Of a stretch of DNA of 64,000 bases, positions 1-64,000 are shown piece after piece. Source of the DNA: Sphingomonadaceae bacterium (GTDB taxonomy: Bacteria > Pseudomonadota > Alphaproteobacteria > Sphingomonadales > Sphingomonadaceae); contig JAJUHA010000004.1 of NCBI GenBank assembly GCA_029268145.1, positions 1 through 64,000 on the forward strand, written 5' to 3'. Both the position numbers and the translations under genes were made by a program. How positions within the stretch are numbered: the stretch's first letter is position 1; each line of letters begins with the position of its first letter. The notes beneath the pieces are model-generated. The model did no database searches and was not told where the DNA came from. It saw only the letters and a program-made list of their open reading frames with translations.

Positions 1-842
1 GGCGCGGCGCGCTGCTCGCCGCGACGGAGCCGCTGGCGGCCGCCGAATGGCTGGTGGTGGCCGATGCCGGCGGCGCCGGCGCCGACGCCCGGATCCGCCT
101 TGCCGCCGCCCTCGAGCCTGGCGCCGACTGGCTGGCGGCGCGGGCGCGCGTGGAGACGCGGGTGGACGTGGACGCCGGGCGGGTGGCAGCAGAGCACCGG
201 GAGACCCTCGGTGCGATCGAGGTTCGTCGCGCGCCGCTGGCGGCACCCGATCCCGACGCCGTGATCGCGGCGGTCGCCGCGCATCTCGCACACATGGGCC
301 TGCCGCTTCCCGAGGCGGAGGCCCGCGCGCTTGCCCGGCTGCGCGCAGCGGCAGCGCACGGGTTCGAGGGGCTTCCGCCGCTCGATGACGCGGCGCTCGC
401 CTGCGCGCTTGCCGCCCGGTCCGGGCCGATCCGCCGGCTCGCCGACCTTGCCGTCGCCGGCTTCGCCGCCTCGCTGGTGCCGCCGCATCTCGCCCGTGCG
501 CTTGACCGCTTCGCGCCGGCCCTGTTCGCGAGCCCGGCCGGCAGCCGCCACCCGATCGCCTGGGATGCCCCTGGCGGGCCGGAAGCGGAGGTGCGCGTGC
601 AGGCCCTGTTCGGTCTCGATCATCACCCGCGCGTGCTCGGCGACGTGCCGCTGACGCTTGCGCTCACATCGCCCGCCGGCCGGGTGATCGCCAGGACGCG
701 CGATCTCCCCGGCTTCTGGCGGACCGGCTGGGCAGAGGTGCGCCGCGACCTGTTCGGCCGCTACCCGAAGCACCCCTGGCCCGAGGACCCGGTGGCCGCG
801 CCGGCAACACTCCGCACCCGTGCGCGCTCGCCCGGCGCCTGA
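1..842 (+). CDS. hrpB: ATP-dependent helicase HrpB, C-terminal part (5'-truncated)
   Basis: The reading frame is open from base 3 to the TGA at 840-842, so the gene starts upstream of the window. The visible ~280 residues match the C-terminal region of HrpB-type DEAH-box helicases. The signature is the final segment with PLTLALTSPAGR, TRDLPGFWRTGW, RRDLFGRYPKHPWPEDP, the diagnostic HrpB tail. The helicase motifs lie outside the window. HrpB is a widely conserved bacterial RNA-helicase-family protein of poorly defined role. An ATG at 54 is internal to the family alignment and is not taken as the start. The family assignment is secure; function is known only at family level. Confidence 0.93.
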   Translation, partial: RGALLAATEPLAAAEWLVVADAGGAGADARIRLAAALEPGADWLAARARVETRVDVDAGRVAAEHRETLGAIEVRRAPLAAPDPDAVIAAVAAHLAHMGLPLPEAEARALARLRAAAAHGFEGLPPLDDAALACALAARSGPIRRLADLAVAGFAASLVPPHLARALDRFAPALFASPAGSRHPIAWDAPGGPEAEVRVQALFGLDHHPRVLGDVPLTLALTSPAGRVIARTRDLPGFWRTGWAEVRRDLFGRYPKHPWPEDPVAAPATLRTRARSPGA

Positions 843-955
843 GGCGCGCCGGAGCGCCCGGAACGCCGGTTGCGTGCGGGCTGCCATGCAGGAGAGGGTG
901 GGGCGGAGCCTGGTCGGTCCTTGACCGCACGGGCGGCACGCCCTTTATCCGCGGC

Positions 956-1237
956 ATGCCGCACGCGCGCATCTACCAGCAGGGCAAGCCCGCCACCCAG
1001 TCGGGGCGGGCGCGGGCCAGCCAGTTCGTCCTGGAGGTCGAGAGCGACCGGCCCAAGCGCCCCGATCCGCTCATGGGCTGGGCCGGGGGCGCCGAGACCG
1101 TGGAGCAGATCCGCCTCACTTTCCCGAGCCTCGAGGCCGCGCTTGCCTATGCGCGGGCGCACGGCCTCGAGGCCGAAGTCGTGCCGCCGGCGCCCAAGCG
1201 CCTGATCCTCCGCAGCTACGCCGACAACTTCCGTTGA
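956..1237 (+). CDS. NADH dehydrogenase (complex I) NDUFS4-type accessory subunit
   Basis: This 93-residue protein matches the ETC complex I subunit conserved region (NDUFS4/18 kDa family). It opens with the ARIYQQGKPATQSGRARASQF block, has a central MGWAGGAETVEQIRLTF segment and ends on the family's RSYADNFR tail. In alphaproteobacteria and mitochondria this accessory subunit binds the peripheral arm of NADH:ubiquinone oxidoreductase and is encoded away from the nuo operon, as here. The length is normal for the bacterial form. It precedes a tRNA-Arg gene on the same strand by about 28 bp. Confidence 0.93.
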   Translation: MPHARIYQQGKPATQSGRARASQFVLEVESDRPKRPDPLMGWAGGAETVEQIRLTFPSLEAALAYARAHGLEAEVVPPAPKRLILRSYADNFR

Positions 1238-1265
1238 GGTCGGCCACGGGCTAGGGACGGAAGAG

Positions 1266-1339
1266 GACCCCGTAGCTCAACCGGATAGAGCGCCTGCCTT
1301 CTAAGCAGGGGGTTGCGTGTTCGAGTCACGCCGGGGTCG
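1266..1339 (+). tRNA. tRNA-Arg (anticodon TCT)
   Basis: A 74-nt cloverleaf can be drawn. The acceptor stem GACCCCG (1266-1272) pairs with CGGGGTC (1332-1338), followed by discriminator G. There is a D-arm with GCTC/GAGC, an anticodon stem CCTGC/GCAGG around loop CTTCTAA (anticodon TCT, reading AGA), and a T-arm GCGTG-TTCGAGT-CACGC. The 3' CCA is not encoded. AGA is a rare codon in a GC-rich genome, so this should be a low-abundance isoacceptor. The host-attachment-family gene starts 36 nt downstream. Confidence 0.96.
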
Positions 1340-1375
1340 CGAGACGTGGGACGGGAAGACCGGGAAGGGAGAGCG

Positions 1376-1813
1376 ATGAAGGTTCCGCACGACGCGCTGG
1401 TGGTGGTGGCCGATGGCGGGCGGATGGCCCTGTATCGCAACCGCGGCAGCGCGTTCGACCCCGAGCTGGAGCTCATCGAACAGGAGGCGGTGGAGTTTCC
1501 GAAGACCTCGGAGCTTGGCGCCGACCGCCCCGGGCGCGCCTTCGAGAGCAGCAGCAGCCGCCGCAGCGCCTATGAGGTGACCGACATCCACGACAAGGCC
1601 GAGGAGGGGTTCTGCCGGGCCATCGCCGATCGCATCGCCGCCCTGCTGCCGCAGGCGAAGGCCGGCCTCATGCTGGTGGCCGCACCCCGGGCGCTCGGCA
1701 TGATCCGCGCCGCGCTGTCCGAGGAGGCGCGCAGGTCCCTCATCGGCGAAGTCGGCAAGGACTATGCCGGCATGAGCGCAGCCGACATCGCAAGGGCGCT
1801 CGCCAGGCTCTGA
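1376..1813 (+). CDS. host attachment family protein
   Basis: The 145-residue protein matches the 'host attachment' family (Host_attach), small alphaproteobacterial proteins named for a proposed role in adhesion to plant roots. Visible blocks are DALVVVADGGRMALYRNRG at the N-terminus, a central GRAFESSSSRRSAYE segment with conserved small residues, and the C-terminal LVAAPRALGMIRAALSEEARR and GEVGKDYAGMSAADIARAL. No signal peptide or membrane segment is seen, so it is probably cytoplasmic. The start at 1376 is chosen because GGGAAGGGAGAG lies just upstream; an earlier in-frame codon lies inside the tRNA. The biochemical role is unknown. Confidence 0.85.
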   Translation: MKVPHDALVVVADGGRMALYRNRGSAFDPELELIEQEAVEFPKTSELGADRPGRAFESSSSRRSAYEVTDIHDKAEEGFCRAIADRIAALLPQAKAGLMLVAAPRALGMIRAALSEEARRSLIGEVGKDYAGMSAADIARALARL

Positions 1814-1817
1814 GCGT

Positions 1818-3959
1818 TCAGCCCGAGGGATTGTTGGCCCGGTCGAGCACATAGGCGCGGATCGCCTCGCTCTCGGCGGGCGTGAGGTGCCTGGCGAAGC
1901 TCACCATGCCGTTGCCGGCGAGGCTGCCCTTCAGCACCACCTCTTCCCACTGGGCCCTGTCGGCCGTGACCGGCGACCAGCGGAGATCAGGCAGCACGCC
2001 CGACGAGATGGCAAGCGGGCCGTGGCACACCGCGCAGCTGCGCGCATAGTGGAGGAAGCCCGCCTCCACCATCCTGGCGTCGCCGAAGGCGGGCGCCTTG
2101 GGCGTGCGATCGACCATCGGCAGGTCGGGATCGGGGATGGTGCCGGTCCCACCCAGCCGGAAGGTGACGACCCGCCCCAGCTTGGGCGGCACCGCGCGGT
2201 CGAAGAAGAAGCCGGCTGCAAGGGCGAAGGCCGTGCCCCAGCCGGTTGCGACCGTCAGATACTGCTCGCCGTCGAGTTCGAAGGTGACCGGCGGGGCGGC
2301 GATGCCCGACTTGAGATTCATCCGCCACAGCGGCCTGCCGGTTGCCGCCTCGTAGGCGACGAGGTCGCCCTTGACCGTGCCCTGGAAGACGAGCCCGCCG
2401 GCAGTCGAGAGGATCCCGCCGTTCCACGGGCCATCGTGCTCGACCGTCCAGCGGGGCTTTCGCGCCACCGGATCCCAGGCGATGAGGCGGCCCTTGAGCA
2501 TGGCGCGCACGGCCTTCAGCGTGCCCTCGGGCAGGGTGGGCGTGAAGCCGGAGGAGAAGTCGACTCCGGTGTTCCAGGCGACCGGCCGCGTCTCGACCAG
2601 CGCGTCGCGGTGCATCGCCTGCGGGATTTCCTGCGCCGGGATGAAGACGAGGCGCTCCTTCGGGCTGTAGGCCATGGGGTGCCAGTTGTGGGCGCCGAGC
2701 GGCCCCGGGGCCATCAGCGTGCTGGTGTCGCCATAGCGGGCCTCGGGCGTCTCGATCGGTCGGCCCTTCGCATCCATCCCCTTCGCCCAGGTCATCGGCA
2801 CGAAGGCATCGCCTGAGAGGAACGCGCCGGTCTTCGCGTCAAGCACGTAGAAGAAGCCGTTCTTGGGCGCCTGCATGACGACGCGGCGCTTCGCGCCGTC
2901 CGCGCCCAGCGGCAGATCGGCGAGGATGAGGGTCTGGGTTGCGGTATAGTCCCAGTTGTCGCGCGGGGTCGTCTGGAAGTGCCAGCGGTAGCGCCCCGTG
3001 TCGGCATCGACCGCGACGATCGAGGAGACGAAGAGATTGTCTCCCTTGCCGTCGGGATCGCGGATGGCGGCGTTCCAGGGGCTGCCGTTGCCCACCCCGA
3101 AGATCACCTGGTCATTGGGCTCGTCATAGACGATCGCGTCCCACACCGTCCCGCCACCGCCGTCGCGGGTCCAGGCGCCGCGGTCCCCCCAGGTGGGGTT
3201 GGCGATCCGGGCCAGCGCCTCGTCGGACGCCGCGCCATCCGGCCGCTTCGCCGGGTTGGGAACGGTGTAGAAGCGCCAGCGCAGGCTGCCGTCCTTCACG
3301 TCATAGGCGGAAAGATAGCCGCGCACGCCAAGCTCCGCCCCGCCATTGCCGATGAGGACCATGTCCTTCACGACGCGCGGCGTGCCGGTGATGGTGTAGG
3401 GCTTCGACTGGTCGACGGTGACGACCGACCAGAGGAGCCTGCCGGTCTTCGCGTCGAGCGCCTGCAGCCGGCCGTCGAGCACGCCGAGGAAGATGACGCC
3501 GTCGCGGATGGCGACACCGCGGTTCACCACGTCGCAGCAGGCCTTGGCGCCCATGGCACGGTCGACACCCGGGTCATGCACCCAGAGCTCGCGCCCCGTC
3601 TTCGCATCGAGGGCATGGAGGATCGACCAGGAGGAAGTGACGTACATGACCCCGTCGGCGACGATGGGTGTGGCCTCGACACCCCGCCCGGTCGAGAGAT
3701 CATAGGTCCAGGCAACCCCCAGCCGCGCCACATTGCCGGTGTTGATGCGGTCGAGGCGCGAATGGCGCTGCTCGTCGTAGGTGCCGCCGTAGGTCAGCCA
3801 CTCGGCATGTGCCGAGCCCGCCTTCGCCATGCCGTCGGTCTCGGCGGCGACGGCATGGACCGGAGCATCGACCCCGCTTGCCCCGGAAAGCACCGCTGCC
3901 GCCGCGACCGCGACCAGGGCCGTGCCAGCAAGCGCCATGCGCCGCATCCAGTTCGTCAT
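1818..3959 (-). CDS. PQQ-dependent alcohol dehydrogenase with C-terminal cytochrome c (quinohemoprotein)
   Basis: This 713-residue periplasmic enzyme oxidises alcohols using pyrroloquinoline quinone. Residues 1-29 form a signal peptide. An eight-bladed propeller follows, with repeated tryptophan-docking W motifs. The vicinal disulfide pair Cys141-Cys142 (KACCDVVNRG) stacks on PQQ. Metal-ligand candidates are Glu209 (GAELGVRGY) and Asn291, and the catalytic Asp is Asp337 (DNWDYT). Residue 339 is Thr, not the extra Asp of lanthanide enzymes, so a calcium enzyme is predicted. A cytochrome c domain at the C-terminus has CAVCH at 642-646 and a likely axial Met685. It lies alone, convergent with the upstream-encoded host-attachment gene (4-bp gap); no pqq biosynthesis genes are nearby. 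The exact substrate cannot be read. Confidence 0.93.
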   Translation of the reverse strand: MTNWMRRMALAGTALVAVAAAAVLSGASGVDAPVHAVAAETDGMAKAGSAHAEWLTYGGTYDEQRHSRLDRINTGNVARLGVAWTYDLSTGRGVEATPIVADGVMYVTSSWSILHALDAKTGRELWVHDPGVDRAMGAKACCDVVNRGVAIRDGVIFLGVLDGRLQALDAKTGRLLWSVVTVDQSKPYTITGTPRVVKDMVLIGNGGAELGVRGYLSAYDVKDGSLRWRFYTVPNPAKRPDGAASDEALARIANPTWGDRGAWTRDGGGGTVWDAIVYDEPNDQVIFGVGNGSPWNAAIRDPDGKGDNLFVSSIVAVDADTGRYRWHFQTTPRDNWDYTATQTLILADLPLGADGAKRRVVMQAPKNGFFYVLDAKTGAFLSGDAFVPMTWAKGMDAKGRPIETPEARYGDTSTLMAPGPLGAHNWHPMAYSPKERLVFIPAQEIPQAMHRDALVETRPVAWNTGVDFSSGFTPTLPEGTLKAVRAMLKGRLIAWDPVARKPRWTVEHDGPWNGGILSTAGGLVFQGTVKGDLVAYEAATGRPLWRMNLKSGIAAPPVTFELDGEQYLTVATGWGTAFALAAGFFFDRAVPPKLGRVVTFRLGGTGTIPDPDLPMVDRTPKAPAFGDARMVEAGFLHYARSCAVCHGPLAISSGVLPDLRWSPVTADRAQWEEVVLKGSLAGNGMVSFARHLTPAESEAIRAYVLDRANNPSG

Positions 3960-4144
3960 TCCCTGCTCCCTCGTCTTCGCCGGCCCTCCGACCGGTCGGG
4001 ACGACCCTAGTCCGCGCGGGCGGCGGAATCACGCGTGGAAATCGCGAGGTTTGCGGCTGTGCGCCTCGGTCCGCGGCGCGGCGGCCGGGCCCTCCTTGCC
4101 GCCTTCCTTTCCTGATGTTAGCTTTCTCGCGGAGGGGGTGGGAC

Positions 4145-5638
4145 ATGTCCGGCGAGGATCGGCAGCCCGGCTGGTGGACCTGCGCGCTGCGGCAGCTGCG
4201 CAACCTCGACCAGCCGCCGCCGGGAGACGAGGCCGCCGGGCGCTACGGCACGGTGATCAATGGCTATGGCCGGGCGCTCTGGACCCGGGTGAACGGAGCG
4301 CGGGAGGCCGCCGCCTGGCGCGCGGCGGGCGAGGCCGATCCGGCGAGGAAGGCAGACGAGGCCCGGCGCCGGGACGCGCGGGCCGGGATCCTTACGGAGA
4401 TCGATGCGGCCCTCATGGACCTTTCGCGGGGTCCCGGAGGGGCGGGGCCAGGCGCGACCGACATCTTCAGCCGCATCCTCGCCGCCGAGCTCCGCTACTT
4501 CCACGTGACCGACGAGGCCGACCGGTTCGCTGCAGCGCAGGCCGCGCGCGAGCGCTTCACCCGCGTGGCGTCGGCGAGCGCGCTCGCAGCGCGCAATGCG
4601 AGCCAGGTGCCCGAGCTCAAGATCCCGCTGTCTGCGCCGGCGGTTGCCGATACCATCGCCCTCCTCAACATGATCCACGCCCGCTACCTGCTCGACATCG
4701 CCCGGGAGACGGAGGTTGCGCGCCAGGAGGGCATCCTCCTCTTCCGCCTCCAGCGGCCGGTGATGATCCTCGGCGCCCTGTTCGCGCTGACCGTGCTGGG
4801 TGCCCTCCTGTTCCGCTTCGCCGAGGCGGCCGTGCGGTCGACGGGGCGGAGCCTGGTGCCCGATCCGCTGTTCGCCACCCAGGTGCCCTATTTCCTCGTC
4901 GGCCTCCTCCTGGTGGTGCTGTTCGGCTATGCCGGCTCGGTCATCAGCGTGGCCCAGCGCGCGAAGCAGGCGACCCGGGTTCCCGTGCTCGAGGGCGACC
5001 CGGTCTCGACCATCGGCGGGCTTGCGGCCGGCTGGAACGGCGTCCTCCTTGCCATGGCCTCGGCGAGCATCTTCTCCGGCATCGCCTATCTCCTGTTCGC
5101 GAGCGGGATCGCCAACCTGCTCGGGATTTCCGGCGGCCTGTTTCCCGTTCCCTGGTCGGCCTCCGAATGCGGTGGAACCGGGCCAGATGCCGTGCGGCCG
5201 ATTGCCGGCGAGTTCCGCTCGGGCCCGGCAGTCGAGCGGCTTGCCCATGTGATGGGCTTCTGCGGCGGGCACGACTTCATGAAGATGCTGGTGATCGCCT
5301 TCGTCGCCGGCTTCTCCGAGCGGCTGGTCCCCGACATCCTGCAGCAGATCGCGGCACGGACCAGCCCGCGGCCACCGGGGCGCCCGACCGAGGTCGACTC
5401 CGAGGCCCTCGTCGCCGAGCCGGCCAACGGCGCCAGCACGAAGGACAAGCGTGACGCACAGCTTCCAACGGAAGGAGCGCCCGACGCGCCTGCCCCGCCG
5501 GAGGCCCCGACCGACGCGCCGACCCCGCCGGACGGGCAGCCCGACGATCCGGCTGTGCCAGCCGAAGGGCCGGCCGAGCCGGGCCCTTCGAATGGCACTC
5601 CGCCCGGAGAGCCCGTTCGATCGCCCGGGTCGCCCTAG
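4145..5638 (+). CDS. conserved hypothetical multi-pass membrane protein
   Basis: This 497-residue protein has a soluble N-terminal half rich in charged helices, with possible coiled coil. About four hydrophobic segments follow: around VMILGALFALTVLGALLF, YFLVGLLLVVLFGYAG, VLLAMASASIFSGIAYLLF and MLVIAFVAGFSERLVPDIL. The GFSERLVPD phrase recurs in uncharacterised bacterial inner-membrane proteins, but I know of no function. The last ~85 residues are Pro/Ala/Asp-rich and probably disordered. The ATG at 4145 is preceded by a GGAGGGGGTGGG ribosome-binding site. It is divergent from the PQQ dehydrogenase (185-bp gap, no clear promoter seen) and convergent with the TonB receptor. Confidence 0.72.
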   Translation: MSGEDRQPGWWTCALRQLRNLDQPPPGDEAAGRYGTVINGYGRALWTRVNGAREAAAWRAAGEADPARKADEARRRDARAGILTEIDAALMDLSRGPGGAGPGATDIFSRILAAELRYFHVTDEADRFAAAQAARERFTRVASASALAARNASQVPELKIPLSAPAVADTIALLNMIHARYLLDIARETEVARQEGILLFRLQRPVMILGALFALTVLGALLFRFAEAAVRSTGRSLVPDPLFATQVPYFLVGLLLVVLFGYAGSVISVAQRAKQATRVPVLEGDPVSTIGGLAAGWNGVLLAMASASIFSGIAYLLFASGIANLLGISGGLFPVPWSASECGGTGPDAVRPIAGEFRSGPAVERLAHVMGFCGGHDFMKMLVIAFVAGFSERLVPDILQQIAARTSPRPPGRPTEVDSEALVAEPANGASTKDKRDAQLPTEGAPDAPAPPEAPTDAPTPPDGQPDDPAVPAEGPAEPGPSNGTPPGEPVRSPGSP

Positions 5639-5666
5639 GCCTGGCTCGTCCGCCGGCCGGCCGCCC

Positions 5667-8576
5667 TCAGAAGCGGAACTCGGCGAGCAGGGTGAAGGAG
5701 CGGCCGCGCGGGTCGGCCACGCGCGGCTCCCACGAGCTTCCCGCCCCCGTGTTGCTGTCATAGGCGATGGCAAACGGCGGATCGACGTTGAACAGGTTCC
5801 GGATCCCGAAGGTGAGGTTGAGCCAGTCCCGGACCTCGTAGCCCAGCGAGAGATTGTGGAGGAGATAGCCGTCGGTCACCTCGACGAGATCGGGCGGGGT
5901 GACGCGGCCGGCCGCAACGCCGGGAAGCACCTGGTTGAGATAGCCCTTGCGGAAGATCTGCGAGATCGACGCCGTCCAGGGGCCGTTGGTGTAGGTGAAG
6001 AAGATGTTGTGCCGCCACCGGAGCGCCAGGTCGCCGTTGAAGCTGAACGCGCCGATCTCGCTCGGGCTGAAGTCGGCGGCGGGCACGAGGCGCGAGCGCT
6101 TGCTAAGCAGCATGGTGCCGTCGAAGCCGGCCAGCCATTCGCCGGCGAGCGCGTCGAACCCCACGCGGCCCGAGAATTCGAGGCCCTCGGTCCGGGTTTC
6201 GCCGCTGTTGATCCAGCGCTGGTCGATGGTGACGAGATTGCCTGCGGCATCCCGGATGAAGCGGTCGGGAAAGAATTCGAAGTTGGCGACGATCTGCTGC
6301 AGCGGCAGCAGCTGGATCGTGCCGTCGCGGCGGATGTTCCAGTAGTCCACCGAGAAATTGACCCTCGGGCCCGGCTCGAACACCAGGCCGGCGTTGAACT
6401 GGCGGTTTTCCTCGGGGCCCAGATCGGGCTTGCCGCCGGTCAGGATGCTGGGCTGCACCACCTCGCAGCCGGGGATGGCGGTGTTGGGCTGGCCGCCGGG
6501 GCACTTGGCCGGATCGGCGAGATCGCGGCCCGAATAGGGCGATTCGAGGGTGCCGTTGAAGATCTGGTTGAAGGTCGGCACGCGGAAGCCGGTGTTGTAG
6601 CTGCCGCGGAACATGACCTGCGGAACCGGGCGGTAGCGCACCGAGACCTTGGGGTTCGTCGTGGTGCCGAACCCGGTGTAGTCGTCGATCCGCACCGCGC
6701 CCGTCACCTCGAGGCCCGGCAGCAGCGGCACCAGCACTTCGCCATAGCCGGCAAGGATGTCGCGGTTGACACGCTCGAGCGCATTGGCGTCGTCGAACGG
6801 CGCGGCAATGATGAAGGGGCGGGCGGTCGCGGCGCGGGCATCGCCGTTGAAGCGGTAGGTCTCGCGCCGGAAGTCGATGCCGAAGGCGGCCTTGACCATG
6901 CCGTGCGGCAGCCGGAAGAGGTTGCCGGTTGCCGAGCCCTCCACCTGGGTCAGGCCGAACTTGCCGCCATAGAGGGTGACGCCGCGCGCCGACGCGCCTT
7001 CGAGCAGCGCCAGCGCCTCGGCCGACTGGGTCTCGCCGGGGAAGAGGAAGGGGTTGATGACGCCGGTGTTGAGCGCATCGATGATGCCGTTGGCGATGAT
7101 GTTGCCGGCGGAGTCGCGGGTGGTGTTGCGGTAGTAATAGCCCGAGCCCAGCGTCGATTCCGCCTTCGACCAGCCCCAGGAGACCGTGCCCTCGTAGCTC
7201 CAGCTTCCGGCAATCGGACCCTCCGCCCCGAACATGGTCCGCAGCGTCTGCGTCTCGGTCTCGATCTCGCGCACCCCGCACTCGATGCAGCGCCAGCGAT
7301 AGGCGATGGGAAGTCCGCGCCGGCTGGCGAGCGTCGTGTCATCCGGGAAGGCGGCGACCAGCGCGTTGAAGATCCGGTCGTAGGTCGCGGCGTTCTGCGC
7401 CGTCCGCGGGTAGGCGAAGTTCTGGGTCGTCGTGTTGGGGATGAGCTGGAGGTTGGAGAAGCGCTTGGCCGACGAGGCATCCGAGCCGGTCACTTCGCCG
7501 AAGAAGCGGTGCTCCCCGGCGCGGAAGCTGGCCCGGCCGATCCAGGTGACCGTCTCGATCGGCTGCTGCAGCACCGCCGCGCGGCCCGTGTCCCAGGCGC
7601 AGGCGAAGCGCGCGCCGGGGAGATCCCACAGCAGCTCGTCATAGGGGCCCTGGCCGTCGATCGCCTCGCATCCCGGCTGGCCGGGGAGGTCGAGCACGTT
7701 GATCCCCGCACCCGCCCGGATCGTGGTGCCCGGGATCATGGGCGCGGTGCCCGCCGAGGCGATGATGGTGCCCCCCGGCGTGTTCGGCCCCACTCCAAGC
7801 GGAAAGATGGTGGCAAACGGCGAGCCGCGCGTGTCCGGCGAGAGGCCGCGGTTGGGCTGGAAGGTGTTGACGAAGTCGCGCTGGTCGCCGCGCAGCGCGC
7901 GGTGGTCGGAGACGGAGACGCCGGCCATGATGTTGAAGCCGCGCTCCTCGAGGTCACCCCAGCCGCCGAGCACCGAGCCGCGGAAGATGTTGCCGCCGCC
8001 CTGCTGCGTTGCGTCCACGAAGCCCTGGGCGAGCACGCCCGTGAATTCGGTGCGGGTGATGAAGTTGATGACACCCCCGACCGCGTCGGTGCCGTAGATC
8101 GCCGAGGCGCCGTCGAGCAGCACCTCGACCCGCTCCATGGCGAACAGCGGGATCTGGTTGATGTCGACGATGCCGCCGTTGAGGCCATGGGCGGGAACCC
8201 GCCGCCCATTGAGGAGGATGAGGGTGGCCGCCGAGCCCTGGTTCCGGAGGTTGGCCGAGGAGGCGCCGTTGTTGCCCCGCGCCTGGCCCGAGACCACGTC
8301 GGCATTGGAGGCAAGGTTGTCGAGGCCGTTGCCGTTGGCGGTCAGCAGCGCGATGAACTGCTCGGGGCTGTTGATGCTCTCGCGGCGGAGGTCCGCCTGG
8401 TTGAAGATCTGGAGCGGCAGCGCGCTGTCGGTCGGCGACTGGCGGATGCGCGAGCCGGTCACGACGATGGTGTCGCTGCCCGCATCGGCCTGCGGCGCGG
8501 CGGGCGCCTGGGCGAGAGCCGGCGGCGCGATCGCGCCTGAAAGAAGGGCCAGCTTCAGGATGATCGATCGCGTCAT
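5667..8576 (-). CDS. TonB-dependent outer-membrane receptor
   Basis: The protein has 969 residues, with signal peptide MTRSIILKLALLSGAIAPPA and TonB-box-like DTIVVTGSRI. A plug domain follows (SANLRNQGSAATLILLNGRR, DINQIPLFAMERVEVLLDGA, AIYGTDAVGGVINFITR). Then comes a large beta-barrel that ends in the C-terminal aromatic signature FTLLAEFRF. The plug closely matches the sphingomonad/xanthomonad receptor type, whose substrates are often peptides, glycans or small aromatics rather than siderophores. The substrate is not readable here. It is the last of a co-directional set with the HHH protein and MFS pump (136-bp gap to the pump), so shared transcription is possible. Confidence 0.94.
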   Translation of the reverse strand: MTRSIILKLALLSGAIAPPALAQAPAAPQADAGSDTIVVTGSRIRQSPTDSALPLQIFNQADLRRESINSPEQFIALLTANGNGLDNLASNADVVSGQARGNNGASSANLRNQGSAATLILLNGRRVPAHGLNGGIVDINQIPLFAMERVEVLLDGASAIYGTDAVGGVINFITRTEFTGVLAQGFVDATQQGGGNIFRGSVLGGWGDLEERGFNIMAGVSVSDHRALRGDQRDFVNTFQPNRGLSPDTRGSPFATIFPLGVGPNTPGGTIIASAGTAPMIPGTTIRAGAGINVLDLPGQPGCEAIDGQGPYDELLWDLPGARFACAWDTGRAAVLQQPIETVTWIGRASFRAGEHRFFGEVTGSDASSAKRFSNLQLIPNTTTQNFAYPRTAQNAATYDRIFNALVAAFPDDTTLASRRGLPIAYRWRCIECGVREIETETQTLRTMFGAEGPIAGSWSYEGTVSWGWSKAESTLGSGYYYRNTTRDSAGNIIANGIIDALNTGVINPFLFPGETQSAEALALLEGASARGVTLYGGKFGLTQVEGSATGNLFRLPHGMVKAAFGIDFRRETYRFNGDARAATARPFIIAAPFDDANALERVNRDILAGYGEVLVPLLPGLEVTGAVRIDDYTGFGTTTNPKVSVRYRPVPQVMFRGSYNTGFRVPTFNQIFNGTLESPYSGRDLADPAKCPGGQPNTAIPGCEVVQPSILTGGKPDLGPEENRQFNAGLVFEPGPRVNFSVDYWNIRRDGTIQLLPLQQIVANFEFFPDRFIRDAAGNLVTIDQRWINSGETRTEGLEFSGRVGFDALAGEWLAGFDGTMLLSKRSRLVPAADFSPSEIGAFSFNGDLALRWRHNIFFTYTNGPWTASISQIFRKGYLNQVLPGVAAGRVTPPDLVEVTDGYLLHNLSLGYEVRDWLNLTFGIRNLFNVDPPFAIAYDSNTGAGSSWEPRVADPRGRSFTLLAEFRF

Positions 8577-8712
8577 GCGCAGTCTCCCCTTTCCGCCGGG
8601 GAGTGTGGCCCCGGACCGGCCTCTTCCGAAAGGGAAAAGGGCGGGCAGATGAACCGATGTTCAGCAGAACCTTGCCGCCTGTTGCGCAAACGCCGCAGCT
8701 GTCCGGCGCGGC

Positions 8713-9975
8713 TCAGCTCCGGGCGATGCGCCTCGGCACCTTGAGCCGCAGCGCGACGAGCAGGAAGGCAGCGCCCGCCATGGCTGCCGCCAGCAGGAAG
8801 GGTGCGCCGGGCAGGCGGAAGACCGGGTCGGCGCCGGAGACATTGGCGAAGATCTGCGAGTAGAGCGGGGGTGCGACGACGATCGTCACGCTCGAGATGG
8901 CGTTGAGCGCGCCCTGCAGCTCGCCCTGCGCATCGGCCGTGGTCATCGAGGTGGCGAGCGCCTGCAGCGAGGCCGGCCCGAGCGCGCCGAGCGAGCCGAC
9001 GAGGATGCCGGCGAACAGCAGCGCCGGGACATCGGCGAGGGCATAGAGGGCAAGCGCCAGCGCGCCGGCGAGCAGCCCGACCCGCAGCGTCCGGGCTTCG
9101 CCCAGCCGCTTCACCACGCGGCGGACGACAAGCCCGTTCACCAGCACCGAGAGGAGCCCGACCACGCCGAGGGACAGGCCCACCTCCTGCGGGGACCAGC
9201 CGTAGCGATACTGGGTGTAGTAGGGCCAGATGGTGTGCTGGGCTTGGATCGCCATCCACCAGAGGAAGTGCGCGATGGCGAGCACCAGCAGCGGCCCGCC
9301 GAGCGCGGAGAGCCGGCGGAAGGTGGCGAACGGGTTGGCGCGCTCGAGCGCGAAGGGCCGCCTCAGGTCCCGCCGGAGGCTTTCGGGCAGGACGAACCAG
9401 CCGAGGATGAAGTTGGCGAGGCAGGCGGCCGAGGCGGCGAGGAAGGGAAGCCGGTGATCCGCGGCGCCGAGGAGCCCGCCCAGCGCCGGTCCGGCCATGA
9501 AGCCGAGCCCGAAGGCAACGCCCACCAGGCCGAAGTTCTGCGCCCGCCTCTCGGGCGGCGTGACATCGGCGATGTAGGCATAGGCGGTCGAATAGCTCGC
9601 CCCCGTCGCCCCCGAGATGATGCGCCCGATGAGCAGCACGAAGAGGTTGGGCGCGAGTGCGGCGATCAGGAAGGCAACCGCGTGACCGGCGCTGGAGACG
9701 AGGAGCACCGGCCGCCGGCCGAACCGGTCGGAAAGCCCGCCAAGGATGGGCGAGGCGATGAACTGGGCGATGGCGAAGCTCATGACCAGCCAGCCGCCGA
9801 TGGCCGAGGCCTCCGAGAGCGAGACACCGCCCAGCGTCATGACAAGCGTGGGCAGCACCGGGATGACGAGCCCGAAGGAGAGGGTGTCGATCCAAACCAG
9901 CAGCACGATGAAGGCGAGCGCCCGCCGGCCGGCGGGGCGGGCGGGGGCGGCGAGATCCCCGGCCGGCGCGGTCAA
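8713..9975 (-). CDS. TetA-type MFS efflux transporter
   Basis: This 420-residue, 12-helix transporter belongs to the TCR/Tet group of the major facilitator superfamily. The antiporter signature is [16 protein letters not shown] in helix 1. The loop 2-3 motif is [14 protein letters not shown], and helix 5 carries the drug/proton-antiporter motif [10 protein letters not shown]. Most relatives are annotated as tetracycline or multidrug efflux, but many chromosomal copies export unknown metabolites. Sequence alone does not establish resistance. The start overlaps the stop of the upstream HHH gene by four bases (ATGA), so the two are translationally coupled. Confidence 0.9.
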
Positions 9976-10421
9976 GCGCCGCCGCCGAGCTTGCCGTGCA
10001 GCCTTTCGAAGCCCTTCACGTCCCCGTCGGCGAGCAGGCGCGCCTGCTCCTGCCAGCGATCCCGCGCCGGACGGCCCTGGAAGGGACCGAGCCGGGCGTC
10101 GAGCGCGGCAAGCTCGGCTTCGTTCATGTCGGCGATCTGCCGGAACCGGGTGATGCCGAGCTCGCCGAGCAGGGTGGCGAGCTTCGGCCCCACCCCCTTG
10201 ATCTGCCGGAGATCATCGGGCGGGCCTTCGGCCGGTGCAATCGCGAGCGGCGGCGGCTCGGCCGCGGCGGGCGGCTGGGCCGCGACCGGCTCGGCTGCGG
10301 GCGCAGGCGGCGGCACCCTGACGAGGCGTCGGCGCCGGTTGGGCAGGATCACGAAGACGACCACTGCGGCGAGGAAGACGATAACGGCGAAGCCGAGGAG
10401 AAGCCACTGGTCGACGGTCAT
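9972..10421 (-). CDS. membrane-anchored helix-hairpin-helix protein
   Basis: The protein has 149 residues. One N-terminal transmembrane helix (LLLGFAVIVFLAAVVVFVIL) is followed by a basic RRRR stop-transfer and an Ala/Pro-rich linker. The C-terminal helix-hairpin-helix-type domain contains LRQIKGVGPKLATLLGELGI and TRFRQIADMNEAELAALD. This resembles the COG3743 'predicted 5' nuclease' family, in which the HhH fold suggests nucleic-acid binding, but catalytic residues are not evident. It is coupled by a 4-bp overlap to the MFS pump; a functional link is not obvious. Confidence 0.8.
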   Translation of the reverse strand: MTVDQWLLLGFAVIVFLAAVVVFVILPNRRRRLVRVPPPAPAAEPVAAQPPAAAEPPPLAIAPAEGPPDDLRQIKGVGPKLATLLGELGITRFRQIADMNEAELAALDARLGPFQGRPARDRWQEQARLLADGDVKGFERLHGKLGGGA

Positions 10422-10483
10422 GGCGGAAGCCTAGGGGCGGGCGGGAAGACGCGTCAATTGCCGCCTGCGGTCGCGGGGGCGTC

Positions 10484-11383
10484 TCAGGTGGTGCGCTGGG
10501 CCCGGTCGCGCTGGTTGGTGGCGCGGATGGCGGCGCCGATCATCTCCCAGTCGGCGGCATCGAGCCGCGTGAACTGGCTGAAGTTGCCGGCCGAGACCAG
10601 CCACTGGCCGCCGTCGATCGCGATGATCTCGCCGGTCAGGTAGGCGCACTCCTCCGCCATCAGGAACAGGGCGAGCTGGGCCAGCTCGAAATGGTCCCCC
10701 AGGCGCCGCAGCGGAATGTCTTCCGCGCCCGTGCCGCCGCCCAGCTTGGCGGCGAGCGGCGCCGGCATCAGCCGCTCCCAGGCGCCCTTGGTCGGGAAGG
10801 GGCCGGGTGCGATGGCATTGGCCCGGATGCCCTTGGGGCCCCATTCGACGGCGAGGCTCTGGGTCATGGCGGCGACTCCTGCCTTCGACATGGCCGAGGG
10901 CACGGTGAAGGCCGAGCCGTTCCAGACCCAGCTGGTGACGATCGACAGGATGTTGCCCTTGTGCCCGCCGGCAATCCAGCGCCGCCCGGCCGCGACCGTG
11001 GTGTTGAAGGTGCCGTGGGCGACGATTGAGGCGATCGCGTTGAAGGCATTGGCCGAGAGATCCTCGGTCCGGCTGATGAAGTTCCCTGCGGCATTGTTGA
11101 CGAGGCCAGTCAGCGGCCCGGACTCGAAGATGGCCTGCATCGCCTCGTCGATCTGTGCGGCGTTGCGGATGTCGACCGCCATGGGAGTGACGGTGCCCCC
11201 CGTCGCGTCGCGCATCTCGGCCGCGGCCTCCTCCAGCACCTGGCCCCGCCGGCCCCAGATGACGACTTCGGCGCCATGGGCGGCGAAGGCCTCGGCCATC
11301 GACCGGCCGAGCCCGGTGCCGCCGCCGGTCACCAGGATCTTCTGGCCCTGGAGCAGGTCGGGCCGGAACATCGATCGTGCCAT
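10484..11383 (-). CDS. SDR oxidoreductase, 2,4-dienoyl-CoA reductase type
   Basis: This 299-residue short-chain dehydrogenase has Rossmann motif TGGGTGLGRSMA and the NNAAGNF motif. The usual YxxxK catalytic motif reads SAMSK, with no tyrosine. That, plus the following KAGVAAMTQSLAVEWG and GPFPTKGAWERL segments, is the pattern of 2,4-dienoyl-CoA reductases (DECR/PECR group), which use a different tyrosine. The expected role is NADPH-dependent reduction of 2,4-dienoyl-CoA during beta-oxidation of unsaturated acyl-CoA. The start at 11383 has GGGGAGACGCGC upstream and is preferred over an ATG 24 nt earlier. It is divergent from tusA. Confidence 0.82.
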   Translation of the reverse strand: MARSMFRPDLLQGQKILVTGGGTGLGRSMAEAFAAHGAEVVIWGRRGQVLEEAAAEMRDATGGTVTPMAVDIRNAAQIDEAMQAIFESGPLTGLVNNAAGNFISRTEDLSANAFNAIASIVAHGTFNTTVAAGRRWIAGGHKGNILSIVTSWVWNGSAFTVPSAMSKAGVAAMTQSLAVEWGPKGIRANAIAPGPFPTKGAWERLMPAPLAAKLGGGTGAEDIPLRRLGDHFELAQLALFLMAEECAYLTGEIIAIDGGQWLVSAGNFSQFTRLDAADWEMIGAAIRATNQRDRAQRTT

Positions 11384-11442
11384 TGCGCGTCTCCCCGTCT
11401 TGCCCATGTGCTGCTAGGCGGGCGGGCGAAGGAGCTTCAACT

Positions 11443-11700
11443 ATCGAAAGTCACGCGACCGATGCGCCCCGCGCGGCACCCCGCCTGGTCGATGCCCGGG
11501 GGCTCGCCTGCCCGCTTCCGGCGCTGCGCCTGGCCCGCGCCGTGCGCGCGGGCGGGGGCGGGCGCTACAAGCTTCTCGCCGAGGATCCGGCCGCTGCGGC
11601 CGACATCCCCGCGCTTGCGGCCGAACGGGGCTGGACGCTGGTTGCCAGCGGCGAGGGCTGGTTCGAGGTCGACGCGCCCGTTCAGGCCGCGTCGCGGTAG
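11443..11700 (+). CDS. tusA: TusA-family sulfurtransferase, probable non-canonical ATC start
   Basis: The frame encodes a TusA/SirA/YedF-type protein with the signature VDARGLACPLPALRLARAV, containing the CPxP active-site cysteine. It continues with LLAEDPAAAADIPALAAERG and a final beta-strand SGEGWFEVD. Family members relay sulfur in tRNA thiolation or related pathways. No ATG, GTG or TTG sits at the natural N-terminus. A good Shine-Dalgarno (GAAGGAG, 11428-11434) stands 8 nt before an ATC at 11443, giving an 85-residue protein. The only upstream alternative, GTG at 11377, overlaps the divergent SDR start and adds unrelated residues. The 3' end overlaps convergent rfbB by 19 bp. Confidence 0.82.
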   Translation: MESHATDAPRAAPRLVDARGLACPLPALRLARAVRAGGGGRYKLLAEDPAAAADIPALAAERGWTLVASGEGWFEVDAPVQAASR

Positions 11701-12749
11701 CTGCCGTCGCGGATCGCCCGCCACCAGGGCTCGTTGGCGAGATACCAGGCGACCGTCTCGGCGAAGCCCGTCGCGAAGTCGAAGCGGGGGGCGTAGCCCA
11801 GCGCGTCGCGCGCCTTGGCGCAGTCGATGGCGTAGCGCCGGTCGTGGCCGGGCCGGTCGGCGACGAAGGTCTTGAGGCTGGCGGTTGGTGCGCCGCGCGC
11901 GGCCGGGGCGTCCGGGAAGCGCGCGGCAAGCGACGTGTCGGCCGCGAAGGCCTGGTCGACGGTGCGGCAGAGCGTGTCGATGACGGTCAGGTTGGGAAGC
12001 TCGGCGCCGCCGCCGATGTTGTAGGTCTCGCCCGGCTGGCCGCGGTCGATGACGGCCATGATGCCGCGGCAATGGTCCTCGACATGGAGCCAGTCGCGGA
12101 CCTGCATCCCGTCGCCGTAGATGGGGAGCGGCCGGCCCTCGAGCGCGTTCAGCAGGAACAGCGGGATGAGCTTCTCGGGGAACTGGTAGGGGCCATAGTT
12201 GTTCGAGCAGTTGGAGGTCGTCGTCTCGAGGCCGAAGGTGTGGTGGTAGGCGCGCACCAGATGGTCCGAGGCGGCCTTCGACGCCGAATAGGGCGAGTTG
12301 GGCGCATAGGGCGTCGTCTCGTGGAAGGGCGGGTCGTCGGGCGCCAGCGTGCCATAGACCTCGTCGGTCGAGATGTGGTGGAAGCGGTGGGGCCTGCGCT
12401 TCGCGCCGAGCCAGGCCCGCCGCGCCGCCTTGAGCAGCGTGTGGGTTCCGAGGATGTTGGTCTCGATGAAGGCATCCGGCCCGCTGATCGAGCGGTCCAC
12501 ATGGCTCTCGGCGGCGAAATGGACGATGGTGTCGATGTCGCGGCTGGCCAGCAGCGCGTCCACCAGGGCTTCGTCGCGGATGTCGCCGACCACCAGCTCG
12601 GCCTTCACGTTGGCGAGGTTGGCGCGGTTTCCGGCGTAGGTCAGCGCATCGAGCACGGTCAGCCGGTCCTCGGGCCGCTCGCGGGCCCAGAGGCGGACGA
12701 AGTTGGCGCCGATGAAGCCGGCTCCGCCGGTCACGAGAAGGGAACGCAT
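11682..12749 (-). CDS. rfbB: dTDP-glucose 4,6-dehydratase
   Basis: The protein has 355 residues. It has N-terminal NAD-binding LLVTGGAGFIGANFV and the active-site STDEVYGTL (Asp-Glu pair used in dehydration). YSASKAASDHLV holds the catalytic Tyr-Lys, and NCSNNYGPYQFPEKLIPLF is typical of RmlB/RfbB. It converts dTDP-glucose to dTDP-4-keto-6-deoxyglucose, the second step to dTDP-L-rhamnose. The other three enzymes lie about 6 kb away at 18.4-20.7 kb. The start at 12749 has GAGGAG just upstream. Its tail overlaps convergent tusA. Confidence 0.96.
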   Translation of the reverse strand: MRSLLVTGGAGFIGANFVRLWARERPEDRLTVLDALTYAGNRANLANVKAELVVGDIRDEALVDALLASRDIDTIVHFAAESHVDRSISGPDAFIETNILGTHTLLKAARRAWLGAKRRPHRFHHISTDEVYGTLAPDDPPFHETTPYAPNSPYSASKAASDHLVRAYHHTFGLETTTSNCSNNYGPYQFPEKLIPLFLLNALEGRPLPIYGDGMQVRDWLHVEDHCRGIMAVIDRGQPGETYNIGGGAELPNLTVIDTLCRTVDQAFAADTSLAARFPDAPAARGAPTASLKTFVADRPGHDRRYAIDCAKARDALGYAPRFDFATGFAETVAWYLANEPWWRAIRDGSYRDAA

Positions 12750-12783
12750 GCGACTCCTCTGTCCTGGGGGGTCCGGGCCACGG

Positions 12784-13620
12784 TCACCTGACCGGCGCGC
12801 AGGCATCGCCCGCCACCCGCAGCCGGTCGCAGAAGTCGCGCACGGATACGCCGGCGCCGAGGCTGGCCCGCACCCGCCACAGCGACGCGCCCGTGCTGCC
12901 CTCGATCCGGCTCAGCTGCGGCGACACGCCCTTGAGCTCGGGATGGCGGGCGGCGAGGTCGGCGAAGGCCCGGCGGGCGGCCGCCTCGGAAGAGAAGGCG
13001 CCGAGCTGGACCGTCCCGCCGCCACCCTGGGCCGGGGCTGGCGCAGGGGAGGGCGCGGCTGCCGGCGCGGCTGCCGGCGGCGCGGGTGCCAGCGGGGCCG
13101 CTGCCGGCGGCGCCTCCGGCGTGCGGCGGGCAGGGCGTGGCGGTCCTCCGGCCGGCTCGGGTTCGGGCCAGTCGCTCACTTCGGGCGGGCCGAGCAGATC
13201 GGTGGGCGGCCCGGCCGACGGCGTGGCGGGGGCGGGCGGCACCGGCTCTTCCGGCAGCCGGTCCGGGTCGATCCGGCCTTCGGGCAGCTGGCCTTCGCCG
13301 GCCGGGAACATCAGCTGGCCCTGGCCCTCGACCGGCGTGCCCTCGATCCCCGGCCCCGAGGCCGGCACCCGCCAGGGCCCCGGGGATGCGACAAGCGGCA
13401 CCTCGCCCGGCGGCGGGATGTCGGCCGGCCCGTCGGCCTTGCGGGTGATGAGCCACAGCCCGGCAGCGACGAGGCCGATGAGCAGGAGCAGCGCGCCGAG
13501 CAGGGTCCACAGCGTCCGCCGGCCGATGAGGGTCGCCTCGGCCAGCTCGGGCTCGGCTTCCTCGAGCCAGGGCTCGCGGCCGCGCCCGGCCTCGCGGCGG
13601 GGGGAGGGTGCGCGTGCCAT
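12784..13620 (-). CDS. SPOR-domain membrane protein
   Basis: The 278-residue protein has a cytoplasmic basic N-terminus and one transmembrane helix (LWTLLGALLLLIGLVAAGLWLI). A long Pro/Ala-rich periplasmic linker leads to a C-terminal SPOR domain (VQLGAFSSEAAARRAFADLA, LWRVRASLG). SPOR domains bind septal peptidoglycan lacking stem peptides, so a cell-division or septal wall role is likely. The ATG follows the argS stop by one base (TGA-g-ATG), a pairing seen in other alphaproteobacteria. No catalytic domain is attached. Confidence 0.9.
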   Translation of the reverse strand: MARAPSPRREAGRGREPWLEEAEPELAEATLIGRRTLWTLLGALLLLIGLVAAGLWLITRKADGPADIPPPGEVPLVASPGPWRVPASGPGIEGTPVEGQGQLMFPAGEGQLPEGRIDPDRLPEEPVPPAPATPSAGPPTDLLGPPEVSDWPEPEPAGGPPRPARRTPEAPPAAAPLAPAPPAAAPAAAPSPAPAPAQGGGGTVQLGAFSSEAAARRAFADLAARHPELKGVSPQLSRIEGSTGASLWRVRASLGAGVSVRDFCDRLRVAGDACAPVR

Positions 13621-13621
13621 C

Positions 13622-15346
13622 TCAGCGCAGCTCCTCGGCCGCGGTCACGCCCATGATCAAGAGCCCGGCGCGCAGCACCTGGCCCACCGCTCCGGCCAGC
13701 TCGAGCCGGGCAGCGGCAAGGTCCAGGTCATCGGTCAGGATGCGGAACACGGGATCGTCATTGCCCCGGTTCCACAGGGTGTGGAAGCCGCTTGCGAGAT
13801 CGTGGAGGTAGAAGGCGATGCGGTGTGGCTCGCGTGCGGCCGCGGCCTGCGCCACCACCCGCGGCCACTGCGCCATCAGCCGGACGAGGCTCCATTCCTC
13901 GGCATCGAGCCGGTCGAGCGGCGCCGGCGCGGGCAGCGCCAGCCCGGAGGCCCGGCGCTCGACCGACCGGATCCGGGCGTGGGCATAGTGGACATAGAAG
14001 ACCGGATTGTCGCGCGACTGCTCGACCGCCTTCACATAGTCGAAGTCGAGCGGGCTTTCCGGCCGCTTGGTCAGCATCATGAAGCGGGTGACGTCGCGGC
14101 CCACCTCCTCGACCACGTCGGCAAGGGTGACGAAGTTGCCGGCCCGCTTCGACATCCGAACCGGTTCGCCGCCGCGCAGGATGCGGACCATCTGCACCAG
14201 CTTGACGTCGAACGGCACATGGCCGCCGGTGAGCGCGGCAACCGCGGCCTCGATCCGCTTGACCGTGCCCGAATGGTCGGCGCCCCAGATGTCGATGAGC
14301 GCCGAGGAGCGCGCAGCCTTCTCGGCATGATAGGCCATGTCGGCGCCGAAGTAGGTCCAGCTCCCGTCCGACTTGCGGATCGGCCGGTCGACATCGTCGC
14401 CGAACGCGGTCGACCGGAACAGCGGGAGGACGACCGGCTCCCAATCCTCCATCACCTCGCCCTTGGGCGGCGGCAGCGTGCCGTCATAGACGAGGCCGGC
14501 GGCCCGCAGCCGCGCTTCCGCGGCCGCCGGCGCGCCACGGGCATGGAGCTCGGCCTCGGAGGTGAAGATGTCGTGGCGGATGCCGAGCGTCTCGAGGTCG
14601 GCGCGGATGAGCGCCATCATCGCGTCGACCGCCCGCCTCCGGAAAATCGCCAGCCATTCGCTCTCGGGTGCCGCGCGGAAGCGCTCCCCGAACTCGGCGG
14701 CCAGCGCCCTGCCCAGCGGCACCAGATAGTCGCCGGGATAGAGCCCCTCGGGAATGGCGCCGATGTCCTCGCCGAGCGCTTCCCGGTAACGCAGGTGGGC
14801 CGAGCGGGCGAGCGTGTCCACCTGCGCGCCGGCATCGTTCACATAATATTCCCGGACCACCCGGTGCCCGGCGAACGCGAGCAGGTTGGCGAGCGCATCG
14901 CCCACCACGGCACCCCGGCAATGGCCGACATGCATGGGGCCCGTGGGGTTGGCCGAGACATATTCGACATTGACCGGAAGCCCTTCGGCAACCGGCGGCC
15001 GGCGGCCATAGGCCTCGCCGGCGGCGCGGATGGCCCTCAGCTCGGCCTCCCAGACCGCATCGGCGAGCGTCAGGTTGAGGAACCCGGGCCCGGCCACTTC
15101 GGCCCGCGCAATCTCGGGCGCGCGGGCGAGCTGCATGGCGAGCCGGGTGGCGAGCGCGCGCGGCGGCATGCCGGCGGCCTTCGCCAGCGCCAGTGCCGCG
15201 TTGGTGGCAAGATCGCCGTGCGTCGGATCGCGCGGCGGCTCGATGACCGGCCGCACGCCGTGCCCGGGCGCCAGCGTGCCATCCGCTTCCAGCGCGCCGA
15301 CCGCTTCGGCCACCCGCGCCTCGATCGTCTCGAAGATGCTTGCCAT
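13622..15346 (-). CDS. argS: arginyl-tRNA synthetase
   Basis: This 574-residue class I aminoacyl-tRNA synthetase contains the ArgRS N-terminal additional domain. Its HIGH box appears as NPTGPMHVGHCRGAVVGDAL, followed by YYVNDAGAQVDTLARS. The KMSKS position reads RMSKRAGNFVTL, and the C-terminal anticodon-binding DALR domain ends at EELR. It charges tRNA-Arg. The start at 15346 (MASIFETIEARV) matches family N-termini and has a CGGAG site upstream. It heads a two-gene unit with the SPOR protein. Confidence 0.97.
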   Translation of the reverse strand: MASIFETIEARVAEAVGALEADGTLAPGHGVRPVIEPPRDPTHGDLATNAALALAKAAGMPPRALATRLAMQLARAPEIARAEVAGPGFLNLTLADAVWEAELRAIRAAGEAYGRRPPVAEGLPVNVEYVSANPTGPMHVGHCRGAVVGDALANLLAFAGHRVVREYYVNDAGAQVDTLARSAHLRYREALGEDIGAIPEGLYPGDYLVPLGRALAAEFGERFRAAPESEWLAIFRRRAVDAMMALIRADLETLGIRHDIFTSEAELHARGAPAAAEARLRAAGLVYDGTLPPPKGEVMEDWEPVVLPLFRSTAFGDDVDRPIRKSDGSWTYFGADMAYHAEKAARSSALIDIWGADHSGTVKRIEAAVAALTGGHVPFDVKLVQMVRILRGGEPVRMSKRAGNFVTLADVVEEVGRDVTRFMMLTKRPESPLDFDYVKAVEQSRDNPVFYVHYAHARIRSVERRASGLALPAPAPLDRLDAEEWSLVRLMAQWPRVVAQAAAAREPHRIAFYLHDLASGFHTLWNRGNDDPVFRILTDDLDLAAARLELAGAVGQVLRAGLLIMGVTAAEELR

Positions 15347-15501
15347 TCGGACTCCGTATCGGCTGGCCGCGTTAGCCGCTGGGGCGCACCATGCCAACTC
15401 GCCGTCGGCTCTCCCGACCGGCCTGCCTTGGCAGACCGACGGCCAGCGGCTACCGTGCGCGGAGAAGCAAATGGGGGCGGGTACCGCCGGGGAGGAAGGA
15501 C

Positions 15502-16743
15502 ATGATGGTGCGCCATCTGGTGGGGTCGCTGACCTCGGGGGCCATGGTTCTGGCGCAGCTTGCGCCGGTTGCAGTCGCGCTGCCATTCGCGGCCCCTGCC
15601 GCCGCGCAGTCGGACAGCTATGTCGAGATCCAGTGCTATTCCGAGCAGGGCCAGCAGAACAGCTGCCCGCTGCCGCCGGGCACCCGGTCGGTCTCCTACA
15701 AGGGCCCGGACCGTTCGATGCGCTGCCGCGAGGGCCAGACCTGGCGGAAGCGGGGCAACAGCCTGTGGGTGGCGAACGGCTGCGGCGGAATCTTCGAAGC
15801 GGCAGTCCGCAGCGGCGGCTCCGGCGGCGGCTGGGGCGGCTGGGGCGGCTCGGGCGGGAGTTCCGGCGGCGGCTGGGGCGGCTCCGGCCAGGGTGGAGAG
15901 ATCACCTGCCGCAGCATCGACAACCGCGAGCAGCGGTGCCGGGTCAACACCGGCAACCGGGTCACCCTGGTGCGCCAGCTTTCGAGCGCGCCCTGCGTCG
16001 AGGGCCAGACCTGGCGCTACGACCGGAGCAGCATCTCGGTGCGCGATGGCTGCCAGGCGGTGTTCGCCTATGGCGCGGGCGGCGGCTCCGGCGGTGGCTG
16101 GGGCGGGGGCAACTGGGGCAGCGGCTTCGCCGGCGAGATCCGCTGCCGCAGCAGCAACCAGCGCTACTCCCGCTGCCCGGTCCGCACCGACTATCGGGTC
16201 CAGCTGGTCGAGCGGCTGTCCAGGGCCGATTGCGTCCAGGGCCAGAGCTGGGGCTTCGACGCCTCGAGCATCTGGGTGAACCGCGGCTGCGAGGCGCGCT
16301 TCGCCTATGGCCGGGGCAATTACCAGCCGCAGTTCGGCAACAGTGGCGGCGGCAGCAGCGGTGGCGGCGGGGGCGGATCGGGAGTTGCCGCCGGCCTGCT
16401 CGGCGCTGGCCTCGCCGCCGGTCTCATCGCGATCCTCAACTCGCGCGGCCACAAGGCGGATACCACCCGGCCAGCCTCGACGCTCCAGGCCGATTATGGG
16501 CTGTTTCCCGCGGCCGCCCAGGCCGAGGCCAGGGCGTGCATGGCGGAGGCGGCGCGGCAGCTCGGGCATTCGGGGGCGACCGGGGTCCGGCTCGACCGGG
16601 TCGTCTCCACCGAACGTCGCGACTCGGGCTGGCGCCTTCTGGCCGAAGTGATCGGCACCTGGCCGAAGGAGGCCAATCGCCTGCGGGTCGACTGCACCGC
16701 GACAGCCGATCGCGTCACAGCTTTCGACGTCGGCATGCTCTGA
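15502..16743 (+). CDS. secreted protein with three DUF3011 repeats and glycine-rich linkers
   Basis: The protein has 413 residues with a signal peptide (residues 1 to about 36, ending AAPAAAQ). Three copies of the ~45-residue DUF3011 module follow. Each has the pattern I-x-C-x-S ... C ... V-x-L-x-x-x-L-S-x-x-C-x-x-G-x-x-W ... S-I-W-V-x-x-GC-x-x-x-F, with four to five cysteines that could form disulfides. The modules are separated by Gly/Ser/Trp-rich linkers. The C-terminal part has a short hydrophobic stretch (GVAAGLLGAGLAAGLIAIL) and a further ~90-residue domain. DUF3011 has no established function that I know of. The start at 15502 follows a strong GGGGAGGAAGGA site. Confidence 0.85.
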   Translation: MMVRHLVGSLTSGAMVLAQLAPVAVALPFAAPAAAQSDSYVEIQCYSEQGQQNSCPLPPGTRSVSYKGPDRSMRCREGQTWRKRGNSLWVANGCGGIFEAAVRSGGSGGGWGGWGGSGGSSGGGWGGSGQGGEITCRSIDNREQRCRVNTGNRVTLVRQLSSAPCVEGQTWRYDRSSISVRDGCQAVFAYGAGGGSGGGWGGGNWGSGFAGEIRCRSSNQRYSRCPVRTDYRVQLVERLSRADCVQGQSWGFDASSIWVNRGCEARFAYGRGNYQPQFGNSGGGSSGGGGGGSGVAAGLLGAGLAAGLIAILNSRGHKADTTRPASTLQADYGLFPAAAQAEARACMAEAARQLGHSGATGVRLDRVVSTERRDSGWRLLAEVIGTWPKEANRLRVDCTATADRVTAFDVGML

Positions 16744-16824
16744 CGTCGGCGGGGGCGCCAGCGCCCGGCTTGAGCCTCGCGCATCCTCTCCCCACATGGG
16801 TGGAGACAAGGGAAAGGATGCGAC

Positions 16825-17343
16825 ATGGGAAAGAAGAAGGACGCCGTGAAGCTGGTGCCGGCGGTGCCGAGCGCGGGCACGCTCGACATCGGAATTCCGG
16901 AGCCGCAGCTGAAGGCCATCACCGAGGGTCTCGCCCGGGTGCTGGCCGATACCTACACCCTCTATCTCAAGACCCACAACTACCACTGGAACGTGACGGG
17001 ACCGCAGTTCAGCACGCTCCATGCCATGTTCATGACGCAATACACGGAGATGTGGGCGGCGATCGACACCATCGCCGAGCGGATCCGTGCGCTCGGCGCC
17101 TTCGCACCCGGAAGCTACAGCGACTTCGCGCGGCTTGCGACGGTCAGGGAAGCGACTGGCGTTCCCGCAGCCGACGCGATGGTGGCCGAGCTTGCCGCCG
17201 ACCAGGCGACCGTGGTGCGCACGGCCCGCGAGGTGTTCGCGCTCGCCGAGGCGGCCGATGACCAGCCGACCGCCGATCTCCTGACCGAGCGCATGCAGGT
17301 CCACGAGAAGTTCGCCTGGATGCTGCGGGCCATGCTGGCCTGA
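16825..17343 (+). CDS. dps: Dps-family ferritin-like DNA/iron protection protein
   Basis: The protein has 172 residues. The Dps signature KTHNYHWNVTGPQFSTLHAM contains the ferroxidase His. The partner acidic residues lie in WAAIDTIAERIRALG, and a C-terminal HEKFAWMLRAML helix completes the four-helix bundle. Dps dodecamers oxidise and store Fe(II) using peroxide and protect DNA. The N-terminal ~20 residues are Lys- and Pro-containing and could contact DNA. The ATG is preceded by GGAAAGGA. No OxyR-type site is evident. It is followed by a hairpin at 17362-17385. Confidence 0.95.
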   Translation: MGKKKDAVKLVPAVPSAGTLDIGIPEPQLKAITEGLARVLADTYTLYLKTHNYHWNVTGPQFSTLHAMFMTQYTEMWAAIDTIAERIRALGAFAPGSYSDFARLATVREATGVPAADAMVAELAADQATVVRTAREVFALAEAADDQPTADLLTERMQVHEKFAWMLRAMLA

Positions 17344-17353
17344 GCGAAGGGCG

Positions 17354-17385
17354 AAAAAAGAGCCCCCGCGCCGGAGCGCGGGGGC
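17354..17385 (-). terminator. rho-independent terminator between dps and the UPF0104-type gene
   Basis: A perfect 10-bp stem GCCCCCGCGC / GCGCGGGGGC (17362-17371 with 17376-17385) closes a CGGA tetraloop. Six A residues (17354-17359) flank it on the left. Read on the minus strand this is hairpin followed by TCTTTTTT, a classical intrinsic terminator for the gene ending at 17416. On the plus strand the hairpin also follows dps but has no T tract, so it is a weaker stop there. Confidence 0.85.
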
Positions 17386-17415
17386 CGCTCAAGGGGGTCA
17401 GAGGGTAGGCTTCTG

Positions 17416-18411
17416 CTAGGCGCCTGCCCCTTTATCGGGTGTGAACGGCGTGGCGCGGAAGCGCAGCGCCTCGCGCCCGCCCAGCAGCAGGACGGCGGTG
17501 GCAAACGGCAGCCAGTAATAGACGAGGCGATAGACGATGAGCGCCGAGACCAGCTCCGGCCGGCCCACGCCCGGCAGCGTCACCAGCATCACCGCCTCGA
17601 ACACGCCAAGCCCGCCTGGCGCGTGGGTGACGAGCGCGACGACGACGGCCACCACATAGGCAACCAGTAGCTGCGGATAGCGGGCCCACAGGTCGGGTGG
17701 GAGCAAGACCATGAGCGCGGCGCTGGCGAGCGCAATGTCGGCGGCGGCCAGCAGGAACTGGGCCAGCGCCTGGGGGACGCTGGGCACCGGAAGCCGCCAG
17801 CCGAGCAGCAGCAGCGGCCCGCGCTGGCGCGCGCAGGCAACGAGATAGAGCAGGATCCCGGCCAGCACGACGGCGCCGATCGCCACCTGCACCGGGTGCG
17901 ACACGCGCACCTCCTCGACCCGGAGCGCACCCTCGTGGGCGGCGAGAAAGATGCCGAGCAGGAGGAAGATGCCGAGCCAGTAGGTGACGCCGGCAATCAC
18001 CACGATCCGGGCGATGTCGGCCGCGGTCAGGCCGGTCCCGGCATAGGCGCGCCAGCGCGCGGCACCTGCCGTCACGGGCGCGAAGCCGAGGTTGTGGCTG
18101 AAGCTGTAGGCGGAGAAGGCGCCGAGCGCGCAGCGCCACCAGGGCAGCCTGCGGCCCATCGCGGCTAGCGCGAGCATGTCGTAGCCGCTGAGCAGGGCAT
18201 AGCTCAGCGCGGTCAGCACCAGCGCTGCCAGCAGCTGCCCGGCCGAGATGGCCGCAAGCGCGGCCCGAACGTCCGCCCAGCGCAGCTCGGCGAGGATGTG
18301 GGCAAGCGCGGCACCCGCGACGACGACGACGAGGAGCGTGCCGACGACCGACAGGAGGAGCCGGTTCCGCCGCAGGCGGACCAGCAGCCGCTTGCCGCGG
18401 CGCTCGCTCAA
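17416..18411 (-). CDS. UPF0104 / lysylphosphatidylglycerol-synthase transmembrane-domain family protein
   Basis: This 331-residue integral membrane protein has about eight hydrophobic helices and matches the LPG_synthase_TM (YbhN/AglD-like) family. Signature segments are FSAYSFSHNLGFAPVTAGAARWRAY and the C-terminal VTHAPGGLGVFEAVML. It has only the flippase-like membrane domain, without the lysyl-transferase domain of MprF. A lipid or lipid-linked-sugar translocation role is therefore more likely than aminoacylation, but that is inference. It lies directly downstream of rfbD (28-bp gap) and may be the last gene of the rhamnose operon. Confidence 0.85.
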   Translation of the reverse strand: MSERRGKRLLVRLRRNRLLLSVVGTLLVVVVAGAALAHILAELRWADVRAALAAISAGQLLAALVLTALSYALLSGYDMLALAAMGRRLPWWRCALGAFSAYSFSHNLGFAPVTAGAARWRAYAGTGLTAADIARIVVIAGVTYWLGIFLLLGIFLAAHEGALRVEEVRVSHPVQVAIGAVVLAGILLYLVACARQRGPLLLLGWRLPVPSVPQALAQFLLAAADIALASAALMVLLPPDLWARYPQLLVAYVVAVVVALVTHAPGGLGVFEAVMLVTLPGVGRPELVSALIVYRLVYYWLPFATAVLLLGGREALRFRATPFTPDKGAGA

Positions 18412-18439
18412 GGACGCCGCCCCAGCCCGGGAGGATTGC

Positions 18440-19306
18440 TCACGCGCCCCGCGCGGCCATCATGTCGAGCGCAGCGCGCAGCTCGACGCGCCAGTGGGCC
18501 GGCGCGCCGATCAAGGCGCGGGCGGACGCGCAGTCCAGCACCGAGTAGGACGGCCGCCGCGCCGGGGTGGGATAGTCCGCGGTCCGGATGGGCTGCACCG
18601 GCACGGCGCGCGCCAGCAGGCCGCGAGCCAGCGCCTCCTCCTGGATTGCCACCGCGAAATCATACCAGGACGCAGCGCCAGCGTCGGTCCAGTGATGGAT
18701 TCCCGCGGCGCCCGCCCGGACAAGGGCGAGGAGGGCCCGGGCGAGGCTTGCCGCGTGGGTCGGGGTTCCCACCTGGTCGGCCACCACCCGCACTTCGTCG
18801 CGCTCGGCCATGAGCCGCAGCATGGTGCGGAGAAAGTTCTGCCCTTGCGCGGCATAGACCCAGGCCGTGCGCACCACGAGCGCCTCGGGATGGGCGGCCA
18901 GCACGGCGGTCTCGCCGGCGAGCTTGGTGGCGCCATAGATGCCGAGGGGTACAGGCGCGGCATCGGGCGGATAGGGGCTTCCGCGCGCGCCGTCGAAGAC
19001 GAAGTCGGTCGAGACATGAACGATCGCGGCACCTGCGGCGCGGGCCGCTTCCGCGAGCCAGCCGGGGGCCGTGCCGTTGAGAAGCATGGCGCGCTCGGGC
19101 TCGCTCTCGGCCCGGTCGACGGCAGTGTAGGCGGCGGCGTTGACGATCAGGTCGGGGCGCGCCCGGGAGAGCGCGCGCGCAATGGCGTCCCGGTCGGTGA
19201 TGTCGAAATCGGCCTCGGCGGGCGCGATGATCTCGGCATCTGGCCCGGCAAGGGCGGTCAGCGCCCGGCCGAGCTGGCCGCCGCTTCCGGCCACCAGCAC
19301 CCTCAT
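18440..19306 (-). CDS. rfbD: dTDP-4-dehydrorhamnose reductase
   Basis: The protein has 288 residues. The N-terminal NAD(P)-binding loop [16 protein letters not shown] is followed by the INAAAYT-like block VNAAAYTAVDRAESEP. The catalytic YxxxK lies in YGATKLAGE, and the substrate-binding segment WVYAAQGQNFLRTMLRL follows. RmlD reduces dTDP-6-deoxy-L-lyxo-4-hexulose to dTDP-L-rhamnose, the final step. The start overlaps the rfbC stop by 4 bp, so translation is coupled in the order rfbA-rfbC-rfbD. Confidence 0.96.
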   Translation of the reverse strand: MRVLVAGSGGQLGRALTALAGPDAEIIAPAEADFDITDRDAIARALSRARPDLIVNAAAYTAVDRAESEPERAMLLNGTAPGWLAEAARAAGAAIVHVSTDFVFDGARGSPYPPDAAPVPLGIYGATKLAGETAVLAAHPEALVVRTAWVYAAQGQNFLRTMLRLMAERDEVRVVADQVGTPTHAASLARALLALVRAGAAGIHHWTDAGAASWYDFAVAIQEEALARGLLARAVPVQPIRTADYPTPARRPSYSVLDCASARALIGAPAHWRVELRAALDMMAARGA

Positions 19307-19863
19307 GCGAAGATCTCGGCGTCAGCAAGAAGGGGTGCGGCCGCGTCCTTGGCCGAAAGCTGGGGCACCAGCCGCTCCCCGCCGGGCCCGTCGAGCGGCC
19401 AGTCGATCCCGATCGCGGGGTCATCCCAGCGGATCCCCCGGTCGGTCGGCTGGTGCCAGAGCGTGGTGCACTTGTAGAGGAAGTCGGCCACCTCCGAGAG
19501 CACCAGGAAGCCGTGGGCGAAGCCGGGCGGGATCCACAGCATCTCCTGCCCCTCCTCGGTGAGGAGCGCGCCGGCCCAGCGGCCGAAGGTCGGCGAGCTC
19601 CGGCGGATGTCGACCGCGACGTCGAACACCCGCCCGCGCGCGACCCGGACCAGCTTTCCCTGCGGCTCGTGGAGCTGGTAGTGCAGGCCGCGCAGCACGC
19701 CACGCGCCGAGCGGCTGTGATTGTCCTGCACCCAGGTCGTCGGCAGGCCCGCATCGGCGAAGGCACGGGCATTGTAGGTCTCGAGGAAGAAGCCGCGCGA
19801 ATCGCCGTGCACCCGCGGCGTGATCCGCTTGACGTCGGGCACGTCGAGGCTCTCGACGATCAT
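19303..19863 (-). CDS. rfbC: dTDP-4-dehydrorhamnose 3,5-epimerase
   Basis: The 186-residue cupin-fold epimerase has the RmlC signature [17 protein letters not shown], containing the catalytic His, and the following [18 protein letters not shown]. Further conserved motifs are [13 protein letters not shown] and the C-terminal [15 protein letters not shown]. It epimerises C3 and C5 of dTDP-4-keto-6-deoxyglucose. Both ends overlap neighbours by four bases (ATGA), so it sits in a compact rfbACD unit on the minus strand. Confidence 0.97.
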
Positions 19864-20738
19864 CCTCCGCACTCCACCTGCCGCAGCAGATATTCGCCAT
19901 AGCCGGACTTCCGCAGCGGCTCTGCCACCTTGAGGAGCTGCTCGGTGGTGATGAACCCCTGCCGCCAGGCAATCTCCTCGGGGCAGCAGATCTTGAGGCC
20001 CTGCCGCTCCTCGACGATCCGGACATAGAGGGCGGCATCGAGCAGGCTCGCATGGGTGCCGGTGTCCAGCCAGGCGAAGCCCCGGCCCATGAGCTGGACG
20101 TGAAGGTCTCCGGCTTCCAGATACTTGCGGTTGAGATCGGTGATCTCGAGCTCGCCCCGGGCCGAGGGGGTGATGGCGTGGGCATAGTCCACCGCCCGGC
20201 CGTCGTAGAAATAGAGCCCGGTCACGGCATAGCTGCTGCGGGGGTTCGCCGGTTTCTCCTCGATGGTCTCGGCCCGGCCTGCGGCGTCGAAGCTGACGAC
20301 CCCATAATCGGACGGGTTCTTCACCTGGTAGCCGAACACCGTGGCCCCCGTCTCCCGCGCGCCCGCTTCCGCCAGCAGGTCGGGAAGGCCATGGCCGTAG
20401 AAGATGTTGTCGCCGAGGATGAGGACCGAAGGGCCGGTCCCCACGAAGTCCGCGCCGATGTGGAAGGCCTGGGCCAGGCCGCCGGGATGCGGCTGCACCG
20501 CGTAGGAGAGGGAAAGACCCCACTGGCTGCCGTCACCCAGCAGCGCCTGGAAGGCGGGCTGGTCGTGGGGAGTCGTGATGACGAGGATCTCGCGCACGCC
20601 GGCCAGCATGAGGACCGAGAGCGGATAGTAGATCATCGGCTTGTCATAGACCGGCATCAGCTGCTTCGAGACCGGCCTGGTCAGCGGGTAGAGCCGGGTG
20701 CCCGAGCCACCGGCGAGGATGATGCCGCGTCGTGTCAT
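19860..20738 (-). CDS. rfbA: glucose-1-phosphate thymidylyltransferase
   Basis: The protein has 292 residues. The nucleotidyltransferase signature [20 protein letters not shown] precedes [17 protein letters not shown], and [12 protein letters not shown] carries the metal-binding Asp. The length and C-terminal allosteric helix are typical of RmlA. It makes dTDP-glucose from glucose-1-phosphate and dTTP, the committed step of rhamnose donor synthesis. It is the first gene of the rfbACD unit, 28 bp after the 2OG-oxygenase stop, so it may be transcribed with the upstream EPS modification genes. Confidence 0.97.
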
Positions 20739-20765
20739 GCGCTTGTCCGTTCGGGCAGGGGAGGG

Positions 20766-21596
20766 TCAGTGCCGGGCGAATCGTCGCAGCAGGGCAGGGG
20801 GCACCCAGTCGTGGATGAAGTGACGGCGGGCCACCTCGCGGTCGGGCTGGTCGGCCGTGCCGGGACGCGGCCGGAAGACGGTCGTTCGCACCGGCACGTT
20901 GCGGATCCCCTCCTCCGGCGCGGTGTAGTAGTAGAGCGCGAGCGACTTGCGCGACCGGTCCGGCGGGCAGGCCAGCGGCTCGGGAACGCCATGGAAGCTG
21001 TCGAGGTCCGTGTTGAAGATCACCGCCCGGCCCAGCACCGGGGCGATCCGGTGGCGGCGCTCCTTCATGTCCCGGGTCCAAAGCTCGAGATGGCCGCCCC
21101 AGGCCTCGTCCCAGTCCTCGTTCAGGTAGATGAGGAGGTTGAGGCGCCGGATCACGTTCATGCCCTTGTGGACATTGAAGTCGGCGTGGACCGAGAGATG
21201 CCCGCCGGCCTTGGTCTCGTGGAGGCCGCCGCCGACATAATAGGGATCGGCAATCAGCTTCGGGATGCCGGTCAGCGCCTCGAGGAACCGCAGCATCGGC
21301 TCGGCGTTGAGCTCGGCGAGGAAGGCGCGCAGCCGGGGCGTGTGGATGTCCTTGGGCTGCCACTCGAACTTCAGGCGTTCCTGGGCCCGGTTGTAGGACC
21401 TGCCGGCGCCGGTTGACGGCCATTCCGCGAGCAGCGGGCGCAGCACGTCGGGCGCGAAGAACTCGTCGAGCACGATGCTCGGAAAGGGCTCGGCCGCGAT
21501 GTAGCGATCGTGCAGCGCCGCCCCGGCAGCGGTTGCCTGGGCGACATCGAGGGCGACGACATCGTCCGAAAGTCTTCGGGTCTCGAGGACGGGCAT
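20766..21596 (-). CDS. 2-oxoglutarate/Fe(II)-dependent oxygenase of the EPS locus
   Basis: This 276-residue cytoplasmic protein has a complete Fe(II)-binding facial triad: His137 and Asp139 in SVHADFNVH, and His202 in FHGVPEP. The 2OG-binding Arg is most likely Arg216 in SRKSLALYYYT. The overall pattern is that of prolyl-4-hydroxylase-like oxygenases found in bacterial polysaccharide loci. It sits between rfbA and a pyruvyl transferase, so the likely target is a sugar nucleotide, a lipid-linked glycan or a protein of the EPS pathway. The target is unknown. Confidence 0.85.
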   Translation of the reverse strand: MPVLETRRLSDDVVALDVAQATAAGAALHDRYIAAEPFPSIVLDEFFAPDVLRPLLAEWPSTGAGRSYNRAQERLKFEWQPKDIHTPRLRAFLAELNAEPMLRFLEALTGIPKLIADPYYVGGGLHETKAGGHLSVHADFNVHKGMNVIRRLNLLIYLNEDWDEAWGGHLELWTRDMKERRHRIAPVLGRAVIFNTDLDSFHGVPEPLACPPDRSRKSLALYYYTAPEEGIRNVPVRTTVFRPRPGTADQPDREVARRHFIHDWVPPALLRRFARH

Positions 21597-21697
21597 GACA
21601 GTCTCCGCAATCGGTTCACGGTCGGCGGGGCTCGGATGGCGACCGCCTTAGCACGGGCCCAATCCCCCGAAACAGGCGCTTTCTGGTCCAGGCATGG

Positions 21698-22867
21698 CTA
21701 ACGCGCGGCCCCGGCGAGAGCCCGGAACTCGTCCGCCACGAAGGCGACATAGGTGTCCAGCCCCTCGCGCACCCGGCCGGTGGATGCCGCGATCGCCGCT
21801 GCAATCTCCGCCCGGCGATCGAACGCGTCGAGCGTGAAGGCGAGCGCTTCCTCGGTGCTCATGCCCTTCGCCGGCACGAGCCAGCGATAGCCGAGCCCGC
21901 CGAACAGCCCCTCGAACTTTCGGCTGTAGCTGACAGGCACCACCGGCACGCCCGCCGAGAAGGCGGCGATGGTCGCGTGCATGCGCGCGCCGACGAGAAA
22001 GTCGAGCCCGGAGATGTAGGACTTGGCATCCGACGGCGAGGCGAAGTCCGGCGCCTCGACGAGGGCCGGGTAGCGCGCGACGAGGGAGCGGGCGACCGCC
22101 GGGTCATCCTCCGAGGAGGTGCCGTGGGCGAACACATGCTTCACCAGCTCCACCTTGAGGTCGCCGCGTGCCAGCAGGGCCTCGATGAGGCGATGGGTGT
22201 AGTCCCGATAGTCGACCTCCAGCCCGAACTCGTTGCGCCCGGTGTGTCCGCCAGCGTAGAGCAGGCCCGAGACGTTGATCCCGACCCGCAGCCCGGGGCC
22301 GCGCGACGCGGGCGCGTAGGGCAGGGCGAACGCGACGTCGACGGCCTGCCGCACATCGGCGCGCGGAGCCATGGCGCGCGCGGCCTCGAAGCTCATCGGA
22401 TCACGGGCGAAGACCGCCCGTGCCCTGGTCATGGCGAGCGCCGCGAGCGCCGTGTGCGGCTGGCGGGAGAAGGGCCCGATCGTCTGCGGCGACAGGATGA
22501 GCGGTGTCCCGGCCAGAAGGGCGAACAGCTTGGAGCCGAGGATGAAGGCAAATCGCTGGTCCGGATAGATGTCGGTGAAGCTGTCACCGCCGCCGATGTC
22601 GAACAGGGCATCGAGCCGGCGCACGGCGGCGAGGAAGCCCCGCGGAGACACCATGGTGCGCGTGGTGATGGGGTGAATGGCGGCAAAGCCCGTCACGTAG
22701 GGCGCTCCGGCATCGCGGAACTTGAAGAGTTCGAGCGCGAGCTCCACGCCCGCCCTTGCGGCGGCTTCGGCGAGAAGCGCCATGTTGCCGACCGTGAGCG
22801 CACCGACGCCGAGATTGGCGTTGTTGTCGCTGTGCCAGATGAGGCCGATCCTGAGGGGCCGCGTCAT
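21698..22867 (-). CDS. polysaccharide pyruvyl transferase family protein
   Basis: The protein has 389 residues. N-terminal GLIWHSDNNANLGVGALTVGN and the FDIGGGDSFTDIYPDQRFAF segment match the PS_pyruv_trans family. The C-terminal GLDFLVGARMHATIAAFSAGVP block with its conserved Arg-Met-His is the family hallmark. Such enzymes transfer pyruvate from phosphoenolpyruvate onto a sugar to form a ketal, adding negative charge to an exopolysaccharide. The start at 22867 gives the expected beta-strand N-terminus. It is downstream of the EpsD-like gene on the same strand. Confidence 0.9.
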   Translation of the reverse strand: MTRPLRIGLIWHSDNNANLGVGALTVGNMALLAEAAARAGVELALELFKFRDAGAPYVTGFAAIHPITTRTMVSPRGFLAAVRRLDALFDIGGGDSFTDIYPDQRFAFILGSKLFALLAGTPLILSPQTIGPFSRQPHTALAALAMTRARAVFARDPMSFEAARAMAPRADVRQAVDVAFALPYAPASRGPGLRVGINVSGLLYAGGHTGRNEFGLEVDYRDYTHRLIEALLARGDLKVELVKHVFAHGTSSEDDPAVARSLVARYPALVEAPDFASPSDAKSYISGLDFLVGARMHATIAAFSAGVPVVPVSYSRKFEGLFGGLGYRWLVPAKGMSTEEALAFTLDAFDRRAEIAAAIAASTGRVREGLDTYVAFVADEFRALAGAAR

Positions 22868-22939
22868 GCCGATCCTCTGCTGCTCGGGGCGTGGCGACCC
22901 TTCCCCCGGGCGCCGGAGCACCCGGGGCCTTTCTCCGCA

Positions 22940-23968
22940 TCAGTTGCCGGCAGGAGCCGTCGCGGGTGCCGGCGCCGTCGCCGCTGGTGCGGGCGCCGGA
23001 GCGTCGGGGGCCGGGACCGCCCCCGGCTGGTCGCTGCCGGCCGCCTTGTCCGAACCGGGCGCAGCTGGCGGCTGCTTCGGGGCAAACCCTTCCTGGTAGG
23101 TCACGCGGGCGCGCGCGGCCTTCACCTGCGCCTCGCTCTCCTTGCGGAGTGCCTCCTGGACCCGGATGTTGCGCAGCAGCTGGGCGGCGGCCGTGCGCGC
23201 GCGCTCCCCGGTGAAGGGCTGGATGATGGTGTTCCGGACCTGGTTGACCAGCATGATCTGGCCGCCCGGCACCGGCTGCGGGAACATGAAGAGCTCGCCC
23301 GGCTTCTCCTCGAGCAGCTTGGCGATGGCGCGGACGAACTCGGGGTTGGCCCCGAGCGCGTCCAGCCGGGACGGGCCGCGCTCGAACGTGATGCCGGCCT
23401 CGCGCAGCACCTGCTCCACCCCTTCCATCGTCTTGACGGACGCGAGGGGCAGCTTCTCGAGCTCCGCCGGGCGGGCAAAGCGGATCTGGTCCACTTCCCA
23501 GATCTTGCGCTGGTCGAACAGGTGCGGGTTTTCGGCAATGAACTTGTCGACGTCCTCGCGGGTCGGCTGCGGCACCTTGCTGGCGATGTCCGCGGCCAGC
23601 GCCTGGGCGAGCAGCTGCTCCGAGGCGCGGCGCTCCTGCAGCTTGAACTGCGGCGACTGGTCGAGCTTGCGCTCGCGCGCCATCTGCACCAGCGCCCGCC
23701 GGTTGATGATCTGCTGCAGCGCTGCAATCTCGGCGTCGCGCCGGCTCATGTTGGGCGGGATCTGCGCGCCGGCGAGTTCGGCATTGACTTCGAGGAGGGT
23801 GATGTCGGTGCCGTCGAGGCGGGCAACGACCTGCCCGGTCGGCTTGTCGCCGTTGCCGCCGTCCTTCTTGTCGCCGCACCCGGCGAGCAGCAGCGCCATG
23901 GCGGTCGAGAGAAGAAGCGCGCGCCCGGCGCGGCGCGAACCCGTCGTCTTGTCACGGCCAATCGTCAT
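22940..23968 (-). CDS. EpsD-like peptidyl-prolyl isomerase lipoprotein
   Basis: The 342-residue protein has a lipoprotein signal ending LLLAGCG (lipobox Cys). A SurA-like N-terminal helical region follows (NRRALVQMARERKLDQSPQF). The C-terminal parvulin-like part has PQPVPGGQIMLVNQVRN in place of a well-defined isomerase core. The tail of ~70 residues is Ala/Pro repeats. EpsD proteins accompany EPS loci with exosortases and are thought to assist folding or assembly at the outer membrane. Parvulin catalytic residues are not clear to me, so a chaperone-only role is possible. Confidence 0.85.
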   Translation of the reverse strand: MTIGRDKTTGSRRAGRALLLSTAMALLLAGCGDKKDGGNGDKPTGQVVARLDGTDITLLEVNAELAGAQIPPNMSRRDAEIAALQQIINRRALVQMARERKLDQSPQFKLQERRASEQLLAQALAADIASKVPQPTREDVDKFIAENPHLFDQRKIWEVDQIRFARPAELEKLPLASVKTMEGVEQVLREAGITFERGPSRLDALGANPEFVRAIAKLLEEKPGELFMFPQPVPGGQIMLVNQVRNTIIQPFTGERARTAAAQLLRNIRVQEALRKESEAQVKAARARVTYQEGFAPKQPPAAPGSDKAAGSDQPGAVPAPDAPAPAPAATAPAPATAPAGN

Positions 23969-24064
23969 GTCCTGTCCTTCCGGATGGTGTTTTCTGGTCC
24001 CCCGAGGCGGTTCTTCCAGTCGGCGTCGTCTGCGGCCCGGACCTGCCGGCCCTTCTCCTCCCCG

Positions 24065-25150
24065 TCACACCCGGCGCAGGCCGAGCATGGCGCGCACCAT
24101 GGTCGCCGCCTTCTCGGGCTGCCGCCGCCAGAGCCGGCGGAGGATGAGCGCCACCGAAAGCGGATACTGCAGCGGCCACAGCAGCGGGAAATGGCGCCGG
24201 TAGAACTTGATCCGGCTGCGCATCAGATAGTATTCCGCCATTGGCGTGCGCTTGCCCTTGCGCGACGACGAGCCGAGCGAGCCACCCTCCTTGTGGTAGA
24301 CGATGGCGCCATGGGCGAAGGCGGTGGTGAACCGCCCGCGGTTGCGGACGGACCAGTCCATCTCCTCGAAATAGAGGAAATAGCTTTCCTCCATGAGGCC
24401 TACGGTCTCGAGGAAGGCGCGGCTGGCGCACAGCGAGGCGCCCAGCACGAAATCGGTCTCCTCGGCGACGGTCTTCGGGTTGAACTGCCGGGTCACCGGC
24501 ACGTCGCGGCCGATGCCGCGGCTCATTCCCGTCAGCAGCCGGAAGCGGCTGCCGTTGAGGCACTGCCAGTGGCCCGGCCGGTGATAGTAGCGCACCTGGG
24601 TGCCGCACATGCCGACCTTGTGGGTCGCGTCCATCCGGGCGATGAGCGCCGAGACCGCGCCGGGCTCGACCACCGTGTCGTTGTTGAGGCACCAGAAATA
24701 GCTGGTGCGCGGGTCCTGCAGGGCGTGGCGCAGGCCGATGTTGTTGCCGGCCGCGAAGCCGAGATTCTCGGGGCTGGTGATGAGGATGACATCGGCGTTC
24801 CCGGGCGGCTGCGCCGCGGCGGTGGCAACGTCGATCACCTCGACCGAAACCGGCTTGTCGAGCGGCGGGTTGGTCAGCCGCCGGAGCGCACCCGCCGGCG
24901 GCTCGTAGGGCTCCGCGCCCGACGCCCAGGCGAGGATGCGCTCGACCGAGCCATTGTCCGAGCCATTGTCCACCACGATGACCCGCGGCCTGACCGTCGA
25001 GCGCAGCAGCGATTCCAGGCTCTCGATCGTGTCCCGCCAGCCGTTCCAGTTGACCATGACGACCGCGAGCCGCACCGTCGGCTGCGCCACCGCCACGGGC
25101 GGCGCTCCGGCTTCGAGTTCGACGGGCCGCATCGGCTTGTTCATGGTCAT
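24065..25150 (-). CDS. family 2 glycosyltransferase
   Basis: The protein has 361 residues. The GT-A fold starts with AVVMVNWNGWRDTIESLESLL, then VIVVDNGSDNGS and NLGFAAGNNIGLRHAL. The metal-binding FWCLNNDTVVEPGAV contains the DxD-like NND, and acceptor-site EEMDWSVRNR (ED-type) follows. The C-terminus has a short hydrophobic region. The pattern resembles rhamnosyltransferase-type GT2 enzymes (WbbL-like), which would fit the rhamnose genes nearby; this is inference. The start at 25150 is chosen because its ATG overlaps the upstream stop by four bases. ATGs at 25144 and 25159 are possible alternatives. Confidence 0.9.
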   Translation of the reverse strand: MTMNKPMRPVELEAGAPPVAVAQPTVRLAVVMVNWNGWRDTIESLESLLRSTVRPRVIVVDNGSDNGSVERILAWASGAEPYEPPAGALRRLTNPPLDKPVSVEVIDVATAAAQPPGNADVILITSPENLGFAAGNNIGLRHALQDPRTSYFWCLNNDTVVEPGAVSALIARMDATHKVGMCGTQVRYYHRPGHWQCLNGSRFRLLTGMSRGIGRDVPVTRQFNPKTVAEETDFVLGASLCASRAFLETVGLMEESYFLYFEEMDWSVRNRGRFTTAFAHGAIVYHKEGGSLGSSSRKGKRTPMAEYYLMRSRIKFYRRHFPLLWPLQYPLSVALILRRLWRRQPEKAATMVRAMLGLRRV

Positions 25151-26124
25151 GCGTTCCATTGCTCGGCGCCAGTCTGACGGCCATTGGCCGCGAAACGCGC
25201 CTGGCGCAACATGTCGAGGCCGCGGACGAGCCGGATGGCGAGGAGGACGCCGAGGCCACGAAGGCGGGCCCCGAGGCCGCTCACCCGCGGCGAGAGCAGC
25301 AGGCGCGGCGCATGGCCGAGGCCCGACGCCATCACCAGCAGCGCGCGCAGCCGCCAGGTGGCGAGGCTGCCGCCGTCGCGCAGATGGCTGTTGAGCGCCT
25401 GGGCGGACAGCCGCTGCCAGCGCGCGCGCATGTCCGAAAGCGACGCGCGGGCCGGGTGGAAGGCGACCGCCTCGGGCGCGAACAGCGGTGGCCGGCCAAG
25501 CCTTGTCGCGCGCTGGCCGAAATCCTTGTCCTCCTGCGTGCCGATCCCGCCGAAGGGGCCGGCCGCGTCGAACAGCGCCCGGGTGATGAACAGGTTGCCG
25601 GTGCCGGTGAATCCCTCGCGGGCGATGTAGCGGTCCATCCGGTAGGCGAAGACCGCCTCGAACGCCTCCAGCCCCGTCATCCGCGTCGGGTCTGCGCAAT
25701 CGATCCGGACATCGCCGCCGACATGGCCCGAGGGCGCGCGGTCCAGCTCGGCGAGCCCGGCGCGCAGCCAGCCGGGGTCGGCCCGCATGTCGGCGTCGAT
25801 GAAGGCCAGCCGGTCGGCGCGCGCCGCTGCAACCCCCATGTTCCGCGCCGGCCCGGGACCCCGCGTGGCGCAGTGCAGAAAGCGCACCCCGGGCCAGCGC
25901 GCCTGCACCCGGTCGAGCGGCACGCTCGAGCCATTGTCCACCACGATGACTTCGAAGGCGCCGCCGGGAAGATCCTGACGGGCAAGCGACTCGAGCAGCC
26001 GGTCGAGCTGGTCGGGCGTGTTGAGATGGGGCACGATGACGCTGGCCACCGGCGCGCCCGCGTCCGGCTCCGCCACGGGTCCGGTGCCGTTCGAGGCCAC
26101 GGGCGGCGCCGGGGCAAGCGGCAT
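25147..26124 (-). CDS. family 2 glycosyltransferase
   Basis: The protein has 325 residues. N-terminal ASVIVPHLNTPDQLDRLLES is followed by FEVIVVDNGSSVPLD and GPGPARNMGVAAARADRLAF. The metal-binding FIDADMRADPGWL has DAD, and the acceptor-side GGIGTQEDKDFGQR contains an ED motif. A C-terminal amphipathic helix may attach it to the membrane. It presumably adds one sugar of the EPS repeat on undecaprenyl pyrophosphate. The start (26124) overlaps the AAA gene stop by one base (TGATG), and the end overlaps the next transferase, so three genes are translationally coupled. Confidence 0.9.
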   Translation of the reverse strand: MPLAPAPPVASNGTGPVAEPDAGAPVASVIVPHLNTPDQLDRLLESLARQDLPGGAFEVIVVDNGSSVPLDRVQARWPGVRFLHCATRGPGPARNMGVAAARADRLAFIDADMRADPGWLRAGLAELDRAPSGHVGGDVRIDCADPTRMTGLEAFEAVFAYRMDRYIAREGFTGTGNLFITRALFDAAGPFGGIGTQEDKDFGQRATRLGRPPLFAPEAVAFHPARASLSDMRARWQRLSAQALNSHLRDGGSLATWRLRALLVMASGLGHAPRLLLSPRVSGLGARLRGLGVLLAIRLVRGLDMLRQARFAANGRQTGAEQWNA

Positions 26125-27533
26125 CAGGAGGTGCCCCGCGCCAGCGCCGCCGAAAGGGTCAGCAGCTGGGCCAGACCCTGGGTGCGGAACCTGTAGCGCC
26201 GCTCGTGGCCGCCACCGGCCGCCTCGGGGGCATCCTCGGCCTGCACCTCGAACAGGTCGGCATCGCGGGCGAGCGCGTCGAGACGGGCCGCCACGGCACG
26301 CGCGTCGCCCAAGTCGCGGGCATCGCCGCTGCGGAGCAGGCCGACCAGATCCTCGGCGGCGAACCAGCCCTCGGGCGTGCCCGAGGCCTTGGCGGCCGCG
26401 ATGAGGAGCGGCATCTCGGCCCGGACATCGGCGCGGGCGAGCGTGCGCTGGACCCGGGCGGGAAGCCCCGCGCTCCACTCGCCGAGCACGGCCTCGGTTC
26501 CGGCGACGACGTCGGTCGTGCCCACCTCCGGGCGCCGGTCGTCGAGCGCGCGCAGCGCCGCCCGCGAGCCGATGAGGCGCACCAGATAGGGCGAGCCCGC
26601 CGCCATCCGCACGACCAGCGCGCGCGCCTCGGGTGCGAAGACGAGCCCGGTGGCCGCCTCGGCCCGCTCGAGGATGGTCGCCATGTCCTCCTCGGCCATC
26701 GGGCCGACGCCGAGCCCGACGATGTTCCGGCGGATGGACGGCGTGAAGCCGACCAGCTCGTCGAGGTTCGAGGCAACGCCCGTGAGCACCAGCTGCACCC
26801 GCGCGGCCCGATCGGACAGATTCTTGATGAGCTCGGCCACGTCGCGCCGGAACGCCGGGTCGCGCACCCGGTCATACTCGTCGAGGATGAGGATGACGCG
26901 GGTGCCGACGATCCTGGCGAACAGCTCGGCGAGTTCCCGCGGGTCGAGCGGGCCGGCGCCCACCAGCTCGGCGAAGCTGCGCTGGTGCTCGCGCTCGTCG
27001 GCCACCGGCGAGACGTCGGCGTGGTAGAGCAGGGGAATCTGCGCTGCGAAGGCACGGAACATGTCGTCGAAGCTCGCCTCGACTCCGCACGAACCGTAGA
27101 GGACGAGATAGCGGGCCTCGCGGGCGGTCTCGGCGAAGACATGGGCAAGGCTGGTCTTGCCGATCCCGCGCTCGCCATAGAGGACGACATGGGCCCGCTG
27201 CTGCTCGATCGCCGCGATGAGGTCGGCGAGCACGTCGCTGCGCCCGGCGAACCGGTCGCGGCTGGTGACCGGCTGCGACGCCGCGAGCGCGTCGGCCAGC
27301 GCGAGCCGTGCCCGCTCGGGGTGGACCCGCCCGGAAAGGGGCCGGACGTCGGCGATCTCCTCGGTCGCGGCAACCGAGAAGCGCGGCAGCCGGCTGACCG
27401 TTGCCGAGGGCTCGGGATCGCCGCCGGTCAGCCGCCGAAGCGACCGCCGGGCGAGGCCGCCGAGGCCCTCGGGCCGACCGGTCGCACCCGGATCCTCCCC
27501 TCCCTGCCGGTCCCGCGACACGCCTACGTCCAT
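26124..27533 (-). CDS. AAA-type ATPase of the EPS locus
   Basis: The protein has about 469 residues. Walker A is GERGIGKTS (residues about 120-128) and Walker B is VILILDEYDR (about 213-222). A sensor-like LVLTGVASNLDEL follows, then a C-terminal helical region. The N-terminal ~90 residues are Arg/Pro-rich. It resembles STAND/AAA_16-type or ExeA-like ATPases; the PEP-CTERM loci of other bacteria often carry an ExeA-like 'PrsE-type' ATPase, but I cannot equate the two. It is first in the minus-strand unit with two glycosyltransferases and divergent from epsL. The start at 27533 is likely but not certain. A role in regulating or powering assembly is inference. Confidence 0.78.
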   Translation of the reverse strand: MDVGVSRDRQGGEDPGATGRPEGLGGLARRSLRRLTGGDPEPSATVSRLPRFSVAATEEIADVRPLSGRVHPERARLALADALAASQPVTSRDRFAGRSDVLADLIAAIEQQRAHVVLYGERGIGKTSLAHVFAETAREARYLVLYGSCGVEASFDDMFRAFAAQIPLLYHADVSPVADEREHQRSFAELVGAGPLDPRELAELFARIVGTRVILILDEYDRVRDPAFRRDVAELIKNLSDRAARVQLVLTGVASNLDELVGFTPSIRRNIVGLGVGPMAEEDMATILERAEAATGLVFAPEARALVVRMAAGSPYLVRLIGSRAALRALDDRRPEVGTTDVVAGTEAVLGEWSAGLPARVQRTLARADVRAEMPLLIAAAKASGTPEGWFAAEDLVGLLRSGDARDLGDARAVAARLDALARDADLFEVQAEDAPEAAGGGHERRYRFRTQGLAQLLTLSAALARGTS

Positions 27534-27654
27534 CCTCCAGCCGTCCTTTCTTCCCCTAGCGACAATCGGGCCCGAACTCAAAGCCATGTGGAATGCCCGG
27601 AAACGGTCGCGGCAGCGGCGCCTGTCATGTTGCCCTCTCACGGTCCAGCACCAA

Positions 27655-27668
27655 AAAGGTTAACCTTT
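27655..27668. promoter_or_regulatory. perfect palindrome AAAGGTTAACCTTT in the divergent AAA/epsL promoter region
   Basis: The 205-bp gap between the AAA ATPase (start 27533, minus) and epsL (start 27739, plus) contains a perfect 14-bp palindrome AAAGGTTAACCTTT. It is AT-rich against a GC-rich background and is the only strong symmetric element in the gap. Its position suits an operator for one or both divergent units. No sigma-54 -24/-12 element is present here, unlike the PEP-CTERM promoters. Function is inferred from position only. Confidence 0.5.
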
Positions 27669-27738
27669 CGGCTCCCTCCATTGCCTCCCGCGCGGCACTG
27701 CGGCTAAGGCGCTCGCGTTCGGGGACGATCGAGGGGAC

Positions 27739-29454
27739 ATGGGACGTGGTGTCGTGACCTGGCAGGAAGGCTTGACCCGGGAAGGTCCGGACCAGCTTGC
27801 GGCCTTCACCCTCCGGCTGGCCCGGGCCGGGCTGCGCGGCGGCACGGCCGGTCTTGCCGGGGTCGCCCTTCTGGCTGCGCCGGCGGCGTGGGCGCAGGTC
27901 CCCTCCTCTGCGACCCCGTCCGCGGCGCCCGCTTCCCCGTCTGCCGCCTCTCCGCAGGATGCCTCCACCCCGCCGGATGGCGACCCGGATGCCGAGGCGC
28001 CCGATTCCGAGACCGTCCAGCCGGTCGGCCTGGAGCCCATCGCCCCGATCCGGACCTTCGAGCCGGTGCCGATCCCCGAGGGCATGGCGCCCCCCGGCGT
28101 GCGGACCACGCCCTACGAACCCGGTGCCCTGCCGCCCGTTCCCCAGCCCGGCCCGCCCGTGGTCGACGCGAGGCCCGGCGCGCGCGTGGCGCCGGGGCTG
28201 CCGGGCGCGGCCGATGCCGGCTACGTGGTGGTCGATCCGCAGCGGGTCTTCGGGGCCGACGCGCTACCCGCCATCGGGGCGAGCGTGGTCCAGGCCGCCG
28301 GGTTCACGCTCGCCGCGCGGGTCGAGGCCCGCTACGATGACAATTTCCCGCGGGTCGACGGGGACCTGCCGCCCGGCTCGCTCCTCGAGTCGAAGGAGGA
28401 GATCAGCGTCACGCCGACGGCGAACGTCGGCTTCGGTCGCCAGGTCAATCGGCAGTTCTTCTTCTTCACCTCCTCGGTCGGGCGGACCCTGCGCCTGAAG
28501 AACGACGGCTTCGATGCCGACCGGGTCCAGATCGACGGCGGCTGGGACTGGCGGGCCGGATCGGCGTGCAGCGGCCGCATCTCCGGGGGGTGGTTCAACG
28601 GCGAGACACGGGCGTCCGACCAGCTGGTGCGGACCAATCTCATCAACAAGTCGACCAACTTCTTTTCCAGCGCGACCTGCAACCTGCCCAGCCGGCTGGT
28701 GCCGGGTGTCAGCGCCTATGTCGGCAAGAGCAGCTTCACCGACAATGTCGGCGGCATCAACGCGCTTTCGAATGCCGAATTCTGGGGCGTCACGCCGTCG
28801 CTGGGCTATGCATTCTCGGCGCGCGGCCAGGCGGGCGTGCAGGTCAGCTACCAGAATGCGAGCTTCCCCAACCAGCCGCTCGACCCTGCGCTGTTCCCGC
28901 CCGGCGAGGCGCCACCGCCAGGCACGGTCAACGGAGTGGAAAGCGCGGGCGTGTCGGGGTTCGTCACCTATCGGCTCTCGCGCCGCCTCGCCGCCAATGC
29001 CAGCGTCGGCTATGCCAAGACCAGGTCGCGGAACCCCCTGGTCGACGAGTTCGCCGGCTGGACCGGCAGCCTCGGCCTGAACTACGCCGACCGGCGCTGG
29101 GGCGCGTCCGTGACGATGAGCCGGGGCGTGTCGCTCGGCCGCGACAATCTCGCCAACTTCGTGGTCGAGACCAACCTGAACCTGGCCGGGTCCTACCGGC
29201 TGCGCCCGCGCGTCACGCTGCTGGGCGGGATCGATCTCAGCGACATCGATCGCCGCGGCGTTGGCGGTGGAATCGGCGGCGCGGTCGACTTCGACGACCG
29301 CACCCAGCGCTACTTCACCGGAACGGACGTCAGGCTGACCGAGCGCGTCACGCTCAACTTCTCCTATTTCCACGAGGTCCGCGAGGCCGAGCTCTTCGCG
29401 CTCAAGGCCAATTCGGACCAGGTCGCCGGATCCCTCCGGTTCGCCTTCCGGTGA
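27739..29454 (+). CDS. EpsL-type outer-membrane beta-barrel protein
   Basis: The 571-residue protein has a long N-terminal leader with a hydrophobic stretch (TAGLAGVALLAAPAAWA) and a cleavage site after WAQ. A Pro/Ala-rich, probably disordered region of ~130 residues leads to a C-terminal barrel of amphipathic strands (LAARVEARYDDNF, FFFFTSSVGRTLRL, ending VAGSLRFAFR). Size, EPS-locus position and the RYDDN-containing first strand match the EpsL family, the presumed outer-membrane pore of EPS export. It is the first plus-strand gene of the export block. Confidence 0.85.
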   Translation: MGRGVVTWQEGLTREGPDQLAAFTLRLARAGLRGGTAGLAGVALLAAPAAWAQVPSSATPSAAPASPSAASPQDASTPPDGDPDAEAPDSETVQPVGLEPIAPIRTFEPVPIPEGMAPPGVRTTPYEPGALPPVPQPGPPVVDARPGARVAPGLPGAADAGYVVVDPQRVFGADALPAIGASVVQAAGFTLAARVEARYDDNFPRVDGDLPPGSLLESKEEISVTPTANVGFGRQVNRQFFFFTSSVGRTLRLKNDGFDADRVQIDGGWDWRAGSACSGRISGGWFNGETRASDQLVRTNLINKSTNFFSSATCNLPSRLVPGVSAYVGKSSFTDNVGGINALSNAEFWGVTPSLGYAFSARGQAGVQVSYQNASFPNQPLDPALFPPGEAPPPGTVNGVESAGVSGFVTYRLSRRLAANASVGYAKTRSRNPLVDEFAGWTGSLGLNYADRRWGASVTMSRGVSLGRDNLANFVVETNLNLAGSYRLRPRVTLLGGIDLSDIDRRGVGGGIGGAVDFDDRTQRYFTGTDVRLTERVTLNFSYFHEVREAELFALKANSDQVAGSLRFAFR

Positions 29455-29562
29455 CCTGCGCTGGAACCTGCCCGCTGCCGGCGCGCGCGCGTGGCGCCTC
29501 GCCCATCGGGTCCGGCCGGATCGCGTCGCCCCGTCACGCCTCATCGAGCCCTGGAGTGGATC

Positions 29563-30453
29563 ATGTCTGAGACCATCGCACCCGTTGGGACCGCGTCAGC
29601 CGCGCCGCGGCTTCGCGGCAGCATCACCCGGCCGGGCCTTGCCCTGGCGCTTCTCCTGGCGCCGGTCGCCGCGCCCGCCCAGCCCGCCCCAGCCCAGCCC
29701 GCACCGGCCCAGCCCGCCCTGGCAGCACAGCCGGCGCGGGCCTCCTCCTACCAGGGCTATGTGTTCGGCCCCGGCGATGCCGTCGCGGTCACCGTCTATG
29801 GCCACGACTCCTTCAACGTGACCACCCGGATCAAGCCTGACGGCACCATCTCGATGCCGCTGGTCGGCCAGATTCCGGCTGCCGGCCGCACCGTCGTCAC
29901 CCTCGCGGCCGACATCAGCCGGCGCCTGACCGAGGCGAAGCTCCTCAAGGAGCCGATCGTGAATGTCGAGATCGGCGACTATCAGTCGCGCACCGTCCGG
30001 GTGGTCGGCCAGGTCCAGAAGCCGGGCATCTACCCGCTCGACCAGCCCTACACCCTGCTCGACATCCTGCTGAAGGCCGGCTGGGTCCGCGGCGACGGGT
30101 CGCGGGAGATCATCGTCCGGCGCGGCGGAGTGGCCGAGGAGCAGAAGATCAGCATCGATGCCGTGCTGAAGGGCGACCCGGCGGCCGACATCCGGCTGGA
30201 GCCCGGGCTCACCATCGTCGTGCCGGAGCCCGACATCGTCTATGTGATGGGCGGGGTGATGCGCCCCGGCGGCTATCCGCTGATGGAAGGCATGACCGTC
30301 GGCCGCGTCATCAGCATGGCCGGCGGTGCGGCGCCGGGCGGCAACGCCAGGCGGTTCCAGCTCGAGCGCAACGGGCAGCGGGTCCGCGACGCAACGCCCG
30401 AGACTCCGGTCAGGCCCGGGGATGTGATCACGCTGCGATCGGCGGGCTTCTGA
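29563..30453 (+). CDS. polysaccharide export protein, Wza/EpsA type
   Basis: The 296-residue protein has a signal sequence ending APAQ, then a short repeated Ala-Pro-Gln stretch. The Poly_export domain follows (YVFGPGDAVAVTVYGHDSF, RIKPDGTISMPLVGQIPAAGRT) and then SLBB-type domains (VRVVGQVQKPGIYPLDQPYT; VYVMGGVMRPGGYPLMEGMT). The mature protein has no lipobox Cys, unlike E. coli Wza. It should form a periplasmic part of the EPS export channel. The ATG at 29563 follows CTGGAGTGGATC. The gap to the next gene (235 bp) is long for an operon and contains a tandem repeat. Confidence 0.92.
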   Translation: MSETIAPVGTASAAPRLRGSITRPGLALALLLAPVAAPAQPAPAQPAPAQPALAAQPARASSYQGYVFGPGDAVAVTVYGHDSFNVTTRIKPDGTISMPLVGQIPAAGRTVVTLAADISRRLTEAKLLKEPIVNVEIGDYQSRTVRVVGQVQKPGIYPLDQPYTLLDILLKAGWVRGDGSREIIVRRGGVAEEQKISIDAVLKGDPAADIRLEPGLTIVVPEPDIVYVMGGVMRPGGYPLMEGMTVGRVISMAGGAAPGGNARRFQLERNGQRVRDATPETPVRPGDVITLRSAGF

Positions 30454-30525
30454 GGCCCGGGCGGGGCTCCAGCGGCCCGACCAGGGAATCGGGTTGCCGC
30501 CTGCCGGCGCGCAGTCCAAGGGGGA

Positions 30526-30560
30526 TTAACCGGTTGGCAAGGTTTAACCACTTGGCAAGG
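30526..30560. repeat. two tandem 17-bp repeats (18-bp period) upstream of epsF
   Basis: TTAACCGGTTGGCAAGG (30526-30542) and TTAACCACTTGGCAAGG (30544-30560) differ at two bases and are spaced by one T. The 18-bp period is close to two helical turns, so a dimer of a DNA-binding protein could contact both on nearly the same face. The element lies 128 bp before the GTG of epsF in a 235-bp gap. A regulatory role is inferred. Confidence 0.5.
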
Positions 30561-30688
30561 ATGACGCGGGTGCAAAAGCGCGCTAACGGGGCGGGGATGG
30601 CAGCGGAGGGTTCCGGATCGCTCTCGCCGGGGAGGATCCGTCGTCCGGGCGTTGTCGGGCCCACCTGCGGCATTGATGGAGGACAGGC

Positions 30689-32098
30689 GTGAACCTCATC
30701 CAGTTTCTCAGGATCTTCTGGGCGCGCCGCTGGCTCGTGCTCGGCACGGCGCTCGCCTGCTTCGTCGCGGCGACGCTCGTCGCCTCCGCGCTGCCCAAGC
30801 GCTACGGGGCGACGGCACGGCTCCTCATCGACACGATGCAGTCCGACCCGGTCACCGGTTCGGGCCTCACCATGCGCGACACCCGGCCCTACATCTTCAC
30901 CCAGACCGAGCTGATCCGCGATCCGCGCGTCACCGGTGCCGTGGTCGACCGGCTCGGACTTGCCAATGATCCGGACACCATCGCCGCCTACCAGGCGTCC
31001 GGTTTCCGCGAGGAGGACGGGGGCATCCGGCGCTGGCTCGCCAACCAGATCGCCCAGCGCGTGTCGGCCGGGCAGGTCGGGGCAACCTCGATCTTCGAGA
31101 TCCGGGTCGAGGGGCCGACGCCCGAATATGCCAAGGCGGTGGTTGGCGCAGTGCGCGACGCCTATGTGCAGGAAGTGCTGCGGATCAAGACCGACGCTGC
31201 CGGTCGCACCAGCGCCTGGTATGCCGAGCAGGCGGAGAAGGAGCGGCAGCTGCTCGAGCAGGCCGAGGCCCGCCGCAACGCCTTCATGAAGGAGAACAAC
31301 ATCACCCTGACCGCCGGGCCGGGCAGCCCCGACGTCGAGATGGCGAAGCTGCAGTCGCTGCAGAATGCGCAGGCGGCGCTGCGCGGCACCTCCGGCACGG
31401 CGCTCGCCGCGACCGGCGAGGCGCTGCCCAATGTCGCCGCCGACCAGCTGCGGGTGCAGCTTGCAGCGATCGAGGAGGAGATTGCCCGCGCGTCCGAGCA
31501 GCTGGGGCCCGAGCACCCGGCCTTCAAGGCGGCGCTGGCACGCAAGCGTGCCGTCGAGATGCAGCTGGCCAATGCCACCCGGCAGCAGGAGGCGAGCCGC
31601 GCCGCTTCGGCGAACATCGCCCGCGGGTCGCTGACCCAGCTCGATGCCGAGATCCGGGCCCAGCAGGCGGTCGTGCTCGCCCGCAAGCCGATCTATGACC
31701 AGCTGGTGGCGCTCGACCGCGAGGTCGAGCTGCGCCGGTCGCAGTATGAGCGCGCGCTCGCCCGATCGGCCGACCTTCGCCTGGTTTCCGACGTCTCCGA
31801 GACGTCCTTCGTGATCCTCGGCGACCCGATCGCCGAGCAGACGCCCTCCTATCCCAAGATGGGGCGGATCATGACGCTTGCCGGCATCTTCGGGGTGCTT
31901 CTCGGGCTGATGGCGGCGCTTGCTGCCGAGTTCATCGCGCGCCGCGTGCGGGGCGCCGAGGATCTGGCCTATGCTACCGGGGCTCCGGTGCTGGTCTCGG
32001 TCGGGACGCCCCCGCCCTCTCCGGTCCGGCTCCAGCTCCGCCGCCTTCTCGGGCGGCGCACGGACCGCGAAGACGACAGCGAACTGCAGGCGATCTGA
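30689..32098 (+). CDS. EPS chain-length determinant protein, EpsF type
   Basis: The protein has 469 residues with an N-terminal membrane helix (WLVLGTALACFVAATLVASAL) and Wzz domain (RYGATARLLIDTMQSDPV). A long periplasmic coiled-coil region runs to about residue 380 (repeated QLEQAEARR-type heptads). A C-terminal second helix follows (IMTLAGIFGVLLGLMAALAAEF). It belongs to the polysaccharide co-polymerase family that sets polymer length and partners the cytoplasmic ATPase encoded 3 bp downstream. A GTG start with GGAGGACA upstream is used. C-terminal Tyr clustering is absent, as in EpsF-EpsG pairs. Confidence 0.92.
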   Translation: MNLIQFLRIFWARRWLVLGTALACFVAATLVASALPKRYGATARLLIDTMQSDPVTGSGLTMRDTRPYIFTQTELIRDPRVTGAVVDRLGLANDPDTIAAYQASGFREEDGGIRRWLANQIAQRVSAGQVGATSIFEIRVEGPTPEYAKAVVGAVRDAYVQEVLRIKTDAAGRTSAWYAEQAEKERQLLEQAEARRNAFMKENNITLTAGPGSPDVEMAKLQSLQNAQAALRGTSGTALAATGEALPNVAADQLRVQLAAIEEEIARASEQLGPEHPAFKAALARKRAVEMQLANATRQQEASRAASANIARGSLTQLDAEIRAQQAVVLARKPIYDQLVALDREVELRRSQYERALARSADLRLVSDVSETSFVILGDPIAEQTPSYPKMGRIMTLAGIFGVLLGLMAALAAEFIARRVRGAEDLAYATGAPVLVSVGTPPPSPVRLQLRRLLGRRTDREDDSELQAI

Positions 32099-32101
32099 AC
32101 C

Positions 32102-32998
32102 ATGGCCGACACCCCCGAACTTGCCACCGTGGCGCAGGACCAGGCCCCGCGCGAGCTCGTCCCCATGGGGGATGCGCTGCTCCAGACCGGGATGCTCTCC
32201 GACGAGGATGCCCGTCGAGTCGCCGAGCACCAGGCCCGCACCGGCCTCGATTTCGACCGGGCCGCGGTCGACCTCGCGCTGGCCACGCCCGAGGATGTGG
32301 CGGAAGCGCGGGCCCAGCTCGAGGGCAGCCTGGCGCTCAGCCTGGCGCCCTCGTCCGAGGTCTCGGACGAGCTCGTCGTTCTCTCTGACCCGGCGAGCCC
32401 GCGCGCCGAGGCGATCCGGCTGCTCCGCACCCAGCTCATCTCCCAGCATGTGAGCGCGGGCCGCCGGGCCCTGGCCGTGTGCGCGGCGGTCGATGGTTCG
32501 GGCGCGACCTACATCGCCGCCAACCTGGCGGCCGCCCTTTCGCAGGTCGGCTACAAGACGCTGCTGGTCGACGCCAATCTCCGCAATCCCAGGATTGACG
32601 CGATCTTCGGGATCGATCCCAGCGGGCCGGGCCTCACCTCCTATCTTGCCCTCCAGGCCAATCGGCCCGAGCGGGTCATCTATCCCAATGTGCTGCCCAA
32701 TCTCTCGATCATCCCTGCCGGGCCGCCCGTGGCGCGGCCGCAGGAGCTGCTCTCGGGTGCGCGCTTCCGCGCCGGGGTCGACATCGTCCTGCGCGAGTTC
32801 GACGTCGCCATCTTCGACACGCCGGCAACCAACGAGAATGCCGACGCGCTGACGGTTGCCGGGGTTCTCGGCTATGCCCTGGTGGTTGCCCGGCGGGACA
32901 AGGCCTTCGTGAAGGACGTCCAGGCGCTCGCCTCCCAGCTGGCGGCCGCGCGGGCAACGGTCGTCGGCTCGGTCCTGAACGACTATCCCGAACCCTGA
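32102..32998 (+). CDS. EpsG-type (CpsD/CapB-like) ATPase with altered P-loop
   Basis: The 298-residue protein is the cytoplasmic partner of EpsF. Residues about 15-85 resemble the GspE N-terminal-like region (LLQTGMLSDEDARRVAEHQ). A BY-kinase-type fold follows. The P-loop position reads CAAVDGSGATY (127-137), where the Walker A Lys is replaced by Ala (Ala135). The Walker A' motif is LLVDANLRNP with Asn159 where a second Asp is usual. Walker B is VAIFDTP (Asp239). The C-terminus has no Tyr cluster. Kinase activity is therefore doubtful; a structural or nucleotide-sensing role is possible. Confidence 0.85.
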   Translation: MADTPELATVAQDQAPRELVPMGDALLQTGMLSDEDARRVAEHQARTGLDFDRAAVDLALATPEDVAEARAQLEGSLALSLAPSSEVSDELVVLSDPASPRAEAIRLLRTQLISQHVSAGRRALAVCAAVDGSGATYIAANLAAALSQVGYKTLLVDANLRNPRIDAIFGIDPSGPGLTSYLALQANRPERVIYPNVLPNLSIIPAGPPVARPQELLSGARFRAGVDIVLREFDVAIFDTPATNENADALTVAGVLGYALVVARRDKAFVKDVQALASQLAAARATVVGSVLNDYPEP

Positions 32999-33047
32999 TC
33001 ACCCGACCGGACGGACGGGTTCACCTTTCGACGGGGGCCGCAGGGCA

Positions 33048-33938
33048 ATGCAGGTGGCAATGTCTCGGGTGGATGACGGGCTCAGGGGCTTCGCGGTTCG
33101 CAATCCCGTCCTGCTGCTCGGCCTTCTTGCCGTCGGCATCCCAACCCTTGTCGCCGTCGCCACGCAGAGCTGGACCCGCGAGGAAGGAGTCCACGGCCCG
33201 ATCGTGCTCGCCACCGGGTTCTGGCTCATCTGGCGCCGCGCCGACGAGATCCGTCGCGAGGCCATGCCCGGAAATTTCTGGGTTGCCCTGCTTGGCGTTC
33301 TCGTCGCGTCCGCGATCTATGTCTTCGGCAGGGCCTTCGGTTTCCTCATCTTCGAGGTGGGGGCGCTCTACCTCGCCGGGGTCGCGATCGCCTACAGCCT
33401 CATCGGCTGGCGGATGCTGCGCAGGCTGTGGTTTCCCATCCTCTACCTCGGCTTTGCCGTGCCGCTGCCGGGCTGGCTCCTCGATTCGATCACGCTGCCG
33501 CTCAAGTACCTGGTGTCCGACATCGTCACGCGCCTGCTCCAGGCGGTCGGCTATCCGATCGTCCAGGTCGGGGTGACGCTCTACATCGCCCAGTATCAGC
33601 TCCTGGTCGAGGATGCCTGCGCCGGCCTCAACTCGATCATCAGCCTGACCGCCATCGGGCTCTTCTACATCTACCTGTTCCACAATGCCTCGTGGCGCTA
33701 TGCGCTGCTCCTCGTGGCGCTGGTGCTGCCGATCGCGATCGCCGCGAACGTGATCCGGGTCATCATCCTCGTCCTCATCACCTATTATCTCGGCGACGAG
33801 ATGGCCCAGGGCTATCTCCACGACACTGCGGGAATCGTCACCTTCGTCTCCGCCCTTCTCCTCATCTTCCTGATCGACGGTCTCCTGACCCCGGTCCGGC
33901 GCCTTCTTGCGAGGTCCTCCCATGCTTCGGCGTCGTGA
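33048..33938 (+). CDS. xrtV: exosortase V
   Basis: This 296-residue multi-pass membrane protein has the exosortase catalytic triad: Cys191 in VEDACAGLNSI, Arg237 in ANVIRVI and His258 in GYLHDTAG. Exosortases cleave C-terminal PEP-CTERM signals and probably transfer the protein onward for surface display. The V type in sphingomonads goes with EpsI of V-type and PEPxxWA-CTERM substrates, both present here. Two starts are possible (33048, 33060). It follows epsG by 49 bp and overlaps epsI by 17 bp. Confidence 0.92.
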   Translation: MQVAMSRVDDGLRGFAVRNPVLLLGLLAVGIPTLVAVATQSWTREEGVHGPIVLATGFWLIWRRADEIRREAMPGNFWVALLGVLVASAIYVFGRAFGFLIFEVGALYLAGVAIAYSLIGWRMLRRLWFPILYLGFAVPLPGWLLDSITLPLKYLVSDIVTRLLQAVGYPIVQVGVTLYIAQYQLLVEDACAGLNSIISLTAIGLFYIYLFHNASWRYALLLVALVLPIAIAANVIRVIILVLITYYLGDEMAQGYLHDTAGIVTFVSALLLIFLIDGLLTPVRRLLARSSHASAS

Positions 33939-34623
33939 CCTGGTGTTCGGCTTGCCGCTGGTCGCTGCGGCAGGCGCGGCCTGGGCCCTGAAGCCCCGCA
34001 ACCGCATGAACCTTCTCGGCAACAGCCGCCTCGAGGACGCGATCCCCGAGCGGATCGGCCCGTGGCAGGTGACGCCGTCCAATGCCTTCATCCTCCCCGA
34101 GGCGCGGGAGGGCAGCCTTGCGGCCACCCTCTACGACCAGCAGCTCTCGCGCCTCTACACGGGCGAGGGCGTCATCCCGGTCATGCTCGTCATCGCCTAT
34201 GGCAGCACCCAGAGCGATCTTCTCCAGCTCCATCGGCCCGAGGTCTGCTACCGCGCGGTCGGCTTCTCGATCGACCGTTTCGACCGGGTCGAGGTTCCGG
34301 TGGGGGGCGGCGTGGTGCCCATGCGGGCCCTCACCGCGCGCGCCAACGAGCGCACCGAGCCCATCCTCTACTGGACCCGCCTCGGCGACCTGTTGCCGAC
34401 CAGCAACAACGAGCAGCGAATCATGAAGCTCCGGACCGAGATGGCCGGCTACATTGCCGACGGCGTGCTGGTCCGCCTGTCGACGGTGGCCGAGCCGACA
34501 CCGGACGTGTTCGCCGCCCTCGAGGCATTTGCCCGCGCGCTCCTCACGTCGATGTCCGGCGTTGCGCTCGAGGCGCTGGTCGGCCGGCCGACCGCGCGCG
34601 CGATCGAGAGCCGGGCGGCATGA
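33922..34623 (+). CDS. epsI: exosortase-associated protein EpsI, V-type
   Basis: The protein has 233 residues with a Tat/Sec-like signal (MLRRRDLVFGLPLVAAAGAAWA) and then the EpsI/DUF3485 domain. The domain contains the characteristic periplasmic HRPEVCYRAVGFSIDRF motif with its Cys and the downstream ILYWTRLGDLLP. In many exosortases EpsI is fused to the enzyme; here it is a separate gene overlapping xrtV by 17 bp. The proposed role is as an assembly or acceptor partner of the sorting reaction. The start at 33922 has GAGG upstream; a TTG at 33907 is less likely. Confidence 0.9.
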   Translation: MLRRRDLVFGLPLVAAAGAAWALKPRNRMNLLGNSRLEDAIPERIGPWQVTPSNAFILPEAREGSLAATLYDQQLSRLYTGEGVIPVMLVIAYGSTQSDLLQLHRPEVCYRAVGFSIDRFDRVEVPVGGGVVPMRALTARANERTEPILYWTRLGDLLPTSNNEQRIMKLRTEMAGYIADGVLVRLSTVAEPTPDVFAALEAFARALLTSMSGVALEALVGRPTARAIESRAA

Positions 34624-34676
34624 GCAGACGCTGGCATCGCGGGACGGTCGGCGCGGGCTCGGCCGGCAGGCGCCTG

Positions 34677-34940
34677 TCAGTCGCGGAAGTCGGTGAAGGG
34701 CTTCAGGACCACGTAGATGAAGGCGAGCACCGCGGCGATTCCGCCGGCCGCCACCGCGTGATAGACAAGGTTGCCCTGCTCGACTGCGGCATTGCCGACC
34801 TGGTTGAGGACCGCCAGCGCGACCGAGGCGCCGAGATACTGCCACAGGCTGTCGCGCGCCGGGCCCACGGAGCGCTGCAGGAACAGGACGATGAGGCCGG
34901 CGAAGATTGCAACCGTCACCCAATCGTAGATGGTTTCCAT
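34677..34940 (-). CDS. small membrane protein, probable exosortase V accessory protein
   Basis: This 87-residue protein is mostly hydrophobic. It has two to three helices (WVTVAIFAGLIVLFLQRSV, YLGASVALAVLNQVGNAAV, AVAAGGIAAVLAFIYVVL) and the invariant-looking end LKPFTDFRD. I associate this kind of short protein beside XrtV with the 'XrtV sorting system accessory protein' annotation; that is from memory and not verified. It is the only minus-strand gene between epsL and the PEP-CTERM genes and is divergent from the WcaJ-type transferase. The start at 34940 is the only reasonable one. Confidence 0.72.
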   Translation of the reverse strand: METIYDWVTVAIFAGLIVLFLQRSVGPARDSLWQYLGASVALAVLNQVGNAAVEQGNLVYHAVAAGGIAAVLAFIYVVLKPFTDFRD

Positions 34941-35104
34941 CCCAAGCCGTCCTCATTGCCGGGCACGCGTGCGGACGAAGCGCCCGCGCCGGGCCCCGAC
35001 CGCTCCGCTAGCGGCAACGGGCAGGGCCCGCAACTCGTCGAGCTTCAGTTTGGCAATCTTTCTCCTTTCGTGCGCTGCGCCTTCGCGCGGGGCATGAGGT
35101 GGCC

Positions 35105-36583
35105 ATGCACGGCATGAACGCCCGTCTCGCAATCGCCCGGAGCGCCGGCCACGCGGTGCCGGCGATCGAGGAGTCCAAGCTCCCGATCGACCTCATGGTC
35201 TTCATCATCCGGGTGCTCGAATTCCTGATCGTGCTCGGTTCCGGTGCCGTCGCGCTCTATCTCTGGAGCGACGTCATCGCGGCATCCGCGCTCTCCGACT
35301 ATCTCCGGGTCATTCTCGGAGGCGGGCTCCTGTTCGGGCTGATTGCCGAGATCGTCGGCACCTACGATCTCGACGCCCAGTTCTCGCTGCGCCGCGCCTG
35401 GCAGCGCCTGTTCACCAGCTGGGGCATGGTCGCGCTGTTCCTCATCACAACGGGCTTTCTCCTCAAGGTCTCGGCCGACTTCTCGCGCGGCTGGGCGCTG
35501 ACCTGGTTCGTCACCGGCGGCGTGATGCTGGCGGGCAGCCGTGCGGCCCTCACCCTCTGGCTGCGGCGCCTGAAGGGCCGCGGGGTGTTCGACAGCCGCG
35601 CCGTCATCTTCGGGGCTGGCGAGCAGGGCCAGCGCCTTGCCGGCTACATCCGCGGCAACGACCGTCTCACCATCTCGCTGCTCGGCTTCTTCGACGATCG
35701 GCGCGACGGCCGGGTGCCGGTCGTCGTCGACGAGCTGCCGGTGTTCGGAACGTCCGACGATCTCGTCGCCGCCATCCGCGAAGGGCTCATCGATCAGGTC
35801 ATCGTCGCGCTGCCCTGGTCGGCCGAGGAGCGGATCCGGAGCGTGGTGGCGAAGCTGGCGCTCACGCCCGTCCGGATCCGGCTTGCCCCCGATCTCGCCA
35901 GCTTCGCCTTCGCCCACCGGCCGCTGGTGCTGCTGGGCGACCTCCCGGTCCTCACCCTGTTCGAGCGGCCGATTTCCGGCACGGACGCCATCATCAAGCG
36001 TGCCGAGGACATCCTTCTCACCCTCGGCATTCTCGCGGTCATCTGGCCCATCCTCCTCGTCACCGCGATCGCGATCAAGCTGGACAGCCCCGGCCCCGTC
36101 TTCTTCCGCCAGCCGCGCGAGGGGTTCAACAACCGCCTGTTCGAGGTGCTGAAGTTCCGCTCCATGACGCACGAGAGTTGCGAGACCGACGGCATCCGCC
36201 AGGCCACGCGGGGCGACAAGCGGGTGACGCGGGTCGGTGCCTTCATCCGGCGCACGTCGATTGACGAACTGCCCCAGCTCCTCAACGTGCTCAAGGGCGA
36301 CATGTCGCTGGTCGGCCCGCGCCCGCACGCCCCCTCCACCCGCGCCGGCGGGCGCCTGTTCCACGAGGTGGTCCAGACCTACGCCGCGCGGCACAAGGTC
36401 AAGCCGGGTATGACCGGCTGGGCCCAGGTCTGTGGCTTCCGTGGCGAAACCGACACCGAGGACAAGCTGAGGAAGCGGGTCGAGCACGACCTTCACTACA
36501 TCGAGAACTGGTCGGTCGGCTTCGACCTCTACATCCTGTTTCGCACCGTCTTTGCTGTCCTCGCCCCCAGGAACGCCTTCTGA
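35105..36583 (+). CDS. undecaprenyl-phosphate glucose phosphotransferase (WcaJ type)
   Basis: The protein has about 492 residues with four N-terminal helices, a CoA-binding-like domain (SRAVIFGAGEQGQRLAGYI) and a fifth membrane segment (LGILAVIWPILLVTAIAIKL). The C-terminal bacterial sugar transferase domain has SPGPVFFRQPREGFN, FEVLKFRSMTHE, TSIDELPQLLNVLKGDMSLVGPRP and KPGMTGWAQVCG. It starts EPS repeat synthesis by moving glucose-1-phosphate to undecaprenyl phosphate. The start at 35105 has GAGG 5 nt upstream; GTG 35099 and ATG 35114 are alternatives. Confidence 0.93.
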   Translation: MHGMNARLAIARSAGHAVPAIEESKLPIDLMVFIIRVLEFLIVLGSGAVALYLWSDVIAASALSDYLRVILGGGLLFGLIAEIVGTYDLDAQFSLRRAWQRLFTSWGMVALFLITTGFLLKVSADFSRGWALTWFVTGGVMLAGSRAALTLWLRRLKGRGVFDSRAVIFGAGEQGQRLAGYIRGNDRLTISLLGFFDDRRDGRVPVVVDELPVFGTSDDLVAAIREGLIDQVIVALPWSAEERIRSVVAKLALTPVRIRLAPDLASFAFAHRPLVLLGDLPVLTLFERPISGTDAIIKRAEDILLTLGILAVIWPILLVTAIAIKLDSPGPVFFRQPREGFNNRLFEVLKFRSMTHESCETDGIRQATRGDKRVTRVGAFIRRTSIDELPQLLNVLKGDMSLVGPRPHAPSTRAGGRLFHEVVQTYAARHKVKPGMTGWAQVCGFRGETDTEDKLRKRVEHDLHYIENWSVGFDLYILFRTVFAVLAPRNAF

Positions 36584-36621
36584 CGCGGGGTGTCCGGCGG
36601 GCGATTGTTAACTCCTCGGCT

Positions 36622-36646
36622 CGGCTGTCAAAAAATCTTACAGCCG
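36622..36646. promoter_or_regulatory. dyad element upstream of the first PEP-CTERM sigma-54 promoter
   Basis: This is a 25-bp dyad with perfect 7-bp arms CGGCTGT / ACAGCCG around an AT-rich centre. Its 17-bp core TGTCAAAAAATCTTACA (36626-36642) recurs as TGTCAAATAAACTTACA at 37560-37576 before the second PEP-CTERM gene. Core-to-promoter distance is nearly identical (80 and 81 bp from core start to the -24 GG). It is a good candidate for the site of a sigma-54-dependent activator. Confidence 0.75.
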
Positions 36647-36703
36647 TCCGCGGGGCCGGAGAATGTGTCAGAGCCGATTCAAGGGGTTGCGGACGTTTCG
36701 AGT

Positions 36704-36720
36704 TTGGCACGATTCTTGCA
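36704..36720 (+). promoter_or_regulatory. sigma-54 promoter of PEPxxWA-CTERM gene 1
   Basis: TTGGCACGATTCTTGCA matches the RpoN consensus TGGCACG-N4-TTGCW exactly, with GG at 36706-36707 and GC at 36718-36719. The predicted transcription start is near 36731, giving a ~39-nt leader to the ATG at 36770, with GGAGGA as ribosome-binding site. Sigma-54 control of PEP-CTERM substrates, with a PrsK/PrsR-type activator, is known from other exosortase systems. No such regulator is encoded in this window. Confidence 0.87.
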
Positions 36721-36769
36721 TAGCCTCTATCAGGTGCGGGCATGCCCGCCAGGATTGGAGGAACGGTTC

Positions 36770-37468
36770 ATGATGAAGTCGCTCACCCGATTGGTCCTTG
36801 CCGGCGCCACCCTTGCCCTTGCAGCGTCTGCGGTTCCTGCCTCGGCGGTCACCACCTTCCGGCAGTTCCAGCAGGCCGATCCATTCGACGAGGTGTTCGT
36901 CTACACGCCGGGGGCGACCAGCACCTTCACCGGGACATACACCCTCGGCCTGTCCACGCCGCGCTTTGGCGTGCCGCCGATCTTCTTCCCCGTGACGGTG
37001 ACGATCGACGCGTCGACCACCGATCCGCTGATGGTCATGACCCCGACCACCTCGGCGCAGACCGGCTGGACGGGCACGATCACGCTGACCACCACCGATC
37101 CGCTCGTGCCTGGTGGCAATCTGCTGACCGTCACCTTCGCTGGCGGGGTCGCCCAGTTCGAGAATGACGGCACGGGCAACTGGTCGGCTGCGCTGGCGCT
37201 TGCCGCGCCGAGCGTCCCGGCGGCTCCCGGCGGGGCCTTCATCGCCTACCTGACCGACTATCTCCCGCAGGACTGGATCGAGCTTTCGAACCAGAACAAC
37301 TTTGCGCTGAGCTTCTCGGGTGGCAACAGCATCGATGGCCCCTATGCCGCAACCGGCACCTTCGCGGCGGTCGTCCCCGAGCCGGCCACCTGGGCGATGC
37401 TGATCGCCGGCTTCGGCCTCGTCGGCTACGCGGCCCGTCGCCGTCGGGTGGTCGCATCGGTCGCCTGA
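36770..37468 (+). CDS. PEPxxWA-CTERM sorting-domain protein 1
   Basis: The 232-residue protein has an N-terminal Sec signal ending SAVPASA and a beta-rich, Thr/Gly-rich middle. The C-terminal sorting signal is PEPATWAM at 203-210, then hydrophobic LIAGFGLVGYAA and RRRR. The middle has LSTPRFGVPPIFFPVTV, GNLLTVTFAGGVAQFENDGTG and a repeated TTTDPL phrase. It is a predicted substrate of exosortase V encoded 3 kb upstream, ending at the cell surface or in the EPS. Its paralog at 37713 is about three quarters identical by eye. The ATG 36770 precedes a second ATG; the first has the better-spaced site. Confidence 0.93.
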   Translation: MMKSLTRLVLAGATLALAASAVPASAVTTFRQFQQADPFDEVFVYTPGATSTFTGTYTLGLSTPRFGVPPIFFPVTVTIDASTTDPLMVMTPTTSAQTGWTGTITLTTTDPLVPGGNLLTVTFAGGVAQFENDGTGNWSAALALAAPSVPAAPGGAFIAYLTDYLPQDWIELSNQNNFALSFSGGNSIDGPYAATGTFAAVVPEPATWAMLIAGFGLVGYAARRRRVVASVA

Positions 37469-37493
37469 TCTATTCTCATCCCTTTTCGTCCGG

Positions 37494-37537
37494 GGCGCCG
37501 GGCTCCACCTTGACGTGGAGCCCGGCGCCTGCGTTTT
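37494..37537 (+). terminator. intrinsic terminator after PEP-CTERM gene 1
   Basis: A 15-bp perfect stem (37494-37508 with 37515-37529) with a 6-nt CTTGAC loop is followed by TGCGTTTT. It stands 25 bp after the gene-1 stop, so the second PEP-CTERM gene needs its own promoter, which is present at 37639. Confidence 0.87.
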
Positions 37538-37559
37538 GGCAGAAGCCCTGCCGTGCCGC

Positions 37560-37576
37560 TGTCAAATAAACTTACA
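37560..37576. promoter_or_regulatory. conserved upstream element of the second PEP-CTERM gene
   Basis: TGTCAAATAAACTTACA differs from the element at 36626-36642 at two of 17 positions. The outer arms are less symmetric than in the first copy (CGC...CGCC). It starts 81 bp before the -24 GG, the same helical register as copy 1 within one base. Predicted activator-binding site. Confidence 0.73.
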
Positions 37577-37638
37577 CGCCGGGGAATGTGACGGTTTCGG
37601 GTCATAGGAAAATCAATGACTTGGCGTTCCTGATCGAG

Positions 37639-37655
37639 TTGGCACGGTTCTTGCA
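37639..37655 (+). promoter_or_regulatory. sigma-54 promoter of PEPxxWA-CTERM gene 2
   Basis: TTGGCACGGTTCTTGCA is identical to the gene-1 promoter except for one spacer base, with GG at 37641-37642 and GC at 37653-37654. The predicted start is near 37666, giving a ~47-nt leader to the ATG at 37713, with AAGAGGAG before it. Confidence 0.87.
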
Positions 37656-37712
37656 GCCCGTTGGGCAAGGGTCGGTCTGGGTTCCGACCCGTGAGCCCAA
37701 GAGGAGTCATCC

Positions 37713-38411
37713 ATGTCGCGTTTCCTGAAGTTCGGGGTTGCTGCAGCCGCGTTCGCGGGCGTGCTCGCCGCGCCGGCCGCCGCCGTGACCACCTTCCGCC
37801 AGTTCCAGCAGTCGAACCCGTTCGTCGAGAATTTCGCCTACACCAACGCGGCAACGAGCACCTTCGTTGGCAGCTATGATCTTGCGCTGTCGACGCCGCG
37901 CTTCGGGGTTCCGCCGATCTTCTTCCCGGTGACGGTCACGATCAACGCGTCCACCACCGACCCGCTGATGATGATGAACCCGACCACCTTCGGTCAGACC
38001 GGCTGGTCCGGCACCATCACCGTCACGACCACCGATCCGGTGGTGCCCGGTGGCAACCTTCTCACCGTCACCTTCTCCGGCGCGGTCGCCCAGTTCGAGA
38101 ACGACGGCACCGGCAACTGGGCCGCGGCGCTTGCACTTGCGGCGCCGAACGTTCCGGTCAACCCGGGCGATCCGTTCATCACCTACCTCACCAGCTACCT
38201 GCCGCAGGCGTGGGTGAACATCTCCAACCAGAACAACTTCGCCGTCAGCTTCTCGGGCGGGAGCGACATCGAGGGGCCCTATGCGGCCACCGGGACCTTC
38301 GCGGCCGTGAACATCGTGCCCGAGCCGGCGACCTGGGCGATGCTCATCGCCGGCTTCGGCCTCGTCGGCTTCGCGGCGCGTCGCCGGCGCACGGTTGCCA
38401 CGATCGCCTGA
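37713..38411 (+). CDS. PEPxxWA-CTERM sorting-domain protein 2
   Basis: This 232-residue paralog of the preceding protein has the same layout and near-identical central blocks (VTTFRQFQQ, LSTPRFGVPPIFFPVTV, GNLLTVTFSGAVAQFENDGTG). It has a signal peptide ending APAAA, and the C-terminal signal is PEPATWAMLIAGFG then hydrophobic residues and RRRR. It should be processed by the same exosortase. Duplication including the regulatory region is evident because promoters and upstream elements are also conserved. The function of the mature protein is unknown. Confidence 0.93.
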   Translation: MSRFLKFGVAAAAFAGVLAAPAAAVTTFRQFQQSNPFVENFAYTNAATSTFVGSYDLALSTPRFGVPPIFFPVTVTINASTTDPLMMMNPTTFGQTGWSGTITVTTTDPVVPGGNLLTVTFSGAVAQFENDGTGNWAAALALAAPNVPVNPGDPFITYLTSYLPQAWVNISNQNNFAVSFSGGSDIEGPYAATGTFAAVNIVPEPATWAMLIAGFGLVGFAARRRRTVATIA

Positions 38412-38430
38412 TCGAGCGCCATTCGTCCGC

Positions 38431-38466
38431 AAGGGGGCGGGTCTCCTTCGGGAGGCCCGCCCCTTG
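38431..38466. terminator. hairpin terminator between PEP-CTERM gene 2 and pdxH
   Basis: A long G/C stem (AAGGGGGCGGG.CTCC with GGAG.CCCGCCCCTT) closed by the very stable C(TTCG)G tetraloop lies between two convergent genes. The T run is short (TTGCATCTT), so it may work as a bidirectional weak terminator or mRNA 3'-end stabiliser. Confidence 0.75.
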
Positions 38467-38502
38467 CATCTTCGGCGCCTGGCCGCCGATGCCGGGCAGG
38501 AC

Positions 38503-39087
38503 CTAGGGGTAGAGCAGGCCCATCGCCCAGTGCTCGCCCCTGCGGTCGAAGCGTTCGCGGTGGTGCTGCCGGCCGTCGCGGTCCTCCCAGAACTCGATCC
38601 AGCGCGGCACGATCCGGATGCCCGACCAGAAGGGCGGCCGCGGCACCATGCCCGGATAGCGCGCCGCCATCTCGGCAAGCCGGGCCTCGAACGTCTCCCG
38701 CCGGTCGAGCGGACGGGACTGGGCGGACGCCCAGGCCGAGAGCTGGCTGGCGCGCGGCCGGGTGGCGAAATAGCCGTCGGCCTCGGCATCCGGCACCGGC
38801 CCGACCGGCCCCTCGAGCCGGACCTGGCGGCGCAGGGACTTCCAGTGGAAACAGAGCGCCGCCTCGGGCACGTCGGCAAGCTGGCGGCCCTTGGCGCTCT
38901 CGAGGTTGGTGTAGATGACGAAGCCGCTCGCGTCGAAACGCTTCAGCAGCACCATGCGCACGTCGGGACGGACCGCGCCGTCGGCATCGCGCGCGACGGT
39001 CGCAAGCGCGCAGGCATTGGGGTCATTCACTTCGGTCGCCTCGGCTTCCGCCAGCCAGCGCCCGAACCTCTCTACCGGATCGTCCAT
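38503..39087 (-). CDS. pdxH: pyridoxamine 5'-phosphate oxidase
   Basis: The 194-residue FMN enzyme oxidises pyridoxine/pyridoxamine phosphate to pyridoxal phosphate. Conserved blocks include RPDVRMVLLKRFDASGFVIYTN (FMN site), KSLRRQVRLEG and the C-terminal signature EFWEDRDGRQHHRERFDRRG with WAMGLLYP. The usual family length is ~200-215; it is slightly short at the N-terminus but all key blocks are present. It is convergent with PEP-CTERM gene 2 and divergent from the DnaJ-like gene. Confidence 0.96.
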   Translation of the reverse strand: MDDPVERFGRWLAEAEATEVNDPNACALATVARDADGAVRPDVRMVLLKRFDASGFVIYTNLESAKGRQLADVPEAALCFHWKSLRRQVRLEGPVGPVPDAEADGYFATRPRASQLSAWASAQSRPLDRRETFEARLAEMAARYPGMVPRPPFWSGIRIVPRWIEFWEDRDGRQHHRERFDRRGEHWAMGLLYP

Positions 39088-39136
39088 GGGGGCGGACTAG
39101 GCCGGCTTGCGGCCCTCCGCAATGCGACCTACATAC

Positions 39137-39156
39137 CTGTTGTATTCTTGCAACAG
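39137..39156. promoter_or_regulatory. inverted repeat CTGTTG/CAACAG in the pdxH-dnaJ divergent region
   Basis: Six-base arms CTGTTG (39137-39142) and CAACAG (39151-39156) flank an 8-nt AT-rich spacer. They stand in the 107-bp gap between pdxH (minus) and the DnaJ-like gene (plus). This may be an operator or a promoter element. The evidence is symmetry and position only. Confidence 0.35.
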
Positions 39157-39194
39157 TAGGCGCAACCGCCGGGACCCACTAGACGCTTCCAGCC

Positions 39195-40091
39195 ATGGCC
39201 GACCCGTATGCGACGCTTGGTGTCGAAAGGACTGCCGACGAGGCCGCGATCAAGCGCGCCTACCGCAAGCTCGCCAAGGAGCTGCACCCGGACCGCAACG
39301 CCGACAATCCGAAGGCGGCGGAGCGCTTCAAGTCCGTGACTGCGGCCTACGAACTCCTCTCCGACAAGGCGAAGCGCGCGGCCTATGATCGTGGCGAGAT
39401 CGATGCCGATGGCAACCCGCGGATGCCGCGCGGGTTCGATGGCTTCGCCCGCGGTGGCCCGCGTCCGGGTGCGGGCGGTTTCCGCCAGCCCCCGCCCGGC
39501 GACATGGGCGGATTCGAGGCCGACTTCGGCGACATCCTCTCCGAACTCTTCGGCGCTGCCCGCGGCGGCCGGGCGGGCCCCCGCCCGGCAGCGAAGGGCC
39601 CCGACGTCGCCTACCGGCTGGCCGTGCCCTTTGCCGATGCGGCGCTGGCGAAGCCCCAGCGCGTCACCCTGCGCTCGGGCCGCACCGTCGACCTGAAGCT
39701 GCCGCCCGGAGTCGAGGATGGCCAGCAGCTCCGTCTGGCCGGGCAGGGGGAAGCTGGCCCGGGCGGGCCCGGCGACGCGCTCGTCACCATCGCGATCCAG
39801 CCCGACGCCCGGTTCGAGCGCGAAGGCGACGATGTCCGCGCCGACCTTGCCGTCCCGCTCGCAACGGCGGTGCTGGGCGGGAAGGTCCGCACTCCGACGC
39901 TCGAGGGAGACGTGATGCTGAACGTGGCGCCGGGAACCAGCTCGGGCAAGGTGATGCGCCTCAAGGGCAAGGGCTGGACGCGGCGCGACGGCAGCAGGGG
40001 CGATCTCCTCGTGCGGGTGATGGTCGAGGTTCCCGTCGGCGACGCCGCGCTCGAACAGCTGTTCCGCGAACGCCAGGCCGGGCAGCGTTGA
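39195..40091 (+). CDS. DnaJ C-terminal-domain co-chaperone (CbpA/type B J-protein)
   Basis: The 298-residue protein has an N-terminal J domain (DPYATLGVERTADEAAIKRAYR, with HPD in ELHPDRNAD). A Gly/Phe-rich linker leads to a DnaJ C-terminal substrate-binding region (VDLKLPPGVEDGQQLRLAGQG; GDLLVRVMVEVPV). It has no zinc-finger domain, so it belongs with CbpA/DjlA-like type B proteins rather than DnaJ. It stimulates DnaK ATPase and delivers substrate. The canonical dnaKJ operon is not here. Confidence 0.93.
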   Translation: MADPYATLGVERTADEAAIKRAYRKLAKELHPDRNADNPKAAERFKSVTAAYELLSDKAKRAAYDRGEIDADGNPRMPRGFDGFARGGPRPGAGGFRQPPPGDMGGFEADFGDILSELFGAARGGRAGPRPAAKGPDVAYRLAVPFADAALAKPQRVTLRSGRTVDLKLPPGVEDGQQLRLAGQGEAGPGGPGDALVTIAIQPDARFEREGDDVRADLAVPLATAVLGGKVRTPTLEGDVMLNVAPGTSSGKVMRLKGKGWTRRDGSRGDLLVRVMVEVPVGDAALEQLFRERQAGQR

Positions 40092-40109
40092 GGGCTTTCG
40101 GCGAGGCCG

Positions 40110-40949
40110 GTGGCCCTGCGCGCGCTCGTCCGTGAGGTGCTCGGCGCGGCGTGGCGCGACGGCGCAGTCCACGCCGGAAGCTTCGCCTATCTGGCACTCG
40201 TCACCCTGTTTCCAGCGGCGATCCTCGTCACGGCGGTCGCCGGGATCCTGGGCCGGTCCGAAGCCGGTGCCTACGCCATCGCCGGGTTCGTCGCGCTGCT
40301 GCCCCCGGCCGTCGCCGACGTCATTGCTCCCCTCCTCGACGAGGTGGTGGCCGAAACCTCGCGCGGCGCGCTCGGGCTTTCGCTGCTCGTCGGCCTGTGG
40401 ACCGTCTCGGGCTTTCTCTACAGCCTGCGCGCGCTCATCCTGAGAGCTCATGGGCAGGAAGACGACCAGCCCTACTGGAAGGCCCGGCTGCTGCTGACGG
40501 TCGGCGCGCTGGCCGCTGCCTCGGGGATGCTGCTGAGCCTTGCCCTTGCCGTCCTGCTTGCGCTGGCCGCCCGGCTCATGACCGCGGTCGGGCTCGGCGC
40601 GCTGGTCTCGCCCCTGACCTGGGCGGCGCCTGCCCTGATCGCCTTTGCCGCGCTGTGGCTGCTGTTCGCCGCGCTTGCTCCGCGGGCGGCGCAAGGCGGG
40701 CCCCACTGGCCCGGCGCGCTCCTCGTCATCCTGCTGTGGAGCCTCGGTGCGCTGCTGTTCGGCCCGGTGATGGCGGCAACCGGTGCGATGGCACGCACCT
40801 ACGGCGCGCTCGCCGGCGTCATGTTGGCGCTGCTCTTCTTCTATGGCATCGGCTTTGCCATCGTGCTCGGAGCGGAGACCAACGCGGCGCTGGCGAGGCG
40901 CCGCCGCGAGGCGCCGGACGCCGGCAGGGACAAGGGGATGAGGGCATGA
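40110..40949 (+). CDS. YihY/BrkB-family membrane protein
   Basis: The 279-residue protein has six predicted membrane helices. The family block FAYLALVTLFPAAILVTAVAG follows the N-terminal amphipathic helix, and the last helix pair carries GALAGVMLALLFFYGIGFAIVLGAETNA. This family was once annotated as ribonuclease BN, which is wrong; its function is unresolved. A GTG start (40110) with weak GAGG upstream is used. The stop overlaps the fabI start by four bases. Confidence 0.9.
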   Translation: MALRALVREVLGAAWRDGAVHAGSFAYLALVTLFPAAILVTAVAGILGRSEAGAYAIAGFVALLPPAVADVIAPLLDEVVAETSRGALGLSLLVGLWTVSGFLYSLRALILRAHGQEDDQPYWKARLLLTVGALAAASGMLLSLALAVLLALAARLMTAVGLGALVSPLTWAAPALIAFAALWLLFAALAPRAAQGGPHWPGALLVILLWSLGALLFGPVMAATGAMARTYGALAGVMLALLFFYGIGFAIVLGAETNAALARRRREAPDAGRDKGMRA

Positions 40950-41755
40950 CCGGACTGATGGCGGGCAAGCGCGGGCTCATCATGGGGGTGGCCAATGACC
41001 GCTCGCTCGCCTGGGGCATCGCGACCGCCCTGCATCGCGAGGGCGCGGCGCTCGCCTTCTCGACTCCGGGCGAGGCCTTCGCCCGCCGGGTGCGCCCGCT
41101 GGCGGACAGCCTGGGCTCCGGCCTCGTCCTCGACTGCGACGTGGCCGACGATGCCTCGATCGATTCCTGCTTCGCCGAACTGGCACGCCACTGGGACAGG
41201 CTCGACTTCCTCGTCCACGCCATCGGCTTTTCCGACAAGGAGGAGCTGCGCGGGCCCTATCTCGACACGTCACGCGCCAATTTCCGCCTGTCGATGGACG
41301 TTTCCTGCTACAGCTTCACGGCGGTTGCCCAGCGCGCCGTCCCGATGATGACGCAGGGGGGCAGCCTGCTCACCCTGTCCTACTATGGCGCGGAGAAGGT
41401 GGTGCCCCACTACAATGTCATGGGCCTCGCCAAGGCCGCGCTCGAGGCTTCGGTCAGGTATCTCGCCGTCGACCTCGGGCCGCGCGGCATCCGGGTCAAC
41501 GCCATCTCGGCAGGTCCGGTGAAGACGCTGGCTGCCTCCGGCATCGGCGACTTCCGCTACATCCTGAAGTGGAACGAGCTGAACGCTCCGCTCCGCCGCA
41601 ACACCAGCCTGGAGGATGTGGGGGGTGCGGGCCTCTATCTCCTCTCCGATCTCGCCTCGGGCGTGACCGGCGAGATCCACCATGTCGATTCGGGCTACAA
41701 CATCATCGGCATGAAGGCCGTGGATGCACCCGACATTGCGCTCGCGAAGGCGTAG
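40946..41755 (+). CDS. fabI: enoyl-[acyl-carrier-protein] reductase (FabI)
   Basis: The 269-residue NADH-dependent enoyl-ACP reductase completes each cycle of fatty-acid elongation. The FabI-type nucleotide motif is GLIMGVANDRSLAWGIA. The active-site tyrosine and lysine lie in YNVMGLAKAALE (Tyr-x6-Lys), and LSYYGAEKVVPHYN and ISAGPVKTLAASGIGDF are typical. The ATGA overlap with the BrkB gene couples them. FabI is the triclosan/isoniazid-class target family. Confidence 0.96.
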   Translation: MTGLMAGKRGLIMGVANDRSLAWGIATALHREGAALAFSTPGEAFARRVRPLADSLGSGLVLDCDVADDASIDSCFAELARHWDRLDFLVHAIGFSDKEELRGPYLDTSRANFRLSMDVSCYSFTAVAQRAVPMMTQGGSLLTLSYYGAEKVVPHYNVMGLAKAALEASVRYLAVDLGPRGIRVNAISAGPVKTLAASGIGDFRYILKWNELNAPLRRNTSLEDVGGAGLYLLSDLASGVTGEIHHVDSGYNIIGMKAVDAPDIALAKA

Positions 41756-41773
41756 CGCGGGGGCCTGCTGCCG

Positions 41774-42364
41774 CTACTCCACCCCGAAGTCGAACACGCG
41801 GACCCGCTTCGCGCCACCCCCGGGCGAGAGCAGCTGGACGAAGCCATATTCGCCGGGCGCGAGATCCGCCTTCGGCTGGATCCGGAACACGCCGGTGCGC
41901 ACCTTGACGCTCTCGTAGGCGATCCGTTCGGAGGCGGGGATGGGCTTCTCCTCGAAGCGCCAGTTGGCGCCTTCCGACAGCCGCACGAGGATGACGCCCG
42001 GCGTGGGCTGGCCATTCTCGCGCTCGCCGTCCCAGTCCCCCATCGCGGCTGCCTTGAGCTCGGGCGGGAGCGACCGGTCGAAATAGGCGTAGAAGATGGG
42101 GCGGCGCTCCGAAGTCTGGACCCGCGCGTTGAAGAGCGGGATCGTCAGCCGGCTGCCGGCAACTTCGAGCGTGAGCGGCCGGATCTTCGTCATCCGCCCG
42201 CCGGCCCCGGCAGCGCCCAGCAGGTAGAGGCCCGGCGAATGGGGAAGGTCCGGGTCTGGTGACTGGTCCGCGAAGGCCGGCGGAGCCGGTTGCGCGCCAG
42301 CCACGGTCGGCGCCGGCATCCCGAGAAGGAGGATCGCAGCGCCCAACGCCAGGAGTCCATGCAT
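41774..42364 (-). CDS. hypothetical exported protein
   Basis: This 196-residue protein has a signal peptide (MHGLLALGAAILLLGMPAPTVAGA). No known domain is recognised. The mature part has a motif-like SPGLYLLGAAGAGGRMTKI, a PIFYAYFDRSLPPELK segment and a C-terminal beta-rich GEYGFVQLLSPGGGAKRVRVFDFGV. The pattern could be a small beta-sandwich or carbohydrate-binding-like fold, but that is a guess. It is convergent with fabI (18 bp) and divergent from aroC. Confidence 0.65.
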   Translation of the reverse strand: MHGLLALGAAILLLGMPAPTVAGAQPAPPAFADQSPDPDLPHSPGLYLLGAAGAGGRMTKIRPLTLEVAGSRLTIPLFNARVQTSERRPIFYAYFDRSLPPELKAAAMGDWDGERENGQPTPGVILVRLSEGANWRFEEKPIPASERIAYESVKVRTGVFRIQPKADLAPGEYGFVQLLSPGGGAKRVRVFDFGVE

Positions 42365-42441
42365 GGCAATGCCTTTCCGACCGTTCGCCGAGAGGGGTTC
42401 GCAACGCGCGGCCACCTAGGCGATTTGCCAGGCGAGCGGCA

Positions 42442-42455
42442 ATCCCTCTAGGGAT
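42442..42455. promoter_or_regulatory. imperfect palindrome ATCCCT-CT-AGGGAT before aroC
   Basis: Six-base arms flank a 2-nt centre, 9 bp before the aroC ATG. The right arm contains AGGGA, which could itself be the ribosome-binding site, so the symmetry may be a coincidence or allow masking of that site. Low certainty. Confidence 0.3.
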
Positions 42456-42464
42456 GGCGCGGCA

Positions 42465-43547
42465 ATGTCGCACAACAGCTTCGGCCATCTGTTCCGGTTC
42501 ACGACCTGGGGAGAGAGCCACGGGCCCGCCATCGGGGTGGTGGTGGACGGCTGCCCGCCCGGGCTGCCGCTGACCGAAGCGCACATCCAGCCCTTCCTCG
42601 ACCGTCGCCGGCCGGGCCAGTCGCGCTTCACCACGCAGCGGCAGGAGCCCGACGAGGTCGAGATCCTCTCCGGCACCTACGAGGGGCGGACGACGGGCAC
42701 CCCCATCTCGCTCCTCATCCGCAATGTCGACCAGCGCTCGAAGGACTATGCGGAGGTCGCCCGCGCCTACCGCCCCGGCCATGCCGACTTTGCCTATGAC
42801 GCCAAATATGGCCTGCGCGACCCGCGCGGCGGCGGGCGCGCCTCCGCGCGCGAAACCGCGGCCCGCGTTGCCGCCGGTGCCGTGGCGCGCCAGGTGCTGG
42901 GCGAGGGGGTGCGAATCTCGGCCTATCTGGTCGAGATGGGCGGGGACGCCATCGACCGCGCCCGCTTCGATCCTGCCGAAGTGGAGAGGAACCCCGTCTT
43001 CTGCCCCGACCCGGAGGCGGCGGCCCGCTGGCAGGCGAGACTCGATTCCGCGCGCAAGGCCGGCTCGTCGCTCGGCGCCATCGTCGAGGTGGTGGCGGAA
43101 GGCGTGCCGGCCGGCTGGGGAAGCCCGGTCTACATGAAGCTCGATTCGCAGCTGGCGGCGGCGATGATGGGGATCAACGCGGTCAAGGGTGTCGAGATCG
43201 GCGACGGATTCGCCGCCGCGCGCCTCAGCGGCGAGGAGAATGCCGACCGCATGCGCCCGGGCGGGGAAGGGGAGGGCCCGCGCTTCCTTTCCAACCACGC
43301 CGGCGGCACGGCGGGCGGGATCAGCACGGGCCAGCCGATCGTGGTGCGCCTGGCGCTCAAGCCCACCTCGTCCATCCTCACGCCGGTCGAGACCGTCACG
43401 CGTTCGGGCGAGGCGACCGAGATCGTGACGAAGGGCCGCCATGATCCCTGTGTGGGCATCCGCGCGGCGCCGGTTGCCGAGGCCATGATGGCGCTCGTGC
43501 TGGCCGACGCCAAGCTCATGCACCGCGGCCAGACCGGCCGCGGCTAG
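42465..43547 (+). CDS. aroC: chorismate synthase
   Basis: The protein has 360 residues. Conserved signatures are [20 protein letters not shown] near the N-terminus, then [37 protein letters not shown] with the catalytic His, and the [17 protein letters not shown] block. [17 protein letters not shown] is towards the C-terminus. It forms chorismate from EPSP with reduced FMN in the shikimate pathway. It is monocistronic, and rnpB follows. Confidence 0.97.
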
Positions 43548-43612
43548 CGCAGGCGCTGCCCCGTGGAGGGGGCCCGCCCTTGACCTTCGCGCTGCGGTGC
43601 CCGACATGGCGT

Positions 43613-43999
43613 GGGTGCCACATATCCGGGCGGCCGCTGCCTTCGGGCAGAGGAAAGTCCGGGCTCCACGGATCGGCGGTGGCGGGTAACACCCGCCGGG
43701 GGTGACCCCAGGGAAAGTGCCACAGAAAGCGAACCGCCGCCCGGCCCTCCGTGCAAGCGGGGGTGGCGGCAAGGGCGAACGGGTGCGGCAAGAGCGCACC
43801 GCGGCCCCGGCAACGGGGACGGCAGGGCAAACCCCACCGGGAGCAAGACCGAATAGGCACGCGCGCCCCCTGACGGGGGCACGGCCCGGTCCGGCCGGCG
43901 TGCGGGTTGGTCGCTCGAGGCGCGTGGCGACACGCGTCCCAGAGGAATGGTCGCCCCCCGACAGGGGACAGAACCCGGCTTACAGGATATGTGGCACCC
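43613..43999 (+). ncRNA. rnpB: RNase P RNA (class A)
   Basis: The bacterial class A RNase P RNA is recognised by AGAGGAAAGTCCGGGCTCC (43650s; P4/CR-I) paired later with ACAGAACCCGGCTTACA (CR-V). Other blocks are GGTAACACCCGCC, ACAGAAAGCGAACCGCC and the loop GCAAGACCGAATAGG. The ends form an unusually long P1: GGGTGCCACATATCC (43613-43627) pairs perfectly with 43985-43999. Exact ends can differ by a few bases. It occupies most of the 535-bp interval between aroC and ndk. The RNA cleaves the 5' leader of pre-tRNA. Confidence 0.96.
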
Positions 44000-44082
44000 T
44001 TGCCCTGCAGGCGCGGCGGCCTTGTGCATCGCACCATCGGCCGCTAGGGCGCCGCCCAACCCTCGTCAGCAGGACCGAAGCG

Positions 44083-44502
<420 letters not shown>

Positions 44503-44505
<3 letters not shown>

Positions 44506-44530
44506 AGGCGCACGGCGGAAGGCGAAGCCT
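44503..44530. repeat. 28-bp direct repeat, copy 1 (ndk 3' end)
   Basis: This 28-bp unit begins with the ndk TGA and matches 44616-44643 with one mismatch (a G/C at position 16). Between the copies stand two short hairpins, GCCCGC-TTT-GCGGGC and CCCGCG-AA-CGCGGG, around 44561-44595. The whole 206-bp gap to the HNH gene is G/C-rich, without a gene. It looks like a tandem intergenic element, with possible transcript termination or stability function. Confidence 0.6.
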
Positions 44531-44615
44531 TTTCGCCGAGACGCCGAAGCCCGGCCGGCGGGCCCGCTTTGCGGGCTTTGCCCGCGAACGCGGGCCCCGA
44601 CCGACGCCTCAGGCC

Positions 44616-44643
44616 TGAAGGCGCACGGCGCAAGGCGAAGCCT
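44616..44643. repeat. 28-bp direct repeat, copy 2
   Basis: This is the second copy of the unit at 44503-44530, 113 bp downstream. It lacks an open reading frame linked to ndk, so the second TGA-like start is not a stop codon in use. It is followed by further G/C-rich inverted repeats (CCGGCCGG at 44649-44656). Confidence 0.6.
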
Positions 44644-44711
44644 GGCCGCCGGCCGGCCCTCCGGCGAGCCTGCGGGCGAGCGCTTGCGCGCTCTCCGCAG
44701 CCGCCTTTGGG

Positions 44712-45296
44712 CTACGCCTCTAGCTCGACGTCCCAGTAGAGATAGTCCCGCCAGGTCTCGTGGCAGTAGTGGGGAGGGAAGGCCCGGCCATTCTCCTGCA
44801 GCTGGTGGCTGGTCGGCTGGAAGGGGCGCTGGCGCGGCAGCATGTGCGCCTCGGCCGGCGTGCGCCCGCCCTTCCTGAGGTTGCACGGCGCGCAGGCGGT
44901 CGTCACATTGGTCCAGGTCGTCCGCCCGCCATAGGCGCGCGGCACCACATGGTCGAAGGTCAGGTCCTCGCGGCTGCCGCAATACTGGCAGGTGAACCTG
45001 TCGCGCAGGAACAGGTTGAAGCGGGTGAAGGCCGGATTGGTCGACGGCCGCACATACTGCCGGAGCGCCACCACCGAGGGCAGGCGCATGGCGAAGCTCT
45101 GCGAGCGGATCTCCCGGTCATATTGCGCGACCACGTCGACGCGCTCGAGGAAGGCGGCCTTGATCGCATCCTGCCACGACCAGAGCGACAAGGGATAGTA
45201 GGACAGCGGCGTGTAATCCGCATTGAGCACGAGGGCCGGGCACGCCTCGGGAGAGATGTTGCGCTCGAGCCGTTCGAGAATGTCGGGGTGATACAT
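44712..45296 (-). CDS. HNH endonuclease domain protein
   Basis: This 194-residue protein carries the HNH core with zinc-binding cysteines: FTCQYCGSREDLTFDHVVPRA (CxxC then DH) and TNVTTACAPCNLRKGGRTPAEA (N, CxxC). The N-terminal half (CPALVLNADYTPLSYYPLSLW, DVVAQYDREIRS) is the conserved part of a broadly distributed housekeeping HNH family of unknown role, often seen in proteobacteria. The start at 45296 (MYHPD) has GGGAGG upstream. It does not look like a homing endonuclease, as no intron or intein surrounds it. Confidence 0.88.
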   Translation of the reverse strand: MYHPDILERLERNISPEACPALVLNADYTPLSYYPLSLWSWQDAIKAAFLERVDVVAQYDREIRSQSFAMRLPSVVALRQYVRPSTNPAFTRFNLFLRDRFTCQYCGSREDLTFDHVVPRAYGGRTTWTNVTTACAPCNLRKGGRTPAEAHMLPRQRPFQPTSHQLQENGRAFPPHYCHETWRDYLYWDVELEA

Positions 45297-45470
45297 GCCG
45301 CCACGGCCTCCCACCTGCCTTGACGCAGGGGAAGAAAACCGGCCCTATCGCACCTCGGGCAGGTGGCCTTCACCGCCTGCGCCGCCCCTATACCAGAGGC
45401 TGTATGTCGCCCATATGACAGCACCACATCTCGTAGGGGTCAAGGATGGTTTTTGTCGCGCCGTCCGGCC

Positions 45471-46304
45471 TTGAGCGAAGTCACCCGCTTCGCCCCGTCG
45501 CCGACCGGGCCGCTCCATCTCGGCCATGCCTTCGCCGCCGCGCAGGCCGCGCGCCATGGCGCCATGCGGCTGCGCATCGAGGACATCGACCGCAGCCGCT
45601 GCCGCCCCGAGCATGAGGCGGCCATCCACGCCGATCTCGCCTGGCTGGGCCTTGCTCCGGCCGCGCCGCCGCTTCGCCAGTCCGCGCGGCGCGCCACCCA
45701 CCGCGCGGCGCTCGAGGGCCTGCACGCGCGCGGCCTGCTCTACGCCTGCACCTGCACGCGCCAGCAGGTCGGCGCGGCGGTTGAGGCCGCGGCAGCGCCT
45801 CATGCCGGCGAAACCCTCGCCTATCCCGGCACCTGCCGGGGCCGCCCGCCGCCCGCCGATGGCACGCCCTTCGCCTGGCGGCTCGATCTTTCGGCAACCG
45901 GCCTTCCGATGGTGCAGCGGTGGGACGACGTCGCCGCGGGGCCTCGGGCCGGTCGCGCCGATGTCGCCGGCGATCCCATCCTCTGGCGGAAGGATGACTG
46001 GCCTGCCTATCACCTGGCCTGCGTGCTCGACGATGCGGAGCAGGGCATCACGCTCGTGACCCGTGGCCGCGACCTCGAGGCGGCGACCGCGCTCCAGCGC
46101 CTTCTCCAGCTGCTGCTCGGGCTTCCGGCACCGCGCTATCTCCACCACCGTCTCCTCCTGAACCGCGCGGGTCAGCGCCTCGCCAAGCGCGATCGCGCCG
46201 AGACACTGTCGTCCCTGCGCGCCGCCGGAGCGGACGGGCCGGGGCTCGCCCGGGCGCTCGCCGCGCTCGATCCCGCCGGTCCCGACCTCCATGTGACGCC
46301 CTGA
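45471..46304 (+). CDS. gluQ: glutamyl-Q tRNA(Asp) synthetase
   Basis: The protein has about 277 residues. N-terminal VTRFAPSPTGPLHLGHAFAA contains the HIGH motif. RLRIEDIDRSRCRPEH follows, then the zinc-binding YACTCTRQQ and YPGTCRG cysteines, and a KMSKS equivalent, QRLAKRDRAETL. The anticodon-binding domain of GluRS is absent, so it is GluQ-RS, which attaches glutamate to queuosine in tRNA-Asp. A TTG at 45471 gives the expected start (SEVTRFAPSP); TTG 45453 is an alternative. No strong ribosome-binding site is seen. Confidence 0.93.
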   Translation: MSEVTRFAPSPTGPLHLGHAFAAAQAARHGAMRLRIEDIDRSRCRPEHEAAIHADLAWLGLAPAAPPLRQSARRATHRAALEGLHARGLLYACTCTRQQVGAAVEAAAAPHAGETLAYPGTCRGRPPPADGTPFAWRLDLSATGLPMVQRWDDVAAGPRAGRADVAGDPILWRKDDWPAYHLACVLDDAEQGITLVTRGRDLEAATALQRLLQLLLGLPAPRYLHHRLLLNRAGQRLAKRDRAETLSSLRAAGADGPGLARALAALDPAGPDLHVTP

Positions 46305-46379
46305 ACGCGCTTGCGGCCTGCCACCTGCCGCGACCGTTCGGAGCGTGCATTCCCGGCGCGGCGCGCCTAGGGTTGGCGC

Positions 46380-46589
46380 ATGAACAGTCTGATCATCGCT
46401 CTCATCGTGGTCGCGGCCGCCGCGGTGGCGGTCACGCTGGTGCGCGGCATCCTCACCATGGCCTCGGGCAGGGATGTCTCGGGCGTGCGGTCCAACCGGC
46501 TGATGACCCTGCGCGTCGTGCTCCAGGCCGTGGCCGTCCTGCTGGTCGTCGCCCTCTTCCTCCTTTCCGGCCGCGGCGGCGGCAACTGA
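46380..46589 (+). CDS. small twin-transmembrane protein
   Basis: The 69-residue protein has two helices: LIIALIVVAAAAVAVTLVRGIL, and TLRVVLQAVAVLLVVALFLL. A short positively charged loop with SNRLMTLR lies between them. It resembles the HIG1-type twin-TM proteins found next to the cobalamin adenosyltransferase gene in sphingomonads; HIG1 proteins modulate respiratory complexes in mitochondria, but the bacterial role is unknown. Its stop is 11 bp before the adenosyltransferase start. Confidence 0.8.
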   Translation: MNSLIIALIVVAAAAVAVTLVRGILTMASGRDVSGVRSNRLMTLRVVLQAVAVLLVVALFLLSGRGGGN

Positions 46590-46600
46590 GGTCGGCCCCG

Positions 46601-47179
46601 ATGGTGAAGCTCAACCGCATCTACACCCGAACCGGAGACGACGGCACCACTGGGCTGGCCGACGGCTCGCGCCTGGCGAAGGACGCCGCCCGGGTTGCCG
46701 CCTACGGGAGCGTCGACGAGGCCAATTCGGCGATCGGCGTGGCGCTGCTCCACGCGACCGGCGCGCATCGCGACATGCTGCTGCGGATCCAGAACGATCT
46801 CTTCGATCTCGGTGCCGATCTTGCAACGCCGGGCGAGCCCGAGGGCTGGACCGCGCTGCGCATCGTCGAAGGCCAGGTCGCCCGGCTGGAAGCCGAGATC
46901 GACGCCATGAATGCCGATCTCGCGCCGCTCAACAGCTTCGTCCTCCCCGGCGGCACGGCGCTTGCCGCCCATCTCCATGTCGCCCGCACCGTCACCCGCC
47001 GGGCCGAGCGCGAGACGGTGACGGCCGCCGCCCAGAGCGAGATCAACCCGCTCGTCCTTCACTATCTCAACCGGCTTTCGGACCATCTCTTCGTCATGGC
47101 CCGCCACGCCAACCTCCCCGCCTCCGGCGGCGCGGGCGACGTGCTGTGGGTTCCTGCCGCCAACCGGGAGACGCGCTGA
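46601..47179 (+). CDS. cob(I)yrinic acid a,c-diamide adenosyltransferase (PduO type)
   Basis: The 192-residue protein has the ATR signature YTRTGDDGTTGLADGSRLAKD, GSVDEANSAIGVALLH, LFDLGADLATP and a C-terminal NRLSDHLFVMARHAN. It transfers adenosyl from ATP onto Co(I) corrinoids. PduO type, rather than CobA. No cobalamin riboswitch is visible upstream. The stop overlaps the M20 hydrolase ATG by one base (TGATG). A coenzyme-B12-dependent enzyme is not encoded nearby. Confidence 0.94.
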   Translation: MVKLNRIYTRTGDDGTTGLADGSRLAKDAARVAAYGSVDEANSAIGVALLHATGAHRDMLLRIQNDLFDLGADLATPGEPEGWTALRIVEGQVARLEAEIDAMNADLAPLNSFVLPGGTALAAHLHVARTVTRRAERETVTAAAQSEINPLVLHYLNRLSDHLFVMARHANLPASGGAGDVLWVPAANRETR

Positions 47180-48369
47180 TGCAGGATCTGATCGCCGCGG
47201 CGGATGCGCTGCTTCCCGACATGGTCGCGCTGCGCCGGGCCATCCACGCCGAGCCCGAGCTCGGCCTGTTCACGCCGCGCACGAGCGCGCGGGTCCGCGA
47301 AGCGCTCGTCGGCCTGCCGCTCGAGTGGCGGGACGGGCCTTCGACCACCGGCCTCGTCGCCACCCTGCGGGGCGGCGCCAATGGCCGCACCGTGCTGCTG
47401 CGCGGCGACATGGACGCGCTGCCGATGCCCGAAGACACCGGCCTGCCCTTCGCCAGCCAGGTCGAGGGCGTGATGCACGCCTGCGGCCATGACAGCCACA
47501 CGGCCATGCTGGTCGGCGCCGCGCGCCTGCTGTGCGGCATGCGCGAGCAGCTCGCCGGCACGGTCATGTTCATGTTCCAGCCCGGCGAGGAGGGCCATCA
47601 CGGCGCCCGCTTCATGCTGGCGGACGGCCTCATCGATCCGCTTCCCGACGCGGCCTTCGCCCTCCACGTCATGCCCAACGCCCCGCACGGCAGGGTCGGC
47701 GGGCGCGCCGGCCCGCTGCTCGCCTCCGCCGACATGATCGAGGTGACGGTCAGGGGGAAGGGCGGCCACGCCTCCATGCCGCACGACGCCGTCGATCCCG
47801 TCCCCATCGCCTGCGCGATCGTCACCGCCTTCCAGACCTTCGTGACGCGCGAGGTGCCCGTCGCCGACCCGGCGGTCGTCACCATCGGCCGGATCCAGGC
47901 TGGCACCACCAACAATGTCATCGCCGAGACGGCCGAGCTGCTCGGCACCATCCGCACCCTCTCGGCCCACCGCCGCGCCGCCGTGCAGCAGGGCCTGCGC
48001 CGGGTCGCCGAAGGCATCGCCGCCGCCCATGGCGCCCGCGCCGAGGTGCGCTTCACCGAGGGCTTCCCGGTCACCGTCTGCGACGCGCGCGCGGTCGCCT
48101 TCGGCCGCGCGACGGTCGAGGCCCTCTTCCCAGGCGCCTGGCAGGAGATGGCGCAGCCGGTGATGGGCGCCGAGGACTTCTCCTACGTGCTCGAGAAGGT
48201 GCCGGGGGCCATGTTCTTCCTCGGCGTCAGCGAGGAAGGCGCCGACTGGCGGCAGTGCTGCCCGCTCCATTCCAACCGCATGGTGCTCGACGAGCGCGTC
48301 ATGGCGCGCGGCGCTGCCCTGCACGCGGCGCTGGCCACCCGCTTCCTCGAGACCGGCTTCGCCTCCTGA
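47179..48369 (+). CDS. M20-family amidohydrolase (IAA-amino-acid/N-acyl amino acid hydrolase type)
   Basis: The 396-residue zinc-dependent peptidase/amidase has metal ligands in MHACGHDSHTAMLVG, QPGEEGHHGA and MGAEDFSYVL. Its dimerisation domain begins ASADMIEVTVRGKGGHASMP. The family includes hippurate hydrolases and indole-3-acetyl-amino-acid hydrolases; the substrate is not predictable. The start overlaps the preceding stop by one base. The C-terminal region (ADWRQCCPLHSNRM) is typical. Confidence 0.92.
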   Translation: MQDLIAAADALLPDMVALRRAIHAEPELGLFTPRTSARVREALVGLPLEWRDGPSTTGLVATLRGGANGRTVLLRGDMDALPMPEDTGLPFASQVEGVMHACGHDSHTAMLVGAARLLCGMREQLAGTVMFMFQPGEEGHHGARFMLADGLIDPLPDAAFALHVMPNAPHGRVGGRAGPLLASADMIEVTVRGKGGHASMPHDAVDPVPIACAIVTAFQTFVTREVPVADPAVVTIGRIQAGTTNNVIAETAELLGTIRTLSAHRRAAVQQGLRRVAEGIAAAHGARAEVRFTEGFPVTVCDARAVAFGRATVEALFPGAWQEMAQPVMGAEDFSYVLEKVPGAMFFLGVSEEGADWRQCCPLHSNRMVLDERVMARGAALHAALATRFLETGFAS

Positions 48370-48421
48370 GGGGCCGCAGCGGCCCGCAAGGGTCCGCCGA
48401 TGCCTTGGCTCCTGCGGCGCC

Positions 48422-49891
48422 TCAGATGGGCGGAATGGTCGAAAGATGCACCCCGACGGCGGCCCGCGCCCAGTCCGCGAAGGCCGCGTGGTAGGCCGCG
48501 CACTGCGGGTTCGGCTGGCCGCTGCCGCAGGCCATCGCCGTATCGATTGGCACCTGCTGGTTCATCCGGACCGCGCTGACGCCCACATAGGTGTTTCCGC
48601 GCGTCATGTGGGTGAGGAACACATAGTCGGTCTGGGCCTGGTTGAATCCGGTCTGGAAATCGCGGCGCGCGCCCTTGCGGTTGACCACGAACCCGTCGGG
48701 CCTGAAGAGCGGCAGCATGTAGGTGAAGGACGGATCGGCGACGAGGCCGGGAAGGGCGGCCATGAAGCCATATTCGAAGGCCTGCGAAACCTGCTGGATT
48801 TCCGCCTGGCGGGCCGCCGGGTCGGTTGCCGTTGCCCGGTAGGTCACGATGTTGAAGCCGACCGTCGGGGATACTGCCGCCACGCACCCCACTGGCCCGT
48901 TCACCAGCCGCGTGCCCTCCGGCAGCGCGATCGACGCTCCCGAAGCCTGGTCGACCCACAGGTCGAACCGGTCGGCCCCGCGGGGCCTCAGCGCAACGCC
49001 GACGGTCGCAAGCAGCTGCTGGAGGCCGCGCGGGTCGTCGGTGTCGCGGCCGAGCACCGACAGCGGCACCGTGCGCGAGCGGGCCAGCGTGAAGGTGCCG
49101 CAATTCGCCGATTGCAGCTGCGCCTGCGGCGCCTGGTCGGCGAAGGCAAGCGACGAGGGCCGCGACAGCGCCTGGAGCGAGGCGACGACCGGCGCCCTGG
49201 CCAGTTGCGGCAGGTAGGCGGCGCGAACCGCCCAGACCACTCCGCCGGCCCCGTCCTGGAGGCCGCCGGCCCCCACGGCGACCACGGTGCCTCCGGGTCC
49301 GACCAGCGGTGCGCCGGAATGGCCGGGCAGCAGATTGCCATCCAGGCGCACGATTCCGGTCTCGATCGACCAGGGGCCGTTGGCCTGGATCGTGGCCCGG
49401 ATCCGGTCCGGCAGCACGTGCCGCAGCTTCTGTCCGGGCTCGACATTGGTGGCATCGACCGTCAGCAGCTTGTCGGCCGGGGTGGGGGCGCCCAGCGCAT
49501 AGCCCACGGCTGCCACGCGCGCATGCACCGGCGGCAGCCGGGTCTCGATGACGACCGGCCTCTTGCCGCTCGGCTGGGCGAGGCGGAGCAGCAGCAGATC
49601 CTCGCGCACCAGCTCCCTTTCCGGGCTGGCCATGACCGAGGGCCGGCCGGGAAAGCGCACCCTGACCGTCTGGCAGCCGGCCACCACGTGCCGCGCAGTC
49701 ACCACCCGCGCCTCGTCGGGCCAGACGAAGGCCGTGCCCGAGCGCGCTCCGCTGCCGCTGCATCCGGTCGCCTCGACCTGGCCGACGTCCCTCAGCGCGG
49801 CCTGCACCTGCGCCGGGGTCGGGCCCTGGGCCTGGCCGGCGGCGGCCGCGAGCAGGACCGCCGTGGCCGCTGCCAGGCCGGCACGCGTCAC
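48422..49891 (-). CDS. secreted trypsin-like serine protease
   Basis: The protein has about 489 residues with a signal peptide (MTRAGLAAATAVLLAAAAGQAQG). The chymotrypsin-fold domain has catalytic His in VVTARHVVAGC, Asp in LVREDLLLLRL and Ser in NLLPGHSGAPLVG. The C-terminal ~230 residues are a separate domain without a match I recognise, containing four cysteines. It acts in the periplasm or outside. The GTG start at 49891 overlaps the membrane-protein stop (GTGA), so the two form a coupled pair. A GTG at 49906 is an alternative. Confidence 0.86.
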   Translation of the reverse strand: MTRAGLAAATAVLLAAAAGQAQGPTPAQVQAALRDVGQVEATGCSGSGARSGTAFVWPDEARVVTARHVVAGCQTVRVRFPGRPSVMASPERELVREDLLLLRLAQPSGKRPVVIETRLPPVHARVAAVGYALGAPTPADKLLTVDATNVEPGQKLRHVLPDRIRATIQANGPWSIETGIVRLDGNLLPGHSGAPLVGPGGTVVAVGAGGLQDGAGGVVWAVRAAYLPQLARAPVVASLQALSRPSSLAFADQAPQAQLQSANCGTFTLARSRTVPLSVLGRDTDDPRGLQQLLATVGVALRPRGADRFDLWVDQASGASIALPEGTRLVNGPVGCVAAVSPTVGFNIVTYRATATDPAARQAEIQQVSQAFEYGFMAALPGLVADPSFTYMLPLFRPDGFVVNRKGARRDFQTGFNQAQTDYVFLTHMTRGNTYVGVSAVRMNQQVPIDTAMACGSGQPNPQCAAYHAAFADWARAAVGVHLSTIPPI

Positions 49892-50565
49892 GGCCGCGCC
49901 CCGCACCCCAGCGCGTGGGCGGATTCGGCCAGCGCCTGCGCGTCGGCTTCGGGCAGGGTCGCGCCCAGCCTGCCGATGGTGGCCCAGGGCTCGCCGCGGC
50001 TGCGCATGTCCGCCAGCCGGTCGGCCACCGATGCGAACTGGTCCGCCTCCAGCGCGCCGCAGAGCTGCCTCTCGGCCTCGCTGAAGGCATAGGGGGAGGC
50101 TGGCGGCGCCGCCTCCGGCGTCTCGACTGCTGCGAGCGTGCCGAGCCGGAGCCCCAGATGCTCATAGGCGGCCAGCTCGAGTGCCCGCTCGCGCGGCATG
50201 CCGTCCACTGCGAACCGGTCCACCCGGTCGGCAAAGCTGGGCCCCAGGCTGCCGTGGGCGCGCAGCGCGATCCCGCCGGCCAGCGCGACCGCCATCACCG
50301 CTCCGAACCCGGCAAAGCGCGCCGCGGCCGTCTCTGTCGCCAGTCGCCCCTCGGCGCGCGCCACGCCAAAGAAGGCGACCAGCAGCGCCAGCAGCGACGC
50401 CGCCGCCGAGGCAATGACCGGCACCGCCGACAGGCCGAGCAGGAGCCCGACCAGTCCTCCGAGCGATGCTCCGGCAATGAGGTTCAGCCCCAGGCTGCCC
50501 TGCCGCGCGGCTTGGCCCTTCTCCGGAGACGGCGCGCTGCTGTCCCACTCTGCTGGCTCGGTCAT
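49888..50565 (-). CDS. hypothetical membrane protein coupled to the serine protease
   Basis: The 225-residue protein has an N-terminal cytoplasmic stretch and two to three helices (LGLNLIAGASLGGLVGLLLGL, VIASAAASLLALLVAFFGVA, AGFGAVMAVALAGGIAL). A C-terminal periplasmic or cytoplasmic helical domain follows (SEAERQLCGALEADQFASV). No family is recognised. Translation overlap with the protease suggests a partner, possibly an anchor or inhibitor; this is inference. The start at 50565 has AAGGGGA upstream. Confidence 0.7.
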   Translation of the reverse strand: MTEPAEWDSSAPSPEKGQAARQGSLGLNLIAGASLGGLVGLLLGLSAVPVIASAAASLLALLVAFFGVARAEGRLATETAAARFAGFGAVMAVALAGGIALRAHGSLGPSFADRVDRFAVDGMPRERALELAAYEHLGLRLGTLAAVETPEAAPPASPYAFSEAERQLCGALEADQFASVADRLADMRSRGEPWATIGRLGATLPEADAQALAESAHALGCGARP

Positions 50566-50708
50566 GACCGGCGTCCCCTTCGCCCTGCAGCTGTGCACCC
50601 TGCCATGCGGCTGCGCAAGGCCGCCATGCGGCCCCGAGGTTCGTTGACAGGGCGCCGCCCATTCCGCATGGCGAGGCGCCAGAGACAGAGCGTCCAGGGA
50701 GCCCCGCG

Positions 50709-51458
50709 ATGAAAGTTCTCGTGCCCGTCAAGCGGGTGGTCGACTACAATGTGAAGGTCCGGGTGAAGTCCGACCAGAGCGGGGTCGAGCTCGCCAACGT
50801 CAAGATGAGCATGAACCCGTTCGACGAGATCGCGGTCGAGGAAGCGGTGCGCCTGAAGGAGAAGGGCGTGGCCAGCGAGATCGTCGTGGTCTCGGTGGGT
50901 GTCCCGCAGTGCCAGGAAACCATCAGGACGGCGCTTGCCATGGGCGCCGACCGCGGCATCCTGGTCCAGACCGACGTGGTCACCGAGAGCCTGGGGGTTG
51001 CCAAGCTGCTGGCGAAGATCGCGGCAGAGGAGCAGCCCGGCCTCGTCATCCTCGGCAAGCAGGCCATCGACGATGACGCCAACCAGACCGGGCAGATGCT
51101 CGCCGCGCTGCTCGGCTGGCCGCAGGGCACCTTTGCCTCGAAGGTCGAGCCGGGCGAGGGCCATGTCGCCGTCACCCGGGAAGTCGACGGCGGCCTCGAG
51201 ACGGTGGAGCTGAAGCTTCCCGCCATCGTCACGACCGACCTTCGCCTCAACGAGCCGCGCTACGCCTCGCTCCCCAACATCATGAAGGCGAAGTCCAAGC
51301 CGATCGCGATGAAGACCCCGGCGGACTATGGCGTCGATCTCACGCCGCGGCTTGCCGTGCTCAAGGTGACCGAGCCGCCCAGGCGCTCGGCGGGGATCAA
51401 GGTGAAGACCGTCGACGAACTCGTCACCAAGCTGAAGGAAGCCGGAGCGATCGCATGA
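50709..51458 (+). CDS. etfB: electron transfer flavoprotein subunit beta
   Basis: The 249-residue protein begins [20 protein letters not shown], continues with [20 protein letters not shown], and has the AMP-binding [21 protein letters not shown] and [21 protein letters not shown]. It accepts electrons from acyl-CoA dehydrogenases and passes them to ETF-ubiquinone oxidoreductase. The stop overlaps the etfA start by four bases. Confidence 0.97.
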
Positions 51459-52399
51459 GCATCCTCGTCCTTGCCGAACACGACAATGCCCACCTGAAGG
51501 ACGCAACGCTCGCCGCCGTGACGGCGGCGCGCCAGCTCGCCGGCCACGCCGGGGGCGAGGTCCATCTGCTGGTGGCGGGCGAAGGCTGCCGCCCGGTCGC
51601 CGAAGCCGCAGCGAAGATCGAGGGCGTCGGGAAGGTGCTGCTGGCCGACGCGCCCGCCTATGGCCACGCGCTGCCCGAGAATGTGGCGCCCCTCGTCGCC
51701 GGGCTGATGGCCGGTTACGACGCCTTCGTCGCGCCGGCCACGTCGCGCGGGAAGAACATCGCCCCGCGGGTTGCCGCGCTGCTCGACGTGGCGCAGGTGT
51801 CGGACATCCTCTCGGTCGAGAGCGCCGACACCTTCACCCGCCCCATCTACGCAGGCAACGCGATTGCAACGGTGCGCTCGGCCGATGCGAAGAAGGTCAT
51901 CACCGTGCGGGGCACCGCCTTCGCCAAGGCGGCAGCGAGCGGCGGGAACGCGACCATCGAGGACGTCTCCGGCCCGGGAGACTCGGGCCTTTCCGCCTTC
52001 AGGGGTGCCGAGCTGACCGCCTCCGAGCGGCCCGAGCTGACCTCCGCCAAGATCATCGTCTCGGGCGGGCGCGCGCTCGGCTCGAGCGAGGCCTTCCACA
52101 CCACGATCGAGCCGCTCGCCGACAAGCTCGGCGCAGCCGTGGGCGCATCGCGCGCGGCGGTTGATGCCGGCTATGTCCCCAACGACTATCAGGTCGGCCA
52201 GACCGGCAAAATCGTCGCGCCCGAACTCTATGTCGCGGTCGGCATCTCCGGGGCCATCCAGCACCTCGCCGGCATGAAGGATTCGAAGATCATCGTCGCC
52301 ATCAACAAGGACGAGGAAGCGCCCATCTTCCAGGTGGCCGACTTCGGGCTGGTCGGCGATCTGTTCCAGATCGTCCCCGAGCTGACCGCCAGGCTCTGA
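51455..52399 (+). CDS. etfA: electron transfer flavoprotein subunit alpha
   Basis: The protein has 314 residues. The FAD-binding C-terminal domain has [53 protein letters not shown] and [19 protein letters not shown]. The N-terminal domain pairs with EtfB. It completes the ETF heterodimer serving beta-oxidation and related flavin dehydrogenases. The S1/P1 nuclease follows at 11 bp. Confidence 0.97.
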
Positions 52400-52410
52400 C
52401 GGAGCCGCGG

Positions 52411-53181
52411 TTGCGCCTCCTCCTGCTGCTGGCGCTGCTTCTCGCCGCGCCTGCCGCGGCCTGGGGGCCGACCGGGCACCGCATCACCGGTGACCTTGCC
52501 GAGCGCTACCTCTCGCCCCGGGCGCGCGCCGGCCTTCAGGAGATTCTCGGCACCGAGAGCCTCGAGGAAGCCTCGACCTGGCCCGATCACATGCGCTCGG
52601 CGCCCGGCCTGTTCTGGCGGGTCACGGCAAGCCCCTGGCACTATGTGACCGTGCCCGATGGCCGGCGCTGGCGCGACCAGCCGCCGCCTGCCGAAGGCGA
52701 TGCGCTGACGGCCCTTCAGCGCTTCGCCGCCACCATCCGCGATCCCCAGGCGCCGCTGCCGGAGCGCCAGCTCGCGCTGCGCTTCGCCATCCACATCGTC
52801 GGCGATCTCTCGCAGCCGCTCCATGTCGGCCGCCCCGGCGATCGCGGCGGCAATGATGTCAAGGTCCGCTTTTTCGGCCGCGAGACCAACCTCCACGCGG
52901 TGTGGGACGGCGATCTCATCGACCATGAGCGGCTCGCCTTCAGCGAATGGGCTGCCCGGCTCCACCGGCGGCTCACGCCCGAGCAGCTCCGGGCCTGGTC
53001 GGATCCGGATCCCGAGCAGTGGGTGGATGATGGCGTCGCCGTCCGCGGCGCCCTCTATCCTCCCGGCCCCGACCTGTCCTGGGACTATGTCCGTGTCCAT
53101 CGCGCCACCCTCGATGCCCAGCTCGCCAAGGGGGGGCTCCGGCTCGCTGCCTGGCTCAACCGCCTGTTCGACCAGCCCTGA
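52411..53181 (+). CDS. S1/P1-type zinc nuclease
   Basis: The 256-residue secreted nuclease has a signal peptide ending APAAA. The mature N-terminus is predicted as [13 protein letters not shown], whose Trp1 is a zinc ligand in P1 family enzymes. Further His/Asp ligands are in [34 protein letters not shown] and [11 protein letters not shown]. It should cleave single-stranded nucleic acids outside the cytoplasm, in nutrient scavenging. A TTG start at 52411 with GGAG at a proper distance is used. It is co-directional with etfBA, perhaps only by chance. Confidence 0.9.
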
Positions 53182-53248
53182 CGCTTCGCCGCTTGCCCGG
53201 CCACGGCTGCTTGGCTAGCTGGCGCCGGGCAGGCGTAGGGGCTGGCGG

Positions 53249-54109
53249 ATGCGGATCGGGGTCATCGGGGCGGGTATCATGGGGGCAGGCATCGCCCAGG
53301 TGGCGGCTGCGGCCGGGCATGACGTCACGCTCACCGACATCGCGCTTGACCGGGCCGAGGCGGGCAAGGCGGGCATCGGCAAGGCGCTCGACCGTCTGGT
53401 CGCCAGGGGAAGCCTCGAGGCCAGCGCGGCCGCGGCGCTGGTCGGCCGGATCACGCCGGCCGGAGACACGGCGCCCCTGTCCGAGGTCGATGTGGTCATC
53501 GAGGCGGCGACCGAGAGCGAGGAGCTGAAGCGCCGGATCTTCGGCGGGCTCAGGCTTGCCCCGCACGCGCTGCTCGCCACGAACACCTCGTCCATCTCGA
53601 TCACCCTGCTGGCGGCAGCGACCGACCGGCCCGACCGCTTCATCGGGCTCCACTTCTTCAACCCCGTCCCGGTCATGAAGCTGGTCGAGATCATCCCGGG
53701 TCTTGCCACCTCGGCAGACACGCAGGCAAGGGCCCGCGTCCTCGTCGAGGGGTTCGGCAAGACCGCGATCGTCTCGGCCGATTCCCCCTCCTTCATCGTC
53801 AACCGGGTGCTCTGCCCGATGCTGAACGAGGCGATCTTCGCGCTGGGCGAGGGCGTCGGCACCGTCGAGGACATCGACAAGGGGCTCCGCCTTGGCGCCA
53901 ACCACCCGATGGGCCCGCTGACGCTGGCCGATTTCGTCGGGCTCGACACGCTGCACGCGATCATGCTCGTCATGCAGAAGGCCACCGGCGACCCCAAGTA
54001 TCGCCCGGCGCCGCTTCTCACCAAATATGTCGAGGCCGGCTGGTATGGCCGCAAGTCGGGCCGGGGCTTCTACGACTATTCCGGCGAAACCCCGGTGCCG
54101 ACCCGCTGA
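53249..54109 (+). CDS. 3-hydroxyacyl-CoA (3-hydroxybutyryl-CoA) dehydrogenase
   Basis: The 286-residue protein has N-terminal NAD motif [18 protein letters not shown]. The catalytic His-Glu dyad sits in [16 protein letters not shown], and the C-terminal domain has [16 protein letters not shown] and [11 protein letters not shown]. It is a single-function enzyme of the Hbd/PaaH type that oxidises L-3-hydroxyacyl-CoA in fatty-acid or aromatic catabolism. It stands between the etf genes and the GntR-centred locus and could serve either. Confidence 0.94.
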
Positions 54110-54125
54110 CCTCCGCGCTCCGGCG

Positions 54126-56627
54126 CTAGAAGCGCAGGCTGCCCTCCACCCCGACAAGCCGCCGCGCGCCCGGCGAAATGAACGAGCCGCCGAACTCGAT
54201 GGCCGGGATGACCTCGGCGACGAAGCGCTTGTCGGTGAGGTTTTCGGCAAAGCCGACGAGCGACCAGCGATCGGTCTCGATCCCGGCGCGCAGGGCAATG
54301 ATGCCGAAGGCGTCGCGCCGGGTGATCCCGTAGTCGGCATTGCCGACGAACGCGGGAAGGCCCAGCGCCGAGCCCGGCAGCAGGCCGGAGAAGAGCGTCG
54401 GCTTCTCCTGGTCCTGCACGGTGTGGAACCAGGTCGGCCCGGTCAGCCGCCAGTCGAACCTCAGCAGCCCGGCCAGTCCGCGCGTGCCGATGGGCTGGCG
54501 GATCTGGGTGCCGAGGTTGACGGTATAGTCGGCGGTGTAGGGGGACTTGTTGCCGACCGTGTCGGGCCGCGAGCTGTTGGCGCGGATCTCGCTTTCGGTC
54601 ACGTTGGCCGAGCCGAAGATGGTCCAGCCGTCGCGCAGCTCGGCCGAGACATTGACTTCGCCGCCGTAGAGGCGGACCTTGTCGATGTTGGAGACGACCC
54701 GCAGCAGGCCGAAGCCGCCGACGAAGAACTCGAAGAACTGCATGTCGGTGACGGAGGTGAAGTAGCCGGCAAGGTCGTAACGGACGCGCCCGCCGAACAG
54801 CGAGCCCTTGACGCCCGCCTCCACCGCGCTCGAGGTCTCCTTGTCGAAATCGTCCCGGATCCGGACGTCGGCGCCGATGAAGTCGACGAAGTTCTGCTGG
54901 ACGATTGCCGCCGAGCCCTGGTTGTTGAACCCGCCCGACTTGAAGCCGATTCCCCAGTTCGCATAGATGTTGGTGGCCGGGTTGGGCCGGTAGCTGAGGC
55001 TCACCTTGGGCTGCACCTGCGACCAGCTGTCCCGCTTTTCCGTGAGCGGCCCGAAGGCCTGGCCGGGGTTGATCGGCCCTCCGGTGAAGGGGTCGGTCAC
55101 GTTGGGCACCAGCGGGATCGCCCGCCGCTTCTCGATGTCGTAGCGGAGCGCGGCGCCGGCCGTGAACCGGTCGGAGAGCTTCCAGTCGGCCGCTCCGAAC
55201 ACGGCATAGACGTTGGTGCGGAAATTGTCGGCGAGAAGCTGCGAGGTCGGGTTGGTCGAGCCCGGCGGGTTGTAGATCTCGCGGATGACGCCGTTGCCCG
55301 TTTCGCCGGCGAGGTTGATGGCCACCGTCCGGTCGATGTTGAGATAGTAGAAGCCCGCCTGCCAGGAGAGCGGCCCATCGGTGTTGGAGATGAGCCGGAT
55401 CTCGGTGCTCACATCCTCCTGGTCGCGCTTCTGATACTGGGAGCCGTCGCAGGTGGTGGGCGAATAGGGCCCGAAGGTCGAGCCATTGGCGGGCGCGAAG
55501 ATAAAGGGCACCGGGATCTGGCCGATGAAGGCCGGCGGGTTGAGCGGATAGCCGGTGAGCGCTGCCGTCGAGGCGAAGCAGGCATTGACCGTGGCCGCGC
55601 CCGCCGGGTCGACGGCGGCGATGTAGCGGGCGAAGTCGGCCGAGGTGCCGTCGGCGACGAGGTCCTGCTTGACGTTGGAGTAGAGGGCCCAGGCGACCAG
55701 CCGGACGGCACCGAAATCATGGTCGATCTTGCCCGAGAACTCGAACGTGTCCTGGTCGTTGGTCGGCCGGATGTTCGAGTAGAAGTCGAACGGGTGATCG
55801 TTCACGTCCTCGAAGAAGGCCGGGTTGGCGGCCGCGAAGTTGGGGAGATGGAAGGCGGCGTTGAAGGCGATCGAGGCGCCCCGCAGCGTCAGGAACCGGC
55901 CCTTCAGGTCGATCTCGGTCGCGTCGCCCGCCGTGATGACGAAGCGGCCGTCGATCGCGAAGACCTCCTGGTCGTCGACCGTCTTCGACTCCAGAAAGCG
56001 GTTGGTCCACCAGCCGTCGGTCGTGCGATAATAAGCCGAAAGCACGGCTCCCACCCGGTCGTTCATGGGCGCGGCGACGAAGGCATCGCCCTCGAACGTG
56101 CGGTTGTTGGCGCCGAGCAGCCGCGCGCCCGCCTCGAGCGCATCGCCGGGCTTGGCCGTCGTCATCACGATGGCACCCGCAGCCGCGTTGCGGCCATAAT
56201 AGGCCCCTTGCGGGCCTTTCAGCACCTCGATCTGCCGCAGCGTGCCCTGGCGCTGGTTGAGCTGGGCGGTGTTGGTCTTGAGGATGCCATCGACGACGAG
56301 CGCCACCGAGCTTTCGGCGTCGCGCGCGCCATTGATCCCGCGGATGTTGATCTGGGTGTCCCCGGCCTCGGCCGTTCCGGTCACGATGGTGACGCCTGGC
56401 GTCAGCTGGATGAAGGCATCCGCCGTCTGGATGCCGGTCGTGCGGATGGTCTCGGCCGTCAGCACCGTGACCGAGGCCGGCACATCGGCCAGCCGCTCGT
56501 CGCGCCGCCGCGCCGTCACGATGATCTCGTCCCCGGCCGAGTCCGAGACCGTGGGTGCCGGCTGGGCCAGCGCCCCGCCCGGGACCATCGCCGCAGCCGC
56601 GGCGCCAAGCAGCAGGATCGTGCGCAT
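54126..56627 (-). CDS. TonB-dependent receptor of the GntR-centred locus
   Basis: The protein has 833 residues. The signal peptide ends GGALAQ, a TonB-box-like EIIVTARRR follows, and the plug has INIRGINGARDAESSVALV, VLKGPQGAYYGRNAAAGAI. A 22-strand-type barrel finishes with RRLVGVEGSLRF. It imports a ligand too large or scarce for porins. It is last of a minus-strand unit with the racemase-like and NTF2-like genes (36-bp gap), which makes it a likely importer of that pathway's substrate. Confidence 0.94.
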   Translation of the reverse strand: MRTILLLGAAAAAMVPGGALAQPAPTVSDSAGDEIIVTARRRDERLADVPASVTVLTAETIRTTGIQTADAFIQLTPGVTIVTGTAEAGDTQINIRGINGARDAESSVALVVDGILKTNTAQLNQRQGTLRQIEVLKGPQGAYYGRNAAAGAIVMTTAKPGDALEAGARLLGANNRTFEGDAFVAAPMNDRVGAVLSAYYRTTDGWWTNRFLESKTVDDQEVFAIDGRFVITAGDATEIDLKGRFLTLRGASIAFNAAFHLPNFAAANPAFFEDVNDHPFDFYSNIRPTNDQDTFEFSGKIDHDFGAVRLVAWALYSNVKQDLVADGTSADFARYIAAVDPAGAATVNACFASTAALTGYPLNPPAFIGQIPVPFIFAPANGSTFGPYSPTTCDGSQYQKRDQEDVSTEIRLISNTDGPLSWQAGFYYLNIDRTVAINLAGETGNGVIREIYNPPGSTNPTSQLLADNFRTNVYAVFGAADWKLSDRFTAGAALRYDIEKRRAIPLVPNVTDPFTGGPINPGQAFGPLTEKRDSWSQVQPKVSLSYRPNPATNIYANWGIGFKSGGFNNQGSAAIVQQNFVDFIGADVRIRDDFDKETSSAVEAGVKGSLFGGRVRYDLAGYFTSVTDMQFFEFFVGGFGLLRVVSNIDKVRLYGGEVNVSAELRDGWTIFGSANVTESEIRANSSRPDTVGNKSPYTADYTVNLGTQIRQPIGTRGLAGLLRFDWRLTGPTWFHTVQDQEKPTLFSGLLPGSALGLPAFVGNADYGITRRDAFGIIALRAGIETDRWSLVGFAENLTDKRFVAEVIPAIEFGGSFISPGARRLVGVEGSLRF

Positions 56628-56662
56628 CGTCTCTCACCCCTTCAGCCTGCAGCGCTCGCCCT

Positions 56663-57061
56663 TCAGACGAGGACGTTCGCACCACTCATGTACACGAAGA
56701 CCTCCTGGAAGCGGTCTCCCCGGATCCGCCAGAAGTTGGTGTTGAACAGCCGCGTGACCGAGCCGTCGGCCGCGGTCAGCACCGCCTCGAAGCTTGCCGC
56801 GATCCGCCCGTTGGCGGCATCGACGGTGGTCACGAAATCCCGGTGGACGATCCTCTCCCACGCACCGAAGAAGTCGGTGAACATGCGCTCCAGCTCCGCC
56901 CTGCCGGCGTGCGTGGTGAAGCTCGTCTGCACGGTGAAGATGGCCTCGTTGTGGAAGCAGGCGAGGGTTCCGGCCAGATCTTTCCGGTCGACCGCGGCGA
57001 AATAGCGGTGGAACGCCAGGTCGATGAGGCCAGCCCGGTCGAGCGTGCACGGATACTGCAT
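56663..57061 (-). CDS. NTF2-like (SnoaL-type) protein, downstream paralog
   Basis: The 132-residue protein has a cone-shaped NTF2-like fold suggested by the helix FHRYFAAVDRKDLAGTLACFH and beta-strands FTVQTSFTTHAGRAELERMF and RLFNTNFWRIRGDRFQEVFV. It ends in VYMSGANVL, a tail shared with its upstream paralog (HVYMSGENLL). The family includes isomerases, cyclases, dehydratases and small-subunit partners; the catalytic residue is not evident. The ATG overlaps the paralog stop by one base. Confidence 0.8.
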   Translation of the reverse strand: MQYPCTLDRAGLIDLAFHRYFAAVDRKDLAGTLACFHNEAIFTVQTSFTTHAGRAELERMFTDFFGAWERIVHRDFVTTVDAANGRIAASFEAVLTAADGSVTRLFNTNFWRIRGDRFQEVFVYMSGANVLV

Positions 57062-57501
57062 CAGGCGTCTCCCGGCTTGAGGAGATTCTCGCCGCTCATG
57101 TAGACATGAACGCGGTGGAACAGCCGGTCGCGCAGGTAGAAGCGGTTGGCATTCTCGTAGCGCAGCGGGCTTCCGCCGACAGGCGTGATCAGCACGGTGA
57201 ACTGGGAGCAGATGGCGTTGGTCTCCGGGTCGGCGACATGGACGAAATTGCCGTGCCAGATCTCGGAGAAGTCGGCGAACAGCTTCTGGAACATGGCACG
57301 GATGGCGGTGTCCCGGCCGGCGTGGACCGTGTTCGAGGTGACCTCGGTGAGGATGGCATCCTCGGTGAAGCAGTCGAGCACCTGCTCGAGGTTCTTGTTG
57401 TCGACGCCGTCGAAATAGCGCTTGGTCACGATGTCGACATAGAAGGGGTAGGGCAAGGGGCGCTGCCCCGGCCCGCCCTCGGTCCACGCCGGCTGCGTCA
57501 T
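57061..57501 (-). CDS. NTF2-like (SnoaL-type) protein, upstream paralog
   Basis: The 146-residue protein has FYVDIVTKRYFDGVDNKNLEQ at the N-terminus, then DCFTEDAILTEVTSNTVHAG and ANRFYLRDRLFHRVHVYMSG. It ends in VYMSGENLL plus a short tail. It shares fold and the VYMSG ending with the next gene, suggesting paralogs that may form a heterodimer. The ATG at 57501 overlaps the racemase-like stop by four bases. The role is unknown; it could act on an unstable intermediate. Confidence 0.8.
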   Translation of the reverse strand: MTQPAWTEGGPGQRPLPYPFYVDIVTKRYFDGVDNKNLEQVLDCFTEDAILTEVTSNTVHAGRDTAIRAMFQKLFADFSEIWHGNFVHVADPETNAICSQFTVLITPVGGSPLRYENANRFYLRDRLFHRVHVYMSGENLLKPGDA

Positions 57502-58250
57502 GGCAGGGCCCTCCGGATCTGTTCGGCCTTGTCCACCTCGGGTGCGGGGAAGGCGCGCTTGGAATGGCTGAGGCCGAGCGCGAGAAGAAGCTCGAGCTGC
57601 TTCCACGCCACCTGGCCCGGATTGATCACCGGCACCGGCAGGTTGGCGGCAAGGAAGGCCGCCGACTGGTGCATGGTGGTCGACCCGAGGACGATCACGT
57701 CGGCGCCATCCTCGGCGATCGCCGCCTCGGCCTCGGCCTTGAGCTTCGCGAAGATCACCTCTTCCTTGCCGGCCAGCAGCTCGGTGACGTCCGGCCGGGT
57801 CTCGATCGAGCGAAGCGAGGCGACCCGCTCCCAGAGGCCATATTCGGTCAGCGTCTTCTCATAGAGCGGGAACCACTGCGGCCACATGGTGAGCACGGTA
57901 AAGCGCTTGCCCAGCATCATCGCGGTGGCGAACGCTGCCTCGCCAGGTCCCACGACCGGGATCGACAGGGCCGACCGGAGCGCCCTGAGGCCGCTGTCGG
58001 ACACGGTGTCGATGAGGACGCCGGAATAGCCCTCGCGCTCGGCATCGATCCCGGCCTGGAAGACCGTCCAGTCCATCAGCAGCATGTCGTGGTAGCTGTC
58101 GCCGAGCGCAGCGCCCCAGGGCACGGCCACGAACTCCGGCCGGAATCCCGGCGAGACCAGCGCGTCGGGCAGCTGCGCTGCCCGAGCCGCCACCCCAGCT
58201 GCATCCATCGGGATGGGAACGATGACTTTCACGCGGCGAACTCCGGTCAT
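57498..58250 (-). CDS. Asp/Glu/hydantoin racemase-family protein without the catalytic cysteines
   Basis: The 250-residue two-domain protein is of the Asp/Glu racemase superfamily, with characteristic VIVPIPMDAAG start and GPGEAAFATAMMLGKRFTVL. The two catalytic Cys positions read differently: DTVSDSGL (Thr where relatives have the first Cys) and VIVLGSTTMHQ (Ser where GC is usual). A normal two-cysteine racemase reaction is therefore unlikely; a decarboxylase/isomerase variation or binding role is possible. The start at 58250 has GGGAGAG upstream; ATG 58262 is an alternative. It is first of the minus-strand unit. Confidence 0.82.
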   Translation of the reverse strand: MTGVRRVKVIVPIPMDAAGVAARAAQLPDALVSPGFRPEFVAVPWGAALGDSYHDMLLMDWTVFQAGIDAEREGYSGVLIDTVSDSGLRALRSALSIPVVGPGEAAFATAMMLGKRFTVLTMWPQWFPLYEKTLTEYGLWERVASLRSIETRPDVTELLAGKEEVIFAKLKAEAEAAIAEDGADVIVLGSTTMHQSAAFLAANLPVPVINPGQVAWKQLELLLALGLSHSKRAFPAPEVDKAEQIRRALP

Positions 58251-58277
58251 CGTCTCTCCCATTGCCAGCGCTTCGTT

Positions 58278-58290
58278 CTTGTATACAGAG
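58278..58290. promoter_or_regulatory. putative GntR operator 1 (TGTATACA)
   Basis: TTGTATACAG lies in the gap between the racemase-like gene (minus) and gntR (plus). Core TGTATACA (58280-58287) is a perfect 8-bp palindrome. It matches the GT...AC spacing common to FCD-group GntR operators and recurs at 59741-59750. It would allow autoregulation and control of the racemase-NTF2-receptor unit. Confidence 0.7.
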
Positions 58291-58332
58291 GGCAACGTCA
58301 AGCCTTGCAGCCGGCGGTTTTGACAGGACGGT

Positions 58333-58391
58333 GAGGGAGAGGGAGAGGGAGAGGGGGAGAGGGGGAGAGGAAGGGAGAGAGGGAGGGGGAG
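58333..58391 (+). repeat. purine-only tract with GGGAGA repeats before gntR
   Basis: All 59 bases before the gntR ATG are A or G. They include GGGAGA repeats and nine runs of three or more G, so the G3+N1-7 quadruplex pattern is satisfied several times. The tract contains multiple potential Shine-Dalgarno sequences. It may fold as a quadruplex in RNA and affect translation of the regulator; alternatively, it is a slippage-prone microsatellite-like repeat. Confidence 0.75.
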
Positions 58392-59054
58392 ATGGCGTCG
58401 CGCGCGGCCGACATCGCCTATGCCGAGATTCGCGGTCTCATCCTTTCGGGCGAGGCGCCGCCGGGCACGCGCCTCAAGGAGGAGGAGCTGGCCAGCCGCT
58501 GCGGGGTCTCGCGCACCCCGGTGCGGGACGCGCTCCGCCGGCTCGAAGGCGAGCTCTTCGTCGTAAGAAACGGCGCCAGCCGCATGTTCGTCGCCGACTG
58601 GCAGGCGGAGGATCTGGACGAACTGTTCGCGCTGCGCGGCATGATCGAGGCGCATGCCGCCGCCCGTGCCGCGCTGCGGATCGGGCCCGAGGCGCTCGCT
58701 GAGCTCGAGGCCGTGAACGCCAGGCTCGGCGAGGCCGTCGCCGGCCCCACGCCGGACATCGCCACCTTCCTCGAGGCAAATCGCCGCTTTCACGATCTCG
58801 TCATCGCCGCTGCCGAGTCGCCGCGGCTTCCGGCCGTGCTTGCACTCCTCGTCGAGCAGCCGATCGTGCGCCGCACCGCCCAGCACTATGGCCGCGAGGC
58901 GCTCGAGCGTTCCGCCGCCGAACATGCCGAGCTGGTGCGGGCGCTTGCCGCCCGCGACCCGGAATGGGCGCGCGGCGTGATGACCGGCCACATCCGCCGG
59001 GCCTATCACGCCTTCGTCGAGGCCTCCCGGGTGGCTCCGGCGCGCGCGAGATAG
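58392..59054 (+). CDS. GntR-family (FCD/FadR subfamily) transcriptional regulator
   Basis: The 220-residue protein has a winged-helix DNA-binding domain (PPGTRLKEEELASRCGVSRTPVRDALRRLE) in residues 20-60. The FCD ligand domain follows, with likely metal ligands Asp/His in FHDLVIAAAE and EHAELVRALAARD and HIRRAY. It likely represses the flanking units through TGTATACA sites at 58280 and 59742 and releases them on binding a pathway metabolite. Its 3' end overlaps the convergent hydrolase gene by 49 bp. Confidence 0.92.
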   Translation: MASRAADIAYAEIRGLILSGEAPPGTRLKEEELASRCGVSRTPVRDALRRLEGELFVVRNGASRMFVADWQAEDLDELFALRGMIEAHAAARAALRIGPEALAELEAVNARLGEAVAGPTPDIATFLEANRRFHDLVIAAAESPRLPAVLALLVEQPIVRRTAQHYGREALERSAAEHAELVRALAARDPEWARGVMTGHIRRAYHAFVEASRVAPARAR

Positions 59055-59686
59055 GCCAGCGCCTCGTCGAGCCCGATGACATCGGCGGTCTTGGCGGCAA
59101 GGTCGAACAGGTTGGCCGCGTGGACTCCGGCATCCCGGTCGCCGACTGCCTCGCGCACCACCAGCGGCACCAGGCCATGGCAGAGCGCGTCGACTGCGGT
59201 CGCGCGCACGCACCCCGAGGTAGAAAGGCCGGCGATGACGAGCGTGTCGACGCCCATGCCGCGCAGCATGGCGGCGAGACCGGTGGCGAAGAAGGCGCTC
59301 GGATACTGCTTGGTCACCACGATGTCGCCCGGCTGCGGCGCGAGCTCGGGGGTGAAGTCGCCCAGCGGGTTGCCGGAATCGAAGCAGGCAAGTGCGGCGA
59401 TCTTCCGGTAGAACATCCCCCCGTCGCGCGCCGGGTCGTCACGGACATATTCGACCCGGGTGAAGATGGCGGGCACGTCGGCCGCCCGCGCGGCCTCGGC
59501 CAGCCGCGCTGCCGCGGCGCGCGCCGCCTCGACCCCGGCGTAGAGGGGCGAGTCCGCCACGAAATAGGCGGCGGCGAAATCGATCAGCAGCAGCGCCGGC
59601 CGGCTGCCCCAGGGCAGGCTGCCGCCGAAGCCCGCGGCGCGATAGTCCGCCGCCACGTCCGCCACGTCTGCCTTTGCCATCTCCAT
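59006..59686 (-). CDS. isochorismatase-family hydrolase, N-carbamoylsarcosine amidase-like
   Basis: The protein has about 226 residues. The cysteine-hydrolase triad is visible as Asp in ALLLIDFAAAYF, Lys in IVVTKQYPSAFFAT and Cys in GLSTSGCVRATAVDAL. The STSGCVRATAVDA stretch is typical of N-carbamoylsarcosine amidohydrolase and maleamate amidase-like enzymes rather than true isochorismatases. It would hydrolyse an amide or N-carbamoyl group. Two ATGs (59686, 59680) are possible starts. It is divergent from the HMG-CoA-lyase-like gene with an operator between. Confidence 0.87.
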   Translation of the reverse strand: MEMAKADVADVAADYRAAGFGGSLPWGSRPALLLIDFAAAYFVADSPLYAGVEAARAAAARLAEAARAADVPAIFTRVEYVRDDPARDGGMFYRKIAALACFDSGNPLGDFTPELAPQPGDIVVTKQYPSAFFATGLAAMLRGMGVDTLVIAGLSTSGCVRATAVDALCHGLVPLVVREAVGDRDAGVHAANLFDLAAKTADVIGLDEALAYLARAGATREASTKA

Positions 59687-59740
59687 GCCCTTTCCGCTTG
59701 CCCTCGGCGCCGCGGCGGCTATAGGCCCGATTCGCGAAGA

Positions 59741-59750
59741 TTGTATACAA
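59741..59750. promoter_or_regulatory. putative GntR operator 2 (TTGTATACAA)
   Basis: A perfect 10-bp palindrome TTGTATACAA lies 40 bp before the HMG-CoA-lyase-like ATG and 55 bp before the divergent hydrolase gene. It shares the core TGTATACA with 58280-58287. Its place between divergent genes suits control of both by the GntR regulator encoded between the two sites. Confidence 0.75.
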
Positions 59751-59789
59751 GACGTCGCCGCACGCCACCGCAAGGCAGGAGGAGCGCGC

Positions 59790-60776
59790 ATGGCAGGAGA
59801 CCCGCATCCCGATGCTCCGCAGCCGGACGCCGCGGCCGTTCGGGCCGAGGCGGTCACCATCGTCGAGGTGGGCCCGCGCGATGGGCTCCAGAACGAGCGC
59901 GAGATCCTCTCCACGGCCGACAAGGTCGCCCTCATCGCCCGCCTCGCCGGGTTCGGCGCCACCCGCATCGAGGTGGCGAGTTTCGTCAATCCGCGCCGCG
60001 TGCCGCAGATGGCCGATGCGGAGGAGGTGATCGCGGCGCTGCCGCCCCGCGCGGCCCGGGGCTACTCCGCCATCGGCCTCTGCCTCAATCTGCGCGGGGT
60101 CGAGCGGGCGCTGGCCACGCTCGCGCTTCCCAACGGCGGGCTCGACGAGGCCGGCTGCGTGCTGGTTGCCACCGACAGCTTTGGCATCCGCAACCAGGGC
60201 CAGACCATCGCCGACGGCATCGCCGCCAACCGGGAGATGCTGAAGGCCGCGAAGGCAGGCGGTCTTCTGCCCCAGGTCACCATCTCGGCGGCCTTCGGCT
60301 GCCCGTTCGAGGGCGAGGTGCCGCCAGGCCGCGTCGTGGCGCTGGCCGAGGCCATGGCCGAGGCGGGAGCAGCCGAGATCGCCCTTGCCGACACGATCGG
60401 AGTCGCCGTCCCCGCCCAGGTCACCGACCTCGTCGGCAGGGTGCGCGAAGCGGTCGGCGCCGTGCCGCTGCGCATCCACCTCCACGACACCCGCGGCCTT
60501 GCCCCGGCCAATGCCTGGGCGGCGTTCGAGGCGGGCGTCAGGGTGTTCGATTCCGCGCTCGGCGGGCTGGGCGGCTGCCCCTTTGCACCCAGGGCGACCG
60601 GCAATGTCGCGACCGAGGAGCTCGTCTATCTCTTCGAGCGTTCCGGCGTCGCGACCGGCCTTTCGCTCGAGGAAGCGATCGCGGCCAATCACTGGTTCGC
60701 GGGCATCATGGGCCGGCCGCTTCCCAGCCGGGTCGGCCGGGCCGGGGATTTCGTGGCACAGAAGGAGGCGGCATGA
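59790..60776 (+). CDS. hydroxymethylglutaryl-CoA lyase-like protein
   Basis: The 328-residue TIM-barrel enzyme has EVGPRDGLQNEREIL, AFGCPFEGEVPPGRV, the metal-binding HLHDTRGLAPANAW and the signature GGLGGCPFAPRATGNVATEE with the catalytic Cys. Family enzymes cleave HMG-CoA or related 3-hydroxy-acyl-CoA into acetyl-CoA and a keto acid. In the CPFAP block an Arg replaces the more common Gly, which may reflect a different substrate. AGGAGGAGC precedes the ATG. The stop overlaps hyuA by four bases. Confidence 0.9.
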   Translation: MAGDPHPDAPQPDAAAVRAEAVTIVEVGPRDGLQNEREILSTADKVALIARLAGFGATRIEVASFVNPRRVPQMADAEEVIAALPPRAARGYSAIGLCLNLRGVERALATLALPNGGLDEAGCVLVATDSFGIRNQGQTIADGIAANREMLKAAKAGGLLPQVTISAAFGCPFEGEVPPGRVVALAEAMAEAGAAEIALADTIGVAVPAQVTDLVGRVREAVGAVPLRIHLHDTRGLAPANAWAAFEAGVRVFDSALGGLGGCPFAPRATGNVATEELVYLFERSGVATGLSLEEAIAANHWFAGIMGRPLPSRVGRAGDFVAQKEAA

Positions 60777-62809
60777 GCTATCGTCTGGGGGTGGATGTCG
60801 GCGGCACCTTCACCGACCTCCTCGTCATCGACGAGGAAAGCGGCGAGACCTGGCGGGAGAAGGTGCCCTCCACCCCCGATGATCCCTCGCGCGCCGTCGT
60901 TGCCGGTTCGCGCGCGCTGTGTGCCAAGGCCGGCGTGGCGCCCGAGGCGCTCTCGCTCTTCCTCCACGGCACCACGGTTGCGACCAACGCGGTGCTCGAG
61001 GCCAAGATCGCCCGGGTCGGCCTCGTCGTCACCGAAGGCTATCGCCACATCCTCCAGATCGCCCGCAGCCTGGTGCCGGGCGGGCTTGCCGCCTGGATCG
61101 TCTGGCCCAAGCCCGAGCCCATGGCCCCGCTCGAGGCGACCATCGAGGTCAGCGAGCGGATCGCTGCCGACGGCTCGGTCGTCCGCCCGGTCGATGTCGC
61201 CGCGCTGCGCAGGGCCTGCCAGCGCCTGCGGGACGAGAAGGTCGAGGCCGTCACGGTGTGCCTCATCAACGCCTATGTGAACCCGGCGCACGAGCGCGAG
61301 GTGGCCGCCGTCCTCGCCGAGGAGCTTCCCGGCGTGCCGGTCAGCCTCTCCTCCGAGATCCTGCCCGAGATGCAGGAATATGAGCGGGCGCTGACCACGG
61401 TCGCCAATTCCGCCGTCCGCCCCACGGTTGCCCGCTATGTCGGCAATCTCGACCGCGAGCTGAAGGCCTGGGGGACACCCGCCAAGCTCCACCTGCTGCG
61501 GTCCGACGGCGGCCTGATGACGGCCGAGAAGAGCGCCGAGGCGCCGGTCAACCTCCTCATGTCGGGCCCGGCCGGCGGTGTCGCCGGTGCCGTGTTCGTG
61601 GCGAGGAACGCCGGCTTTCCCAACGTGCTCACCCTCGACATGGGCGGCACCTCGACCGATGTCGCCCTCATCGAGAACTACGAACCCCGCCTCAGGCGCG
61701 AGACCAGCGTCGGCCACCTGACGGTCCGCGCCTCGTCGCTCGACGTGAAGACGGTGGGCGCGGGCGGCGGCTCGATCGCGAGCGTGCCGGAACTGACGAA
61801 GGCGCTGCGCGTCGGCCCGCAATCGGCCGGCGCGGTGCCCGGCCCCGCCGCCTACGGCCGTGGCGGCGAGCTCCCGACCGTCACCGATGCCAATGTCGTC
61901 CTTGGCTATCTCCCCGAGAATCTGCTGGGGGGGAGCTTCCGGCTCGACCGCGAGGCCTCGAAGCGCGCGGTCCAGACCATTGCCGATGCGCTCGGGCTCG
62001 GCCTGATGGAGGCCGCCGCCGGCATCATCTCGATCGTCAACGAGACCATGTTCGGCGCGCTCCGCCTCGTCTCGGTCCAGCAGGGCTATGACCCGCGCGA
62101 TTTCGCCCTCATGGCCTTCGGCGGTGCCGGGCCGCTCCATGGCAATGCCATGGGGATGCTCATGGGCTCCTGGCCGGTCATCATCCCGCCCTCGCCCGGC
62201 ATTCTCTGCGCCTATGGCGATGCGACGACCCGCCTCAGGGTCGATGCCCAGCGGAGCTTCAACCGGCTGGTGACCGAGACGAACGAGGCCGAGGTCGGCG
62301 CGGTCATCGACACCATCGTCGCCGAAGTCACCGCCGAGCTCGAGACGGAGGGTGTGGCGAGCGCCGACATCGAGCTCCGGGTCGAGATCGACGTCCGCTA
62401 TAAGGGCCAGGCCTTCGAGCTGCCGCTGGTCATGCCGGCGGGCGCGACCATCGCCGAGCTCGCCGCCCGCTTCGATGCCGAGCATCTCCGGCTCTTCACC
62501 TTCAATCTCCCAGTCCCGCAGGAGCTGGTGAACATCCGCGTGGTGGCGCTGGGGAAGGCCGCCAACGTCACCGCCGAGCGGATCGCCGAGGGCACCGGCG
62601 ACCCCGCCGCGGCGAAGCTCCGGGATCACGAGCTGTGGATGGATGGCCGGGCGCAGGCCGCCGCCATCTACGACCGCGCGCGGCTCCGCGCCGGAGACCG
62701 GGTGCCGGGTCCGGCCATCATCTGCGAGATGGACTCGACCACGCTCGTCCACGCCGGCCACTTTGCGAGCGTCGACTCCTTCGGCAACATCCTGATCCGG
62801 CCCGAATGA
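60773..62809 (+). CDS. hydantoinase/oxoprolinase A subunit (HyuA family)
   Basis: The 678-residue protein has YRLGVDVGGTFTDLLVID at the N-terminus and FLHGTTVATNAVLEAK. It then has MSGPAGGVAGAVFVARNAG and LTLDMGGTSTDVALIENYE (ASKHA-type phosphate-binding loops). It also has FGGAGPLHGNAMG with the family His. HyuA-type subunits with HyuB make ATP-dependent 5-oxoprolinases, N-methylhydantoinases or acetone/acetophenone carboxylases. The substrate is not readable. It is coupled with the preceding lyase and, by ATGA, the SRPBCC gene that separates it from hyuB. Confidence 0.92.
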   Translation: MSYRLGVDVGGTFTDLLVIDEESGETWREKVPSTPDDPSRAVVAGSRALCAKAGVAPEALSLFLHGTTVATNAVLEAKIARVGLVVTEGYRHILQIARSLVPGGLAAWIVWPKPEPMAPLEATIEVSERIAADGSVVRPVDVAALRRACQRLRDEKVEAVTVCLINAYVNPAHEREVAAVLAEELPGVPVSLSSEILPEMQEYERALTTVANSAVRPTVARYVGNLDRELKAWGTPAKLHLLRSDGGLMTAEKSAEAPVNLLMSGPAGGVAGAVFVARNAGFPNVLTLDMGGTSTDVALIENYEPRLRRETSVGHLTVRASSLDVKTVGAGGGSIASVPELTKALRVGPQSAGAVPGPAAYGRGGELPTVTDANVVLGYLPENLLGGSFRLDREASKRAVQTIADALGLGLMEAAAGIISIVNETMFGALRLVSVQQGYDPRDFALMAFGGAGPLHGNAMGMLMGSWPVIIPPSPGILCAYGDATTRLRVDAQRSFNRLVTETNEAEVGAVIDTIVAEVTAELETEGVASADIELRVEIDVRYKGQAFELPLVMPAGATIAELAARFDAEHLRLFTFNLPVPQELVNIRVVALGKAANVTAERIAEGTGDPAAAKLRDHELWMDGRAQAAAIYDRARLRAGDRVPGPAIICEMDSTTLVHAGHFASVDSFGNILIRPE

Positions 62810-63354
62810 TGCGCAGCCTCCTCCTCGCCGCCCTGCTCGCGGCCCCCACCCCGGCCGGTGCCGAGATTGTCGCCTCGGCACCCGACGGCTTCACCCTGCG
62901 CTTCGAGGGCGTGGCGGCGCGCCCACCCGAAGACGCCTGGGCCGCGCTTGCCGACTGGAGCGGCTGGTGGCCCGACGCGCACAGCTATTCCGGCAAGGCG
63001 TCGAACCTTTCCTTCGAGGCCGAGGCCGATGGCGAGCTCGAGGAGGCATGGGAGGGCGGCTCGGTGAGCCACGGCGAGGTCGTGCTTGCCATGCCGCCGA
63101 AGCTGCTGCGCATGCACGCCGGCTTCGGCCCGCTCCAGGCGCTCCCCGTTGCCGGCGTGCTCGAGTTCGCGCTTGCGCCCGAAGGGCAGGGCACCCGCCT
63201 CACCATGACCTACCGCGTCGGCGGCCCGGCCTCGGCCAGACTCGACAGCCTCGCCGCGCCCGTCCACACCGTGTTCGCCGAGGCCTTCGCCCGGCTTCTT
63301 GCCCACACCCCGCCGCCGCCGGACGCCGCGGAGCCGTCGCAGAAGGAGCCCTGA
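62806..63354 (+). CDS. exported SRPBCC-fold protein inserted between hyuA and hyuB
   Basis: The protein has 182 residues. A signal peptide (MMRSLLLAALLAAPTPAGA) is followed by an SRPBCC/START-like domain: FEGVAARPPEDAWAALADWSG, VVLAMPPKLLRMHAGFGPLQ and GTRLTMTYRVGG. This fold has a deep hydrophobic ligand pocket. Its coupling to hyuA and close spacing to hyuB (2 bp) are unusual, as these subunits are usually adjacent. A periplasmic ligand-binding role is inference. Confidence 0.8.
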   Translation: MMRSLLLAALLAAPTPAGAEIVASAPDGFTLRFEGVAARPPEDAWAALADWSGWWPDAHSYSGKASNLSFEAEADGELEEAWEGGSVSHGEVVLAMPPKLLRMHAGFGPLQALPVAGVLEFALAPEGQGTRLTMTYRVGGPASARLDSLAAPVHTVFAEAFARLLAHTPPPPDAAEPSQKEP

Positions 63355-63356
63355 CC

Positions 63357-64000
63357 ATGCCCGCCCGCATCGTCGAGACCAACCCCAAGCCCTTCGCCCC
63401 CGTCCCCATCGATCCCGTCACGCTCGACATCATCGAGAATGCCCTCCGGAACGCGCGCATCGAGATGGACGCGACGCTGACGCGGACCGCCATGTCGCCG
63501 GGCATCCGCGAGCAGGGCGATGCCTTCCCGCTGATTGCCGACCACAGGGGCCGCATGATCGTGGGCCAGTTCGGCAGCTTCATCGATGGCTTCCTGAAAG
63601 CCTATGACGGCGAGATCGAGGACGGGGACATGATCTTCCTCTCCGATCCCTACAGCTGCGAGGGCGCCATCTCCCACTCCAACGACTGGCTGGTCCTCCT
63701 TCCCGTCTTCCGCTCCGGCCGCCTGGTCGCCTGGACCGCCATGTTCGGCCACCAGTCCGACATCGGCGGCAAGGTCGCCGGCTCGATGCCGATCGACGCC
63801 AGTTCGATCTACGAGGAAGGCGTGCGCATCCCGCCGGTCAAGCTCTATGCGCGCGGGGTCTACAACGGCGAGCTCATCAAGCTCATCATGCACCAGACGC
63901 GCAAGCCCGACTGGTGCGCGGCCGACCTCAACGCCCTCATCGCCTCCTGCCGGGTCGCCGCCCGCCGGGTCCAGGAGATGTGCGACCGCTTCGGCGAGGA
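63357..64000 (+). CDS. hydantoinase/oxoprolinase B subunit (HyuB family), 3'-truncated
   Basis: The frame is open from the ATG at 63357 to the end of the window (about 214 residues). HyuB hallmarks are DPVTLDIIENALRNARIEMD, TLTRTAMSPGIREQGDAFPL, FLSDPYSCEGAISHSNDW and MFGHQSDIGGKVAGSMPIDA with its conserved His/Asp. It pairs with HyuA encoded 550 bp upstream. The C-terminal part lies beyond the window. Confidence 0.92.
   Translation, partial: MPARIVETNPKPFAPVPIDPVTLDIIENALRNARIEMDATLTRTAMSPGIREQGDAFPLIADHRGRMIVGQFGSFIDGFLKAYDGEIEDGDMIFLSDPYSCEGAISHSNDWLVLLPVFRSGRLVAWTAMFGHQSDIGGKVAGSMPIDASSIYEEGVRIPPVKLYARGVYNGELIKLIMHQTRKPDWCAADLNALIASCRVAARRVQEMCDRFGE

Follow-up and report, generated by a model that had tools for sequence, protein, structure and literature searches.

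Each of the two tandem PEPxxWA-CTERM genes in the window (the whole 64-kb stretch of DNA that was analysed) is preceded by its own promoter, in which a putative box for the activator PrsR, an IHF-like site and a sigma-54 site follow one another, and the distance from box to promoter, here and in PrsR-encoding relatives, is close to a whole number of helical turns. On the sequence evidence, we consider it probable (roughly 85%) that a pathway from PrsK to PrsR, acting through the box and an IHF bend, leads to sigma-54 activation of each of these exosortase V substrate genes. The promoter kind itself has been known since 2006 as a computed motif, and the PrsR/sigma-54 reading is not new.

Two promoters with the same elements

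Gene 1 (36770-37468) and gene 2 (37713-38411), both on the forward strand, encode proteins of 232 aa each, and their description as PEPxxWA-CTERM genes in the initial annotation is borne out by the C-terminal domain (NF035944, 54.7 and 53.6 bits, respectively, cut-off 35). They lie downstream of the forward-strand genes for exosortase V (XrtV; 33048-33938; NF035943, 383.3 bits, cut-off 313), the presumed sorting enzyme for the two substrates, and for a V-type EpsI, an exosortase-associated protein (33907-34623; NF045608, 257.8 bits, cut-off 228). Both of these adjoin EPS genes in the window. The tested parts of an exosortase V sorting system are present: XrtV, V-type EpsI and PEPxxWA-CTERM substrates, 45 of them in the genome. 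A gene for an AAA ATPase (AAA_16; 26124-27641, reverse strand) is divergent from the EPS/exosortase gene cluster.

The sigma-54 sites, which follow the pattern TTGGCACG-N4-TTGCA, were located on the forward strand at 36704-36720 (TTGGCACGATTCTTGCA, -24 GG at 36706-36707 and -12 GC at 36718-36719) and at 37639-37655 (TTGGCACGGTTCTTGCA, -24 GG at 37641-37642), and exact matches to TGGCACGNNNNTTGC occur in the 64-kb window at these two sites only. Upstream of them on the same strand are the two copies of the 17-bp element, both of the form TGT-N11-ACA: putative PrsR box 1 (TGTCAAAAAATCTTACA, 36626-36642), the counterpart of the published motif 1 (Haft et al., 2006; PMC1569441), and putative PrsR box 2 (TGTCAAATAAACTTACA, 37560-37576). 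The distances of 80 and 81 bp from the 17-mers to the -24 GG were reproduced, as was the 25-bp dyad formed by the first copy (36622-36646), with perfect 7-bp arms (CGGCTGT/ACAGCCG); measured from box to sigma-54 site, the spacer is 61 nt for gene 1 and 62 nt for gene 2. Both boxes end in CTTACA, one base off the published TTTACA, the consensus in other genera being TGTCGG-N5-TTTACA. No third place in the 64 kb comes within 3 mismatches of the 17-mers (chance mean 0.01), and pairs of TGT-N11-ACA with a -24/-12 sigma-54 site number just two in the window, one per PEPxxWA-CTERM gene. A pattern search of the window found no such pair before the EPS genes, which agrees with the earlier remark that the EPS machinery lacks a visible sigma-54 promoter, although this absence does not prove the separate regulation that had been read from it.

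The spacers are only 35-37% identical, against 79% for the two proteins, so that the elements have been retained against a drifted background of intergenic DNA that had rightly been called otherwise diverged. The two genes are tandem paralogues, however, and their promoter pair alone is therefore weak evidence; the case for a shared kind of promoter rests on genome-wide and cross-genome data, not on the window pair.

Spacing in whole helical turns

In the 25 PrsR-encoding genomes that gave matches, the distance from the box centre to the -24 GG deviates by no more than 2.5 bp from a multiple of the 10.5-bp turn in 129 of 129 pairs, where 61 would be expected. The classes of 5, 6, 7, 8, 9 and 10 turns hold 10, 29, 59, 17, 9 and 5 pairs, respectively, with both window genes in the 7-turn class, and a scan of periods from 6 to 20 bp over offsets 57-87 gave 10.5 bp as the best fit. 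Relatives share ancestry and are not independent samples, but the phasing survives when a single random site is taken per genome (vector length R 0.83; 99.9% point of the null, 0.52). A phylum-wide control outside the family was unphased (56 matches, R 0.087, p 0.66), and among seven hold-out promoters, taken from named genomes that had been obtained with another aim, 7/7 were in phase and 7/7 stood before PEP-CTERM genes. We found no earlier description of whole-turn spacing for the PrsR/sigma-54 system, and it appears to be new: the 2006 study gives the spacing as a mean and standard deviation only and mentions neither IHF nor helical phase (Haft et al., 2006; PMC1569441).

A phased IHF-like site between box and promoter

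Each spacer of the window holds an IHF-like site on the forward strand, 51 bp from the box start: ATTCAAGGGGTTG at 36677-36689, with 8/9 positions of WATCAANNNNTTR, and AATCAATGACTTG at 37611-37623, with 9/9. These two are the only matches of at least 8 positions on either strand of the 64 kb. Of 72 promoters, most of them from this genus, 35 show a site with 7/9 or more positions matched at a set distance from the box start, 50-52 bp for the forward and 38-40 bp for the reverse orientation, as compared with a mean of 1.2 and a maximum of 5 for shuffled spacers. About half of the promoters are without a good match at the fixed position. In the hold-out set the reverse site was found as predicted, at 38-39 bp, in 5/7 promoters. 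A fixed distance from box to IHF-like site as a general rule had to be given up: it is true in this genus, but more distant families have the IHF-like site one turn farther out as well, and among 34 promoters of other genera and families the reverse site often lies at 47-50 bp from the box start and 31-32 bp from the promoter. The site is for this reason better described as helically phased than as standing at a fixed distance. Such an IHF-like site between box and promoter, itself phased, appears to be new as a sequence feature, and a literature search on PEP-CTERM with integration host factor yielded nothing on PEP-CTERM promoters, judged by title.

The arrangement of enhancer, IHF-assisted looping and sigma-54 site is also that of NifA- and Pu-type promoters, looping between enhancer and promoter with the help of IHF being standard at sigma-54 promoters (PMC7057263), whereas the spacing here is quantised in whole helical turns in dozens of promoters and many genomes. 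The same precedent bears on the question of whether IHF is the protein concerned. An intrinsic bend, or a site for some other DNA-bending protein, would leave the phasing real and IHF uninvolved, and would fit with the good match wanting in about half of the promoters and with a test that used the consensus only; we regard it as unlikely in view of the usual place of IHF between enhancer and promoter, the agreement with all nine consensus positions at 37611-37623, the restriction of matches of at least 8 to the two spacers, and the occurrence of both orientations at fixed positions.

Regulators and precedent

The genome (2.66 Mb, 82 contigs), whose relatives by sequence would belong mainly to the Sphingomonadales, was searched for the regulators. 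The PrsK and PrsR homologs that the initial annotation had advised locating are both encoded above curated cut-offs, PrsR with 656 bits (TIGR02915, cut-off 502.6) and PrsK with 519 bits (TIGR02916, cut-off 300), their genes adjoining each other on one contig (C61), and there is one RpoN (396 bits, cut-off 277). Two PrsR-like boxes 22 bp apart lie before prsK (L113:3933-3971 on C61; also L172 and L176), in this genome and two others of the five genus members, and no sigma-54 site was found at these tandem boxes; the two boxes upstream of prsK suggest that it may be autoregulated.

The motif pair was reported before 99 of 167 proteobacterial PEP-CTERM genes, with a 17-nt motif 1 ending in TTTACA, a motif 2 that is the sigma-54 site, and a spacer of 62.8 +/- 10.6 nt between them, and PrsR, together with the kinase PrsK, was proposed as the cognate activator (Haft et al., 2006; PMC1569441). 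The window promoters agree with every feature of that description that was tested, namely motif 1, spacer, motif 2, gene and PrsR/PrsK, and the two systems share the 17-nt motif, the spacer of about 62 nt, the -24/-12 site, the PEP-CTERM gene and PrsK-PrsR; they differ in that the exosortase is here XrtV and the substrates are PEPxxWA-CTERM proteins. This match in motif length, spacer and gene type lends good support, by sequence comparison, to the earlier proposal of an activator-binding site with PrsR-like activation. Another likeness is found in Aquincola tertiaricarbonis, a betaproteobacterial host, unlike the present organism. In its strain RN12, transcription of pepA is RpoN-dependent from a mapped -24/-12 start (TGGCAC/CTGCTT) with a predicted upstream enhancer, as here, and the passages available from that work contain no test of an activator or of IHF (PMC9850573).

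The box could in principle serve another sigma-54 activator of the NtrC-like kind instead of PrsR. Five further activator-like proteins of the genome match the PrsR model, all below cut-off, and one relative (G021) has three in-phase, genuine-looking promoters before PEP-CTERM genes (L309, L310 and L311) and no PrsR at E <= 1e-120. We nonetheless hold this to be improbable, since the sites stand almost only before PEP-CTERM genes, since a published phylogenetic profile ties PrsR to motif 1 (PMC1569441), and since 24 of the 29 PrsR-encoding relatives have pairs, with phased offsets (R 0.78), as against relatives lacking PrsR, in which phasing is not significant (24 matches, p 0.13). In the other five PrsR-encoding relatives the strict pattern gave no pair at offsets 57-87.

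The regulon in this genome and its relatives

Above cut-off, the 2.66-Mb genome encodes 45 PEPxxWA-CTERM genes, and the pair of box and sigma-54 site was found upstream of 14 of them. The core that the initial annotation expected to recur before other PEPxxWA-CTERM genes is thus present here, and in many relatives too; it is missing from the other 31 of 45, and so cannot be taken as the general arrangement among exosortase V substrates. Exact pairs (TGT-N11-ACA with TGGCA-N6-TTGC at a box-to-promoter offset of 57-118, a pattern that overlooks weaker sites) number 15 in the genome, 13 before PEPxxWA-CTERM genes, one before the gene for a small membrane protein and one in a promoter relic. The promoter is highly specific to substrates, yet most substrates (31/45) are controlled otherwise. 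Chance is taken to account for box-like matches that fall within coding regions on C32 and C15, as well as for a poor match at C16:34879. In 40 relatives, the pair search returned 108 matches at offsets 57-87, compared with 4 for a reversed-pattern control, and 45 more at offsets 88-118. Recent tandem duplication with no shared regulator, which would account for adjacent genes with 79% identical proteins that also stand in tandem in other genus members, is refuted as the sole source of the likeness of the two promoters by these genome-wide data and has next to no probability left, given that the three elements persist in spacers fallen to 35-37% identity, that elements of the same kind precede 12 other PEPxxWA-CTERM genes of the genome and that relatives show the same elements.

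A proposed course of activation

The sequence establishes which DNA elements are there, that they are conserved and phased, and that genes for PrsK, PrsR, RpoN and XrtV are present; from this we infer the binding of PrsR to the box and of IHF to the spacer, as well as the steps of activation. Each gene would have its own PrsR-activated sigma-54 promoter. Upon a signal, the sensor kinase PrsK would phosphorylate PrsR, which would sit on the dyad box (TGTCRR...TTTKACA), and the IHF bend in the spacer would bring the AAA+ domain of PrsR to the sigma-54 RNA polymerase at -24/-12. The contact between PrsR and the polymerase would open the promoter, the mRNA of the exosortase V substrate would be made, and the secreted protein translated from it would have its PEPxxWA-CTERM tail handled by exosortase V, whose gene lies just upstream. 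With a distance of only about 53-105 bp between them and an IHF bend as the joint, box and promoter would have to lie on one face of the helix, and this requirement would lead to spacing in whole turns.

Members beyond the substrates

The regulon also takes in a conserved single-pass membrane protein of 56-62 aa, lacking a sorting signal, a membership that on sequence grounds appears to be new. Its gene has a box of the TGTCGG...TTTACA type and a sigma-54 site at offset 69-70 in 5/5 genus members, and scans of its variants gave no Pfam or NCBIfam match. The copy of this genome, of 56 aa and without a sorting signal, is found on C25 (L124:1166-1467) with the pair at offset 70; the gene ahead of it, recognised by eye, we take to be truA. 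In five other genera a different small membrane protein, of 77-88 aa, has the pair at offset 59-61 (L303, L304, L305, L306 and L308); it is without a sorting signal, and scans of its variants gave no family match.

At C8:8275-8349 (L114:776-850) an intact pair of box and sigma-54 site, at offset 59, has no gene downstream. A PrsR-dependent small RNA, made from this orphan promoter and a conserved downstream hairpin, was considered and dropped. The promoter is best read as the probable relic of a deleted PEP-CTERM substrate gene, because the equivalent spot in the relative G002 is occupied by a PEP-CTERM gene behind an equally spaced promoter, and in G000 and G003 the last codons of this gene, GTTTCGGCC, are still beside the promoter.

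Significance

What appears to be new here is the quantitative architecture of a known promoter kind, the geometry of which had been given only as a mean with standard deviation. Whole-turn spacing with a phased IHF-like site leads to the prediction that insertions of half a turn would kill the promoter and insertions of a whole turn would not. More tentatively, and at somewhat less than even odds, the PrsR box, the IHF site and the -24 element set in whole turns may form a three-part helical grammar from which the regulon could be defined from DNA alone, including the small membrane proteins of 56-62 and 77-88 aa as unrecognised parts of the exosortase/PEP-CTERM system. The phase rule offers a cleaner way to list all PrsR targets, proteins that are not substrates among them, and these non-substrate targets may fill gaps in the exosortase system, which is as yet poorly understood.
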